A stretch of 64,000 bases of DNA from Lysobacterales bacterium (GTDB lineage: Bacteria > Pseudomonadota > Gammaproteobacteria > Xanthomonadales > SZUA-36). The number at the start of each line of letters is the position of its first letter. Within the stretch, counting starts at the first letter, position 1. The notes beneath the pieces are model-generated. The model ran no database searches, had not been told where the DNA came from, and saw nothing but the letters and a program-made list of their open reading frames with translations. Made by a program: the position numbers and the translations under genes. Positions 1-64,000 of the stretch are shown piece by piece. The DNA lies in assembly GCA_029935455.1 (NCBI GenBank), contig JAOZKI010000001.1:1-64000 (forward strand), written 5' to 3'.

Positions 1-651
1 GGTGATCGCACGACCGCCGAAGCCGATAACGCGTCCACGGCGGTCATGAATGGGAAACATGATGCGATCGCGAAACTTGTCATAGACGCCACGATCGCCT
101 TCGCTCAGCAGGCCACCGCGCTTAAGCAACTCCCGTGTCTCTGGCGTACCGCCAAACTGCTTGAGCAAGGCATCCCAGCCCGCCGGCGCGTAGCCAACAC
201 CGAAATCCCGGCAAACCTCACCAGATAGGCCACGCTGTTTCAGATAGTCCACCGCCGGACTGTGGCCTTTCAGCGTTTGCTGGAAATAGCCGGCCACATT
301 CTGCATGAGGTCGAGCAAGCCATCGCGGGGGCGTGAGGGTCGACCGCCCTCCCCCTGAGGCACCTCAACGCCGGCCAGTTTGGCCAGGTCCTCCACCGCG
401 TCGCGGAATTCCAGCCCCTCGTATTGCATCAGGAAACCAATGGCGGAGCCGTGGGCACCACAGCCAAAGCAGTGATAGAACTGCTTGCTCGGGCTAACGG
501 TAAAGGACGGGGATTTTTCGTTATGAAAGGGGCACAGGGCCTGGAACTCGTTGCCGGCGCGCTTGAGGGGCACCCGCCGTTCGATCACATCGACAATATC
601 GGTGCGCGCCAGCAGGTCTTCAATAAATGCATCGGGAAGGCGTCCCGACAT
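1..651 (-). CDS. dnaG: DNA primase DnaG, N-terminal part (3' end beyond window start)
   Basis: Reverse-strand translation from ATG at 651: MSGRLPDAFIEDLLARTDIVDVIERRVPLKRAGNEFQALCPFHNEKSPSFTVSPSKQFYHCFGCGAHG... (CHC2 zinc finger), through ...RIMFPIHDRRGRVIGFGGRAIT. Open to the window edge, so absent from the ORF track. Confidence 0.95.
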   Translation of the reverse strand, partial: MSGRLPDAFIEDLLARTDIVDVIERRVPLKRAGNEFQALCPFHNEKSPSFTVSPSKQFYHCFGCGAHGSAIGFLMQYEGLEFRDAVEDLAKLAGVEVPQGEGGRPSRPRDGLLDLMQNVAGYFQQTLKGHSPAVDYLKQRGLSGEVCRDFGVGYAPAGWDALLKQFGGTPETRELLKRGGLLSEGDRGVYDKFRDRIMFPIHDRRGRVIGFGGRAIT

Positions 652-652
652 C

Positions 653-1099
653 TCAGGCGTTCAGGCGGGCTCGTACGGTGCCGGAGACCGCTTTCATGTC
701 CGCGCGGCCGGCCACCTGATCTTTCAGCAGGCCCATGACCTGCCCCATGTCGCGCATGCTGCTGGCACCCGACTCCGCAATGGCGGCGTCGATGAGCGCG
801 GCCAGCTCTTCCTCACCGAGCGGTTCGGGCAGATAGTCGGACAACAGAGCTAGCTCAAAGCGCTCTTGTTCAGCCAGGTCGTCGCGACCGGCTTTTTCAT
901 ACTGTTCCAGCGACTCACGGCGCTGCTTGGCCATCTTATCGAGCACCGCTGTCACGCCAGCGTCATCCAGCTCGCTGCGGCTATCCACCTCAATCTGCTT
1001 GATAGCGGCCGCCACCAGGCGCAAGGCACCGAGCCGCGCCTTGTCGCGCGCGCGCATGGCGTCTTTAACGTCCTGCTGGATGCGTTCTTTCAGTGACAT
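653..1099 (-). CDS. GatB/YqeY domain-containing protein
   Basis: 148 aa, MSLKERIQQDVKDAMRARDKARLGALRLVAAAIKQIEVD...; typical position between rpsU and dnaG. Confidence 0.93.
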   Translation of the reverse strand: MSLKERIQQDVKDAMRARDKARLGALRLVAAAIKQIEVDSRSELDDAGVTAVLDKMAKQRRESLEQYEKAGRDDLAEQERFELALLSDYLPEPLGEEELAALIDAAIAESGASSMRDMGQVMGLLKDQVAGRADMKAVSGTVRARLNA

Positions 1100-1190
1100 G
1101 GTTTGCGGTTCTCAGACCCGCTTCGGGGCCGGCCCTGCTTTGGACAGCACGCTGCTGACGGGCGCCAGACAGCAGCTACCCAATGGCAGA

Positions 1191-1406
1191 TCAGTACAGA
1201 CGCTGCCGGCGATTGGCCTCACGCGCCAGACGACGCAGATTGCGCTTCACCGCTGCGGCCGCTTTGCGCTTGCGTTCTTGGGTGGGCTTTTCGTAGTACT
1301 CACGACGACGCGTTTCAGCCAGCACACCAGCCTTCTCGCAGGAGCGCTTAAAGCGACGCAGCGCGTACTCAAAAGGTTCGTTTTCGCGAACTTTAACGTT
1401 GGGCAT
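1191..1406 (-). CDS. rpsU: 30S ribosomal protein S21
   Basis: [55 protein letters not shown]..., canonical S21; internal ATG of the 1191..1436 ORF. Confidence 0.97.
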
Positions 1407-1453
1407 AACAACTCCAAAAATACATAACCGGCCCATATCGGGCGTAGCCCGCT

Positions 1454-1483
1454 ATTTTAACGCGATTCCTACCAGACGTGCAA
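1454..1483 (-). promoter_or_regulatory. Putative sigma-70 promoter for rpsU-gatB/yqeY-dnaG
   Basis: Minus strand TTGCAC-N18-TAAAAT about 50 nt upstream of the rpsU start. Confidence 0.55.
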
Positions 1484-1497
1484 AGCTTCTGTGCACT

Positions 1498-3051
1498 TTA
1501 AATGGAAGCCCGCCGGCCAACGCGACCATCACGACGCGGGTCACCCGCGCCGGCCAGCTCACCGTCCGGACCGCGCTCCACCGCATGCACCCCGCCAAAG
1601 AAGTGACAGTGCGACGGCCAGGCCTCAAAGCGGGGCCAGTCCGCCTTCAGCGCCGCTATGGCCGGAGCGGAAAAACCGGCCTCGAAGGACAGCTGCTGCC
1701 CTTCCAAATGGAGCCGCGGCGCTGCCACCGCCTGGCGCAGGCTGGCCTGGCCCCGGAGCCGGTGCAACAAGACCTGCGCGATGGCGCTGCGAATGCGGTT
1801 GGAGCCGCCACTGCCTAAGGCCAGCTCCGAGCCATCGGCAAAGCGCACCACCGTCGGACACATCATGGATGCGAGGCGGCTATTGGGCTGCCAGCGATGA
1901 AAGCCCTGGGGATTCAGATCCTGTTCTCCCAGCATGTTGTTCATCATTACACCTGTGTGGGGAATCACATAGCCGGTACCCTCGCCGTTCGATGTGGTCA
2001 GACTGACCAGGTTGCCTGCGGCATCCGCCACACTCAAATGCGTGGTGCCGCGGCTGAACACGTCCGCGGGCCTGGCCAGTGCTCGCAGCGCGGCCAACTG
2101 TGACGCATCCAGCGCCGCCCCCAGATCCTCCAGTTCTCGCTCATCGCGCAGGGCGTTGGTCTGCGCCATGGCACCGGCGAGGGCGCGGCAGGCGAGGGTT
2201 TCGTCATCAAACTGCGATAGCAACGGGGCCAGCAGGCCCAGAGTCAGGGCAATCAGTGTGCCGCCCGGTGACGGGGGCGGGTTGAGATAGAGCGTGGCAC
2301 CGGCCTGCTGCACCGTGAGCGGACGCCGACAGCGCACCTGGTAAGCGTCAAGATCCTGCTGTGTTAACAGGCCACCGCGGGCCGCGCAGTCAGCCACCAG
2401 TTGTTGCCCGGGCTCGCCCTGGTAGAAACCGCCCGCACCCTCGCGCACCAGCAGCTCCAGCGTTTCAGCCAGGTCCGTGTTACATACCCGTTCGCCGGTA
2501 CGGGCCGGGCGCTCCGGTGCGCTCTGCGGCGCGACCAGCGCGGTAGCCGCTGGCGAAATCTCGATAATGGACTGGAGCACATGGTTCAGGTTGGCCTGAT
2601 AGGGCGTCATGATGACGCCCCGACGGGCCAGGCTGATCGCCGGTGCCAGAATCTCCGCCATGGGCAGGCTGCCGAGCTGCTCGTGTACGGCAAACAGACC
2701 AGCGACCATGCCTGGCACCGCCATGGCACCAAGCCCCACATGGAACTCCTGCTTGGCGGTGCCGAAGTCAGCCAGGATGGGATAGAAATCAAGCTTGTCC
2801 ATGGCTTGCTTCTGCGCCGGCGTCTGCACAAAGAAGTCGAACAGCACCGGCGCTTGCCCGGCCGGCCGCGCCATAAGGTAGCCGCCGCCCCCCAGGCTGG
2901 TGAGCATGGGCTCGCAAACGGTGGAAGCGGCCAGCGCCGCCAGCGCTGCATCAAAGGCATTTCCACCAGCGGCCAGCACCTCACAGGCCGCTGCCGAGGT
3001 GTCGGCGTGCCCCGAGGCAACGATACCCGCCGTTCCTGCGCCTGTGGCCAT
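1498..3051 (-). CDS. Gamma-glutamyltransferase family protein (Ntn hydrolase)
   Basis: GGT-like translation with TTHLSVADAAGNLVSLTTSNGEGTG at the autoprocessing Thr region and LGSGGSNRIRSAIAQVL near the C-terminus. No obvious signal peptide. Confidence 0.85.
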   Translation of the reverse strand: MATGAGTAGIVASGHADTSAAACEVLAAGGNAFDAALAALAASTVCEPMLTSLGGGGYLMARPAGQAPVLFDFFVQTPAQKQAMDKLDFYPILADFGTAKQEFHVGLGAMAVPGMVAGLFAVHEQLGSLPMAEILAPAISLARRGVIMTPYQANLNHVLQSIIEISPAATALVAPQSAPERPARTGERVCNTDLAETLELLVREGAGGFYQGEPGQQLVADCAARGGLLTQQDLDAYQVRCRRPLTVQQAGATLYLNPPPSPGGTLIALTLGLLAPLLSQFDDETLACRALAGAMAQTNALRDERELEDLGAALDASQLAALRALARPADVFSRGTTHLSVADAAGNLVSLTTSNGEGTGYVIPHTGVMMNNMLGEQDLNPQGFHRWQPNSRLASMMCPTVVRFADGSELALGSGGSNRIRSAIAQVLLHRLRGQASLRQAVAAPRLHLEGQQLSFEAGFSAPAIAALKADWPRFEAWPSHCHFFGGVHAVERGPDGELAGAGDPRRDGRVGRRASI

Positions 3052-3174
3052 CTGCACGCCTCAAAAGAGAAAGAGCCGCAGTGTAAACCAAGCCAAGGCT
3101 TTTCACCTTCCAGGGGCCGCTTGCGTTACCATGCCCTTCCCTGCACCGAACGGCGATAAAACCCGAGCGAAGTC

Positions 3175-4200
3175 ATGCGCGTACTGGGCATTGAAACATC
3201 CTGCGACGAAACCGGCGTTGCGCTCTATGACAGCGAGCGCGGCCTGCTGGGCCATGCGCTCCATTCGCAGGTCAAAACCCATGCGGCCTATGGTGGCGTC
3301 GTGCCGGAGATTGCCTCCCGTGACCACGTGCGCAAACTGTTACCCCTGTTACAGCTGTGTCTGCAGCAAGCCGAGCTGGAGCGCCATGACATCGACGCTG
3401 TGGCCTACACCGCGGGTCCCGGCCTCATCGGTGCGCTGCTGGTAGGGGCTTCCACGGGGCGAAGCCTGGCCCTGGCACTGGGGGTCCCGGCGCTGGCGGT
3501 TCACCATATGGAGGGACATGTGCTGGCACCGATGCTGGAAGATGAGGCACCGGATTTCCCCTTCGTGGCACTGCTGGTCTCTGGCGGGCACTCCATGCTG
3601 GTGGAAGTGCGTGCCTTGGGCCGCTATGAATTGCTCGGCGAGACCCTGGATGACGCCGCCGGCGAGGCTTTTGACAAAACCGCCAAACTGCTCGGCCTGG
3701 GCTATCCCGGCGGCCCGGCGCTGGCCAAGAAAGCCCTCGAGGGTGATCCGGACCGTTTTTCATTCCCCCGCCCCATGGTGAATCGCCCCGGTCTGGACAT
3801 GAGTTTTAGCGGCTTGAAAACCCATACCCGAAACCTTTACCGCGACCACGCCGGAACGCCGAACGTGGAAGCGCATATCGCCGCCGGCTTTCAGCAGGCC
3901 ATCGTGGACACGCTGGCGATCAAATGCCGTCGCGCCATGCAACAAACCCGCGCGCAGCAGCTGGTAATTGCCGGTGGCGTGGGGGCTAACCAGGAGCTGC
4001 GCCAACGGCTGCGCGCCGATGGGGAACGCTATGGCTGGGGCGTGGCCTACCCACGTCTCGCCTTCTGCACCGACAACGGCGCCATGATCGCCTATGCGGG
4101 CGCCCAGCGCCTGCTCGCCGGAGAGCATACGGAGCTGTCCATCGACGCCCGCGCGCGCTGGCCCCTGGACCAACTCGCGCCGCCCGTGGCCCCCGCCTGA
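3175..4200 (+). CDS. tsaD: tRNA N6-adenosine threonylcarbamoyltransferase TsaD
   Basis: [19 protein letters not shown]..., [12 protein letters not shown], canonical Kae1/TsaD motifs. Confidence 0.97.
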
Positions 4201-4210
4201 GGACCCCTTG

Positions 4211-4573
4211 ATGCACGACCGCGTTTTTATTGAAGACCTGCAAATTGAAACGGTGATTGGTGTCTACGACTGGGAGCGCACCATCCGCCAGACTGTGGCC
4301 CTGGACCTGGAGATGGCCTTTGACATCACGGCCGCCGGGCGCAGTGACCATATTGATGACACGCTGGACTACAAGGCGGTCTCCAAGGGTCTGATTGATC
4401 TGGTGGAAGCCAGCGAGTTCCAGCTGGTCGAGGCCCTGGCGGAACGTTGTGCCGAACTGGTACTGACGGAATTTCCGGTCAGCTGGCTACGCCTCAAACT
4501 CAGTAAGCCCGGGGCGGTTCGCGGTTCCCGCGCCGTAGGCGTCATTATCGAGCGCGGGACCCTGCCCGCATGA
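4211..4573 (+). CDS. folB: Dihydroneopterin aldolase FolB
   Basis: MHDRVFIEDLQIETVIGVYDWERTIRQTVALDLEMAFD...; internal ATG of ORF 4094..4573. Confidence 0.94.
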   Translation: MHDRVFIEDLQIETVIGVYDWERTIRQTVALDLEMAFDITAAGRSDHIDDTLDYKAVSKGLIDLVEASEFQLVEALAERCAELVLTEFPVSWLRLKLSKPGAVRGSRAVGVIIERGTLPA

Positions 4574-5088
4574 CGGAGACGGTCTATCTCGGCATCGGCA
4601 GCAATGTGCAGCCGGAACGGCATGTGGGTATCGCCATTGAACGGCTGGCCGCGCAGTTTGGAACACTGCGTCTGTCGCCCCTGTACTGGTCACCTTCCGT
4701 GGGTTTCACGGGCCACGACTTCATCAACGCGGTAGCGGCTGTCGAGACCACCATGGCGCCGCTGGCAGTGCGCGACTGGCTGCGCGCGCTGGAAGACGAG
4801 CATGGCCGGCAGCGGGACGTGCCCAAATTTTCGGACCGGGTGCTGGACGTCGACATTCTATTGTTCGGCCAGCGCATTCGTACGGAGCAACCGCTGATCT
4901 TGCCGCGCGGCGAAGTCTTCCACTTTGCCCATGTGCTGCGACCACTGGCTGAGTTGGCCCCGGAGCTGACCTGTCCCGGCGATGGTCGTCGCTTTGCGCA
5001 GATCCGCAGCGATGCGGCGCTGGATGAAAGCGGGCTGCGGCAATTGACGCCCGATGAAATCCCCGCGGCGCAGCCCTACCTGATCTGA
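4570..5088 (+). CDS. folK: 2-amino-4-hydroxy-6-hydroxymethyldihydropteridine diphosphokinase
   Basis: MTETVYLGIGSNVQPERH..., RVLDVDILLFGQ, LPRGEVFHFAHVLRPLAELAP; overlaps folB stop by 4 nt. Confidence 0.95.
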   Translation: MTETVYLGIGSNVQPERHVGIAIERLAAQFGTLRLSPLYWSPSVGFTGHDFINAVAAVETTMAPLAVRDWLRALEDEHGRQRDVPKFSDRVLDVDILLFGQRIRTEQPLILPRGEVFHFAHVLRPLAELAPELTCPGDGRRFAQIRSDAALDESGLRQLTPDEIPAAQPYLI

Positions 5089-5095
5089 ACCGGCT

Positions 5096-5839
5096 TCAGA
5101 TATTGAGACTGCGGCCGCCGTCCACGGCCAACACCTGGCCCGTGACATAGTGCGCATCCAGACCCAGAAAACAGACACTGGAGGCAATGTCCTCGGCCTG
5201 CCCCGTGCGCGCCATGGGAATCCGCGCCAGTACCTGCGCCTGTTCGGCCTCGCTGCTGCCGCCCTCAGGCCACAGGATGGCACCCGGCGCCACGCCGTTC
5301 ACCCGAATGTCCGGCGCCAGCTCCAGCGCCAGGCTCTTGGTCATCATTTCCAGTGCCGCCTTGGCCATGCTGTAGACCGGATAGGCCGGCATGGGACATC
5401 GCGCATGGATATCCAAAAGATTCACAATGGCGCCGCCTCGGAGCAGCGGCAACAGCGCCTGACTCAGGAAGAACGCGCCGCGAACATTGCTGCCCATGAG
5501 ATCCTTCCAGGCTTCCCCGGTGACCGTGCCCAGCGGCGTGGCATAAAAACGCGAGGCATTATTGACCAGCAGCCTCAGGCTCAAATCCCGGGCCAGCAAA
5601 TCCGCCGCCATGGCTTCCGCCGCACCCGGCGCGGCCAGATCGGCCTGCAGCACCTGCACGCTGCCAGCGCGCTGGGCCAGCAACTCCGAGGCCAGCGCAT
5701 CAGCCTCGGCGCGGCTGCCGTGGCAGTGTATGAAAACGTTCAGACCCCGCCGGTGCAGCGAACGCACGATAGCCGCGCCAAGACGCCGTGCGCCACCGGT
5801 TACCAGGCACCAGCCGGTGGACTTTGCCCCATCGCTCAT
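5096..5839 (-). CDS. Short-chain dehydrogenase, pteridine reductase / FolM-like
   Basis: TGGARRLGAAIVRSLHRRG nucleotide-binding loop, NNASRFY, YPVYSMAKAAL catalytic YxxxK; next to folB/folK. Confidence 0.82.
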   Translation of the reverse strand: MSDGAKSTGWCLVTGGARRLGAAIVRSLHRRGLNVFIHCHGSRAEADALASELLAQRAGSVQVLQADLAAPGAAEAMAADLLARDLSLRLLVNNASRFYATPLGTVTGEAWKDLMGSNVRGAFFLSQALLPLLRGGAIVNLLDIHARCPMPAYPVYSMAKAALEMMTKSLALELAPDIRVNGVAPGAILWPEGGSSEAEQAQVLARIPMARTGQAEDIASSVCFLGLDAHYVTGQVLAVDGGRSLNI

Positions 5840-5852
5840 CGACACTGTCTCC

Positions 5853-7040
5853 ATGCACGCTTCTGATCCGCGCCTCATCCTGCCCGAACCACCCGCTGCC
5901 CTCAAGGCACTGAGCCATGAACTGCGCGAGCGCCTGCTCATACGTCAGCAGCAACAGGGATTTCTCAGCTTTGCCCAGTTCATGGAGGCCGCGCTCTACG
6001 AACCGGGACTGGGCTACTACAGCGCCGGGCTGCCCAAGTTCGGCGCCCAGGGCGATTTTGTTACGGCCCCGGAGCTGGGCCGGCTGTTCGCCAGCTGCCT
6101 GGCCCAGCAAACCCAGGCCGTGAGCCGCCAGCTCACGGGACCCTGGGACGTGCTGGAGCTGGGTGCGGGCAGCGGCCAGCTGGCCGCCGACTTTCTCAAC
6201 GCCTGCATACCGGAGCACGCGCCACAGCGCTATCGCATCCTTGAGCGCAGCGCTGACCTGCGCGCCGAACAGCAGCGCCGGATCGCGCGCTGTGTGCCGG
6301 ACTGGCAGGACCGGGTTGAATGGCTGGACGCGCCCCCGGCGCAGGACTGGCAGGGCGTACTGCTGGCCAACGAGGTGCTCGACGCGCTGGCCGTGGAAGC
6401 CTTTGCCGTTCGCCCTGACGGGCTCATGCAACGGGGCGTGCACATCACCGCCGACGCTCTGAGCTGGACCGAGCGCCCGGCACCAGAGGCCCTGCAGGAA
6501 GCGCTTGCACAGCGCCAGAAACGGCTGCCCGCGCCGCTCGCCGTTGGCTATGAATCGGAGCTTTGCCTCAACCTCAGCCCGTGGCTGGCCAGCGTGACCG
6601 ACACCTTGCAGCACGGCATGGCGCTGTTTATCGATTACGGCTACCCGCGCGCGAGCTACTACCATCCACAACGCAGCGCAGGCACGCTGGTGGCCCATTA
6701 CCAGCACCGGGCTCACTTTGACCCCTTCTTCTGGCCGGGCTTGCAGGATCTGACGGCCTTTGTGGACTTTACCGCGCTGGCCGAGGCCGCCGACGACACG
6801 GGGCTTGAAGTCGCCGGCTACTGCAGTCAAGCCTGGTTCCTCATGGCCTGCGGCATTGACCAACGACTGCAGGAGCAGGCAGCGGACACACCCATGGCGC
6901 AGCGCGCGCTGGCCCACGAATTGCGCGAACTGACCTTGCCGGAAGCCATGGGCGAAAAGTTTCAGCTCATGGCCCTCAGCCGGGGGCTGGAAGAACCGCT
7001 GCCCGGCTTTGAATTGCAGGATTTGCGGGGCGAGCTATGA
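5853..7040 (+). CDS. SAM-dependent methyltransferase, MidA/NDUFAF7-like (COG1565 type)
   Basis: QFMEAALYEPGLGYYSAGLPKFGAQGDFVTAPELGRLFASCLAQQ, ELGAGSGQLAADFL, FIDYGYPRASYYHPQR. Confidence 0.88.
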   Translation: MHASDPRLILPEPPAALKALSHELRERLLIRQQQQGFLSFAQFMEAALYEPGLGYYSAGLPKFGAQGDFVTAPELGRLFASCLAQQTQAVSRQLTGPWDVLELGAGSGQLAADFLNACIPEHAPQRYRILERSADLRAEQQRRIARCVPDWQDRVEWLDAPPAQDWQGVLLANEVLDALAVEAFAVRPDGLMQRGVHITADALSWTERPAPEALQEALAQRQKRLPAPLAVGYESELCLNLSPWLASVTDTLQHGMALFIDYGYPRASYYHPQRSAGTLVAHYQHRAHFDPFFWPGLQDLTAFVDFTALAEAADDTGLEVAGYCSQAWFLMACGIDQRLQEQAADTPMAQRALAHELRELTLPEAMGEKFQLMALSRGLEEPLPGFELQDLRGEL

Positions 7041-7435
7041 GTCGCAGCCTGCGCTTCCAGCGCAGCTGGATAGCCATTGGCATGGCGCTCACGAGTGCGG
7101 TGGTGGCGCTATCGCTCATCGCCGTGGGCCAGGCGGTGCCGGTAGCCGGCGGCGACAAGGTCAGTCATCTTCTGGCTTACGGCGCGCTCACCTTCTGGTG
7201 GGGCATGGTCTATCCGCAGCAACGCTGGCGCTGGGCTGCCGTGCTTATGCTACTGGGTGTGGTGCTGGAACTGGCGCAAGCACTAACGCCCTATCGCACG
7301 CTGGACTACCAGGACATGCTGGCCAATGGCACCGGCATCGCCCTCGGTCTACTGCTGCTGGCAACGCCCCTAAGCGGCCTACTGGCCCGCTGCGACCAAC
7401 TGCTCAGCGATCGCTTCGCGCCGCGCCAGCCGTAA
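7037..7435 (+). CDS. VanZ-like membrane protein
   Basis: 132 aa, hydrophobic helices, GGDKVSHLLAYGALTFWWGMVYPQ, YRTLDYQDMLANGTGIALG pattern. Confidence 0.75.
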   Translation: MSRSLRFQRSWIAIGMALTSAVVALSLIAVGQAVPVAGGDKVSHLLAYGALTFWWGMVYPQQRWRWAAVLMLLGVVLELAQALTPYRTLDYQDMLANGTGIALGLLLLATPLSGLLARCDQLLSDRFAPRQP

Positions 7436-8614
7436 GGCCTGGCCCAGCGCAGGACCCTGTATGCCCTGAGCCTGCAGCGCCCGTGCGCTGACGCCCGCAG
7501 CCGCTTCCCGGGCCGCAAGCAGCAGCGAGGCGGGTGCGTAGGGCGCATCCTCCGCCAGCTCACCCCGCGCCCGTGCGATCGCTTCACAGGCCAGGAGAAA
7601 CGCGTCCAACTGCGGCTGGCGAAAGGCATCCAGCGCTTCCAGCAATTGCATGACCGCTTCCGCATCACCATGTGGGAGCGCCTGACACGCCGCTTCCTGC
7701 GCGCACAGTTGCAGCGCCAGACGACGCTGCTCATTGGACACGCGAAAACGATCACAGACGGCCTCAAGCAACGGCAAGCCGGCCTGCTCATGCCCCCGAT
7801 GATCAGGGCGCTGTGCCAGCGGCGTCGACGCCTTGCCCAGGGCATGCAGCAGCACCGCCAGCGTGACCGATTCACTGGCACCCAGACGCGTACATTGGCT
7901 GAGCGCACGCAGCACCTGCGCACCGGCGTCATCATCGCGACATTGCCGACTGCTATCGGCAACCCCAAACAGGGCATCCAGTTCGGGCAGCACTGCCCGT
8001 AAACCGTGGCAGGCGCGCAATGTGCTGACGAAACAGGCCGGATCGGCGCTGCCCATGGCCTTGCGCAATTCCGTCCAGGCCCGCTCCGGCACCAGCGTAT
8101 GCAGCTCACCGGAATCGGACAACTGCTGCATCAGCGCCAGCGTGTCCTCGTGCACACGAAAACCCAGCGGCGCGAAACGGGCCGCAAAGCGGGCCACGCG
8201 TAGCACCCGCAACGGATCCTCGGCAAAAGCAGGCGACACATGCCGGAGCAACCGGGCGTCCAGATCAGCGCGGCCACCGTAGGGGTCAATCAACCGATCA
8301 TCCGGATCGCGCGCCATGGCATTAATGGTCAGATCCCGGCGCAGCAGGTCCTGCTCAATCGTGATTTCAGGATCAAAGGCCACTTCAAAGCCGTGATAAC
8401 CGCTACCGGCCTTGCGCTCGGTCCGAGCCAGCGCATACTCCTCCCCCGTATCGGGGTGAAGAAACACCGGGAAGGAGGCGCCCACCTGCCGGTAGCCTTG
8501 CGCTTTGAGGGCTTCCGGCGTGCTGCCGGTTATCACCCAGTCACGCTCGGTCACGGGCAAGCCCAGCAGTGCATCACGCACCGCGCCACCCACCAGGTAG
8601 GTGACCGCTGTCAT
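7379..8614 (-). CDS. cca: Multifunctional CCA-adding tRNA nucleotidyltransferase
   Basis: MTAVTYLVGGAVRDALLGLPVTERDWVITGSTPEALKAQGYRQVGASFPVFLHPDTGEEYALARTERK...RRDLTINAMA; internal ATG of ORF 7379..8671. Confidence 0.93.
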   Translation of the reverse strand: MTAVTYLVGGAVRDALLGLPVTERDWVITGSTPEALKAQGYRQVGASFPVFLHPDTGEEYALARTERKAGSGYHGFEVAFDPEITIEQDLLRRDLTINAMARDPDDRLIDPYGGRADLDARLLRHVSPAFAEDPLRVLRVARFAARFAPLGFRVHEDTLALMQQLSDSGELHTLVPERAWTELRKAMGSADPACFVSTLRACHGLRAVLPELDALFGVADSSRQCRDDDAGAQVLRALSQCTRLGASESVTLAVLLHALGKASTPLAQRPDHRGHEQAGLPLLEAVCDRFRVSNEQRRLALQLCAQEAACQALPHGDAEAVMQLLEALDAFRQPQLDAFLLACEAIARARGELAEDAPYAPASLLLAAREAAAGVSARALQAQGIQGPALGQALRLARREAIAEQLVAAGQ

Positions 8615-9549
8615 CAGGCGCTCCGGCTGCGCCGCGATTCGTTCAAGCGTTGCTGTCGTGGCGACGGGCACAGATAGTCCGGCACCACGCTCTCGATACT
8701 GCGTGGCTCAATGCCCAATTGAGGCAGCATGTTGTTACTGGTGACGTTATCGCGCTGCAGGGAGCGGTAGTTGTCGGTAGAAAAGGGTTTGCCCGGAACG
8801 AAATCCATGATTCTGCCCTGCAAGCGGGCTACCGCATCGGGCAGACCCGGCACCCACCGGGACAGGCCCAGGGTGGCGGCGGTCCAGCGCACCAGTTCCC
8901 CCAGGGTGTAAACCGTGGGACCACCCAGTTCCCAGGTGGCGCCAATCGCATCTTCACGCTCCAGCCCCTGCACCATGGCGGAGGCCACATCGCCGACCCA
9001 GACCGGCTGCAGGCGACTCTCGGCACAGGCCAGGGGTAGCGCAGGCGCCAGGCGCAAGAGCGTCGCAAAGCGATTGAAGAAGCCGTCGCCGGGTCCAAAA
9101 ATGACCGACGGACGCAGTAGCGTCACGTCCAGACCACTGGCTTTCAGTAGCGCTTCCGCCTCACCTTTGCTTTGCAGATAAAAACTCTCCCCCTGGCCGG
9201 CGTTGATGGCGCTCACATGCAGCACGCGCGACACACCCGCTGCCTGACAGGCCTCGATCACTGCGGCCACCAGTTCCACATGTACGCGCCGGAAACCGGC
9301 GCCATCAAAACCGGATTCATTCAGGATACCGGCCATGCTGACCACCACGTCAGCACCGGAAAAATGGCGCGCCAAGGCGTCTTTATCGTAAACATTGGTT
9401 TGCTGCAGGCGCACGCCGGGGATCAGCTGCAGGTCTTCGAGACCCGCCTTGTGCCGCGTGAGCAAGAGATTTTCATGACCCGCCTCGCCAAAGGCCTGGG
9501 CCACATGCCGACCGAGAAAGCCGGTGCCGCCAACGGTAATGATGCGCAT
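8614..9549 (-). CDS. NAD(P)-dependent epimerase-like protein (complex I NDUFA9 subunit family)
   Basis: MRIITVGGTGFLGRHVAQAFGEAGHENLLLTRH..., VSAINAGQGESFYLQSKGEAEALLKASGLDVTLLRPSVIFGPGDGFFNRF. Confidence 0.85.
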   Translation of the reverse strand: MRIITVGGTGFLGRHVAQAFGEAGHENLLLTRHKAGLEDLQLIPGVRLQQTNVYDKDALARHFSGADVVVSMAGILNESGFDGAGFRRVHVELVAAVIEACQAAGVSRVLHVSAINAGQGESFYLQSKGEAEALLKASGLDVTLLRPSVIFGPGDGFFNRFATLLRLAPALPLACAESRLQPVWVGDVASAMVQGLEREDAIGATWELGGPTVYTLGELVRWTAATLGLSRWVPGLPDAVARLQGRIMDFVPGKPFSTDNYRSLQRDNVTSNNMLPQLGIEPRSIESVVPDYLCPSPRQQRLNESRRSRSA

Positions 9550-9553
9550 GGTT

Positions 9554-11590
9554 CTATGGGGTGTCAGCCGGTGCCGCGCTGGGCCCAGTCCGACACACAA
9601 CCTCCGTGGTCTCTATCTGTTGCATGGTAACCGAATCCATGGCCGGCATACGGCTACTGACTCGCGTTACGGGATTTTGCAGGCGCCAGTCGTACAAAGT
9701 CGTGAAGGCCAATACGCGCGGAATGTAGTCCCGCGTCTCATGATAGGACAGGGTCTCTGCCCAACTGGCGGCGTCCGGCTGCGGGCGCGTGGTCAACCAT
9801 CGCTCCAGCACCCTCGGCCCGGCGTTGTAGGCCGCCGCTACGGCGACCGGATTGTTCTTGTTGGCATCCATCAGTTCGCGCAGATAGCGAGCCCCGAAAC
9901 GAATGCTGGTGGCCGGATCATAAAGGGCTGCAGGGCCGCCATAGGACAAGCCATGGCGGGCGGCCAGGGCGCGCGCCGTGGCCGGTGTCACCTGCATGAG
10001 GCCGCGCGCGTTGGCAGAGGACCGCGCACGCGGATTCAGCGCACTTTCCGAACGCATAAGACCCAGTAAAAAAGCCGGCTCCAGATTATTATCACTGGCC
10101 GCGGTCATGATCTCGGTTTCATAGACCACGGGAAAACGCCAGTCGTAAAACTGCAGCTCACCGCTATCACCCAGGGCGTAAACCACACGATCATGCCAGC
10201 CCTCTCGCCGGGCCAAACCGGCGGCCACCTTGAGCTGGGCCACGGGCAGGTCCCGGGTGGCAGCAAACCACTCGCTGCGGCCCCAGTCATCGAGACCGGC
10301 CCGCTCCAGCTCCAGGGCGCGCGCGAAGCGCTCGGACCGCGCCAGCGCATCGATTTCGTCCGCCTGCACGGGCGGCACCAGGGGGCAGATCGAATAGGGC
10401 AACTCCAGCGCATCAGCGGCCAGAAAACCATAGTAGTTGGCCTTGTCAGCGAGCGCTGTCAGTGTGGCCTGCGCTGCTGCCTGATGCCCCTCCTGCGCCT
10501 GGGCCCATGCCCGCCAGTAGCGCCAGCGGTCCTTATCAGCGCTATCCGCAGACAGCCCCGCAAGCGCCTGCTCCAAACCGGCCCAGTCCTGCTCAGCCAG
10601 CGCCACGCGGGCCCACCATTCATGCAGCTGGTCATCCCGATAAGCGGCTGGCACCTGTTGAATCAACGCCGGTGCTGCAGGCTCCAGGGCGACGGCTGCC
10701 ATCAGTGCCACTTCGCGCATGGTTTCCTCGCGCAGCGGCGACAGCCAGTTGAAATGCGCTTCCAGCGGCGCATACAGAGACAGCGCGCGCTCTCCATCCC
10801 GGCGCGCCAGCCGCTGCAGGGACACCGCAGCGATCATGGAGGTCAAGGCATCCACGCGCCAGTTGAGTGCCCGATCGAGACGCGCATAGCCACTGGTGGC
10901 AAGTCGCTGCCAGCGTTCCAGCCAAACCTGTTCGGCGGCGGGCACGAAGCGGGCCAAATAGCGCGTGAGATCTACATTACCGGCTTCCATGGCCAGTCGA
11001 ATGCGCTGCCAGGCCTGGTCCCGGTCAATGGCACCCTGCGACTGCAGCCAGGCAAACAGGGGATCACAGGCCTTGGGCTGGCTTTTCCCCACGAGCCACA
11101 GAGACTTTGCCGCGGCCAGTACGGACTCAGTCTCACCGCCGGCCAGCCGGGCCCGCGCCGTGTAACAACGCAGTTCCGTGTTGTTGCTGTCTGCGGCACC
11201 GTACTGCAGCAGCGGCTCCCAGCGCCGCTGTTGACCCAGTGTTTTCAGCCAGGCCGCGCGCAAACCCGGCGTAAACGCCCAGTTCTCATAGGCCTGGAGA
11301 AAGGTCGCCATCTCCTCCGGGGCCGCAGAGGCCCGACGGTACCGCAGGTCTTCGTATTGCCAGTAAGGAAACAGGGAGTAGTCACGCAGCTGGGGACCCA
11401 GCGCATTAAAGCGATCCCGCGATCCGGATCGGGCCGAGGCCCAGGCTTCCTGGAACAGGGGGCGCAGTTGTTCGTCCGGCCCAGCCAGTGCGGACCCAGC
11501 GGGTTGCAACACGGTGAACAGCAGGCACAGACCGGCGCCCGCCATGGTTTGCAGCTTCAAGAAACGCCCGCATGTCCCCCGCCATTTCAT
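9554..11590 (-). CDS. slt: Soluble lytic murein transglycosylase
   Basis: Catalytic domain LGLMRSESALNPRARSSANARGLMQVTPATARALA...AAYNAGPRVLERWL, helical N-terminal superhelix; start within ORF 9554..11656 uncertain. Confidence 0.92.
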   Translation of the reverse strand: MKWRGTCGRFLKLQTMAGAGLCLLFTVLQPAGSALAGPDEQLRPLFQEAWASARSGSRDRFNALGPQLRDYSLFPYWQYEDLRYRRASAAPEEMATFLQAYENWAFTPGLRAAWLKTLGQQRRWEPLLQYGAADSNNTELRCYTARARLAGGETESVLAAAKSLWLVGKSQPKACDPLFAWLQSQGAIDRDQAWQRIRLAMEAGNVDLTRYLARFVPAAEQVWLERWQRLATSGYARLDRALNWRVDALTSMIAAVSLQRLARRDGERALSLYAPLEAHFNWLSPLREETMREVALMAAVALEPAAPALIQQVPAAYRDDQLHEWWARVALAEQDWAGLEQALAGLSADSADKDRWRYWRAWAQAQEGHQAAAQATLTALADKANYYGFLAADALELPYSICPLVPPVQADEIDALARSERFARALELERAGLDDWGRSEWFAATRDLPVAQLKVAAGLARREGWHDRVVYALGDSGELQFYDWRFPVVYETEIMTAASDNNLEPAFLLGLMRSESALNPRARSSANARGLMQVTPATARALAARHGLSYGGPAALYDPATSIRFGARYLRELMDANKNNPVAVAAAYNAGPRVLERWLTTRPQPDAASWAETLSYHETRDYIPRVLAFTTLYDWRLQNPVTRVSSRMPAMDSVTMQQIETTEVVCRTGPSAAPADTP

Positions 11591-11673
11591 AGGATCACGA
11601 TAGGCAAAGCTGCCGACAGCGGCAAGGCCTGTGGCAGAATTCAAGCGCGACGGCATGGACGGGTGGATGACAA

Positions 11674-12459
11674 ATGATCGAATTCCTCTTGATAGGACTG
11701 GCGGCAGGTTTTGCGGCCGGCTTCCTCGGCATCGGCGGCGGACTGATTATCGTGCCGGGCCTGATCTGGCTGTTCAGCCGCGACAGCGCCACAGCCAGCC
11801 AGGCCAGTCACCTCGCGGTCGCCACCTCCATGGCGACCATGCTGGCCACATCCTTAAGCTCCATCGTCGCGCACCATCGCCGCGGGGCCGTGCGCTGGGA
11901 CCTGTTCAGACAATTGGCACCGGGTCTGGGGCTGGGCGCCGCGCTGGGTGCCGCCCTGGCAGATCAACTTTCCTCGCCCCAACTGACCAGGGTCTTTGCG
12001 CTGTTTGCTCTACTGGCTGGGCTCCAGTTGGTTCTGGGCCGCAGCAGCGAGCGGCAGCGCCCCTGGCCCGGCCCGGCCCGTACCGGAATGGTCGGTGGCG
12101 TTATTGGCGCTATCTCCAGTCTGGTCGGCATTGGTGGCGGCAGCATGACCGGGCCCTGGTGCATGTGGCATGGACTGCGGGCGCAGCATGCGGTGGCAAC
12201 GGCAGCCGCCTGCGGATACCCCATCGCACTGGTGGCCACGGCCAGCTATCTGTGGCTGGGCCCGGGAGCGGCAATGGATGGTGGTGCGGTGCTGGGCTAT
12301 GTACATTTGCCGGCGCTGGCGGGTATCGCCGTGGCTGGCGTGGCGGCAGCGCCGCTGGGGGCCTGGGCGGTGCACAAAACACCGCCGCAGCGGGTGCGGC
12401 AGGTGTTTGGCGGCCTGTTGTTACTGGTGGGCGCGCGGCTACTGCTGGCCGGCGCCTGA
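11674..12459 (+). CDS. TSUP family transporter (TauE/SafE-type)
   Basis: MIEFLLIGLAAGFAAGFLGIGGGLIIVPGLIWLF..., second repeat GGVIGAISSLVGIGGGSMTGP. Confidence 0.9.
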   Translation: MIEFLLIGLAAGFAAGFLGIGGGLIIVPGLIWLFSRDSATASQASHLAVATSMATMLATSLSSIVAHHRRGAVRWDLFRQLAPGLGLGAALGAALADQLSSPQLTRVFALFALLAGLQLVLGRSSERQRPWPGPARTGMVGGVIGAISSLVGIGGGSMTGPWCMWHGLRAQHAVATAAACGYPIALVATASYLWLGPGAAMDGGAVLGYVHLPALAGIAVAGVAAAPLGAWAVHKTPPQRVRQVFGGLLLLVGARLLLAGA

Positions 12460-12477
12460 CGCGTGCGCTGCTGGCGC

Positions 12478-13149
12478 TTATTCGGCGATGGCTTCCGGCA
12501 CGGCGGCGGCAGCGGCCATACGCGCCTGCTCATCAGCCACCAGCGCGTCCACGATCGCCAGCATGGTATCGAAGCTGTTGACGGCACCACCGGCTGATAC
12601 GCGATAGCGGTCATTAACCAGCATGCTCGGCGTACCGGAGATACCGGCTTCGCGCACGACCTTTTGTTCGTTCTTCATGCGCATGTCCACGGCGAAGGAC
12701 TTGGAGGTCGCGAGGAACTTGTCCGGCGCCACCCCATAGTTGGCGTAAAAATCGGCGATCTGTTCCATGCTGCGCATCTGCCGGCGCTCTTTCCACAGGG
12801 TGTCCATCATGGCCACATGCGCTTCTTCGGCCACACCCAGCATGCTGGCGGTCACGTAAGCACGCGCGTAAAGGCTCCAGATGGAGCGCCCAAATTCCAC
12901 CGGAATTCGGGTCAGCTCGACATTCTCGGGCTTGCGAGTTTTCCAGGCCTGCACATAGGGCTCAAAGGTCGCGCAATGGTTGCAGAGATAGGAAAATACC
13001 TCGGTGACACGCACGCCATCCACCGGTGTCACCTCCGGGCCTGCGATCTTGTGATAGTGAACACCTTCCTGATAGGCGCCGATCTGCCCCTGGGCAAAAC
13101 CCAATAGCGGTGTCCCCAGCAGCGCCAGGGCGAGCATCATTTTCTTCAT
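12478..13149 (-). CDS. dsbA: Thiol:disulfide interchange protein DsbA
   Basis: MKKMMLALALLGTPLLGFAQG signal peptide; VTEVFSYLCNHCATFEPYVQAW with CNHC active site; SGTPSMLVNDRYRV. Confidence 0.92.
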   Translation of the reverse strand: MKKMMLALALLGTPLLGFAQGQIGAYQEGVHYHKIAGPEVTPVDGVRVTEVFSYLCNHCATFEPYVQAWKTRKPENVELTRIPVEFGRSIWSLYARAYVTASMLGVAEEAHVAMMDTLWKERRQMRSMEQIADFYANYGVAPDKFLATSKSFAVDMRMKNEQKVVREAGISGTPSMLVNDRYRVSAGGAVNSFDTMLAIVDALVADEQARMAAAAAVPEAIAE

Positions 13150-13198
13150 AAGATTCTCCTGAAAAGCAAGCAGTCCGACCGCGAACGGCGCGCAGGGT

Positions 13199-13822
13199 TC
13201 ACTGCGCGCGGTACAGGCCTTGCAGATAGCTGGATACGGCGTTGATGTCTTCATCCGTTAGCCGGCGGGCTACCCCCACCATAACGGCGCTGGCTGCATC
13301 GTCCTCGCCCCAGTTGTCGCCGGCGCGGTACTTGGTGAGCATGCTGGCGGTGTAGGTAGCGTGCTGCCCTGCGACCCAGGGGTAGCCGGCCAGCGGATTG
13401 CCCTCTCCGGCCGGACCGTGGCAGGCCATGCAGGCTGGAATGCCTTCTTTCGCATCACCTGCGCGGTAGAGCCTTTCACCACGAGCCACCAGCGCCTCGT
13501 CAGCCGCTCCTGGGCTGATGGTCTGACCCGCAAAGTAGGCCGACAGGTCCGCAATATCTTCATCGGTCAGGTTCGCCACAATGCCCATCATCTCCGGCAC
13601 CGGGCGCTGACCATCACGAATCAGCGTAATGTGGCGGTTCAAATAGGCCTCGTGCTGACCTGCGATTTTGGGCCACATGGCCACGGCACTGTTACCGTCA
13701 GCGCCATGACAGGCCGCACAGGTTGCTGATTTTTGTTCGCCGGCAGCGGCGTCGCCCTGGGCATACACGGTGGGAGCCAGGAACAGGCAAAGGCCTGCAA
13801 AGGCGCCAATTAAAGCTTTCAT
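13199..13822 (-). CDS. Diheme cytochrome c4-type protein
   Basis: Signal peptide; two CxxCH motifs (CAACHGADGN, CMACHGPAGEG). Confidence 0.92.
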   Translation of the reverse strand: MKALIGAFAGLCLFLAPTVYAQGDAAAGEQKSATCAACHGADGNSAVAMWPKIAGQHEAYLNRHITLIRDGQRPVPEMMGIVANLTDEDIADLSAYFAGQTISPGAADEALVARGERLYRAGDAKEGIPACMACHGPAGEGNPLAGYPWVAGQHATYTASMLTKYRAGDNWGEDDAASAVMVGVARRLTDEDINAVSSYLQGLYRAQ

Positions 13823-13942
13823 TATGGTGTCTCCGGGCCCCGGCAGGGCGCTTGGTGCTGTAAACAATCGGTGTAACGGTGCGCTATTATCCCGATTTCG
13901 ACCCCGGCAATCCAGCCATAGACGCCTTTAGGGACGATCTCA

Positions 13943-14563
13943 ATGAATGACAGCGCCGCAGCTGCGAAAAGCAACCCCAACCCTTTCCGTCAGGCCGAGT
14001 ATCTGTTGGCGGCCCATCACCTGCGCCAACTGCCCTTTGATGCAGGCTTCGAAGTGGCGATTGCCGGCCGCTCCAACGCCGGAAAGTCCAGCGCCATCAA
14101 TGTTTTGACTGGACAAAAATCTCTGGCCCGAACCAGTAAGACACCGGGTCGCACGCAGCAAATCGTGATTTTTCAACTGGACGAACAGCGCCGGATCGCG
14201 GACCTGCCCGGCTATGGCTACGCAAAAGTGCCACTGGAGCTGAAAGCGCACTGGCAAGGCGTGATGCAACAGTACTTCGAGACGCGCGAGTGCCTCAAGG
14301 GTGTGGTGCTGGTCATGGACATCCGCCATCCCATGAAGCCCTATGACCAGCAAATGATGGACTGGTGCGTGGCTGCCGGCCTGCCCTGCCATATTCTCAT
14401 GACCAAGGCCGACAAGCTTAAACGCGGCCCAGCCCAGGCGGCGCTGCTCAAACTGCGCAAAAGCCTTCCCGCCGGTGCCAGTGCCCAGGTTTTCTCCTCG
14501 CTCAAGCGCCAGGGGCTCGAGCAGTGGCTGGAAGTGATGAAGCGCTGGTATGCGTACGACTGA
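13943..14563 (+). CDS. engB: Ribosome biogenesis GTP-binding protein YihA/YsxC
   Basis: GRSNAGKSSAINVLTGQKSLARTSKTPGRTQQIVIFQLDEQRRIADLPGYGYAKV, TKADK. Confidence 0.95.
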   Translation: MNDSAAAAKSNPNPFRQAEYLLAAHHLRQLPFDAGFEVAIAGRSNAGKSSAINVLTGQKSLARTSKTPGRTQQIVIFQLDEQRRIADLPGYGYAKVPLELKAHWQGVMQQYFETRECLKGVVLVMDIRHPMKPYDQQMMDWCVAAGLPCHILMTKADKLKRGPAQAALLKLRKSLPAGASAQVFSSLKRQGLEQWLEVMKRWYAYD

Positions 14564-14590
14564 CAGCACACGGGGCCTGCTTTACACTGA

Positions 14591-16440
<1,850 letters not shown>

Positions 16441-17103
16441 TCAGGGCCTTCGCGGATCCCGGGTCAGCTCGCCTTCCGCATCCAGTTCCGGATAGGGCAA
16501 ACCCCGTTCACGACAGTAACGGGCAACCACCGGATGCAGCCACTCAAAACGCATGCGCGCGTGGCGCTCCGGGTCCAGACGGCTGTGCGTGTAGGCGCCA
16601 GCCGCCCGCCGCTGAGCCAGCGCTTCATAGAGCACCACGGCGGTCGCAACGGAAACATTCAGGGACTGGCTCATACCCATCATGGGCACCACGATTTCCT
16701 CATCCGCCCAACGCAAACCTTCATCACTCACGCCAAAGGCCTCGGTGCCAATCAACAGGGCCGTCGGGCGGGTGTAGTCCACCTCGCGATAATCGCAGGC
16801 CGTGTCGGAAAGATGTGCGGCTACCACGCGAAAACCCTGGGCACGCAAGGTGTCGCAGGCGCTGCGCGTGGATTCGTGGGTGACCAGTTCTACCCACTTT
16901 TCCGCGCCCTGGGAGGTATGCCAGTGACGTCGCGGATTGTCCTCGCCGGGCACCACGTGCAGTTCCGTGATACCCACCGCATCACAGGTGCGCACCACGG
17001 CAGACAGATTGCGTGGCTTGTGCAGGTTCTCGGCCAGTACGGTCAAATCTGGCTGGCGCCGGTCCAGGACCTGATCCAGCCGCTGACGACGCTCCGGCGT
17101 CAC
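16441..17103 (-). CDS. trmH: tRNA (guanosine(18)-2'-O)-methyltransferase TrmH
   Basis: MTPERRQRLDQVLDRRQPDLTVLAENLHKPRNLSAVVRTCDAVGITELHVV..., ALLIGTEAFGVSDEGLRWADEEIVVPMMGMSQSLNVSVATAVVLYEAL; GTG start. Confidence 0.95.
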   Translation of the reverse strand: MTPERRQRLDQVLDRRQPDLTVLAENLHKPRNLSAVVRTCDAVGITELHVVPGEDNPRRHWHTSQGAEKWVELVTHESTRSACDTLRAQGFRVVAAHLSDTACDYREVDYTRPTALLIGTEAFGVSDEGLRWADEEIVVPMMGMSQSLNVSVATAVVLYEALAQRRAAGAYTHSRLDPERHARMRFEWLHPVVARYCRERGLPYPELDAEGELTRDPRRP

Positions 17104-17618
17104 GCCGTATCCACTGCAGCCGGTGCCAGCGCCTGACGGACCGTGGCTGGCAACGTGCAGACGGCCTGCAGTAGCAGCAGCGCCGGCAGGGCAAGCACCA
17201 GGGATTTGAGCAGGAACACGGCGGGCAGCCCCCCCGCTTGTCGCGAGCCTTCCAGCAGGCGCCAGGAAGCGGCCACATAGTCCCAGCCGATCCAGAGCAT
17301 GAAGCCGCAGACCGGCAGCAGAAACAGCAGCGTGCCCAGCGCGTTGATACGGGCCTGATGGCGGGCGGACCGGTCACGATAGAGAATGTCGACCCGCACA
17401 TGGCCGTCGTCCTGCCAGCACCAGGCCGCGCCGAGCATAAATACCGCCGCGTGCAGATAGCTCACGGACTCCTGCAGCCAGATCCACCCCAGATTAAAGC
17501 CGTAGCGCAGAATCACGATGGTAAAGGTAACCAGCACCATGGCCAGTATGAGCCAGGAAGCCCCCTGCCCCACCCGTCGCACCAGCGCTTCTGCCCAGTG
17601 CCCCAGAGAGGCTACCAC
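17100..17618 (-). CDS. TRAP transporter small permease subunit (DctQ-like)
   Basis: WLILAMVLVTFTIVILRYGFNLGWIWLQESVSYLHAAVFMLGAAWCWQDDGHVRVDILY, DctQ family pattern with four TM helices; GTG start, overlaps trmH by 4 nt. Confidence 0.87.
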   Translation of the reverse strand: MVASLGHWAEALVRRVGQGASWLILAMVLVTFTIVILRYGFNLGWIWLQESVSYLHAAVFMLGAAWCWQDDGHVRVDILYRDRSARHQARINALGTLLFLLPVCGFMLWIGWDYVAASWRLLEGSRQAGGLPAVFLLKSLVLALPALLLLQAVCTLPATVRQALAPAAVDTA

Positions 17619-17998
17619 TCCTTGATCTTCCAGTAGACCGGTTTCACGGGGTAGGCGGCGCGGTCACGTTCCGACAGCTCCAGTTGGCCATCGCCATCAT
17701 CATCCATGTAGTAATAGGGCAGACCTTTTTTCGGCACCACGCGCACCATGTAAACACGGCCTTCAAGGCTGTATTCCTCGATAATGTTGTCCTCATCATC
17801 GCGGCGGATTTCCACCGTCGGCTCAAGCCGGGAGCGCTCATCTTCCACCTTCGGCGGAATCGGCACATCAGGCTCACCCTTGGCGCTGCGGGCGTCTGCG
17901 TCTATGGGGGGAATGGGCGGTGGCGCGGCCGGATCTTTTTGCTGCGCCGTAGCGGGCACGGTCGCCATCAGCAGACCAAGAATCAGGTATTTGGGCAT
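17612..17998 (-). CDS. DUF2782 domain-containing small secreted protein
   Basis: MPKYLILGLLMATVPATAQQ signal; PTVEIRRDDEDNIIEEYSLEGRVYMVRVVPKKGLPYYYMDDDGDGQL; position beside polA typical of gammaproteobacteria. Confidence 0.8.
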   Translation of the reverse strand: MPKYLILGLLMATVPATAQQKDPAAPPPIPPIDADARSAKGEPDVPIPPKVEDERSRLEPTVEIRRDDEDNIIEEYSLEGRVYMVRVVPKKGLPYYYMDDDGDGQLELSERDRAAYPVKPVYWKIKEW

Positions 17999-18134
17999 GG
18001 TCAGGTTCCGCCTCATTGCAAACGCAGGACATTCCGGGCTCAAAGGGGCGACCAGCACACGGGCCGCTGTCCCCGAAGGCCATGTTTCAGTATTCTCAGC
18101 ATAACAGACCCGCCACCAATTTCCCGTTGCCCAC

Positions 18135-20816
18135 ATGACCGACAAGACGCAAACCCTGACGCTGGTAGATGGCTCCTCCTACCTCTACCGCGCCTTCCAT
18201 GCCCTGCCCAATCTGACCAATTCTGCCGGCGAGCCGACCGGCGCCCTGCTGGGGGTCGCCAACATGCTGCGGCGTCTTATGAAGGAAGCGGGCGATGGCT
18301 TGATCGGCGTGGTCTTCGACGCCAAGGGGCCGACCTTTCGCAATGAGCTGTTCGCCGAGTACAAGGCCAACCGCCCGCCCATGCCGGCAGAGCTGCGCAG
18401 CCAGGTCGACGCCATCTTTGAGCTGGTCGGGCTTATGGGGCTGCCCCTGATTCAGGTCGCCGGTGTGGAGGCCGATGATGTGATCGGCACCCTGGCACGT
18501 CAGGCTGAAGCGGCTGGCATGGACTGCCTGATTTCCACCGGCGACAAGGACATGGCACAGCTGGTCTCGCCCCGCATACGCTGCATGAACACCATGACCG
18601 ATACGCTCATGGATGAAGCCTATGTGCAAAAGAAATTTGGCGTACGGCCTGATCAGATCATCGATTATCTGGCCCTGACCGGCGACAAGGCTGACAATAT
18701 TCCCGGCGTGGAGAAATGCGGCCCGAAGACCGCGGCCAAATGGCTCGCCGCCTATGGGGATCTGGATGGCGTCATGGCCCATGCGGACGAGGTGGGCGGC
18801 AAGATCGGTGGCTATCTGCGCGAAGCACTGCCCCAGCTCCCCCTCTCACGGGACCTGGCCACGATCCGGGATGCACTGGAGTTGGAGGTAGCGCCGGCAG
18901 AACTAACCGTCACCCCCGGCGATGAAGCGGCCCTGCGCGCTTTTCTTGAACGCTATGAGTTCAGCAGCTGGCTGCAGGAACTGGGGACGCCCGAACAGGC
19001 GCCGGCGCCAGTTGACTATGAGGTCATCCTGACCCAGGAACAGCTCGATAGGTGGCTGGTAGCACTGGCAGCGGCGGAGCTGATTGCCGTGGATACGGAG
19101 ACCACGGCACTGGACCCCATGCAAGCCGAGCTGGTGGGTTTGAGCTTTGCCCTGGAGGCAGGCCGGGCTGCCTACCTGCCGCTGGCGCATGATTATCCAG
19201 GCGCCCCGCCTCAGCTGGCGCGCGATACGGTACTTGAGCAGCTGCGGCCGCTGCTGGAAGATCCGCAGCAAGCGCTGGTCGGTCAGCACTTCAAATATGA
19301 CATGAATGTCCTGTCCCGCTACGGCATCCACTGTCAGGGCGTGCGCTATGACACCATGCTGGAATCCTATGTCTTCAATGCCACCGGCACGCGCCACGAT
19401 ATGGATTCCCTGGCGCTGAAATATCTCGGCCGCCAGACCGTGCACTATGAAGACATCGCCGGCAAAGGCGCGAAGCAAATCCCCTTTAACCAGATTGATC
19501 TTGCGGAGGCAGCACCCTACGCGGCGGAGGATGCGGACATCACGCTGCAACTGCATGAACGCCTGTGGCCCGAGTTGTCCACGGACCCGGCGCTGCGCCG
19601 GGTCTTCGAAGAACTTGAGATGCCGCTGGTACCGGTGCTGGCGCGCATGGAACAGAAGGGTGTGTTGATTGACGGTGACATTTTGCAGCGTCAGAGCCAG
19701 GAACTGGCGGCAGAAATTCATGCGCTGCAGGAACAGGCCTACGCTGTGGCCGGACAGCCCTTCAATCTGGGCTCACCGAAACAGCTGCAGCAGATTCTGT
19801 TTGAACAGCTGGAGCTGCCCGTAATTCGCAAAACACCGAAAGGGCAGCCATCAACCGCAGAAGACGTACTGCAGGAACTGTCCGGCGATTACGAGCTGCC
19901 CCGATTGATTCTGGATTACCGCTCCCTGTCGAAGCTTAAAAGCACCTACACGGACAAGCTGCCAGCGGAAATCAATCCCCATACAGGGCGGGTGCACACT
20001 TCTTACCATCAGGCAGTCACTGCCACCGGCCGCCTGTCCTCCAGCGGCCCGAACCTGCAGAACATTCCCATTCGCACCGCCCAGGGACGGCGCATCCGCA
20101 AAGCCTTCGTCGCGCCACCCGGCATGGTAGTGCTGGCGGCGGACTACTCGCAGATTGAGCTGCGCATCATGGCGCACATCTCCGGTGATGAAGGACTGCT
20201 GCGGGCGTTCCGGGACGATATCGATGTGCATCGGGCCACCGCCGGCGAGGTTTTCGCCACCGCCTATGAAGACGTGGCCGACGCGCAGCGGCGCGCCGCC
20301 AAGGCCATTAACTTTGGCCTCATGTACGGCATGTCCGCCTTCGGCCTGGCGCGTCAACTGGACGTCAGCCGCGGCGAAGCGCAGGAGTACATGGATACCT
20401 ACTTCGCGCGCTATCCCGGTGTGCATGACTTTATGGAGCGGACGCGCGAGCAGGCCCGGGAACAGGGCTATGTGGAGACCCTGTTTGGGCGCCGTCTCTA
20501 CTTGCCCGATATCAAGGCCAGCAATATGCAGCGCCGGCAGGCAGCGGAGCGGGCCGCCATCAATGCCCCCATGCAGGGCACGGCCGCAGATATCATCAAA
20601 CGCGCCATGATCAGCGTAGACCGATGGTTACACGAGCAGCATGCGGATACGCATCTGACCATGCAGGTGCATGATGAACTGGTGCTGGATGTGCCGGCGG
20701 AGAAGCTCGACCTCATCAAGGCGGGCGTGTGCGAGCGCATGAGCCAGGCGGCGGAACTGGATGTACCGCTACTGGTGGAAGCAGGCCACGGACCCGATTG
20801 GGACGCAGCGCACTAG
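18135..20816 (+). CDS. polA: DNA polymerase I
   Basis: 893 aa; 5'-nuclease, 3'-5' exonuclease (AVDTETTALDPM) and polymerase (DYSQIELRIMAHISGD, QVHDELVLDVP) domains. Confidence 0.98.
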   Translation: MTDKTQTLTLVDGSSYLYRAFHALPNLTNSAGEPTGALLGVANMLRRLMKEAGDGLIGVVFDAKGPTFRNELFAEYKANRPPMPAELRSQVDAIFELVGLMGLPLIQVAGVEADDVIGTLARQAEAAGMDCLISTGDKDMAQLVSPRIRCMNTMTDTLMDEAYVQKKFGVRPDQIIDYLALTGDKADNIPGVEKCGPKTAAKWLAAYGDLDGVMAHADEVGGKIGGYLREALPQLPLSRDLATIRDALELEVAPAELTVTPGDEAALRAFLERYEFSSWLQELGTPEQAPAPVDYEVILTQEQLDRWLVALAAAELIAVDTETTALDPMQAELVGLSFALEAGRAAYLPLAHDYPGAPPQLARDTVLEQLRPLLEDPQQALVGQHFKYDMNVLSRYGIHCQGVRYDTMLESYVFNATGTRHDMDSLALKYLGRQTVHYEDIAGKGAKQIPFNQIDLAEAAPYAAEDADITLQLHERLWPELSTDPALRRVFEELEMPLVPVLARMEQKGVLIDGDILQRQSQELAAEIHALQEQAYAVAGQPFNLGSPKQLQQILFEQLELPVIRKTPKGQPSTAEDVLQELSGDYELPRLILDYRSLSKLKSTYTDKLPAEINPHTGRVHTSYHQAVTATGRLSSSGPNLQNIPIRTAQGRRIRKAFVAPPGMVVLAADYSQIELRIMAHISGDEGLLRAFRDDIDVHRATAGEVFATAYEDVADAQRRAAKAINFGLMYGMSAFGLARQLDVSRGEAQEYMDTYFARYPGVHDFMERTREQAREQGYVETLFGRRLYLPDIKASNMQRRQAAERAAINAPMQGTAADIIKRAMISVDRWLHEQHADTHLTMQVHDELVLDVPAEKLDLIKAGVCERMSQAAELDVPLLVEAGHGPDWDAAH

Positions 20817-20820
20817 GCGG

Positions 20821-22304
<1,484 letters not shown>

Positions 22305-22307
22305 GGC

Positions 22308-24722
22308 CTAGCCTCCGGCGGCTGCCGCAGAGGCTTTGGCAGTCGCCTTTTTCTTGCTGGTCTTCTTCTTACTGGTCTTTTTCTTGCTGGCAGCGCGCTT
22401 GCGCGTGGCCTTTTTCTTGGCGGTCTTCTTGCGCCCGCGCTTTTTCTTCTCCGGGGCCGCGGCCAACAGCGCTTCACATTCTTCCTGACCGTAGCTCAGC
22501 GGATCACGGTCTTTGGGAATGCGGGCGTTCTTATTGCCGTCGGTGATAAACGGACCCCAGCGACCTTTGAGAATCTGGATATCCGTGCCTTCGAACTCGC
22601 GGATGATTTTATCCAGATCCGCCTGAATTTTGGCCGCGATCAACTCCTTGGCCTGGTCCAGCGTTACCTCATGCGGATCAATGTCCTTGAGCGATACAAA
22701 CTTGCTGCCATAGCGGATGTAGGGCCCGAAGCGGCCGATGCCGGCGGCAATCGTCTCGCCCTCATCCGTTTCACCCAGCGCGCGTGGCAGCTTGAACAGT
22801 TCCAGTGCCTCATCAAGCTCAATGGTCTCCAGACTCTGACCCGGTCGCAGGCCGGCGAAGACGGGTTTCTCCTCGTCATCGCGGGTACCAATCATGGCCA
22901 TGGGTCCGTAACGGCCCAGGCGGACGGAAATCGGCCGGCCGGACTTGGGGTCCGTGCCCAGAACCCGCGTCTGACGGGCTTCATCACGGTCAACGGTTTC
23001 CGCTTTTTCTTCGACCAGGTTGATAAAAGGCGTCCAGAACTGCTCCAGCAGCGGCACCCAATCCCGTTCGCCGCGCGACACCTCATCCAACTCGTCTTCC
23101 AGCCGGGCCGTGAACTCATAGTCCACATAATCGGCGAAGTGGCGCTCCAAAAAGCGCTCCACCACGCGCCCCGTATCGGTAGGGATCAATCGACGCGCAT
23201 CAACTTCTACGTAGTAGCGATTTTTCAGCGTCTGAATGATGCTCGCGTAGGTGGAAGGCCGGCCAATGCCATAATCCTCCAGCGCCTTCACCAGCGTCGC
23301 CTCAGAATAGCGCGGGGGCGGCTCCGTGAAATGCTGACCTGCACGCACATCCACCAGGGTCACCCGGTCGCCCTCTTTCAGGGGCGGCAGGCGCACTTCC
23401 TTATCCGCATCTTCCTTGCCCTGAGGCTGTGCTTCCTCGTAGGCGGCAAGAAACCCGGGGAAGGTCACCACGGAGCCATTGGCGCGGAAGGTGCCGGGGC
23501 CGCAATCGAACTCCACGGCCACCTGATCCAGCCGCGCCGGCACCATCTGCGACGCCACCGTGCGCCGCCAGATCAGCTCGTAGAGCCGTGCCTGATCATC
23601 GGCCAGATAGGCCCGCGCCCGAGCGGGAGTCAGGGCGGCGCTGGTGGGGCGAATGGCCTCGTGCGCCTCCTGGGCGTTTTTGGACTTGTTCTTGTAGTGG
23701 TTCGGTGCCTCCGGCAGATGGTCAGCTCCGAACTGCTGCTTGATCTGCGCGCGCAGATCGCTCAGCGCGTCGTTGGACAGGGTCACCGAATCGGTACGCA
23801 TATAGGTGATCAGGCCCTGGTTCTCACCGTCTATTTCGACGCCTTCGTAAAGCTGTTGGGCCGCGCGCATGGTGCGCTGGGCCGAAAAGCCCAGCTTGCG
23901 CGACGCGTCCATCTGCAGCGTTGAGGTAATGAACGGCGGAGCCGGGCGCCGTTGGCGCTGGCTCTTTTTGACGCGATCCACGCGCAGTTTGCCCTGGGCA
24001 TGCTCCAGCAGCGCCTCGCGCACAGCGCTGGCGCGGGCCTCATTATCGATATCGAACTTGCGGAATGTGTCCCCATCCAGCAGCGCGAGACGGCCGGTAA
24101 AAGCTTTGTCTTCCTTCTTCAGATCCGCCTCGATAGACCAGTATTCCTGCGGCTTGAAACGTTCACGCTCACGCTCACGCTCCACTACCAGGCGCAGGGC
24201 CGGGCTTTGTACGCGCCCCGCGGACAAGCCGGTCTTGATCTTGCGCCATAGCAGCGGCGACAGGTTGTAGCCCACCAGATAATCGAGTGCCCGTCGCGCC
24301 TGTTGCGCGTTAACGAGGTTCATGGACAGCTCGCGGGGACTGGCAACGGCCGCGCGGATGGCCTTGGGCGTAATCTCGGAGAACTCGACCCGGTAGTAGT
24401 GCTTACCGTCCACCAGCCCGTTTTCGGCCAGCACCTCATAGACATGCCAGGAGATGGCCTCTCCTTCGCGGTCAAGGTCCGTAGCCAGATAGACGTTTTC
24501 AGCCTTTTTGGCAGCCCGAATGATCTTGTTGACGTGCTTCTCGCTGTCGGGCGAGAGCTCGTACTGCATGGCAAAGCCGTTGTCCGTATCAACCGCGTCC
24601 TCCCGGCCGGACAGATCGCGGATGTGCCCGTAGGAAGCGAGCACGACGAAGTCGTCGCCCAGGTAGCGATTGATGGTTGTCGCCTTGGCCGGCGACTCAA
24701 CAATGAGAAGGTTTTTTGCCAT
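22308..24722 (-). CDS. topA: DNA topoisomerase I with Lys-rich C-terminal tail
   Basis: MAKNLLIVESPAKATTINRYLG..., YMRTDSVTLS active site Tyr region, ATDLDREGEAISWH Toprim; ends KKKRGRKKTAKKKATRKRAASKKKTSKKKTSKKKATAKASAAAAGG. Confidence 0.97.
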   Translation of the reverse strand: MAKNLLIVESPAKATTINRYLGDDFVVLASYGHIRDLSGREDAVDTDNGFAMQYELSPDSEKHVNKIIRAAKKAENVYLATDLDREGEAISWHVYEVLAENGLVDGKHYYRVEFSEITPKAIRAAVASPRELSMNLVNAQQARRALDYLVGYNLSPLLWRKIKTGLSAGRVQSPALRLVVERERERERFKPQEYWSIEADLKKEDKAFTGRLALLDGDTFRKFDIDNEARASAVREALLEHAQGKLRVDRVKKSQRQRRPAPPFITSTLQMDASRKLGFSAQRTMRAAQQLYEGVEIDGENQGLITYMRTDSVTLSNDALSDLRAQIKQQFGADHLPEAPNHYKNKSKNAQEAHEAIRPTSAALTPARARAYLADDQARLYELIWRRTVASQMVPARLDQVAVEFDCGPGTFRANGSVVTFPGFLAAYEEAQPQGKEDADKEVRLPPLKEGDRVTLVDVRAGQHFTEPPPRYSEATLVKALEDYGIGRPSTYASIIQTLKNRYYVEVDARRLIPTDTGRVVERFLERHFADYVDYEFTARLEDELDEVSRGERDWVPLLEQFWTPFINLVEEKAETVDRDEARQTRVLGTDPKSGRPISVRLGRYGPMAMIGTRDDEEKPVFAGLRPGQSLETIELDEALELFKLPRALGETDEGETIAAGIGRFGPYIRYGSKFVSLKDIDPHEVTLDQAKELIAAKIQADLDKIIREFEGTDIQILKGRWGPFITDGNKNARIPKDRDPLSYGQEECEALLAAAPEKKKRGRKKTAKKKATRKRAASKKKTSKKKTSKKKATAKASAAAAGG

Positions 24723-24872
24723 TCCAATCCGAGCAGTCAGGGCCGCGGGCGGGCTCAGACCAGCGCGGCAGAATCAGTTCGCCCCAGCGAACCACGAATT
24801 CAGGAAAGCGGAGGTGAAGCCACCCTGGCCGATCCTGTCGGCCAAGCGGCGAACCTCTTGGACGCCTTTTTA

Positions 24873-25349
24873 TTAGTGCCGATATTCCTGTTCGCTGTCA
24901 AACATGAAGTCTTCCATCCAGGCATAGTTGGCTTCCTGACCCGGCTGATTGAACAGCACCATCAGTACCACCCACTTCATGTCTTCCAGGGTGATTTCTT
25001 CTGCATCCAGCGCCATCAGACGGTCGAGCACCAGCTCACGACGCTGCGCGTCGAGAATACCGATGTTCTCCAGATACATGATGAAATCGCGGCATTCCAG
25101 GTCGAGACGGTTCACCTCCGAGGCGACGTACACCCGAATGGGCCGATCGGCCAGGGGGATGACCTCAGGCTGGTGACGTTGCTCGGCAAGACCGTCCAGC
25201 CAGCGAAAGGCTTTGTCGATCTCGGCGTTGGTAAAGCCCGCCTCGTGCAGGTTTGCCTCCATGTCGGCCCGGTCTGGCTCTTGCTCAGGCTCGTCATAGA
25301 AGTACTTCTCGAACAAAAACATCAAAACGTCGAGTACGTTTTCTTTCAT
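24873..25349 (-). CDS. smg: DUF494 / Smg family protein
   Basis: MKENVLDVLMFLFEKYFYD..., LDLECRDFIMYLENIGILDAQRRELVLDRLMALDAEEITLEDMKWVVLMVLFNQPGQE. Confidence 0.92.
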   Translation of the reverse strand: MKENVLDVLMFLFEKYFYDEPEQEPDRADMEANLHEAGFTNAEIDKAFRWLDGLAEQRHQPEVIPLADRPIRVYVASEVNRLDLECRDFIMYLENIGILDAQRRELVLDRLMALDAEEITLEDMKWVVLMVLFNQPGQEANYAWMEDFMFDSEQEYRH

Positions 25350-25518
25350 TATTTACCTCTGGTCTTTCAGGTATCCGTCAACGACCCGGACCACCTGTCC
25401 TCTCAGCTCCAGAACCCTGAGCATCTAACAGAATCTGCACAGGGTCAATGAAAAATGAAAAACCGTTGTCTTCTTCATCAACCCACGGCCCTTTTAGATG
25501 CGTCCGTGCTGTGCTGAT

Positions 25519-26664
25519 TCAAGCCTTCGGGGGCGCATCGCTGGTTCGCAGCACGTGACCGCCGGCAAGGCTCTGGACCAGTCCATGGAGCTCCAACATC
25601 AGCAACATGGAGGACAGACTGCGGGCAGAAAGGCCCGTGCGTTCGAGCAGTCGCTCTTGGCTCACCGGGTCATAGCCCAAGGCGTCCCAGAGGCGGGCAT
25701 AATCCGGATCCTGCAACAGTTCCGCTTCTGTCGATGCGGCCGCCCTCTCGGACGCATCATCTGCTGCCGCGATGCGACGGGTCAGCGCCGCAGCCAACTC
25801 ACTCGCCAGCGGCGCCAGTTCGGCACCGATTTCAGCGGTTGTCTCCACCAGGCGCGCGCCTTGTTTGATCAGCCGGTGGCAACCCTTGGCGAGCGGATTG
25901 TGCAAAGAACCGGGGAGCGCGAAAACCTCGCGACCCTGCTCACCAGCCAGCCGGGCGGTAATCAGGGAGCCGCTGGCGAGCGCCGCCTCCACCACCAGCA
26001 CGCCAAGTGCCAGCCCTGAGATAATGCGGTTTCGGCGTGGAAAATTGGCGCGTCGTGGCGGCGTGCCAGGGGGGAACTCGCTGACAACGGCGCCTGCTTC
26101 GGCAATCGTCTCCACGAGGCGCTCATGCTGAGCCGGATAGACCTGATCCGGCCCGCAGCCAAGTACGGCGATGGTGACCCCACCGGCGGCCAGCGCTCCG
26201 CGATGGGCCGCCGCATCAATACCCGCTGCCAGACCGCTGGTTATGGCCAGCCCGGCCCTGGCCAGGCTGGCGGCAAAATCACCGGCATGCTCTCGCCCGG
26301 CCGCCGTGGGATTGCGGCTGCCCACAACGGCCAGCTGTGGCAACCAGAGGCTGGTAGGATCGCCCCGCACGAAGAGCACCGGCGGCGGATCTGAAATGCG
26401 TCGCAATAGCGGCGGATAATCTTCATGGTCAATCGCGACCAGGTGCGCGCCGGAGGCCGAGAGCCAGGCACGATCCTGTTCCAGCAAACCCGGATCGGGC
26501 TGCTTGAGCGCGCGTATGGTCGCCTCGCCCAATCCCAAGGCGGCCAGCTCCGCCGCGGACAGGGCCAGCAGCGCATCAATGCCCGTCACGGTGGGCAGCA
26601 GTTCCAGCAAGCGCTGCCCATCCAGAGCTGGCGCGCGCGCGACTTTTAGCCAGGCCTCATGCAT
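25519..26664 (-). CDS. dprA: DNA-processing protein DprA
   Basis: YPPLLRRISDPPPVLFVRGD, VVGSRNPTAAGREHAGDFAASLARAGLAITSGLAAGIDAAAHRGAL, ALPGSLHNPLAKGCHRLIKQGARLVET. Confidence 0.96.
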   Translation of the reverse strand: MHEAWLKVARAPALDGQRLLELLPTVTGIDALLALSAAELAALGLGEATIRALKQPDPGLLEQDRAWLSASGAHLVAIDHEDYPPLLRRISDPPPVLFVRGDPTSLWLPQLAVVGSRNPTAAGREHAGDFAASLARAGLAITSGLAAGIDAAAHRGALAAGGVTIAVLGCGPDQVYPAQHERLVETIAEAGAVVSEFPPGTPPRRANFPRRNRIISGLALGVLVVEAALASGSLITARLAGEQGREVFALPGSLHNPLAKGCHRLIKQGARLVETTAEIGAELAPLASELAAALTRRIAAADDASERAAASTEAELLQDPDYARLWDALGYDPVSQERLLERTGLSARSLSSMLLMLELHGLVQSLAGGHVLRTSDAPPKA

Positions 26665-26715
26665 AACATCTCATCCGGCCAAGCGGCCCGTGCCCGCCTC
26701 CCCTGTTCAGAAGGC

Positions 26716-26744
26716 AAAAAAAAGGGTGCACTCGGCACCCTTTT
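26716..26744 (-). terminator. Intrinsic terminator downstream of the LysM gene
   Basis: Minus strand AAAAGGGTGC-CGAGT-GCACCCTTTTTTTT: GC stem with U tract. Confidence 0.85.
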
Positions 26745-26761
26745 CTGGTGAATGCTGCCTT

Positions 26762-27958
26762 TTACAGCGTTTCACTCGGATGCTTGAGCACATCGAACTC
26801 ACGAACCGGCCGCTGGCCGTCCATGATTAGCGCGTAGCTGACCTCATCAAAAACGCGGAACACCATAATGTGGCCGCCAAACTCATCCGGCAAGGTGACT
26901 TTGTCACCATTCCACGTGCGCGCATCTGCCAGGCTGCCTGCAGGATATTTGACACGGTCGCGAATGAGATCACCCTCACGGAAGGTAGAAAACACGTGAC
27001 CCGGCTGCACACCCTGGCGGCTACCGCCGGAAATCGAGACCATCTTCAGGTGCCCGACGAGCCGGTTGTCGCCCTGCACAGCCAGCACACGCATGCCCTC
27101 CGGCACGGAGGCCATGGCTCGCGGCTGGTACTCGGACTCATAACCGATATCATCCAGAGGCACCACGAAGTCGCCCTCACGAACAGTATCCTGGGCACTG
27201 CCAATGGTCAGAATGGCCGGGTCGCCTTTTTTGGCCAGCATGCCCACCGCCACCTGATACAGCTCAAAACCCACCACTTCACCGTAGTTCTGCGGCTTGA
27301 GATTGCCGGCACGCTCCCACCAGGTAGGATGCCATTCCTTCGTGTAGGGCGCATGCAGTCCATAACCCGGCTCCACCGCACGGCGTACTTCTCCATCCTT
27401 GCGGTAGTAGACGCTGCCGAGACGCACCACGGCAAAAAACTCGCCTTCCTCACCGCTGATATTGCGCACATAGGCATTGTCCTCGACGGCAGCGTTCAGA
27501 CGACGCTCTGCGTTGGCCACCACGTATGGCAGCGCGTCCAGGGCCTCCTGGCTTTCCACCAGGCGCATATTGCGGATCAGACCATCAATTTCCGCGTGCG
27601 CAATGGGCGGAATCGGCTGGCGACTGGTGGCCCGCGCGCCCGGTGACAGGCGCACCGTGGGCTTGCCACGGTCGACCATTAAACGCGGCTGACCATCGAT
27701 ATACACCAGGGAAACGCGATCGCCCGGGTAGATCAAATGCGGATTCTCAATCTGTTGATTTGCGTGCCAAATGGCAGGCCACTGCCAGGGATGCTCGAGA
27801 AAACGCCCCGAAATATCCCACAGTGTGTCCCCCTCGACTACAATGTACTCATCCGGATGGCCGTCGCGCAGAGACACGTCCTGCGCCGCAGCAAAACTGC
27901 ATAGAAAAGCCGATAGGATGAAACCCAATAGTTTCGTTTTCACTGTCCTTTTCCCCAT
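26762..27958 (-). CDS. LysM peptidoglycan-binding domain protein (TsaP-like)
   Basis: Signal peptide; YIVVEGDTLWDISGRFLEHPWQWPAIWHANQQIENPHLIYPGDRVSLVYIDG LysM; position next to dprA/def like TsaP in Pseudomonas. Confidence 0.85.
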   Translation of the reverse strand: MGKRTVKTKLLGFILSAFLCSFAAAQDVSLRDGHPDEYIVVEGDTLWDISGRFLEHPWQWPAIWHANQQIENPHLIYPGDRVSLVYIDGQPRLMVDRGKPTVRLSPGARATSRQPIPPIAHAEIDGLIRNMRLVESQEALDALPYVVANAERRLNAAVEDNAYVRNISGEEGEFFAVVRLGSVYYRKDGEVRRAVEPGYGLHAPYTKEWHPTWWERAGNLKPQNYGEVVGFELYQVAVGMLAKKGDPAILTIGSAQDTVREGDFVVPLDDIGYESEYQPRAMASVPEGMRVLAVQGDNRLVGHLKMVSISGGSRQGVQPGHVFSTFREGDLIRDRVKYPAGSLADARTWNGDKVTLPDEFGGHIMVFRVFDEVSYALIMDGQRPVREFDVLKHPSETL

Positions 27959-28083
27959 TAAAACTGGCTTCCAGCCAGACTGGCCTGCAGGCCGTTGTTG
28001 GTATAGCGAACAAAGTTCGACTCAAGTTATCATAATTAAACTTGTAAAAAAGTTCACCTAAATTGTTTACGTGGAACGGTTTT

Positions 28084-28617
28084 ATGGCATTACGCGAAAT
28101 TCTCGAGTTTCCTGACCCGCGGTTGCGAACCGTAGCCGACACTGTGGAAACCTTTGATGAGACCCTGGCAAAGCTCGTTGAGGACCTCTACGAAACCATG
28201 TACGAGGAACAGGGTATCGGGCTGGCGGCGACCCAGATTAACGTGCATCAGCGCGTGCTGGTGATGGACACCAGTGAGCAGCGTAATCAGCCCCGCGCCT
28301 TCATCAATCCGGAAATCATCCAGCAGGAGGGCAGCCAAACCTATGAGGAAGGCTGCCTGTCTGTACCTGGCATCTATGCCAAGGTGGAGCGTGCAGAGAC
28401 CATTACGGTGCGCGCCCAGCGCGCCGATGGCAGCCACTTCGAAACGCAGTTGGACGGCCTTGATGCGGTCTGCCTGCAGCACGAAATGGACCATCTCGCG
28501 GGCAAAATGTTTGTGGACTATCTGTCGCCACTTAAGCGCAATATGGTGCGCAAGCGTTTGGCGAAAAACCGACGCCATGCGCGCCAGGAAGAGCCGCAGC
28601 CAACGGCGGCCGAATGA
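28084..28617 (+). CDS. def: Peptide deformylase
   Basis: MALREILEFPDPRLRTVADTV..., GIGLAATQINVHQRV, EEGCLSVPGIYAKVERA, QHEMDHLAGKMFVDYLS. Confidence 0.97.
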   Translation: MALREILEFPDPRLRTVADTVETFDETLAKLVEDLYETMYEEQGIGLAATQINVHQRVLVMDTSEQRNQPRAFINPEIIQQEGSQTYEEGCLSVPGIYAKVERAETITVRAQRADGSHFETQLDGLDAVCLQHEMDHLAGKMFVDYLSPLKRNMVRKRLAKNRRHARQEEPQPTAAE

Positions 28618-29558
28618 CCGCACATCTGCCCCGCATGGTGGCGCCCCGCATCGTCTATGCCGGCACGCCAGATTTTGCCGTTCCCGCCCTGCGTCGACTG
28701 TTGCACATGGGCGCTGAGGTCGTGGGCGTTTACAGCCAGCCCGACCGACCAGCCGGGCGCGGACGCAAGCTCACCGCCAGCCCGGTGAAGCGCGCTGCGC
28801 TCGAGCACGAACTGCCCGTCATGCAACCCACTGGTCTGCGTGACCCGGTCAGCCAGACTGAACTGGCTGACCTGCAACCGGACCTGATGGTGGTGGCTGC
28901 CTACGGACTGATCCTGCCCCCGGAGGTGCTCGCTACGCCAACCTTTGGCTGCTGGAACCTGCATGCCTCGCTGTTACCGCGTTGGCGGGGTGCGGCACCG
29001 ATCCAGCGCGCTATCGAGGCCGGCGATGAACATACGGGACTCTGCGTGATGCAGATGGAAGCCGGACTGGACACGGGGCCAGTACTGCATCGCTTAACGA
29101 CTGCCATCAGTGCCGACGATACGGCCGGCACCGTGCATGACCGGCTGGCCGAGCTTGGCGCTGATGCGTTGGCATACTGCCTCCGGCAGGCAGCTCAGGG
29201 TACGCTGCCTAAACCCGAGCGGCAGCATGAGCCGGACGCGCTTTACGCCCCCAAACTCACCAAGGCCGAAGCGGCACTGAACTGGCGCGAGCCCGCTGCC
29301 GTGCTGGAGCGCCGGATACGCGCGTTTAATCCCTGGCCGGTCGCCTGGTGCGAACTGCGAGGCAAGCGGCTGCGCGTTTGGCACGCGGAGGCTGATTCCA
29401 GCGCACATCAGGCACCACCGGGACAAGTGCTCGCCAGCGGGCCTGAGCGCATTACCATCGCCACCGGCGCGGGCTGTCTTCACCTACTGGAAGTTCAGCC
29501 AGAAGGACGACGGCGCATGTCGGTCAGTGACTACTTGAACGCGCAGCAAGGCTCGTGA
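28614..29558 (+). CDS. fmt: Methionyl-tRNA formyltransferase
   Basis: RIVYAGTPDFAVPALRRLLHMGAEVVGVYSQPDRPAGRGRKLTASPVKRAA..., CWNLHASLLPRWRGAAPIQRAIEAGD. Confidence 0.97.
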   Translation: MTAHLPRMVAPRIVYAGTPDFAVPALRRLLHMGAEVVGVYSQPDRPAGRGRKLTASPVKRAALEHELPVMQPTGLRDPVSQTELADLQPDLMVVAAYGLILPPEVLATPTFGCWNLHASLLPRWRGAAPIQRAIEAGDEHTGLCVMQMEAGLDTGPVLHRLTTAISADDTAGTVHDRLAELGADALAYCLRQAAQGTLPKPERQHEPDALYAPKLTKAEAALNWREPAAVLERRIRAFNPWPVAWCELRGKRLRVWHAEADSSAHQAPPGQVLASGPERITIATGAGCLHLLEVQPEGRRRMSVSDYLNAQQGS

Positions 29559-30859
29559 AAAAACCTGCTGACGCCCGAGTCGTTGCAATCAAGGCCCTGA
29601 GTGATGTGCTGGACCAGCAACGCTCGCTGGCAGAAACCACCGCCTTCGATGGCCTGAGCGAGGCCCGTGACCAGGGCTTCGCGCGTCATCTGAGCTATGG
29701 CGTGCTGCGCTGGTACAGCGCGCTGGACTGGCTGTCGCAAGCGCTACTGGAGCGGCCGCTGAAGCACAAGGATCGAGACGTCCATCGGCTGCTGTTGATC
29801 GGCCTATTTCAGGCCTGGAAGGACAGCACAGCCGCACACGCGGCGGTTCATGCCACTGCAGAAACGGCTCGCCGTCTGCGCAAACCCTGGGCCGTAGGCC
29901 TGTTGAACGCGGTGTTGCGGCGCTTCTTCCGGGAGCAGCATGCATTGCTATCCCAGCTAGCGACCCATCCTGCCGCCCGTGCTCACCCGGACTGGCTGTT
30001 AAGGCAACTGCAAGCAGACTGGCCGGAGCACTGGGCCTCGATCACAGCAGCGAATAACCGGCAGGCACCGCTGCAGCTGCGGGTCAACCTGAGCCGTACA
30101 AGCCGTGAAGAAGCCCTGCAGAAGCTGAACTCAGCAGGCATCAAGGCCACGGCCAGCGAGCTTTGCGCCAGCGGCATCGCCCTTGACTCAGCACTCCCGG
30201 TGGAGCAGTTACCTGGCTTCCAAGAGGGAATGTTTTCAGTGCAGGATTATGCTGCGCAACTGGCTGCCCCACTGCTGGATGCGCACAGCGGCCACCGGGT
30301 GCTGGATGCCTGCGCCGCGCCGGGCGGCAAGACCGGTCATCTTCTGGAGCGCACACCGGATATTGAATTGACCGCACTGGACCTGTCCGCGCAACGACTG
30401 AAGCGCGTTGGTGATAATCTCCAGCGCCTGGGGCTCAGGGCTGATCTGCGCGCAGCAGACGCGGCACAACCAGAGCAGTGGTGGGATGGCCAGCCCTTTG
30501 ACCGCATCTTACTGGACGCGCCCTGCAGCGCCACCGGCGTGATCCGCCGCCACCCGGAAATTAAGTGGTTGCGTGACCAGAGGCAGGTGGACACGCTGCT
30601 GCCAACGCAACAGCGTCTGTTGACCGCACTCTGGCCCCTGCTGCGGCCGGGCGGTATTCTTGTCTATGCCACCTGCTCGGTATTGAGGCGTGAAAACAAC
30701 CAGCAAATTCAGGCTTTTCTTGACACCCATCGCGATGCGCGCTGCCGTGCGGCGGACATTCCGGGGTTGCCTGCGGCGCCCGGGCAGCAACTCCTTCCGG
30801 GCGCTGTCGACAGCGATGGCTTTTACTACGCGATTCTGCACCGCTGCGCTGATTCTTAG
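29555..30859 (+). CDS. rsmB: 16S rRNA (cytosine(967)-C(5))-methyltransferase RsmB
   Basis: NusB-like N-domain and VLDACAAPGGKTGHLLE, LLDAPCSATGVIRRHPEIKWLR; GTG start overlapping fmt stop. Confidence 0.96.
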   Translation: MKKPADARVVAIKALSDVLDQQRSLAETTAFDGLSEARDQGFARHLSYGVLRWYSALDWLSQALLERPLKHKDRDVHRLLLIGLFQAWKDSTAAHAAVHATAETARRLRKPWAVGLLNAVLRRFFREQHALLSQLATHPAARAHPDWLLRQLQADWPEHWASITAANNRQAPLQLRVNLSRTSREEALQKLNSAGIKATASELCASGIALDSALPVEQLPGFQEGMFSVQDYAAQLAAPLLDAHSGHRVLDACAAPGGKTGHLLERTPDIELTALDLSAQRLKRVGDNLQRLGLRADLRAADAAQPEQWWDGQPFDRILLDAPCSATGVIRRHPEIKWLRDQRQVDTLLPTQQRLLTALWPLLRPGGILVYATCSVLRRENNQQIQAFLDTHRDARCRAADIPGLPAAPGQQLLPGAVDSDGFYYAILHRCADS

Positions 30860-31370
30860 CCTGCTCTTCGGCTGCCAAAGTCAGGCAGCCAGGGAGCGTT
30901 TCGTGTTGGAGGGGGCACGCGTGAACGCCGTGGGCAGCACCCTGAATGTGCAGCTACAGCAACAAATCAATTTTAGCCCAGCGGCCATTGAAGCCCTCTA
31001 CAATGGCGTGCCGCTGGTCATGCAGTGGGATCTGGAACTGCGGGACGCCGACAATTTGTCCCTGATAACCACCCGCGAGCGCCGGGCGACGCTGCGCTAT
31101 CTTCCGCTGAGTGAGCGCTTCCAGCTGGAACAAATGGACAACGGCGCAACCCAGAGCTACCCACGACTCCGGCATGCGCTGCGAGCCATGAACCAGCTAC
31201 AAATCATTATGGAGGGCATTCCCCTGACACCCGGCACCTATCAGATGCGCGCGCGAGTGCGCCTTGATCGAGCTGATCTGCCTGCGCCTATGCAACTGCC
31301 TGCGCTGGTGCTGATGCGCTGGCGACACGACTCTTTGTGGACCCAATGGCCGTTCCAAGTAAACGCCTGA
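30816..31370 (+). CDS. DUF4390 domain-containing protein (putative lipoprotein)
   Basis: MAFTTRFCTAALILSLLFGCQSQAARERFVLEGARVNAVGSTLNVQLQQQINFSPAAIEALYNGVPLVMQWDLEL; between rsmB and ntrY as in other gammaproteobacteria. Confidence 0.8.
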   Translation: MAFTTRFCTAALILSLLFGCQSQAARERFVLEGARVNAVGSTLNVQLQQQINFSPAAIEALYNGVPLVMQWDLELRDADNLSLITTRERRATLRYLPLSERFQLEQMDNGATQSYPRLRHALRAMNQLQIIMEGIPLTPGTYQMRARVRLDRADLPAPMQLPALVLMRWRHDSLWTQWPFQVNA

Positions 31371-33589
31371 AGCATATCCTCTTTCGAGTGATACCGATTC
31401 TGGCGGTGCTGCTGGTTCTGCTGGTCGCGCTCATCCTCGTCACCGACGTGCAACGCGGCGGCAGCGCCGCCAACCGGGGTTTTGTGGTGGTGGTAGCAGT
31501 AACACTACTGGCCACCGCCGTGCTGGTTATGGCCATTTTCTCCCGCGTAGCCTCGCTGCTGCGCAAGGTGCGCAATGAAGAGCCAGGCGCGCGGCTGGCG
31601 GCGCGCTGGGTGCGCAATTTCCTGGTTTTTTCCTTGCCTCCCGCGCTGATTGTCTACGTTTTCTCAGCATGGTTTCTGACCCAAACTATCGATAGCTGGT
31701 TTGATGTACGGGTTGAGAATGCACTGGCCGATTCACTGGCGCTGGGTCAGGAGTTTGTAGATCAACGCACCATGGAGGTACGCAACCAGTCACGTCGCGT
31801 GGCCGATCAGCTGGACGCGCAGGACAGTTCGGAGCAGCTCCGGCGTACCCTGCTGGCCAATATCCGTGCCAGCGGGCCAACGGAGCTAACCCTCTTTGAC
31901 CAGAGCGGTGCCACCATTAATACGGCCAGCAGCGATGTGACTGGCGCCTTGCCGGAACGACCGGGCGACTATGCCTGGCTGCAGGCCATGGAGCGTGGCG
32001 AGTATGCAGCGGCGGAACCTGCCGCCGACGGCCAACTCCGAGTCCGCGTGCTGCAAAAACTGCCTGGCCCCTCCTCAAACCAGAGCTTCCTGCTGCAGGC
32101 CATGTATCCCCTTCCGGGCGATGTGGCCGCCCTGACCGGCAACATCGAAGCAGAATACTATCGCTATCAGAACGTTGCCTATCTGCGTACCTCCCTGAAG
32201 CAGAGTTTTCTACTGATCCTCACGCTGGTCATGCTCCTGACCGTACAGCTGGCCATCCTGGCCGCCCTGAGCGCGGCGCGGCGCATGGTGACGCCATTGA
32301 GTTCGCTGGCCGCAGCCACCCAGCGCGTGGCCGGTGGGGAACTGGATCAGGCCGTGGAGCTACAGGGCCGCGATGAGATTGGCTTCCTGTCCGAAGCGTT
32401 CAATGACATGAGTAAAGCGCTGGTCGCCACCAGCGCGGCAGAAGCTGAGGGCAAGAGCCGCCTGCGGGCCCAGGGCATCTATCTGGAGACGGTACTCGGC
32501 AGTCTTTCTTCCGGCGTCATGACTCTGGACCGCTCCGGCCACATCGTTCGTGTCAATGCGGCCGCAGACCGAATTCTGCAAATCCAGGCCGACGCTCTGA
32601 CCGGCCAGTCGCTGGACCAATTGGGCGCGACACACAGGCACCTGCAGCCACTTGCAGATACCATCCGCCGGCACATTGAACGCACGCGGAAACAATGGCA
32701 GGAAGAGGTTCGCCTGGACGCGCAGAATCCCACCACGGTGCTACTGGTGCGCGGCTCCGATCTGTCCGGGCCCGCATCCCCTGAGAGCGGCTACGTGGTG
32801 GTTTTCGACGATGTAACCGTGCTCAACCAGGCGCAACGGGAAGCGGCCTGGTCCGAAGTAGCGCGGCGTCTCGCGCACGAGGTGAAAAACCCCCTGACAC
32901 CCATTCGCTTGGCGGCCGAACGCCTGCATATGAAGCTCGGCGAGAGACTGGTCGCGCAGGACGCGGAACTGCTGGAGCGTTCCACCAGCACTATCGTGGC
33001 TCAGGTGGAGGCCTTACGGCGTTTGGTAGATGCTTTTGGCGATTACGCGCAGGAGCCCAAGCTTGAACGCAGCACCCTGCGCCTGGATCGACTGATTGAG
33101 GAATTGGCCCACCTCTATGAGCAGGCAGACCCGCCACCGCTCATTCAACGGCAGCTCTGCCCTGGCCCGGAGGGACTCGTCGCCGATGAAGGGCGCTTGC
33201 GGCAGCTATTACATAACCTGCTGAGCAACGCTGTCGAAGCCAGCGCGCCCGAGCCGGCCACTATCCGCATGGCCAGCCAGATCGTTGGCGAGGGAGACAA
33301 CCGGGCGCTGGAATTAATCGTCAGTGATCATGGACCTGGCTATCCGGATGCGGTACTGGAGCGACCCTTTGAACCTTATGTGACCAGCAAACCCACGGGC
33401 AGCGGCCTGGGACTGGCCATCTGCCGCAAGATTATCAAGGAGCATGATGGCGATATCGTGATTAGCAACAGCCCCGAAGGCGGCGCTAGCACACGCATTA
33501 CCTTGCCACTGGATACGGCACCGCAGGCATCCGCCAGCGCCTTAGAAACGGCGTCCGGCACTGACGGCGGCGCAGCAGGCGGTTTCTAA
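31337..33589 (+). CDS. NtrY-like sensor histidine kinase (TM, HAMP, PAS, HisKA, HATPase)
   Basis: TM segments, HAMP-like PLSSLAAATQRVAGGELDQAVELQGRDEIGFLSEAFNDM, RRLAHEVKNPLTPIRLAAERL H-box, GSGLGLAICRKIIKEHDGDI. Confidence 0.92.
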   Translation: MDPMAVPSKRLKHILFRVIPILAVLLVLLVALILVTDVQRGGSAANRGFVVVVAVTLLATAVLVMAIFSRVASLLRKVRNEEPGARLAARWVRNFLVFSLPPALIVYVFSAWFLTQTIDSWFDVRVENALADSLALGQEFVDQRTMEVRNQSRRVADQLDAQDSSEQLRRTLLANIRASGPTELTLFDQSGATINTASSDVTGALPERPGDYAWLQAMERGEYAAAEPAADGQLRVRVLQKLPGPSSNQSFLLQAMYPLPGDVAALTGNIEAEYYRYQNVAYLRTSLKQSFLLILTLVMLLTVQLAILAALSAARRMVTPLSSLAAATQRVAGGELDQAVELQGRDEIGFLSEAFNDMSKALVATSAAEAEGKSRLRAQGIYLETVLGSLSSGVMTLDRSGHIVRVNAAADRILQIQADALTGQSLDQLGATHRHLQPLADTIRRHIERTRKQWQEEVRLDAQNPTTVLLVRGSDLSGPASPESGYVVVFDDVTVLNQAQREAAWSEVARRLAHEVKNPLTPIRLAAERLHMKLGERLVAQDAELLERSTSTIVAQVEALRRLVDAFGDYAQEPKLERSTLRLDRLIEELAHLYEQADPPPLIQRQLCPGPEGLVADEGRLRQLLHNLLSNAVEASAPEPATIRMASQIVGEGDNRALELIVSDHGPGYPDAVLERPFEPYVTSKPTGSGLGLAICRKIIKEHDGDIVISNSPEGGASTRITLPLDTAPQASASALETASGTDGGAAGGF

Positions 33590-33666
33590 TTGGGGTATAT
33601 TTCGCAGCAATCGCGCAGCTGCCGGCCACCTCGTGAGCCGATCGGGTTTGAGAGGGCCCAAGCACC

Positions 33667-35019
33667 ATGACTCAGGCCAGCATACTGGTCGTAGACGATG
33701 AGCAGGACATCCGCGCGCTCGTCTGCGAAATTCTCGAAGATGAAGGCTATCAGGTCCGCAGCGCCGAGGATGGCGAAAGCGCCCGGCAGGCCTTCAGCGC
33801 TCATGCGCCTGATCTCGTTCTGTTGGATATCTGGATGCCCGATATTGATGGCATCAGCCTGCTGAAAGAGTGGTCGGAAAGCGGCCGGCTAAACTGCCCG
33901 GTGGTCATGATTTCAGGTCATGGAACGTTGGAGACAGCCGTTGAGGCGACGCGACTCGGCGCCCATGACTTTGTGCAGAAACCCCTGTCACTGGCCAAAC
34001 TTCTGGCTACGGTCAAGCAGGCGCTGAACGCCGGCGCAACGTCGCAACAACAACCGGCAGCAATACGCGTGGCCCGGGCGCCGCTGGGTAACAGTTCCGA
34101 TATGCAACTGCTACGGCGGGCCGGCCAACAGGCTGCCGCCAGCAGCGGTGCGATTCTGATCAGCGGCGAGCACGGTACCGGCAAAGAAGCGCTGGCCGCC
34201 TGGCTTCACGAGCAGTCTGGTAACCGGGCCGGTTTTCACGTGCTTGACCGCACGCGACTGGCGGGCAATGACGCGGCAAACTACTTGCTCGGTGACGGCG
34301 AATCAGCGGGCGCTCTGGAAGCCGCCGGCACCGGGACGGTGTACCTGCCCGAGCTGCAGGATCTTACCGTCGACACGCAAAAGCTGCTGGCCGCGGTGCT
34401 GGAAGCCGGGCGCTTTACGTCAGTCGCTCACGGCAACCAGCCGCTGGCCTGTCGTTTGATCGCCGGTCTCTCCGGCACGCTTGAGCAAGCGGCGGAGGAT
34501 GCGCGGGTGATACCGACGCTAATGCTGCAGCTCGGTGGCTTGCCACTGCACCTTCCAGCGCTGCGGGATCGCCCCCAGGATATTCCCGAGCTGGCCAATC
34601 ACTATCTCGAACGTCTGTCAGCTGACGAGGGCATGAGTTACCGGCTCATCGCCACCGCTGCCCTGAACCGCATGCGCAATCATGACTGGCCGGGCAACGA
34701 ACGGGAACTTGAGAACCTCATGAAGCGTCTGCTGGTGCTGGGCGCCGAGGGCGAAATTTCTGTTGACGAAGTCGATGAGCTACTGCGCCAGGCTGGCAGT
34801 GAGGCCATTCCCGCTGGCGTCACCGTGCGCCCCAGCTCTTTTGATCTGCCCCTGCGCGAAGCGCGTGAAGCATTTGAGCGCGACTATCTGACCTACCAAC
34901 TGCGCAAAGCCGGCGGCAGTGTCGGCAAACTCTCGAGCGCCGTGGGCATGGAACGCACGCACTTGTACCGCAAGCTGCGGTCACTGGGCATTGATCCGAA
35001 AAAGGTAGGTGGAGGCTAG
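33667..35019 (+). CDS. NtrX-like response regulator with degenerate AAA+ domain and Fis-type HTH
   Basis: Receiver SILVVDDEQDIRALVCEILEDEGY...LVLLDIWMPDIDGI; Walker A GEHGTGKE; GAFTGA absent; C-terminal SVGKLSSAVGMERTHLYRKLRSLGI. Confidence 0.9.
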   Translation: MTQASILVVDDEQDIRALVCEILEDEGYQVRSAEDGESARQAFSAHAPDLVLLDIWMPDIDGISLLKEWSESGRLNCPVVMISGHGTLETAVEATRLGAHDFVQKPLSLAKLLATVKQALNAGATSQQQPAAIRVARAPLGNSSDMQLLRRAGQQAAASSGAILISGEHGTGKEALAAWLHEQSGNRAGFHVLDRTRLAGNDAANYLLGDGESAGALEAAGTGTVYLPELQDLTVDTQKLLAAVLEAGRFTSVAHGNQPLACRLIAGLSGTLEQAAEDARVIPTLMLQLGGLPLHLPALRDRPQDIPELANHYLERLSADEGMSYRLIATAALNRMRNHDWPGNERELENLMKRLLVLGAEGEISVDEVDELLRQAGSEAIPAGVTVRPSSFDLPLREAREAFERDYLTYQLRKAGGSVGKLSSAVGMERTHLYRKLRSLGIDPKKVGGG

Positions 35020-35021
35020 CG

Positions 35022-36398
35022 ATGAAGATCCTGATTCTTGGCGCTGGCCAGGTGGGCTCAACCGTGGCGCACAGCCTGTCCACGGAAGACAATGACATTA
35101 CCGTCGTTGATACGGATACCGTGCGCTTGAAGGCCCTGCAGGACACGCTGGATATTCGCGCCGTCAACGGCCACGCTTCGTACCCGAAGACCCTGATACG
35201 CGCCGGCATCGAGGATGCGGACCTGGCGATCGCTGTCACCAATTCCGACGAGGTCAACATGGCGGCTTGCCAGGTGGCCTATACGCTCTTTAATACGCCG
35301 ACGCGCGTGGCCCGGGTGCGCTCCGCCGCCTACACGGACTATCCGGAGCTGTTCGCCCGTGAACATTCTCCTATCGACGTGCTGATCAGCCCGGAACAGC
35401 TGATCACCCAGCACATTGCCGGCTTGATCAAAAACCCAGGGGCCCTGCAGGTACTGGATTTCGCCGATGGGCGGGTGCAACTGGTGGCGACTCGGGCCGA
35501 TGCGGGGGGACTGCTCGTCGGCCAGCAGCTGAAAACCCTGAAGGAACACCTGCCGGCGGGCGGTGATGCACGGGTGGCAGCCATCTACCGTCAGGGGCAA
35601 CTGGTGCAGCCGGACGGCAACACGGTCATCGAGGAAAATGACACGGTTTTCTTCCTCGCGGCGCGGCGCCACATCGAAGCCATGATGAAGGAGCTGCGAC
35701 CACTGGACGGCCCCATCCGGCGCATTGTGCTCGCCGGCGGCGGGCACATCGGCGGCAGCCTGGCCAGGCAACTGGAACGGGACCATCACGTGAAGGTGAT
35801 CGAACGCGATCCGGCGCGGGCCGAGGCCATTGCCGAGGAACTGGAGACCGCCATTGTGCTGGTGGGCGACTGTGCGGATGAAAACCTGTTGCGCGAGGAA
35901 GCCATCGAAACCACCGATGTCTACTGCGTCCTCACCAACGACGACGAAGCCAATATCCTCTCTTCCATGCTGGCTAAACGGCTGGGCGCCGGGAAGGTAC
36001 TGGCCATTATCAACCGCGCCTCCTATGTCGACCTGGTCGAATCCAGCGTGATTGATATCGCCGTGTCACCACAGCAAATCACCATTGGCGACGTACTCAC
36101 GCACATCCGGCGTGGCAATATTGTGCGCGTGCACTCACTTCGGCGGGGCGCCGCCGAAGCCATCGAGGCCATCGCCCTGGGCGACAAACACTCCTCGCGC
36201 GTGGTAGGGCGCGCGGTGGAAGATCTAAGCCTGCCAGCAGGCGCGACCATTGGTGCCATCGTGCGTGGGGAGGAAGTGATCATCGCGCATCACGACACCA
36301 TGATTCAGGAGTTTGACCATGTCATTCTGTTTGTGCCGGACAAGCGCCAAATTCCCGTCATCGAGTCCCTGTTCCAGGTCAGCGCAACTTTTGTTTGA
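35022..36398 (+). CDS. trkA: Trk system potassium transporter TrkA
   Basis: MKILILGAGQVGSTVAHSLSTEDNDITVVDTD...; duplicated Rossmann/TrkA-C, IVLAGGGHIGGSLARQLERDHHVKVIERD. Confidence 0.96.
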   Translation: MKILILGAGQVGSTVAHSLSTEDNDITVVDTDTVRLKALQDTLDIRAVNGHASYPKTLIRAGIEDADLAIAVTNSDEVNMAACQVAYTLFNTPTRVARVRSAAYTDYPELFAREHSPIDVLISPEQLITQHIAGLIKNPGALQVLDFADGRVQLVATRADAGGLLVGQQLKTLKEHLPAGGDARVAAIYRQGQLVQPDGNTVIEENDTVFFLAARRHIEAMMKELRPLDGPIRRIVLAGGGHIGGSLARQLERDHHVKVIERDPARAEAIAEELETAIVLVGDCADENLLREEAIETTDVYCVLTNDDEANILSSMLAKRLGAGKVLAIINRASYVDLVESSVIDIAVSPQQITIGDVLTHIRRGNIVRVHSLRRGAAEAIEAIALGDKHSSRVVGRAVEDLSLPAGATIGAIVRGEEVIIAHHDTMIQEFDHVILFVPDKRQIPVIESLFQVSATFV

Positions 36399-36442
36399 TT
36401 GATGCACCCAGACCCGCATAGCGAAGCCCGAGCAAGCCGCCT

Positions 36443-37894
36443 GTGAAGCTGGCCTCTGTACAGCGGGTGGTCGGCGCTCTGGTCGCCTGGTCCAGTCTCA
36501 TGATGTTGCCACCGGCGCTGGTCAGCTGGCTTTACGACGACGGTGTCACCAGCCTGTTCGGGCTGAGCGCCGCGGTACTGGTGCTTTTGGGCGGGCTGAT
36601 TTACCTGCCCGTGCGACATGCCTCACGAGATCTGCGCCTGCGCGACGGTTTCCTGATCGTGGTGGCCTGCTGGCTGTCCCTGGCGTTGGTCGGCGCTATC
36701 CCTTTTCTGCTTCTGGAAGATCCTTCCCTGTCCTACGTGGATGCATTTTTTGAATCCATGTCAGGACTGACAACCACGGGCGCCACCATCATCACCCGTA
36801 TTGACGATCTGCCACGCGGCATTCTGTTCTACCGGCAGCAGCTGCAGTGGCTGGGCGGCATGGGCATTATTGTGCTTGCGGTCGCGATTTTGCCCATGTT
36901 GCGAGTTGGCGGCATGCAGCTCTATCGGGCCGAAACCCCGGGGCCGTTGAAGGACACCAAACTCACGCCACGCATAACGGAAACAGCCAAAGCGCTGTGG
37001 CTGATTTACCTGGGCATCACGATTACCTGCGCCCTGTGCTACTGGCTGGGTGGCATGCGCATGTTTGATGCCATTGGCCACGCTTTCTCCACCGTCGCTA
37101 TTGGGGGTTTCTCGACCCACGACCAGAGCTTTGCTTTCTATAACAACCCCACGCTGGAAATGATCGCGGTGGTGTTCATGTTACTGGCCGGCATGAACTT
37201 TGCGCTGCACTTTTCAGCCTGGCGCAAGGCCAGCGCCCAGCCGTACTTCAGCGATCCGGAACTGCGCGCCTACGGCCTACTGGCGGCCGTTTTTGCCCTG
37301 CTGGCGACCCTGGTGCTGGTGCTGGACAGCGTCTATGACAACAGTTTTTCTGCTGCCCGTTTCGCCCTCTTTCAGGTGGTCTCCGCCCTTACTACCACCG
37401 GCTTTACCAGCACGGAATTTTCCAGCTGGCCAGCGCCCTTACCGCTGCTGCTCATCGCGCTGGCATTTATCGGCGGTTGCGCCGGCAGTACCGCTGGCGG
37501 CATAAAGGTCATTCGCGTCATGCTGCTGTTCCGCCACGCCATGCGCGAGATTCGACGGCTCGTTCACCCGCACGCGGTGCTACCGGTAAAGTTTGGCGGC
37601 CAAAAGGCCGCACCCTCCGTCCTGGAAGCGGTTATGGGCTTTTTCTTCTTGTTTATCGCCAGCACGATACTCATGACCTTGCTCCTGCACGCCACGGGAC
37701 TGGACCTGCTGACGGCATTTTCCGCCGTGGCCGCCTGTATCACCAATCTTGGCCCGGGACTGGGCGAAGTCAGCAGCAACTATGCGGTTTTGAATGACAG
37801 CGCCAAGCTGGTGCTGAGCATGGCCATGCTGGCCGGTCGTCTGGAAATCTATACGCTGCTGGTGTTGCTCACACCCACTTTCTGGAAGGACTAG
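36443..37894 (+). CDS. trkH: TrkH family potassium uptake protein
   Basis: Polytopic; FESMSGLTTTGATIITRID, SALTTTGFTSTEFSSWP, GGCAGSTAGGIKVIRVMLLFRHAMREI. Confidence 0.95.
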   Translation: MKLASVQRVVGALVAWSSLMMLPPALVSWLYDDGVTSLFGLSAAVLVLLGGLIYLPVRHASRDLRLRDGFLIVVACWLSLALVGAIPFLLLEDPSLSYVDAFFESMSGLTTTGATIITRIDDLPRGILFYRQQLQWLGGMGIIVLAVAILPMLRVGGMQLYRAETPGPLKDTKLTPRITETAKALWLIYLGITITCALCYWLGGMRMFDAIGHAFSTVAIGGFSTHDQSFAFYNNPTLEMIAVVFMLLAGMNFALHFSAWRKASAQPYFSDPELRAYGLLAAVFALLATLVLVLDSVYDNSFSAARFALFQVVSALTTTGFTSTEFSSWPAPLPLLLIALAFIGGCAGSTAGGIKVIRVMLLFRHAMREIRRLVHPHAVLPVKFGGQKAAPSVLEAVMGFFFLFIASTILMTLLLHATGLDLLTAFSAVAACITNLGPGLGEVSSNYAVLNDSAKLVLSMAMLAGRLEIYTLLVLLTPTFWKD

Positions 37895-37898
37895 CAAC

Positions 37899-38117
37899 AT
37901 GCGCAAAACTCCGATCGCTTCCCTTGCCGCCAGCCTGCTGCTGGTGGCCTGCGCCGGGATGTCGGTCAGCCCCGACGCCCTGTTCAACAGCAGCTGGAAA
38001 CAGAACGAATGCGTCAAGATCGCCGACAATCGGCAGCGCACTGACTGCCTGGAGTCACTTGGGCCAGCGGCGACTAGGGACGAAGACAGCACGCCGGATC
38101 GTTCATCAGTAAACTGA
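37899..38117 (+). CDS. Small putative lipoprotein, unknown function
   Basis: 72 aa, MRKTPIASLAASLLLVACAGMSVSP lipobox LVAC; 4 nt after trkH. Confidence 0.6.
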   Translation: MRKTPIASLAASLLLVACAGMSVSPDALFNSSWKQNECVKIADNRQRTDCLESLGPAATRDEDSTPDRSSVN

Positions 38118-38978
38118 ACACTCGCCTTCAGGACGCGCACGAAAGCGCTTGTAGGGCCATAGATATTGCTCCGGGTCGAGGGCAACAATCTGCTCGACAC
38201 CCCGATTAACGGCCGCTATGGCCGTGTCCAGATCATCGCTGTAGATGGCCTCCGGCGCCGGCAGAATATGGGTTTGAAAGCGCCCGCCGGGCAAGCGCAC
38301 GCAGCCTGCAAATACGGCTTTGGCGCCGGTGCGCTGAAGCAGCCGCGGCACGATCACCCCGGTCAGAGCCGCCACCCCGAAGAAGGGTGCAAAGCGGCCG
38401 TCGCCGGCGCGCGGCTCCTGATCCGGCAACACCCCCACGGCCTGCCCTGCGCGCAGCTGATCCATCAGGGCTTTCAGGCCGCGCCGGTTAGCCGGCACCA
38501 GCTGCGCGCCAAAGCGGCTGCGGCGCTCGGCCAGCAACTGGTTCAGCGCCGCGTTGCTGCCCGGCTTGTAGAGTGTGGCGCCGAGCCTGTCAGACATGGC
38601 CAGACCCAGCAGTTCCCAGGCGCCATAGTGAGGGGCCAGAAACAGCACGCCCTGCCCCCCGGCCATGGCCTCATCCAGCAGTTCCATACCCACAGGTGGC
38701 TCAAACACGCTCTCAAAGCGCGGTCGTGACCAGTACCAGCTAACGCCCACTTCCAGCGCGTTACAGGCATAGTGGTACAGAGAACGACGCGCACGTTGCT
38801 CCTGCTCAGACTGACTCAGTTCTGGGGCGCAGAGGCCTACATTGACGCGCGCCACCCCTCGCAGACGGCCGGACAGGTGCCAAATCAGCCAGGCCAGCGG
38901 CCGCGCCAGCCAGCCGCTAACGCGCGGCGGCCACAGGCTGGTCAGCCAGGCAAAAAACGCCAGCAGTCGCGCGCTCAT
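38106..38978 (-). CDS. LpxL/HtrB-type lysophospholipid (lipid A) acyltransferase
   Basis: GVLFLAPHYGAWELLGLAMSDRL (HX4E), VGVLPDQEPRAGDGRFAPFFGVAALT. Confidence 0.87.
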   Translation of the reverse strand: MSARLLAFFAWLTSLWPPRVSGWLARPLAWLIWHLSGRLRGVARVNVGLCAPELSQSEQEQRARRSLYHYACNALEVGVSWYWSRPRFESVFEPPVGMELLDEAMAGGQGVLFLAPHYGAWELLGLAMSDRLGATLYKPGSNAALNQLLAERRSRFGAQLVPANRRGLKALMDQLRAGQAVGVLPDQEPRAGDGRFAPFFGVAALTGVIVPRLLQRTGAKAVFAGCVRLPGGRFQTHILPAPEAIYSDDLDTAIAAVNRGVEQIVALDPEQYLWPYKRFRARPEGECSVY

Positions 38979-39066
38979 GAGGGCGCACGCCAGCGCTGGG
39001 GCTCACACCGACTGACTGCTAGAATGAGCGGCCGCAGCGACGGTGATAAGAACGAATTTGGGGTGC

Positions 39067-39540
39067 ATGATGATTGCATTGCTGCAAAGAGTATCGGAAG
39101 CCAGCGTCAGTGTGAAAGCCGCCGCCGGTGAACGGCCCCTGGGCGCGATCCATTCAGGCCTGCTGGTGTTGCTCGGCGTCGAGCGCGGTGACGGCCCCGC
39201 CCAGGCGGATCGTTTGCTGCAACGGCTGCTGGCTTACCGCGTATTTGGTGACGCCCAGGGACGCATGAACCTCAATCTCCAGCAAGCCGGAGGCGAATTG
39301 CTGCTGGTACCCCAGTTCACCCTCGCGGCCGATACGCGCAGCGGCAACCGACCCGGCTTTTCCACAGCTGCCGAGCCCGCGCTGGGCGAGGAACTTTTCG
39401 ACTACCTGCTCGCGCAGGCGCGGCAGGCGCTGGGGCACTGCGCCGCGGGCGAGTTCGGAGCGGATATGCTGGTGCGACTGACCAATGACGGGCCCGTGAC
39501 TTTTCATCTGCGGGTTCCACCGCCCGGGGCGGCAACATGA
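39067..39540 (+). CDS. dtd: D-aminoacyl-tRNA deacylase
   Basis: [42 protein letters not shown]..., [38 protein letters not shown]. Confidence 0.95.
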
Positions 39541-40172
39541 TTCAAACCCTTTTGGGCTGGCTGGGGATCTCGGTTTTTGCCGTATCCGGTGTGCTGGTCG
39601 CCAGCCGCCATGGTCTCGACTGGGTGGGCGCGCTGGTGCTGGCTGCCATGACAGCCATCGGTGGCGGGACGATCCGCGACCTGCTGCTGGACCGCAACGT
39701 GTTCTGGCTCAGTGACACCTCGAACCTGTGGGTAATCCTCGTCACCACGACGCTGACCATCATTTATCTGCGCCGCTTCAGTCCACCCCACGGGCTGCTG
39801 CGGGTAGCCGATGCGCTCGGACTTGCGCTGTTCGCCATTCTTGGCGCCAAAGTGGCTGAGGATGCTGGCGCATCGCCGATGATTGTCGTGACCATGGGCG
39901 TCATCACCGGCGTGGCCGGCGGCGCCATACGCGATACACTGGTGGGCGAGATACCCATGATCTTTCGCCCTACGGAAACCATCTATTCCACAGCCTGCGT
40001 TGCAGGTATTCTGTGCTACCTGGGACTGCGTGAAATCGGCGCAGATGATAATTGGGCCACGGTGGCCGGCATCGGCTGCATTGCCAGCCTGCGCATCATC
40101 GCCATCGTCAGGAAAATTCGACTACCGGCCATCAGAACCAGGTCCCCCGAGGACCAGTCGTCGACGGAGTGA
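39537..40172 (+). CDS. Trimeric intracellular cation channel family / UPF0126 membrane protein
   Basis: [47 protein letters not shown] and repeat [21 protein letters not shown]. Confidence 0.9.
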
Positions 40173-40180
40173 AGTGAATC

Positions 40181-40591
40181 ATGTTTCGATCAACCAGCCT
40201 GCTGCTTATGCTGCTCCTGTCACTGGTGGCTGTGCCCGCAGCCGCCCAGGAAGACCCGTCTCCAGTCAGCACCCGTGAGCAGGTCGAGCAAGAGCTCGCT
40301 GACATCAAGACCCAACTCACCCTGAGCGACTATCAGTGGACCCAGGTAGAGATGATTCTCAAGAGCAGCATCCGTGAGCGCGTGGCCATCGCCAAGCGCT
40401 ATGGACTCGAAGACGGGGGCGTCGAGGCTCTGGAAGGCAAGGAAAAGCGGGCATTGAAGCGCGAAATCAAAAGCAGCCGCAAGTTTGCCGAGCAGCGCAT
40501 GAAGCGCTTTCTCAGCAAGGATCAGATGAAAGAATTCAAAGCGCTGCAGGAACGCATTGACAGCCGGCTACTGGAGCAGATCGAACCATAG
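40181..40591 (+). CDS. Small periplasmic helical protein, possibly Spy/CpxP-like
   Basis: Signal peptide MFRSTSLLLMLLLSLVAVPAAAQ; two LSxxQ-like motifs (LSDYQWTQV, LSKDQMKEF). Confidence 0.6.
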   Translation: MFRSTSLLLMLLLSLVAVPAAAQEDPSPVSTREQVEQELADIKTQLTLSDYQWTQVEMILKSSIRERVAIAKRYGLEDGGVEALEGKEKRALKREIKSSRKFAEQRMKRFLSKDQMKEFKALQERIDSRLLEQIEP

Positions 40592-40600
40592 GCAGACCGG

Positions 40601-41989
40601 CTAGCCTTCGAGCTCCTTGAGCTTACGGGTCAACGTGTTGCGCCCCACGCCCAACAAGCGGGCGGCCTCGATGCGTTTGCCGCCCGTATGCTCCAGCGCC
40701 ACCTCAAACAGCACCTGCTCCATGGCATCACGGGCCGCGGGCAAGAGATCAGGCGAACCGTTACGCACCGCTGCACCGGCCCAGTCACGCAGAGCGCTGC
40801 GCCAGTCGCCGGACGCCACGCCATCAGCCAGTTCATCAGATTCTTCAGGCGGCAGGTCTTCCGGGAAGATTTGCTCCCCAGGTGCCATCACGCACAGCTG
40901 GCGACACAGATTTTGCAGCTGACGAACGTTACCGGGCCAGCGCCGGGTGCGCAGGGCCCGCACCGTTTCCGGCCGCAGATGTTTACGTTCCAGACCCATT
41001 TCTCGTGCTGACTGGTTCAGAAAGTACCGCGCCAAAGGCTCGATATCATCCAGCCGTTCGCGCAGGGGCGGCAATTCCAGATTGATCACATTCAGGCGGT
41101 GGTAGAGGTCTTCCCGAAAGGTACCTGCGGCAATGTGCTTGTCCAGCTCCTGATGGGTCGCAGCAATAATGCGCACATCAGCCTGTAACAGATCGCGCCC
41201 ACCTACGCGGTAGTAATCGCCCTCAGCCAGCACACGCAAGAGCCGCGTTTGCAGCGGTAGCGGCATATCGCCAATTTCATCCAGAAACAGCGTGCCGCCG
41301 GCCGCTTCTTCAAAACGCCCGGCACGTTTACTGTGCGCCCCGGTAAAAGCGCCACGCTCGTGACCGAAGAGCTCAGATTCCAGCAGTTCATTGGGAATAG
41401 CGGCCGTGTTGATGGCCACGAAAGGACCATTGGCGCGCGGACTGTGGTCATGCAGGGCCCGGGCCACCACTTCCTTACCAGCACCGGTCTCGCCCGTGAT
41501 CAGTACGCTGATGGTAGATTTCGACAGGCGGCCGATGGTGCGAAAGATCTCCTGCATGGCGGCCGACTCACCAATCATCTGGTTCTCATCTGGCAGCCGC
41601 TCTACGGCTGCCGGCGCCTGCCGATCAGCCACCGCACTGGCCACCACCGACAAGACCTGCTCCAGATCGAAAGGCTTGGGCAGGTAGTCAAAGACCCCCT
41701 GCTGGAAGGCACTGACGGCCTGATCCAGATCCGAGAAACCGGTCATGGCGATCACGGGAATATTGCGCTGCTCCTCGCGCAGTGTATCCAGCACGGACAG
41801 GCCGTCAGCGTCTGGCAGGCGAATATCGGTCAGAATCACATCGGGCGAGTCCTCTGCCAGCGCCTCATGCAGCGCGCCGACGCTGGCATAGCTGGCGACC
41901 GCGTAGCCGGCTTTCGACAGCGCCCGCTCGAGCACGAAGCGAATGGAATCATCATCATCCGTGATCCAGGCCCGCGCTTGCTGAGTCAT
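40601..41989 (-). CDS. ntrC: Nitrogen regulation response regulator NtrC (GlnG)
   Basis: Receiver, [82 protein letters not shown]. Confidence 0.96.
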
Positions 41990-43011
41990 GCGGCATTCTC
42001 CTCAGGCGCGGCCTGATGTTGCGCGGGCACCGGCAAGTGCAGGGAAAAGCGACTGCCCCGGGACAGGGCTTCATAGGTCACCAGACCACCATGATCCGCA
42101 GCGATCTGCTGCACCAGGGCTAAACCCAAACCCGTTCCATCTCGTCGGCTGGTGACCATGGGCAAAAACAGTAGCGGGCGTAGCTTTTCAGGCACGCCGG
42201 GTCCATCGTCGCTGATGTCCATGCGCATGACCGTACCGTGCGCGGCATCCAACAGCGCCGATCCTAACTCTATGCGGGTACGAATCCTTAGCGTTCGGGC
42301 GCCAGATTGCAGCGCATTGCGCAGCAGATTCAGGAACAGCTGGCGCAGCGCTGCTTCATCACCCCGCAACGCGGGAATGCTCGGGTCGTAATCGCGCTCG
42401 ATACGCAGCGTGGCATCCTCAGAAGCCAGCAACTCAAGCGCCTCCTGCAGGCATCGGTGTACGTCGAAATCCTGGGGCTGCGTTTCCGGCTGCCAGAAGC
42501 GCTTGATCAACTCATCGATCCGGTCCACCTCCCGCATGATCATGTGCGCCAGGGTGCCCAGTTCCTGATTGCCCAACTCATCAGCCATCATTTGGGCGGC
42601 ACCGCGAATGCCACCCAGGGGGTTACGGATTTCGTGACCGAGATTACGTCGCAGCAGATCCATCAGACCCGTTTGCACCTCAACCTGCTGTAACTGACGC
42701 TGCTGGCGGTTCCAGCGCTGGGAATGAAACTCCAGCAGGAAGCGTTGATCTGTTAAGCGGCGAATGGTGCAGTCGTAGCGCCCTCCGGGAAGCGGACAAT
42801 CGTGCAGTCGGCGGGGGCGGTCGTCTGCGCCGGTGGCGTCCAGTGCAGCAGGCAATGCATCGGCCACACCGGACAGGGCGGGCAAAGACAAGCCCAAGAG
42901 ACGCTCCCGGCTTGCGCCCAGGCATTCTTCGGCGGCCGCGTTAGCGGCTGTGATGCGTTGCGCGGCGTCCAGTTCCAGAACAGCAGTATCGAGCTCATCG
43001 AGTTGGATCAT
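41986..43011 (-). CDS. ntrB: Nitrogen regulation sensor kinase NtrB (GlnL)
   Basis: PAS plus LRRNLGHEIRNPLGGIRGAAQMMADEL H-box, DDGPGVPEKLRPLLFLPMVTSRRDGTGLGLALVQQIAADHGG; overlaps ntrC. Confidence 0.95.
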   Translation of the reverse strand: MIQLDELDTAVLELDAAQRITAANAAAEECLGASRERLLGLSLPALSGVADALPAALDATGADDRPRRLHDCPLPGGRYDCTIRRLTDQRFLLEFHSQRWNRQQRQLQQVEVQTGLMDLLRRNLGHEIRNPLGGIRGAAQMMADELGNQELGTLAHMIMREVDRIDELIKRFWQPETQPQDFDVHRCLQEALELLASEDATLRIERDYDPSIPALRGDEAALRQLFLNLLRNALQSGARTLRIRTRIELGSALLDAAHGTVMRMDISDDGPGVPEKLRPLLFLPMVTSRRDGTGLGLALVQQIAADHGGLVTYEALSRGSRFSLHLPVPAQHQAAPEENAA

Positions 43012-43038
43012 GGACGCCTTTTCATTGCTTGTCGGCGT

Positions 43039-43623
43039 CTAGCCGCCGCCCAGGGGTACGGCGCGCTGCTGCCGAACGCTCTGCTGGTGAATATTGAAGG
43101 GCACGGCATCCGTAGTGGCGATGACGCGGTTCTCACTGTCCAGTAATTCGGCACGGGCCTGATGCAGACCGCGATCCAGCCGTTCCGTGGTGTAGGTGGC
43201 CGCTCGCGACGGCGCACTGGGTACATCATCGACATAAAACACGACCTGCATACCGTCCATCAGTGGCTCACCGGCATCCCAGGCCAGCGTGGCAATGTTA
43301 CCCGTACCCCAGTAGTCCTGATTGGGGGCCGGGCTGACCAGGCGAAAGGCACGATAGCGACGACGCATCTGATCAACAGTCATGCCATCTTGCGGGCCAG
43401 TCTGTGCAGCTGCTGCACTCACGGGGGGCGCGTAAGTTACTGCCTCCACAACGGACAGTTCACGCAGCCTGATCGGCTTGGCGTCCGGCGTGGGCTGGCG
43501 GTCCGTATAGACCGTATTGCCATCCTTGTCGACGGTCCGGTAGATGTTGTCGGCGGAAGCGGAAACAGCCAGCGCCCCGGTCACTAACATGATGATCAGA
43601 CTTTTTTTGATGCAAACGTTCAT
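43039..43623 (-). CDS. DUF4124 domain-containing secreted protein
   Basis: Signal peptide then DNIYRTVDKDGNTVYTDRQPTPDAKPIRL; between glnA and ntrB as in many gammaproteobacteria. Confidence 0.82.
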   Translation of the reverse strand: MNVCIKKSLIIMLVTGALAVSASADNIYRTVDKDGNTVYTDRQPTPDAKPIRLRELSVVEAVTYAPPVSAAAAQTGPQDGMTVDQMRRRYRAFRLVSPAPNQDYWGTGNIATLAWDAGEPLMDGMQVVFYVDDVPSAPSRAATYTTERLDRGLHQARAELLDSENRVIATTDAVPFNIHQQSVRQQRAVPLGGG

Positions 43624-43726
43624 GGTCCCCACTCCCTGCCTGTCGGTATGCTCGCCCGACCCAGCATGGGTGGCCTTGTAATGACCGGGCCGCCGCCAGC
43701 GCGACGACCCGATCACATACCGCTTA

Positions 43727-45136
43727 CTAGCAAGAATAGTACATGTCGAATTCGATCGGATGGGTGGTCATGCGGAACCGCTGCACTTCCTCCATCTTCA
43801 GCTCGATATAGGCATCGATCATGTCATCGCTGAACACTCCACCCGCCGTCAGGAAAGCGCGATCCTTATCCAGCGCTTCCAGCGCCTGATCCAGGCTGTG
43901 ACACACGGTGGGGATTTCCTGCTGTTCTTCGGCCGGCAGGTCGTATAGATCCTTGTCCATGGCCGAGCCCGGATCGATCTTGTTCTGGATCCCATCCAGA
44001 CCGGCCATCATCATGGCGGCAAAGGTGAAGTAGGCGTTTCCAGCCGGGTCACCGAAGCGAACCTCGATACGACGGGCCTTGGGGCTGCCCACGTGCGGGA
44101 TACGGATGGAAGCGGAGCGGTTACGGGCTGAATAGGCCAGCATAACCGGCGCTTCGAAGCCTGGCACCAGCCGCTTGTAGCTGTTGGTAGAGGCGTTTGC
44201 GAAGGCGTTAATGGCGCGCGCATGCTTGAAAATACCGCCGATGTACCAGAGCGCCATCTGCGACAGGCCGCCATACTCTTCACCACTGAACAGGTTGACG
44301 CCGTCCTTCACCAGAGACTGGTGCACGTGCATGCCTGATCCATTGTCCCCCACCAGCGGCTTGGGCATGAAAGTGGCCGTCTGGCCGTTGGCGGCGGCGA
44401 CATTGTGCACCGCATATTTCAGCAGCAGCATCTCGTCAGCCTTGCGCGTCAGGGTGCTGAACTTGGTGCCGATCTCACACTGGCCCGCCGTGCCCACTTC
44501 GTGGTGATGCACTTCCACTTCCACGCCCAGCGCTTCGATGACCTGACACATATCAGCGCGCAGGTTGTGCAGGGAATCCACCGGCGGAACCGGGAAATAA
44601 CCACCCTTCACGCGGGTGCGGTGACCGAGGTTACCGCCTTCGTACTCAGAACCCGTGTTCCAGCCTGCCTCTTCCGAATCAATCTGATAGAAGGCACCAC
44701 TGATGTCGTCGCCGAAGCGCACGTCATCGAAGACAAAGAATTCCGGCTCCGGACCAAACAGGGCCGTGTCCGCAATACCCGTAGACTTCAGGTAGGCTTC
44801 CGCGCGCTTGGCCAGCGAGCGCGGGCAACGATCGTAACCTTCCATGGTATCCGGCTCCAGCACATCGCAACGCAGCAGCAGCGTGCGGTGCTCGGAAAAC
44901 GGGTCCATCACTGCTGAATCCAGATCCGGCATCAAAACCATGTCCGACTCGTTAATGCCTTTCCAGCCCGCGATGGAGGAGCCGTCAAACATTTTGCCCT
45001 CTTCGAAGAAGTCATCATCGACCGCCGTGCTCGGCAGGGAAACGTGCTGCTCTTTACCTTTCGTGTCAACGAAGCGGAGGTCGATGAACTCGACGTCTTC
45101 TTCCTTCATGGTCTTCAGGATGTCTTTGCTGCTCAT
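43727..45136 (-). CDS. glnA: Glutamine synthetase type I
   Basis: [35 protein letters not shown]..., [20 protein letters not shown], adenylylation-site region [11 protein letters not shown]. Confidence 0.98.
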
Positions 45137-45221
45137 TGCTCTTGATTCCTCATTGTGTAGCGTCAAGCGTTCTTGTTGCAGTGATGGTCGCCGGGCGACC
45201 CAAACTGGTTCGGTATGGTAA

Positions 45222-45237
45222 TGCAGGATTCGTACCA
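45222..45237 (-). promoter_or_regulatory. Candidate sigma-54 (RpoN) promoter of glnA
   Basis: Minus strand TGGTACGAATCCTGCA: GG-N10-GC spacing, two mismatches to TGGCACGNNNNTTGCW; 86 nt upstream of the glnA start. Confidence 0.65.
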
Positions 45238-45362
45238 AGAAAGCACCCGCAGTCATCGAGGGATAAATGCTGGTTTTCGACGCTTTTCAATGGTTTTTTA
45301 CCGACGATCAAAGCGCCAGAGAAAACATGCAGCCGCAACTGACCCACGCCGACTCCAACGAA

Positions 45363-45379
45363 TGCACCATTTTGGCACA
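45363..45379. promoter_or_regulatory. Candidate NtrC binding site (proximal)
   Basis: TGCACCATTTTGGCACA versus NtrC consensus TGCACC-N5-GGTGCA. Confidence 0.65.
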
Positions 45380-45392
45380 GCCGTCGTTTTTA

Positions 45393-45409
45393 TGCACCCT
45401 TTTGGTGCT
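45393..45409. promoter_or_regulatory. Candidate NtrC binding site (distal, near consensus)
   Basis: TGCACCCTTTTGGTGCT, one mismatch to TGCACC-N5-GGTGCA; 30 bp centre to centre from the proximal site. Confidence 0.75.
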
Positions 45410-46206
45410 TAGATGGCAAGACCGAGCAGCACCAGCCCCAGAGCGAGGCGGTAAACAATGAAAGGTAGCAGCCCCACACGACGCAGCAACGACAGAAAGG
45501 CAGCGATACAGAACCAGCCGGCCAGCGCGGCCAGCACAATAGCGGTAAGGAATTGACTCCAGGCCAGGGGCGAGCCGTGCATGGCGAGCGCCCAGCCACC
45601 GCGCACTCCGGCCAGGGCGATGACCGGCACGGACAATAAAAAGGAAAAACGCGCCGCCGCTTCTGGGGTGAGCTGCAGCCAGCGGCCCATGGTCAAGGTG
45701 GCACCGGAGCGGGATACACCGGGGATGAGCGCCAGGGTCTGCGCCAGACCGATAAGCATGCCATCGCGCAGCGTGAGCTCGCGTAGCGCCCGGGCCCGCG
45801 GGCGGTAGCGGTCCACCACCAGCAGCAGCAGGCCAAACAGTACCGTGGCCACGGCAATAACACGGACATTGCGCAGGTTGCCTGCAATCTGTTCGTAGAA
45901 CAATCCGCCCACCAGCACCACCGGCACCGTTCCCAGCACCAGGCACAGACCGACGCGCCGACGCTGACGCGTGACCGGATGGTCCGCAGGCTCCCGCCAG
46001 GCAGAGATTAAGCCACGGAAATCATGGCGAAAATAGACCAGGACGGCGATCAGCGTCCCTAAATGCACCGCCACGTCCAATTCCAGCCCCTGATCGGGCC
46101 AGTGAAACAGACGACTGACCAGAATCAGATGGGCCGAACTGGATACCGGCAGAAACTCGGTCAGGCCCTGAATCAGCGCCAGCACCGCGATTTGCAGCAG
46201 GGTCAT
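45409..46206 (-). CDS. uppP: Undecaprenyl-diphosphate phosphatase
   Basis: ALIQGLTEFLPVSSSAHLILVSRLF, GLAQTLALIPGVSRSGATLTMG. Confidence 0.96.
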   Translation of the reverse strand: MTLLQIAVLALIQGLTEFLPVSSSAHLILVSRLFHWPDQGLELDVAVHLGTLIAVLVYFRHDFRGLISAWREPADHPVTRQRRRVGLCLVLGTVPVVLVGGLFYEQIAGNLRNVRVIAVATVLFGLLLLVVDRYRPRARALRELTLRDGMLIGLAQTLALIPGVSRSGATLTMGRWLQLTPEAAARFSFLLSVPVIALAGVRGGWALAMHGSPLAWSQFLTAIVLAALAGWFCIAAFLSLLRRVGLLPFIVYRLALGLVLLGLAI

Positions 46207-47348
46207 GGTGCCCGCTGCGCCTCCGGGCTTCCCGCGTGGCTGATACGGTAGATCACACCGGCCTGGTCATCAGAAATCAGCAGCGCTCCGTCCGGCATGA
46301 CCAGCACATCATTCGGGCGTCCCCAGCTTTCCTCACCCTGCAGCCAGCCCTCAGCAAATACCTGTTGCCCAGTGACCGCACCGGCCGCATCCAGCTCAAC
46401 CATCTTCACCCGATAGCCGATCTTGTTGGTACGGTTCCAGCTGCCATGCTCCGCAATAAATATCTGGTTCCTATAGCGCGCCGGGAACATATCGCCGGTG
46501 TAGAAGGCCAACCCCAGGGGCGCCACATGCGGTCCGAGGCCGATTTCTGGCGGTGTGTAATCGGCACAGGCGCGACCGGCCCCAAACTCCGGATCCAGCG
46601 TGTCGCCCTGATGACAGTAAGGAAAGCCGAAATGCATGCCCTGTTTTGGTGCATGGTTCAGTTCACACTGCGGCATATCATCGCCCATCATGTCGCGACC
46701 ATTGTCCGTGAACCAGAGCTCATCGGTTTCCGGGTGGAAGGCCAGCCCCACGCTATTGCGCACACCATAGGCCCAGGTTTCCATGCTGCCGTCACTGATG
46801 TCCATGCGCCGGATTTCCGCGTAGCCGGCCTCATCACAGACATTGCACGGTGCCCCGACAGGCAACCAAAGATCGCCAGCGGGCCCAAAACGGATGTACT
46901 TCCAGCCATGATGACGGTCCGTTGGCAACGCATCACTCACCAGCACTGGCTCCGGCGGATGGTCCAGCCGCGATTCAATATGGTCATAGCGCAGCACCCG
47001 GCTAACCGCCGCCACATAGAGCGAACCGTCATGAAAGGCGATGCCTGACGGCATTTCCAGCCCTTCGGCCAGCAGCAGCACGCGATCGGCCTTCTGATCG
47101 CCATCATCATCGATCACCGCATGCACCTTGCCGGCCCGCCGGGACCCCACAAACAGGGTGCCCTGATCGCCCAGGGCCAGCTGGCGCGCATTGTCGACTT
47201 CGTCGGCGTAGACGCTGATCTCGAAACCTTCCGGCAGGGAGATCAGGTCCAGATCATATTCCGCATGCGCCGACAGCGGCACACACAGACCCAAGAACCA
47301 GTACAGGGAGAGTTTTTTCATGCGCCTATGGTACCGCACGCCGTGCAC
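46203..47348 (-). CDS. PQQ-dependent sugar dehydrogenase-like / sorbosone dehydrogenase family protein
   Basis: Signal peptide; LPEGFEISVYADEVDNARQLALGDQGTLFVGSRRAGKVHAV, ELWFTDNGRDMMGDDMPQCELN, AEHGSWNRTNKIGYRV, GRPNDVLVMPDGALLISDDQAGVIYRI. Confidence 0.87.
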   Translation of the reverse strand: MHGVRYHRRMKKLSLYWFLGLCVPLSAHAEYDLDLISLPEGFEISVYADEVDNARQLALGDQGTLFVGSRRAGKVHAVIDDDGDQKADRVLLLAEGLEMPSGIAFHDGSLYVAAVSRVLRYDHIESRLDHPPEPVLVSDALPTDRHHGWKYIRFGPAGDLWLPVGAPCNVCDEAGYAEIRRMDISDGSMETWAYGVRNSVGLAFHPETDELWFTDNGRDMMGDDMPQCELNHAPKQGMHFGFPYCHQGDTLDPEFGAGRACADYTPPEIGLGPHVAPLGLAFYTGDMFPARYRNQIFIAEHGSWNRTNKIGYRVKMVELDAAGAVTGQQVFAEGWLQGEESWGRPNDVLVMPDGALLISDDQAGVIYRISHAGSPEAQRAP

Positions 47349-47475
47349 CCTACTGCAACGAGCAACTGCTTAACGGGCGGGAACTGCGACCCCTAGTAGA
47401 CATTTGGGTTAGACTAAGTGCTGGGGACGCATTGACGGTGCAACGGCCAGATCAATGCATGCGACAGGGGGAAAG

Positions 47476-49647
47476 ATGTCCTTCATTCAAGAACTCAAGC
47501 GCCGGAATGTTTTCCGAGCCGGCCTCGCCTATCTGCTTATCGCCTGGGTGGTACTGCAGGCCGCTGATTTCGGCCTAGACCTTATCGATGCGCCTAACTG
47601 GATTGTTCAGTCCCTGTTTCTGTTGGCGACCATCGGGCTACCACTGACCCTGCTGGGCGCCTGGGTTTTCGAGGTTACCCCCGAAGGCATAAAACGTGAG
47701 CGCGATGTGTCCCGGGAGCACTCCATCACACCGCAGACACGACGGCGCCTGGATCGGGTCATTATCGTCCTGCTCACGCTCATTATTGCTATTCTCATCT
47801 CGCAGAACTTTGCTCCATCCGACAGCGATAATTCTGACCCGGCGCTCGCCGATATTGAGGACACAGCACTGACGTCAGAGCCGTTGAGAGTTGATGACGG
47901 CAAGCAATCAATCGCTGTGTTGCCATTTGACGATTTCTCGCAAGACGGATCGGAGGACTATTTTGCGCGCGGAATCTCCGAGGAATTACTCAACTTTTTG
48001 GCGCGCGTGGACGGACTACGCGTTGCATCGCGAACGTCCGCCTTTGCCTACAAGGATGAAGGCAAAAGCATTAGCGATATCGCCGCGGCGCTCAAAGTCG
48101 CCCATATTCTTGAGGGCTCGGTTCGCAAATCCGGTGACACTTTACGCATCACCGCACAGCTGATCGACACATCAAACGACGAACATCTCTGGTCGCAATC
48201 ATATGACCGCCCTCTGACGGCGGAAAACCTGTTTCAGATTCAAGACGAAATTGCCGACGCCATTGTGTCGTCACTGAAAGGCCAGCTGACGATGAAGCCG
48301 CCGGTTGCGTCCGGGCGCGCTGTGTCGCTCGAAGCATATGAGCTCTACCTGCAGGCACGAGAAGATCACAACAAGCGGTTGCCCGGTCCGTTGGCTGCAG
48401 CAGAAGCCGGGTTCAGAAAAGTGACGGAACTCGACCCTGAATTCGCTCCGGCTTATTCCGGGTTAGCCGACACCTATTTATTGATGCAGGAATATGCCGG
48501 AATGGATCGGGAGCAGGCCCAGCGTCTTGCCACCCCAAATGTTGAACGGGCCTTGGCACTCGATCCCAATTCGGCTGAGGCCCTGACCAGCGCATCATTG
48601 CTGGCACGCGCCGCTGGCCGACCCGACGAAGCCCTCGACCTCGCCACCCGAGCGATAGCATCCAATCCAAATTATTCCGTAGCCTATCATCGTCAGGGAT
48701 TGGCATACGAAAGCAAGGGCGAATTTGCCAAGGCGCTGGAGTCGTTTCAACGAGGCTTGTTTCTCGATCCTGCCTCAGCGGCTCTTCAGGGCAATATCTC
48801 ACATACGCACTTGGCGCTAGGCAATCACACTGAAGCCCGGGCTACAGCTGAGGCGCTCATTCGCGCACAACCCGACTCCTATTCGGGCTATTGGGCACTC
48901 GCCGACACCCTGTATGAACTCGGACAATATGAACCCTATCATTTCAATTTAAAGGAAGCCGAAGCCCGCAACCCGACAAACAGGCCGGTCCGTTATGCTT
49001 TGTACGAGCTGTATCTGTATTCCGGGCTATTTGATTTGGCACGGAACTATGCAGACACGCTTTCTTCTGAAGTACTAACCTATCTGCAAGAAGGCGACCT
49101 GGAATCAGCTGAGCGCCTTATGGAAGGAGTGTTTGGGCCTGAACGAGCGACCATGGCGTATTTTCAAGGTGACCCCGAACGCGCCATGCAGATGTTCGAA
49201 CCGCTGCTGCCATTCATTCTTCCCAGCGGTGATCTGGTGACTGAGCAGAACGCCGCCGATGCGGCTTTTTTTGCCATAGCCTACCATCGGTTTGATAAGT
49301 CGAAAGCTGAACCTCTGCGCCTGAAGCTGGACAAGTATTTCAGCGGCAAGACAGCATCTGAATTTTCAACTCAGGGCGTTCTGTTGGCTGGCCTCACGTT
49401 GCAATTACTCAAAGATGAGCCAAGCGCTGCAGTATTGTGGCGTGATCGGTTGTTTGAACTCAATCACGTCTCGGCGCCAGTGCCAATCCCGCTATGGAAA
49501 GAGCTTGAAGCGCTTCCAAGTTACGCCACCGATGTTGCCCGTATCGAAGAGATTTTGAGGCAGCGGCGCGAAGCAATCGCCGAACAGCTCGCGAACGCAC
49601 CCGAGAACTGGGTTTTGAACGATCTCAGCAAAAACGAGGATGAATAG
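47476..49647 (+). CDS. TolB-N-like plus TPR repeat membrane protein
   Basis: MSFIQELKRRNVFRAGLAYLLIAWVVLQAADFGLDLIDAPNWIVQSLF..., SIAVLPFDDFSQDGSEDYFARGISEELLNFLARVDGLRVASRTSAFAYK, then TPR repeats; no DNA-binding or cyclase domain seen. Confidence 0.85.
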   Translation: MSFIQELKRRNVFRAGLAYLLIAWVVLQAADFGLDLIDAPNWIVQSLFLLATIGLPLTLLGAWVFEVTPEGIKRERDVSREHSITPQTRRRLDRVIIVLLTLIIAILISQNFAPSDSDNSDPALADIEDTALTSEPLRVDDGKQSIAVLPFDDFSQDGSEDYFARGISEELLNFLARVDGLRVASRTSAFAYKDEGKSISDIAAALKVAHILEGSVRKSGDTLRITAQLIDTSNDEHLWSQSYDRPLTAENLFQIQDEIADAIVSSLKGQLTMKPPVASGRAVSLEAYELYLQAREDHNKRLPGPLAAAEAGFRKVTELDPEFAPAYSGLADTYLLMQEYAGMDREQAQRLATPNVERALALDPNSAEALTSASLLARAAGRPDEALDLATRAIASNPNYSVAYHRQGLAYESKGEFAKALESFQRGLFLDPASAALQGNISHTHLALGNHTEARATAEALIRAQPDSYSGYWALADTLYELGQYEPYHFNLKEAEARNPTNRPVRYALYELYLYSGLFDLARNYADTLSSEVLTYLQEGDLESAERLMEGVFGPERATMAYFQGDPERAMQMFEPLLPFILPSGDLVTEQNAADAAFFAIAYHRFDKSKAEPLRLKLDKYFSGKTASEFSTQGVLLAGLTLQLLKDEPSAAVLWRDRLFELNHVSAPVPIPLWKELEALPSYATDVARIEEILRQRREAIAEQLANAPENWVLNDLSKNEDE

Positions 49648-49662
49648 TCTCCGTTCGGAGAC
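49647..49662. repeat. Perfect inverted repeat just after the TPR gene
   Basis: GTCTCCG-TT-CGGAGAC; begins at the end of the TPR stop codon; no T tract. Confidence 0.6.
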
Positions 49663-49759
49663 AGTTAGATCACCAACGGACGTCAAAACATCTTGCGCCC
49701 CGTTGAACTGCTACAGGAGGAATGCAGACGCTCAGCTGACGTCTTTCTCTGCGCGCCGA

Positions 49760-49785
49760 CCAGAACGGACCAGCGGCCGTTCTGG
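49760..49785. repeat. Perfect 9-bp inverted repeat (hairpin)
   Basis: CCAGAACGG-ACCAGCGG-CCGTTCTGG in a long non-coding gap. Confidence 0.65.
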
Positions 49786-49890
49786 AGCGAGTTTAGTACG
49801 CTCGCAAACAATACGATATGGGTTGATTCCAACGCTACGACCCCGGCCAGACCGGGGCTGAAGCGGCGCCCTAGGCCCCTTTCACAGCAC

Positions 49891-49923
49891 AAAAAAAGGC
49901 GGCCTGCGGGCCGCCTTTTTTCT
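49891..49923. terminator. Bidirectional intrinsic terminator
   Basis: AAAAAAAGGCGGCC-TGCG-GGCCGCCTTTTTTCT between convergent genes. Confidence 0.92.
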
Positions 49924-49942
49924 TATCCGGATCGGCGCTGCC

Positions 49943-51697
49943 TCAGTCGAGACCTGCACGCTGCTCATCCCGCTTGCCGCGGAACTCGGTACCCTCTTTC
50001 CAGTTCGGCCAGGCGTCACTGTTGGCCACATCCAGGCCGGTGCGGAAAAAGGTCTCCATATCTTCCAGCGCCCCTGACACCTCCCAGCTCAGATCGTACT
50101 CGTCAGAGACTCGGTGATAGTGGTCCTCCGTGTACTCATTGGCTTTCTCCATGCCGTAGGCCACACCCTTTTCCCGGTGCTCGTAGCCCTTGTTGGGGTA
50201 CAGCATGGGCACGCCCTCCTTGGCCAGCTCAAAATGATCTGAGCGGAAGTAGTAGCCTTTTTCTGCCTCGCGATCAGCCGCCAGGAACCGTTCCTGCTCC
50301 GCCGCCGCCGCCGCGAGGTAATCGTCCAGATCGCTCATGCCCAGCCCCACCACGGTGATGTCGCGCGTTTCACCAAAGTTGTTCATGCCGTCCATATTCA
50401 GGCCGCCGGCCGTTTGCTCCAGGGGAAACAGCGGCTCGCTGGCGTAGAACCGCGAGCCCAGCAGACCCTGCTCCTCAGCCGCCAGCGCCAGAAACAGCAC
50501 GCTGCGACGGGGCGCCTGGCCCAGGGTTTTAAAGGCGCGGGCGATTTCCATCAGCGCCGCCGTGCCGCTGGCGTTGTCCAGCGCGCCGTTGTAGATCTGA
50601 TCGCCTTCCAGGCTTTCGTCCGTGCCCAGGTGGTCCCAGTGCGCCATGTAAATGAAGACCTCTTCCGGTGCTTCACTGCCGCGAATCAGGCCCGCCACGT
50701 TTTGCGAAACGATACGCTGCATCTCCAGCTCCATGCTGGCGCTGGCGGTCAGGCCCGTGAGCGGCACGGCCTGGAAGCCCGGCTTCGCGGCGGCCGCATA
50801 GAGCGCATCCAGATCCTGGCCTGCGCGCGCCACCAGCGCCCGCGCCTGGTCTTTCGTGATCCAACCCTCCAGCTGCGACAGCCGGGCGCCCTGATCCGAG
50901 AGCGCCATATTGAACTGCGGTCCGGTCCAGCTGTTCTCCACCGTGGGCCAGCCGTAAGCCGCGGGTTTGGTGTCGTGAATAATGATGGCACCGGCTGCCC
51001 CCTGGCGCGCGGCTTCATCATATTTGTAGGTCCAGCGACCGTAGTAGGTCATGGCATTGCCGTTAAACAGAGCCGGATCCTGCGTCGCATAGCCCGGATC
51101 GTTCACCAGTATGACCACGGTCTTGCCCTTCACGTCGACGCCCGCGTAATCGTCCCAGCCCCGCTCCGGAGCGCTGATGCCATAGCCTACAAAGACCAGT
51201 TCCGAGTCTTCCAGAGCCACCGCGTCTACCTGACGGCGCGTGCCAATGACCTGATCCGGACCATAGGCCAGCACCGTGTCGCCGTCCGGACCCTTAAAGG
51301 TCAGTTCGGGCTGGTTCACCACTTCAACGCTGACCAGCGGCACATCCTGCGTATAGACCCCGGCGTTGGCCGGCTCCAGCCCGATCTCCTCGAAATGATT
51401 GATGAGATAGGCCACGGTGAGCTCTTCCCCCTTCGTACCCGGAGCACGGCCACCAAAGGCATCCGAGGACAGGGTCTCTACATGCCGACGGTAGTTTTCT
51501 TCCGTCATGGTATCCACTGCGGTTTGCACCAGATCGCCACTGGCGGGCGGCGGCACCTCCATCACCACCGGCGGTTCAACAGCGATCGGCGCAGCGGGCT
51601 CGGAAGCCGGCTCCGTGCCGCAGGCACTCACAAGCGTGCCGGCCAGGGCAGTCAGGCCAAGGGTTTGTACAAGTCGGGTTGGGAGCATGAGAGGCAT
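49943..51697 (-). CDS. M28 family metallopeptidase, lipoprotein
   Basis: Signal with LVSACG lipobox; YMAHWDHLGTDESLEGDQIYNGALDNASGTAALMEIARAF, LALAAEEQGLLGSRFYASEP, YYFRSDHFELAKEGVPML. Confidence 0.92.
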   Translation of the reverse strand: MPLMLPTRLVQTLGLTALAGTLVSACGTEPASEPAAPIAVEPPVVMEVPPPASGDLVQTAVDTMTEENYRRHVETLSSDAFGGRAPGTKGEELTVAYLINHFEEIGLEPANAGVYTQDVPLVSVEVVNQPELTFKGPDGDTVLAYGPDQVIGTRRQVDAVALEDSELVFVGYGISAPERGWDDYAGVDVKGKTVVILVNDPGYATQDPALFNGNAMTYYGRWTYKYDEAARQGAAGAIIIHDTKPAAYGWPTVENSWTGPQFNMALSDQGARLSQLEGWITKDQARALVARAGQDLDALYAAAAKPGFQAVPLTGLTASASMELEMQRIVSQNVAGLIRGSEAPEEVFIYMAHWDHLGTDESLEGDQIYNGALDNASGTAALMEIARAFKTLGQAPRRSVLFLALAAEEQGLLGSRFYASEPLFPLEQTAGGLNMDGMNNFGETRDITVVGLGMSDLDDYLAAAAAEQERFLAADREAEKGYYFRSDHFELAKEGVPMLYPNKGYEHREKGVAYGMEKANEYTEDHYHRVSDEYDLSWEVSGALEDMETFFRTGLDVANSDAWPNWKEGTEFRGKRDEQRAGLD

Positions 51698-51820
51698 TCC
51701 TTTAGGGTGATGCGGAAATTAAGGCTGGCGACGCCAGAGGTCAGGAACGCTACCGCCCGCAGGTTTTGCCTGTCAAGGACGATGGTGCCCATCTGAGGCG
51801 GAAACCTGGGCGCAAGCATG

Positions 51821-51847
51821 AAAAAGGCGGCCCGAAGGCCGCCTTTT
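51821..51847 (-). terminator. Intrinsic terminator downstream of aceA
   Basis: Minus strand AAAAGGCGGCC-TTCG-GGCCGCCTTTTT. Confidence 0.9.
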
Positions 51848-51869
51848 AGCACCCGAAGTGCCAGCCGGC

Positions 51870-53462
51870 TTAGCCGAACTGGTTCATGGTGTTGTCTTCA
51901 CCTGCCGCTTTCAGGGCTGCGTCACCGGCAAAGTACTCTTTGTGGTCATCACCCATGTCCGAGCCCGCCATATTCTGGTGCTTAACGCAGGCAATGCCCT
52001 GACGGATTTCCTTCCGCTGCACGCCGGCCACGTAGCCCAGCATGCCCTGTTCACCGAAGTATTCCTTGGCCAGATTGTCCGTGGACAGCGCAGCCGTGTG
52101 ATAGGTGGGAAGGGTAATCAGGTGATGGAAGATGCCGGCTTCACGGGCCGCATCGGCCTGGAAGGTACGAATCTTCTCATCGGCCGCAGCCGCCAGCTCT
52201 GAGTCGTCGTAATCGGCACTCATAAGCTGATCACGGCTGTAGGCAGAAACGTCTTTGCCAGCCTCGGCCCAGGCGTCGAACACCTGCTGGCGGAAGTTCA
52301 GCGTCCAGTTGAAGGACGGGCTGTTGTTGTAGACCAGCTTGGCGTTGGGAATGACCTCGCGAATGCGCGATACCATGCCACCGATCTGGCCGATGTGCGG
52401 CTTCTCGGTTTCAATCCATAGCAGGTCCGCACCATTTTGCAGCGATGTGATGCAGTCCAGCACGCAGCGGTCTTCACCGGTGCCGCTGCGGAACTGGAAC
52501 AGGTTGGACGGCAGGCGCTTGGGACGCAGCAGCTTGCCTTCGCGGTTGATCACCACGTCACCGTTGCTCATGTCCGCCAGCGCGACCTCTTCGCAGTCCA
52601 GGAAGCTGTTGTACTGGTCGCCGAGATCACCCGGCGCCTGGGTAACAGCGATCTGCTTGGTCAGACCGGCACCCAGGGAGTCGGTACGGGCCACGATGAC
52701 ACCGTCATCCACACCCAGCTCCAGGAAGGCGTAGCGCACGGCCCGGATCTTGGCCAGGAAGTCTTCGTGCGGCACGGTGACCTTGCCGTCCTGATGGCCG
52801 CATTGCTTCTCGTCCGAGACCTGGTTCTCCAACTGGATCGCGCAGGCGCCCGCTTCAATCATCTTCTTGGCCAGCAGATAGGTCGCCTCGGCGTTACCGA
52901 AACCGGCATCGATATCCGCAATGATGGGCACTACGTGCGTCTCAAAGGTGTCGATCTGGTTTTGCAGATCCCGGGCTTTCACTTCATCACCCGCTTCACG
53001 CGCATCGTCCAGCGCACGGAATAAACCGCCGAGCTCACGGGCATCCGCCTGACGCAGGAAGGTGTACAGCTCTTCAATCAAGGCCGGCACGGAGGTTTTC
53101 TCGTGCATGGACTGATCCGGCAGGGGGCCGAATTCGGAGCGCAGGGCCGCGATCATCCAACCGGAGAGGTACAGGTAGCGCTTGTCCGTGCTACCGAAGT
53201 GCTTTTTCACGGCAATCATCTTCTGCTGCCCGATAAAGCCGTGCCAGCAACCTAGCGACTGGGTGTACTGGCCGGGGTCGGCATCATAGTCCGCCATATC
53301 CTTGCGCATGATGGCGGCCGTGTAACGGGCGATATCAAGTCCGGTTTTGAAACGGTTCTGCAAACGCATGCGCGCTGCCGATTCCGGGCTGATGTCGTTC
53401 CAGGGCTGACCGGCCTGATCGCGCAGGGCGGAGATTTTATTGATTTCGTCGCTATAGCTCAT
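51870..53462 (-). CDS. aceA: Isocitrate lyase (long form)
   Basis: 530 aa; ACAIQLENQVSDEKQCGHQDGKVTVPHEDFLAKIRAVRYAFLELGVDDGVIVARTDSLGAGLTKQI, SPSFNW; KQCGH catalytic region. Confidence 0.96.
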   Translation of the reverse strand: MSYSDEINKISALRDQAGQPWNDISPESAARMRLQNRFKTGLDIARYTAAIMRKDMADYDADPGQYTQSLGCWHGFIGQQKMIAVKKHFGSTDKRYLYLSGWMIAALRSEFGPLPDQSMHEKTSVPALIEELYTFLRQADARELGGLFRALDDAREAGDEVKARDLQNQIDTFETHVVPIIADIDAGFGNAEATYLLAKKMIEAGACAIQLENQVSDEKQCGHQDGKVTVPHEDFLAKIRAVRYAFLELGVDDGVIVARTDSLGAGLTKQIAVTQAPGDLGDQYNSFLDCEEVALADMSNGDVVINREGKLLRPKRLPSNLFQFRSGTGEDRCVLDCITSLQNGADLLWIETEKPHIGQIGGMVSRIREVIPNAKLVYNNSPSFNWTLNFRQQVFDAWAEAGKDVSAYSRDQLMSADYDDSELAAAADEKIRTFQADAAREAGIFHHLITLPTYHTAALSTDNLAKEYFGEQGMLGYVAGVQRKEIRQGIACVKHQNMAGSDMGDDHKEYFAGDAALKAAGEDNTMNQFG

Positions 53463-53494
53463 GGGGTTGTCTCACTCAAACAATCGAACAAAGT

Positions 53495-55096
53495 TCAGTC
53501 CACCAGCTGGGGATAAGCCGGCAGGGTTAAAAAGGTTTCCAGCTCCTGCTGGCGCGTCATCTCGCGCAACAGCGCTGCAGATTTGTTAACCGCCGGCGTT
53601 TTTCCATTGGCACCGGCCGCCAGCAGCTTGGCCTGTTCTTCATCGAACAGCTGCATGAGCCAGGCCTTGCTAATGGTCTGGCCGCTGTCCGTCTGGGCAC
53701 CGTGCGTACCCCATTGCCACAGCTGGGTACGGGCAATCTCTGCGGTCGCCACGTCTTCCATCAGGTTATCGATGGGCAGTGCACCCTTACCCTCCATCCA
53801 TCCGGCCAGGTAGATGATCGCCACGCGAATATTGCTGCGTACACCCGCTTCCGTGATGGCACCCGCGCAAGGGGCCAGCAGCTCCTCAGCGGAGATCTGT
53901 ACCGGCTCGATCTCTTGCTGCAGCTGGTTGGGGCCATCCATCACCGCGTCAAACTCGGCGCGGGCCAGCGGCTCCAGCGCTGGATGCGCAATCCAGGTGC
54001 CGTCGTGACCGCGCTCAGCCTCCCGCCGCTTGTCGGCGATCACTGCGGCCATGGCAGCGGCGTCCGCTTGCGCGTCACCCCGCACGGGAATCTCCGCCGA
54101 GACCCCACCCATGGCCAGCGCACCGCGGCGGTGACAGGTGTTTACCAGCAGCCGCGAGTAGGCCTCAATAAAAGGCACCGAGGTGGTGACCTCGGCCCGA
54201 TCCGGCAGCACCCGTTCGGGGTGGGCGCGCAGCGTCTTGATGTAGCTGGAGATGTAATCCCAGTGACCGCAGTTCAGTGCCAGCAAGCGGTCCTTCAGCG
54301 CGTGCATGATTTCATGCATCTGGAATACCGCTGGCAGCGTTTCGATCAGCACGGACACTTTAACGGTGCCGTGCGGCAGGCCCAGTTGCTGCTCTGACCA
54401 GGCGATCACATCCTCCCAGTAAGCGGCCTCTTCCCAGTGTTCGAGCTTGGGCAGGTAGAAATAGGGTTGCTTGCCGCGCTTCTGCAGCGCGTCGTGGTTG
54501 TGGAACAGGTACAGACCGAAATCGACCAGGGAGCCGGGTATGGGACGCCCGTGCATGCGCAAGTGTCGCGTGGGCAGGTGTAGGCCACGCGGGCGCACCA
54601 TGAGCACCGCGCTATCCTCGTTCTGCCGGTAATGGCGGCCGCCGGGGGTGGTGTGTTCCAGCTGGCCCCGGCAAGCGTCATACAGGTTGGCCTGCCCTTC
54701 CATGATGGACTGCCAGGTGGGCGAGGTGGAATCCTCGAAATCCGCCATGTAGCACTGCGCACCGGAATTCAGCGCGTTGATCATCATCTTCCGGGTAACA
54801 GGGCCCGTTATCTCCGTGCGTCGGTCCTGCACCTCCGCGGGGATCGGCGCAACGCACCATTCGCCCTCGCGAATATTCCGGGTTTGTGGGTCAAAGTCTG
54901 GCAGGGAACCGGCGTCGTAGGCGGCCTGGCGCTGCTCACGCGCGGCCAGCAGATTTCTTTGGCGTTCGGTAAATTCATCGGCCAGATGCGCCAGAAAAGC
55001 GTTGGCGCCAGGCGTAAGCACACGAAGAGAGGCCGGCGTATCAGGATGGGTAATTTCGAGAGTCGGTATGGGTCTCTTCATCGCTGCCAGGGTCAT
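53495..55096 (-). CDS. aceB: Malate synthase A
   Basis: PVTRKMMINALNSGAQCYMADFEDSTSPTWQSIMEGQANLYDA, VSVLIETLPAVFQMHEIMHALKDRLLALNCGHWDYI, GGVSAEIPV. Confidence 0.97.
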   Translation of the reverse strand: MTLAAMKRPIPTLEITHPDTPASLRVLTPGANAFLAHLADEFTERQRNLLAAREQRQAAYDAGSLPDFDPQTRNIREGEWCVAPIPAEVQDRRTEITGPVTRKMMINALNSGAQCYMADFEDSTSPTWQSIMEGQANLYDACRGQLEHTTPGGRHYRQNEDSAVLMVRPRGLHLPTRHLRMHGRPIPGSLVDFGLYLFHNHDALQKRGKQPYFYLPKLEHWEEAAYWEDVIAWSEQQLGLPHGTVKVSVLIETLPAVFQMHEIMHALKDRLLALNCGHWDYISSYIKTLRAHPERVLPDRAEVTTSVPFIEAYSRLLVNTCHRRGALAMGGVSAEIPVRGDAQADAAAMAAVIADKRREAERGHDGTWIAHPALEPLARAEFDAVMDGPNQLQQEIEPVQISAEELLAPCAGAITEAGVRSNIRVAIIYLAGWMEGKGALPIDNLMEDVATAEIARTQLWQWGTHGAQTDSGQTISKAWLMQLFDEEQAKLLAAGANGKTPAVNKSAALLREMTRQQELETFLTLPAYPQLVD

Positions 55097-55154
55097 GGTT
55101 CGTGTGCTCCTGCGTGGGGGTTAACGTGCAATTAGCATGGTGCGCCGGGCTATA

Positions 55155-55177
55155 ATTGACAATATAAATATTTCAAT
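55155..55177. promoter_or_regulatory. AT-rich imperfect inverted repeat in the aceB / LysR divergent region (candidate operator)
   Basis: ATTGacAATATaaATATTtCAAT in a strikingly AT-rich segment between divergent genes. Confidence 0.45.
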
Positions 55178-55219
55178 ATGTTTCATTAATTTTGTTAAAG
55201 ATATAACGCGCTGATTTCT

Positions 55220-56170
55220 ATGCAAAAAAACGAACGCTTCTATTACAAGGGCAATCCGCTCAAGCAATTAAGGGCCTTCTGTGCCGTGGCCCGCACGGGC
55301 AAGATGACGGATGCAGCCAATGAACTGTTTCTGAGCCAGTCGGCCGTCAGCCTGCAGGTGAAAGCGCTGGAAAGTGCGCTGGAAACCGTGCTGTTTGAAC
55401 GCCGCGGACCCAATATTCAGCTCACGCCGGAAGGCCGCAAACTGCTGGATATGGCACGGCCGCTGGTGGAAGGCGTTGACGCTTTGCCCGGTCGCTTTGC
55501 CAAGGAAGTCCATGGCAACATGGATACGGGCGAAGTGGTGATAGCCGCCGGTGAATCCACCATTATTTATATCCTGCCACGGCTGGTGGCACGTTTTCGT
55601 GAACGCTTTCCGAACATCCATGTGCAAATGCGCAACGTGACCGGCCGCGATGGCCTGGCCATGATTCGTGAGGATCAGGTGGATTTCGCCATCGGCTCCA
55701 TGCTGGACGTCCCGACCGACATTTCCTATACCCCCATGTACACCTTCGATCCGGCCCTGATCATGCCCGAGGGCCATGAACTGGGCGAACGCGACGATAT
55801 TCACCTGGAAGACATCGCGCCCTATGGACTGATCCTGCCACCGCGACGCTTGACCACCTGGCGTCTGGTGGACCGGGTGTTTCAACAGCACCAGGTGCCT
55901 TTCAACGTGGTGCTGGAAGTGGGTGGCTGGGAGGTCATCAAACGTTACGTCGAGGCCAATTTCGGTCTCTCGATCGTGACCAGCATCTGCCTGCGCGAGG
56001 AAGACCGGCTGGTCGCCCGCAATATGAGCAATTACTTTCCGAAACGCACCTATGGTGTCGTCGCCCGGCGCGGGCGCCATTTGCCGCTACCCGCGCGGGC
56101 CTTTCTGGAGACGGTGCAGGACGTTCCCATCTCTGACTCGCCCTGGCACACGGGGGAATCCATGCGCTAA
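55220..56170 (+). CDS. LysR-type (CysB-like) transcriptional regulator
   Basis: NPLKQLRAFCAVARTGKMTDAANELFLSQSAVSLQVKALESALETVLFERRGPNIQLTPEGRKLLDMARPLV HTH; substrate-binding domain follows. Confidence 0.92.
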   Translation: MQKNERFYYKGNPLKQLRAFCAVARTGKMTDAANELFLSQSAVSLQVKALESALETVLFERRGPNIQLTPEGRKLLDMARPLVEGVDALPGRFAKEVHGNMDTGEVVIAAGESTIIYILPRLVARFRERFPNIHVQMRNVTGRDGLAMIREDQVDFAIGSMLDVPTDISYTPMYTFDPALIMPEGHELGERDDIHLEDIAPYGLILPPRRLTTWRLVDRVFQQHQVPFNVVLEVGGWEVIKRYVEANFGLSIVTSICLREEDRLVARNMSNYFPKRTYGVVARRGRHLPLPARAFLETVQDVPISDSPWHTGESMR

Positions 56171-56242
56171 GCGAATGCTCACCTCCACGCGTTTTTGAGG
56201 CGCTAACTGCTACCGTTCTTGCTCTTTTTGCTGAGCTTTCGC

Positions 56243-57805
56243 ATGCTGCTTAACGTTCTTGTCTCCTGCTCCCGCGACCTGGCTCGCACACGCAGCCGAA
56301 CCACCAAGCGTGAACGCCTGTGCGCGTGCCTCCGGGGCTGTGAGCAGAGCGAGCTAGCGCTGCTAGTGGATTACCTGTCCGGCATCCTGCCACAGGGCAA
56401 AATTGGACTCGGACCAGCCATTTTCAAACAATTAAATCCGGCGGATGCCCCAAGCCAGGCCCAACTGGAGCTAAAGACCGTGGATCGCTGCTTCAGCGCT
56501 ATTGGCGACAGCACAGGACCGGGTTCACAAAAGACCCGCCTAGGCCTGCTGGAAGACCTGTTTGCCCAGGCCACCACCGCTGAACGTGATTTTCTGCAAC
56601 GTCTGGTACTGGGCACCCTGCGCCAGGGCGCTCTGGAGGCCGCCCTCATTGACGGGATTGCCGCCGCCAATGCCTTACCGGAAGCCGCCGTGCGTCGGGC
56701 AGTCATGCTGGCCGGCAGCGCGGCCCCGGTCGCCGTCGCTGCCCGGCAGCAAGGCCAGCAGGGCCTGGATCAATTCCAACTCACACCCCTGCAACCGGTC
56801 CGCCCCATGCTAGCGCAACCGGCGGCCCGGGTAGATGATGCGCTGGCGCAATTTCCTATGACCCAGCTGGACGTGAAGCTGGACGGCGCACGCATTCAGG
56901 TACATCGTGCCGGCGACACGGTGCGCGTCTACTCGCGCCAGCTCAACGAAGTGGGCTGGAGCCTGCCGGAAGTGCACGAGGCTGTGCAGCGCATGCAACC
57001 GGGCGATTTCATTCTTGATGGCGAGGTGCTGGCCCTGCAAGGGAACGGCAGACCCCGGCCCTTTCAGGTCACCATGCGACGTTTTGGGCGACGTAGCCAG
57101 CTGGAGGAAATGCGCCGGCGCATTCCGCTGAGCTGCTATTTCTTTGATTGCCTCTATTGGCGGGAGTCGCTGATCGACCGTCCCCTGAATGAACGACGCG
57201 AGCAGCTGGAGCAGCTGGTCGGTGCACAGGCGGTGGTTCCCGGACTGCTCACCGGGGCGCCGGAGCAGGCGCGGGATTTCCTGACGCAGGCTTTGGAACA
57301 GGGCCACGAAGGCCTGATGGCGAAAAATCCGGCCAGCACCTATATGGCGGGCAACCGGGGCGGCGACTGGCTGAAAATCAAGCAGGCGCACACGCTGGAT
57401 CTGGTTGTGCTCGGCGCGGAATGGGGCAGCGGCCGGCGCTCTGGCTGGCTGTCGAACCTGCATCTGGGTGCACGGGATGCAAATGGCGACTTCATCATGC
57501 TGGGCAAAACCTTCAAAGGGCTGACCGACAAGCTATTGCGCTGGCAAACAAAGGCCCTGCTCGAGTTGGAGCAAGCGCGCGACGAGCAGACGGTTTACGT
57601 CCATCCGCAACTGGTGGTGGAAATCGCCCTGAATGACATTCAGGCCAGCCCGCACTACCCTGCCGGCCTGGCCTTGCGTTTCGCGCGGGTCAAGGCCTAC
57701 CGGGCAGATAAAACACCAGCCCAGGCCGATACGCTGGCCACCGTGCAACAGCTTTATGAATGGCAAACGGGCCAGACCGCACCCGTCATGAAACGGAGCG
57801 CCTGA
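56243..57805 (+). CDS. ATP-dependent DNA ligase (LigB-like)
   Basis: Adenylation motif LDVKLDGARIQVHRAGDTVRVYSRQLNEV, DGEVLAL, FFDCLYW, EGLMAKNPASTYMAGNRGGDWLKIK, C-terminal OB domain; internal ATG of ORF 56219..57805 likely. Confidence 0.93.
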   Translation: MLLNVLVSCSRDLARTRSRTTKRERLCACLRGCEQSELALLVDYLSGILPQGKIGLGPAIFKQLNPADAPSQAQLELKTVDRCFSAIGDSTGPGSQKTRLGLLEDLFAQATTAERDFLQRLVLGTLRQGALEAALIDGIAAANALPEAAVRRAVMLAGSAAPVAVAARQQGQQGLDQFQLTPLQPVRPMLAQPAARVDDALAQFPMTQLDVKLDGARIQVHRAGDTVRVYSRQLNEVGWSLPEVHEAVQRMQPGDFILDGEVLALQGNGRPRPFQVTMRRFGRRSQLEEMRRRIPLSCYFFDCLYWRESLIDRPLNERREQLEQLVGAQAVVPGLLTGAPEQARDFLTQALEQGHEGLMAKNPASTYMAGNRGGDWLKIKQAHTLDLVVLGAEWGSGRRSGWLSNLHLGARDANGDFIMLGKTFKGLTDKLLRWQTKALLELEQARDEQTVYVHPQLVVEIALNDIQASPHYPAGLALRFARVKAYRADKTPAQADTLATVQQLYEWQTGQTAPVMKRSA

Positions 57806-57812
57806 GGCAGCT

Positions 57813-62307
<4,495 letters not shown>

Positions 62308-62315
<8 letters not shown>

Positions 62316-63096
62316 AGGCGACACGATTCACAAAATTGCCAACTTCCTTGCCCCGCGCATGGTCGGCGAGCGGGTTCACAAGATCACCCTGGCTCCGCGC
62401 TTCCCTAGGCGCCCCTTTGCCGGTGATACGGTGCGCAGCGTGGAGGCCCACGGCAAGCATCTCTACATCGGCTTCGCCGGCGGCCCAGCCCTGCGCAGCC
62501 ACCTGGGCATGTATGGCTCCTGGCATTTCTACGCGCCCGATGCGCACTGGCAGAAACCCGCCAACCAGGCCTCGCTGATACTGGCAACAGAGCACACGGA
62601 CTATGTGTGCTTCAATGCCAAAGAGGTGGAATGGGTGCGTAGACCCAGCGTCCGGGGGCGTATTCTTGACCAGCGTCTGGGCCCGGATCTGACCACGGGA
62701 CAAGTGGACACCCGCGCTGTTGTGCGCCGCGCGCGGGACCTGCTTGAGCCCGCGACGCCGTTGATCGACGTACTTCTGGATCAGCGCGTGGCCTGCGGCA
62801 TCGGCAACGTTTACAAGTCGGAACTGCTGTTTATTCAGCGACATCGACCCTTGCTGCCGCTTATGGCGATCAGTGACGCGGACCTGGCGGCCAGCTTTGC
62901 GCTGGCGGCCGAACTGCTGGCCAGCAATCTGGGCGGCGGTAAGCGAGTCACGCGCCGGGAAAATGATGGCGCCGGCAGGCTGTGGGTCTATGCCCGTCAA
63001 GGCGCGCCCTGTCTGCGCTGCGAGCATCCGATCGAATACGCCCGGCTGGGGCAGCACCATCGGGGCACCTACTGGTGCCCGCGCTGTCAGCCCTGA
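62308..63096 (+). CDS. Fpg/Nei family DNA glycosylase (endonuclease VIII-like)
   Basis: GTG start gives (M)PEGDTIHKIANFLAPRMVG; DVLLDQRVACGIGNVYKSELLF; C-terminal zinc finger CLRCEHPIEYARLGQHHRGTYWCPRC; overlaps lhr stop. Confidence 0.94.
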
Positions 63097-63105
63097 GGGC
63101 CGGAA

Positions 63106-64000
63106 CTAGCCGCTAGAGCGTGCGTCCAGCCCGTGCTCGGCCAGTAACTGCTCGCGAATGTGCAGCAGATAGAGCGCGATGGCGGTCACGATAACGCCGG
63201 ACAACAGGTAGAGGGACGCGGCCCAGAGACCGAAACGGTCGGTCAGAAACAATCCGACCAGCGGCGCAAAAGCCGCGCCGAAAATCCACGACAGGTTGGT
63301 CGAAAGCGCGCTGGCAGAGTAAGCGTATTTGGGTTTGAAACGTTTGGGCACGATGGCACCGGACTGGCCGTGAGCAAAGCCCAGCAACATGAAGCCCAGC
63401 AGGATAAAGATGGCCGGGTGGCTATCCAGTGTGCCGATGGTCAGGCAGAGCAGGGAAATCATCAGCGTACCCATACCCACCACCCAGCGGCGGCTGAAAT
63501 GGTCTGCCATCCAGCCTGACAGCACCACCATCAGGATCGCCAGGCCACCGCCCAGGAGCTGCAACAGCAAAATGTGGGGAATGGGCCAATCCGTGTATAG
63601 CAGCGCGTAGCCGAGCGGGAATACGGTCACCATATGCAGTAGGGCATAGCTGGCCAACGGCGCGAAGGTGGACAGCAGAATAGGACGCCACTGGGAGCGA
63701 AGCATGTCGCGAATGGGGCTCAGGCGCGTCACCTTCGCATCGGCGCCAAAATCCGTGTTCAACAGACGAATGCGGGCGAAGAGGGACACCACGTTAACCG
63801 CCATCACCGCAAAAAAGGCGAAGCGCCAGCCGTAGGTAATAAATTCTTCGTCAGTCAGGAAGCCAGTCAGCACATAAAACAGCGCGGCGGCGACACAAAA
63901 ACCAATGGGGCTGCCAAGTTGCGGCACCATGGCATAGATGCCCTCGCGCTCCTTCGGAGCGGCATTCTGCAACTGCAGCGTGATGCCATCCCAGGAACCG
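63106..64000 (-). CDS. MFS transporter, metabolite:H+ symporter-like (5' end beyond window)
   Basis: GSWDGITLQLQNAAPKEREGIYAMVPQLGSPIGFCVAAALFYVLTGFLTDEEFITYGWRFAFFAVMAVNVVSLFARIRLLNTD; frame stays open to the window end. Confidence 0.87.
   Translation of the reverse strand, partial: GSWDGITLQLQNAAPKEREGIYAMVPQLGSPIGFCVAAALFYVLTGFLTDEEFITYGWRFAFFAVMAVNVVSLFARIRLLNTDFGADAKVTRLSPIRDMLRSQWRPILLSTFAPLASYALLHMVTVFPLGYALLYTDWPIPHILLLQLLGGGLAILMVVLSGWMADHFSRRWVVGMGTLMISLLCLTIGTLDSHPAIFILLGFMLLGFAHGQSGAIVPKRFKPKYAYSASALSTNLSWIFGAAFAPLVGLFLTDRFGLWAASLYLLSGVIVTAIALYLLHIREQLLAEHGLDARSSG

Follow-up and report, generated by a model that had tools for sequence, protein, structure and literature searches.

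In a Lysobacterales genome, a response regulator of the NtrX family carries an AAA+ domain that lacks GAFTGA, the Walker B Asp, sensor I and both arginine fingers, and a conserved palindrome, TGTTGY-N6-RCAACA, co-occurs with this regulator in related genomes at the promoters of ntrX and lpxC. We consider it likely that the ATPase-dead NtrX, once phosphorylated by NtrY, binds this predicted palindrome and regulates sigma-70-type promoters, that of lpxC included, with neither sigma-54 nor ATP hydrolysis. Coordinates given without a locus or contig name refer to the window, i.e. the whole stretch of 64,000 nucleotides that was analysed (Table 1).

Gene cluster and domain architecture

The ntrX reading frame (33667-35019, plus strand) is real and intact, opens with ATG and encodes 450 amino acids. 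Its product belongs to the NtrX family, with a receiver, an AAA+ and a Fis-type HTH domain and orthology to NtrX; it shares 44–88% identity with the best 80 loci found, and its best PDB match, both by sequence and by fold, is Brucella NtrX. D10, D11, D54 and K105 are unchanged in 55 of 55 orthologues (alignment A1). Pfam Sigma54_activat scores it weakly, at 60 bits versus 237 bits for the NtrC of the same window. On the NCBIfam model NF051870 it reaches 340 bits, under the cut-off of 600; when 80 genomes from across the phylum were sampled, no more than 20 attained that value. The model was dropped as an NtrX marker: the window's NtrC scores higher on it, and because it fails to separate gammaproteobacterial NtrX from NtrC, NtrX loci were located via DUF4390 instead.

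Directly upstream of ntrX lies a kinase gene with NtrY_N, HAMP, PAS, HisKA and HATPase_c domains, itself preceded by DUF4390 and rsmB genes. The protein is thus the PlrR-type regulator of an rsmB-DUF4390-ntrY-ntrX-trkA-trkH cluster, an arrangement shared with Bordetella PlrR and betaproteobacterial NtrX (rsmB-plrP(DUF4390)-plrS-plrR-trkA-trkH; PMC13001219). In Bordetella, too, the 3' end of the kinase gene harbours a promoter for the regulator gene, whereas betaproteobacterial NtrX lacks the AAA+ domain that persists here in degenerate form (PMC13001219). The Bordetella DUF4390 protein acts as a third component that modulates the kinase/phosphatase balance, a genetic result obtained in Bordetella only, and PlrP is described there as periplasmic (PMC13001219). 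The DUF4390 protein of the window likely starts near 30816 with a signal-peptide-like MAFTTRFCTAALILSLLFGC; the segment encoded at 30816-30890, MAFTTRFCTAALILSLLFGCQSQA, resembles a lipoprotein signal with Cys.

Table 1 Features of the ntrX locus and of the ntrC control in the window.
Feature	Position	Strand	Basis
rsmB-like 16S rRNA methyltransferase, first gene of conserved cluster	29555-30859	+	Reading; gene order as in PMC13001219
DUF4390 (PlrP-like) protein	30690-31370	+	Pfam PF14334, 90 bits; PMC13001219
ntrY-like histidine kinase (HAMP, PAS, HisKA with His514, HATPase_c)	31337-33589	+	Pfam; cognate kinase by position
ntrY-ntrX intergenic promoter region	33590-33666	+	Sequence and family comparison
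Response regulator of NtrX type (450 aa): REC, degenerate AAA+, Fis-type HTH	33667-35019	+	ORF, Pfam, model
Receiver domain, residues 1-122	33667-34032	+	Pfam Response_reg, 107.8 bits
Phosphorylation site Asp54	33826-33828	+	Invariant in orthologues
AAA+ core (residues 139-300), catalytic motifs degenerate; lowest conservation among the folded parts	34081-34566	+	Alignments, dN/dS
Walker A GEHGTGKE, Lys173 kept (Arg or others in many relatives)	34165-34188	+	Alignments
Shortened L1 segment NYLLGDGESAG, GAFTGA absent	34279-34311	+	Alignments
Walker B remnant VYLPE, Asp replaced by Pro228, Glu229 kept	34339-34353	+	Alignments
Sensor I region CRLIAGLSG, Thr replaced by Leu268	34450-34476	+	Alignments
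Arginine-finger region RVIPTLMLQLGG, Ile282 and Gln288 in place of the two Arg	34504-34539	+	Alignments
AAA+ lid, residues 301-380	34567-34806	+	Pfam AAA_lid_14, 69.7 bits
Sensor II WPGNEREL, Arg346 kept	34687-34710	+	Alignments
Fis-type HTH	34843-34992	+	Pfam, alignments
HTH recognition segment GMERTHLYRKL	34945-34977	+	Alignments
trkA, start 2 bp past ntrX end	35022-36398	+	Pfam TrkA_N, TrkA_C
trkH-like	36443-37894	+	Reading; gene order as in PMC13001219
Canonical ntrC with GAFTGA, internal control	40601-41989	-	Pfam Sigma54_activat, 237 bits; TIGR01818, 644 bits

Loss of catalytic motifs and its spread

The motifs were read from an alignment of NtrX with the window's NtrC and 98 orthologues. 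A sequence-only reading had described GAFTGA as absent from a shortened L1 loop, the Walker B Asp as replaced and the arginine finger as unrecognisable, with Walker A, the receiver and the Fis-type HTH intact, and each of these points is confirmed, the receiver and the HTH by Pfam as well (Table 1). The L1 segment comprises 10 residues versus 19 in NtrC. GAFTGA occurs neither there nor anywhere else in the protein, and a relocated GAFTGA loop, for which that reading had proposed an orthologue alignment, did not appear in the alignments. Beyond the earlier description, sensor I is lost as well (Leu268), while the sensor II Arg346 is retained. NtrX therefore lacks the features expected of a sigma-54 activator, namely GAFTGA in L1, an intact Walker B DE, sensor I and the arginine fingers (P228, L268, I282, Q288), and its residues suggest that ATPase activity is absent.

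Selective constraint in NtrX is the reverse of that in NtrC: the AAA+ core evolves fast in the former, but more slowly than any other part in the latter. Between the window and its sister genome, dN/dS in NtrX is 0.044 for the receiver, 0.131 for the AAA core, 0.044 for the lid and 0.025 for the HTH, whereas the AAA core of NtrC, in the identical genome pair, yields 0.004. NtrX pairs of 60–67% overall identity share ~50% in the AAA core, 77–88% in the receiver and 90–96% in the HTH; in NtrC pairs of 65–73% overall identity the AAA core (84–86%) ranks above both receiver and HTH. Two NtrC control pairs (L273 and L274; 26–34% identity) were set aside as wrong reading frames or paralogues. Column entropy in NtrX follows the same pattern (receiver 0.88, AAA core 1.75, HTH 0.90). 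Selection thus acts on the receiver and on DNA binding, with the middle of the protein relaxed, although not free of constraint. With Asp54 invariant across the 55 orthologues and the HTH highly conserved, the earlier proposal of a phosphorylation-controlled DNA-binding regulator emerges as the best-supported reading.

The gene is under purifying selection. Decay towards a pseudogene, to which the faster evolution of the AAA core and an in-frame stop in one family genome (G008) might point, is extremely improbable: dN/dS lies far under 1 in every folded domain, receiver and HTH are the most conserved parts, the structural model is confident, and the operator described below is conserved together with the gene. 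The interrupted ntrX (L012, G008:C86:584-1924) contains an in-frame TGA that is either an assembly error or a true disruption. The AlphaFold2 model of the window's NtrX has a mean pLDDT of 87.8 and a well-defined AAA+ domain, but the domain arrangement is uncertain because pTM is only 0.59. Its nearest folds are crystal structures of Brucella NtrX, of which two contain ATP or ADP.

The combined loss is common to the whole genus of the window's NtrX, and most of it to the family, and therefore is not special to this protein; the sequence-only reading had singled it out as notable, and the loss is real but less distinctive than supposed. Neither the Walker B Asp nor the finger-1 Arg is kept in any of 23 family sequences, sensor I lacks Thr or Ser in 22/23, the Walker A Lys is replaced by Arg in 13/23, and the sensor II Arg persists in all 23. 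GAFTGA is missing from every gammaproteobacterial NtrX aligned and from 19 alphaproteobacterial NtrX, the latter retaining 7/7 of the other catalytic features scored. Its absence in alphaproteobacterial NtrX had already been published for Caulobacter (PMC10274813), in line with the earlier reading's remark that such a loss had been discussed. FastTree trees of 218 sequences imply 19–21 changes within the class for the Walker B Asp, 10–13 for finger 1 and 11–13 for the Walker A Lys; these counts include AAA-less rows and do not by themselves give direction, but the NtrC and alphaproteobacterial rows are intact. In L151, L186, L201 and L243 the AAA+ domain is ~30 residues shorter with weaker profile scores, in two DUF4390-linked NtrX of one other family (L164, L261) it is missing, and it is likewise absent from betaproteobacterial NtrX (PMC13001219). 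Given such piecemeal losses up to deletion of the whole domain, the window's NtrX sits on a graded series, and its degenerate AAA+ domain by itself extends a trend that was already known.

The retained Lys173 and Arg346, which are kept throughout the window's genus, raise a tentative alternative: NtrX might be gated by phosphorylation and by nucleotide, with ATP binding without hydrolysis setting its oligomeric state or DNA affinity in this genus, as reported for Rhodobacter capsulatus NtrC. The well-folded AAA+ domain of the model would agree with such gating, as would the crystallisation of Brucella NtrX, the nearest protein of solved structure, with either ATP or ADP. Set against it are the Arg at the Walker A Lys in 13 of the 23 family sequences, the other substitutions elsewhere, and the fact that the window's NtrX has lost sensor I and the two fingers as well as the Walker B Asp. 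Because many relatives carry Arg, Leu, Ile, Met or Gln at the position of Lys173, nucleotide binding is unlikely as a general function; the earlier suggestion that ATP is bound but not hydrolysed is plausible for the window's genus. Brucella NtrX reportedly lacks ATPase activity. The Brucella abortus protein (PDB 5m7n/5m7o/5m7p; Fernandez et al. 2017) resembles the window's NtrX in its REC-AAA+-HTH layout, its lack of GAFTGA and its type of kinase partner, but in our alignment its Walker B DE, sensor I and the pair of arginine fingers are intact, and its gene cluster is ntrBC-linked, with no DUF4390. Action on sigma-70 promoters, controlled by phosphorylation, is reported for GAFTGA-less regulators of Rhodobacter capsulatus and Caulobacter, which supports the same mode of action for NtrX. 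Those regulators are NtrC rather than NtrX, and the accessible part of PMC10274813 mentions no loss of the Walker B Asp or arginine fingers for them.

A conserved palindrome at ntrX and lpxC

The palindrome TGTTGY-N6-RCAACA occurs with fixed spacing in the ntrY-ntrX gap of the family. Of 31 family sequences, 29 carry it with ≤1 mismatch and ≤200 bp upstream of ntrX, and up to 5 kb upstream of the gene yielded no further sites; the reversed pattern, searched near ntrX in the same 31 sequences as a control, gave zero matches. In most of the family the palindrome there spans the last part of the -10 element together with the start. In the window itself the ntrX operator has diverged (best match 5 mismatches, 33603-33620) next to a -10-like TATATT at 33596-33601, and the sister genome (L002) likewise keeps TATATT with no recognisable ntrX operator. 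The flanking promoter region (33590-33640) is near-identical between the two genomes despite the operator divergence in both.

lpxC controls how much lipopolysaccharide a cell makes. Searching 200 bp before lpxC with ≤1 mismatch, we found the operator in 22 of 23 family genomes, in 11 of 30 other NtrX-bearing genomes (ten of the 11 in families of the window's order) and in none of 28 NtrX-less genomes, three of which belong to the same order (family f2). These counts are not independent trials, since the genomes within each set are related; the shuffled expectation was 0.03–0.06 per set, and the reversed pattern appeared once in each NtrX-bearing set and never in the NtrX-less set. NtrX-bearing genomes were picked by a DUF4390 or NtrX match, and absence in the 28 was checked by search, which gave no match or best identities of 25–37%.

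Genome-wide, 25 family genomes contain 94 perfect sites versus 25 for the reversed pattern. Three of the sites (none for the reversed pattern) are found in the window's genome: at lpxC, at the start of pgi and before a secreted-protein gene (L342:2650-3585). The latter encodes 311 aa with a signal peptide and a C-terminal PQIPTL...TM...RGRS tail, for which Pfam and NCBIfam give no match; its operator recurs in L326, L334, L349 and L356 with the same geometry, ~56–58 bp from the -10. In many family genomes the palindrome lies within the first codons of pgi (L341:2520-2537), encoding roughly L-(H/Q)-K-(Y/C)-N, and we regard this site as weak support because coding constraint in or next to the first codons could partly explain its conservation. 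An initial assignment of this ~540-aa gene as lnt was rejected, Pfam and NCBIfam both identifying it as pgi. The published R. sphaeroides motif GCA-N9-TGC gave no signal upstream of ntrX (10 of 225 loci vs 9.7 in shuffles). In L261, AGTTGCCAATTGACAACA lies 28 bp upstream of the AAA-less ntrX with one mismatch to the operator, a single case that may be chance.

NtrX proteins outside the window's order keep the HTH, yet the site is mostly missing at their lpxC and ntrX. As the link of NtrX to the palindrome comes from sequence comparison, the near-identical recognition helix in these other orders could indicate that another transcription factor, co-inherited with NtrX, uses the site and that NtrX has different targets. 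We regard this as unlikely: the palindrome lies within the ntrX promoter itself in 29 of the 31 family sequences, the lpxC site is missing in all 28 NtrX-less genomes, including those of the same order, and the NtrYX-lpxC link is experimental in alphaproteobacteria. NtrX itself is thus the probable ligand of the candidate operator.

In the 25 lpxC promoters where both elements were recognised, the operator ends 48–52 bp before a sigma-70-type -10 hexamer; assuming a transcription start ~7 bp past the -10, it would be centred near -72. Conservation of a sigma-54-type element was not seen at lpxC promoters (best matches with 2–7 mismatches or the core absent), the lowest mismatch counts, 2 and 3, being those of the window's genome and its sister. 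Neither lpxC nor ntrX, as candidate targets, shows conserved -24/-12 elements, and sigma-70-type -10 sequences are found instead; this promoter anatomy, relevant only if these are true targets, fits sigma-70 regulation. It also bears on the possibility that NtrX has remained an activator of sigma-54 promoters, acting either by itself or in oligomers that include an intact activator, for instance NtrC. The window's genome does encode RpoN, as do 39 of 41 genomes searched, along with intact activators. Such activation is nevertheless highly improbable with GAFTGA, the arginine fingers and the Walker B Asp missing and no -24/-12 element conserved at the candidate promoters. In addition, a 99%-complete genome of the order (G031) retains an NtrX of 42% identity with heavily degenerate AAA+ motifs (L268, C8:43166-44520) but gives no match to rpoN (PF04552). 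The earlier claim that the protein should not act as a sigma-54 activator thus gains support from the clade-wide absence of GAFTGA, the candidate promoters and this genome.

Proposed regulation of lpxC and its implications

In the mechanism that we favour, NtrY would phosphorylate Asp54 of NtrX, and phospho-NtrX, probably as a dimer, would bind TGTTGY-N6-RCAACA via its Fis-type HTH and regulate ordinary sigma-70-type promoters, with no need for ATP hydrolysis or sigma-54. The AAA+ domain would be a folded remnant that acts as a spacer or dimer scaffold. At the ntrX promoter of most of the family, a site that reaches from the end of the -10 into the start has the geometry of autorepression; S. 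meliloti NtrX sites over start points have been linked to repression (PMC9223101). At lpxC, a site near -72, 48–52 bp upstream of an extended -10, has the geometry of a class I (upstream) activator and would predict activation. Confidence is lowest for the sign at lpxC, since NtrYX lowers the transcript of this gene in two alphaproteobacteria, R. sphaeroides and Caulobacter (PMC12444477, PMC7240162). Rhodobacter sphaeroides NtrYX controls envelope genes, and lpxC rises 8.8-fold in its absence; this NtrYX-dependent effect was called indirect because no NtrX site was found at lpxC (PMC7240162), whereas in the window's order a conserved candidate site lies directly upstream. The published alphaproteobacterial sites (CAA-N2-5-TTG, GCA-N9-TGC) are different motifs and count against the model, as do the missing operator at the ntrX promoters of the window and its sister and the scarcity of the site at lpxC and ntrX in NtrX-bearing genomes outside the order. 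According to the accessible part of a 2025 review, two-component systems control the transcription of lpxC in alphaproteobacteria; for gammaproteobacteria, we found no description of this operator or of its tie to lpxC in the literature searched.

Taken further, and with somewhat less confidence, the data suggest that in this order an ATPase-dead NtrX directly controls lpxC, and hence lipid A output, from a fixed predicted site near -72 of a sigma-70-type promoter, so that transcriptional control of LpxC would be run by NtrYX and a periplasmic DUF4390 partner, and that the NtrX family records a stepwise removal of the AAA+ machinery, first GAFTGA, then the catalytic residues and finally the whole domain. 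NtrX proteins lacking GAFTGA were already known; their gammaproteobacterial regulon and the use of a dead AAA+ domain become directly testable through a conserved operator tied to the presence of NtrX. Because the losses are graded among orthologues, some with all catalytic motifs intact and others with no AAA+ domain left, they offer a natural series for the role of a non-hydrolysing AAA+ domain, and through the lpxC site, if true, lipid A synthesis would be open to direct control at the level of transcription.
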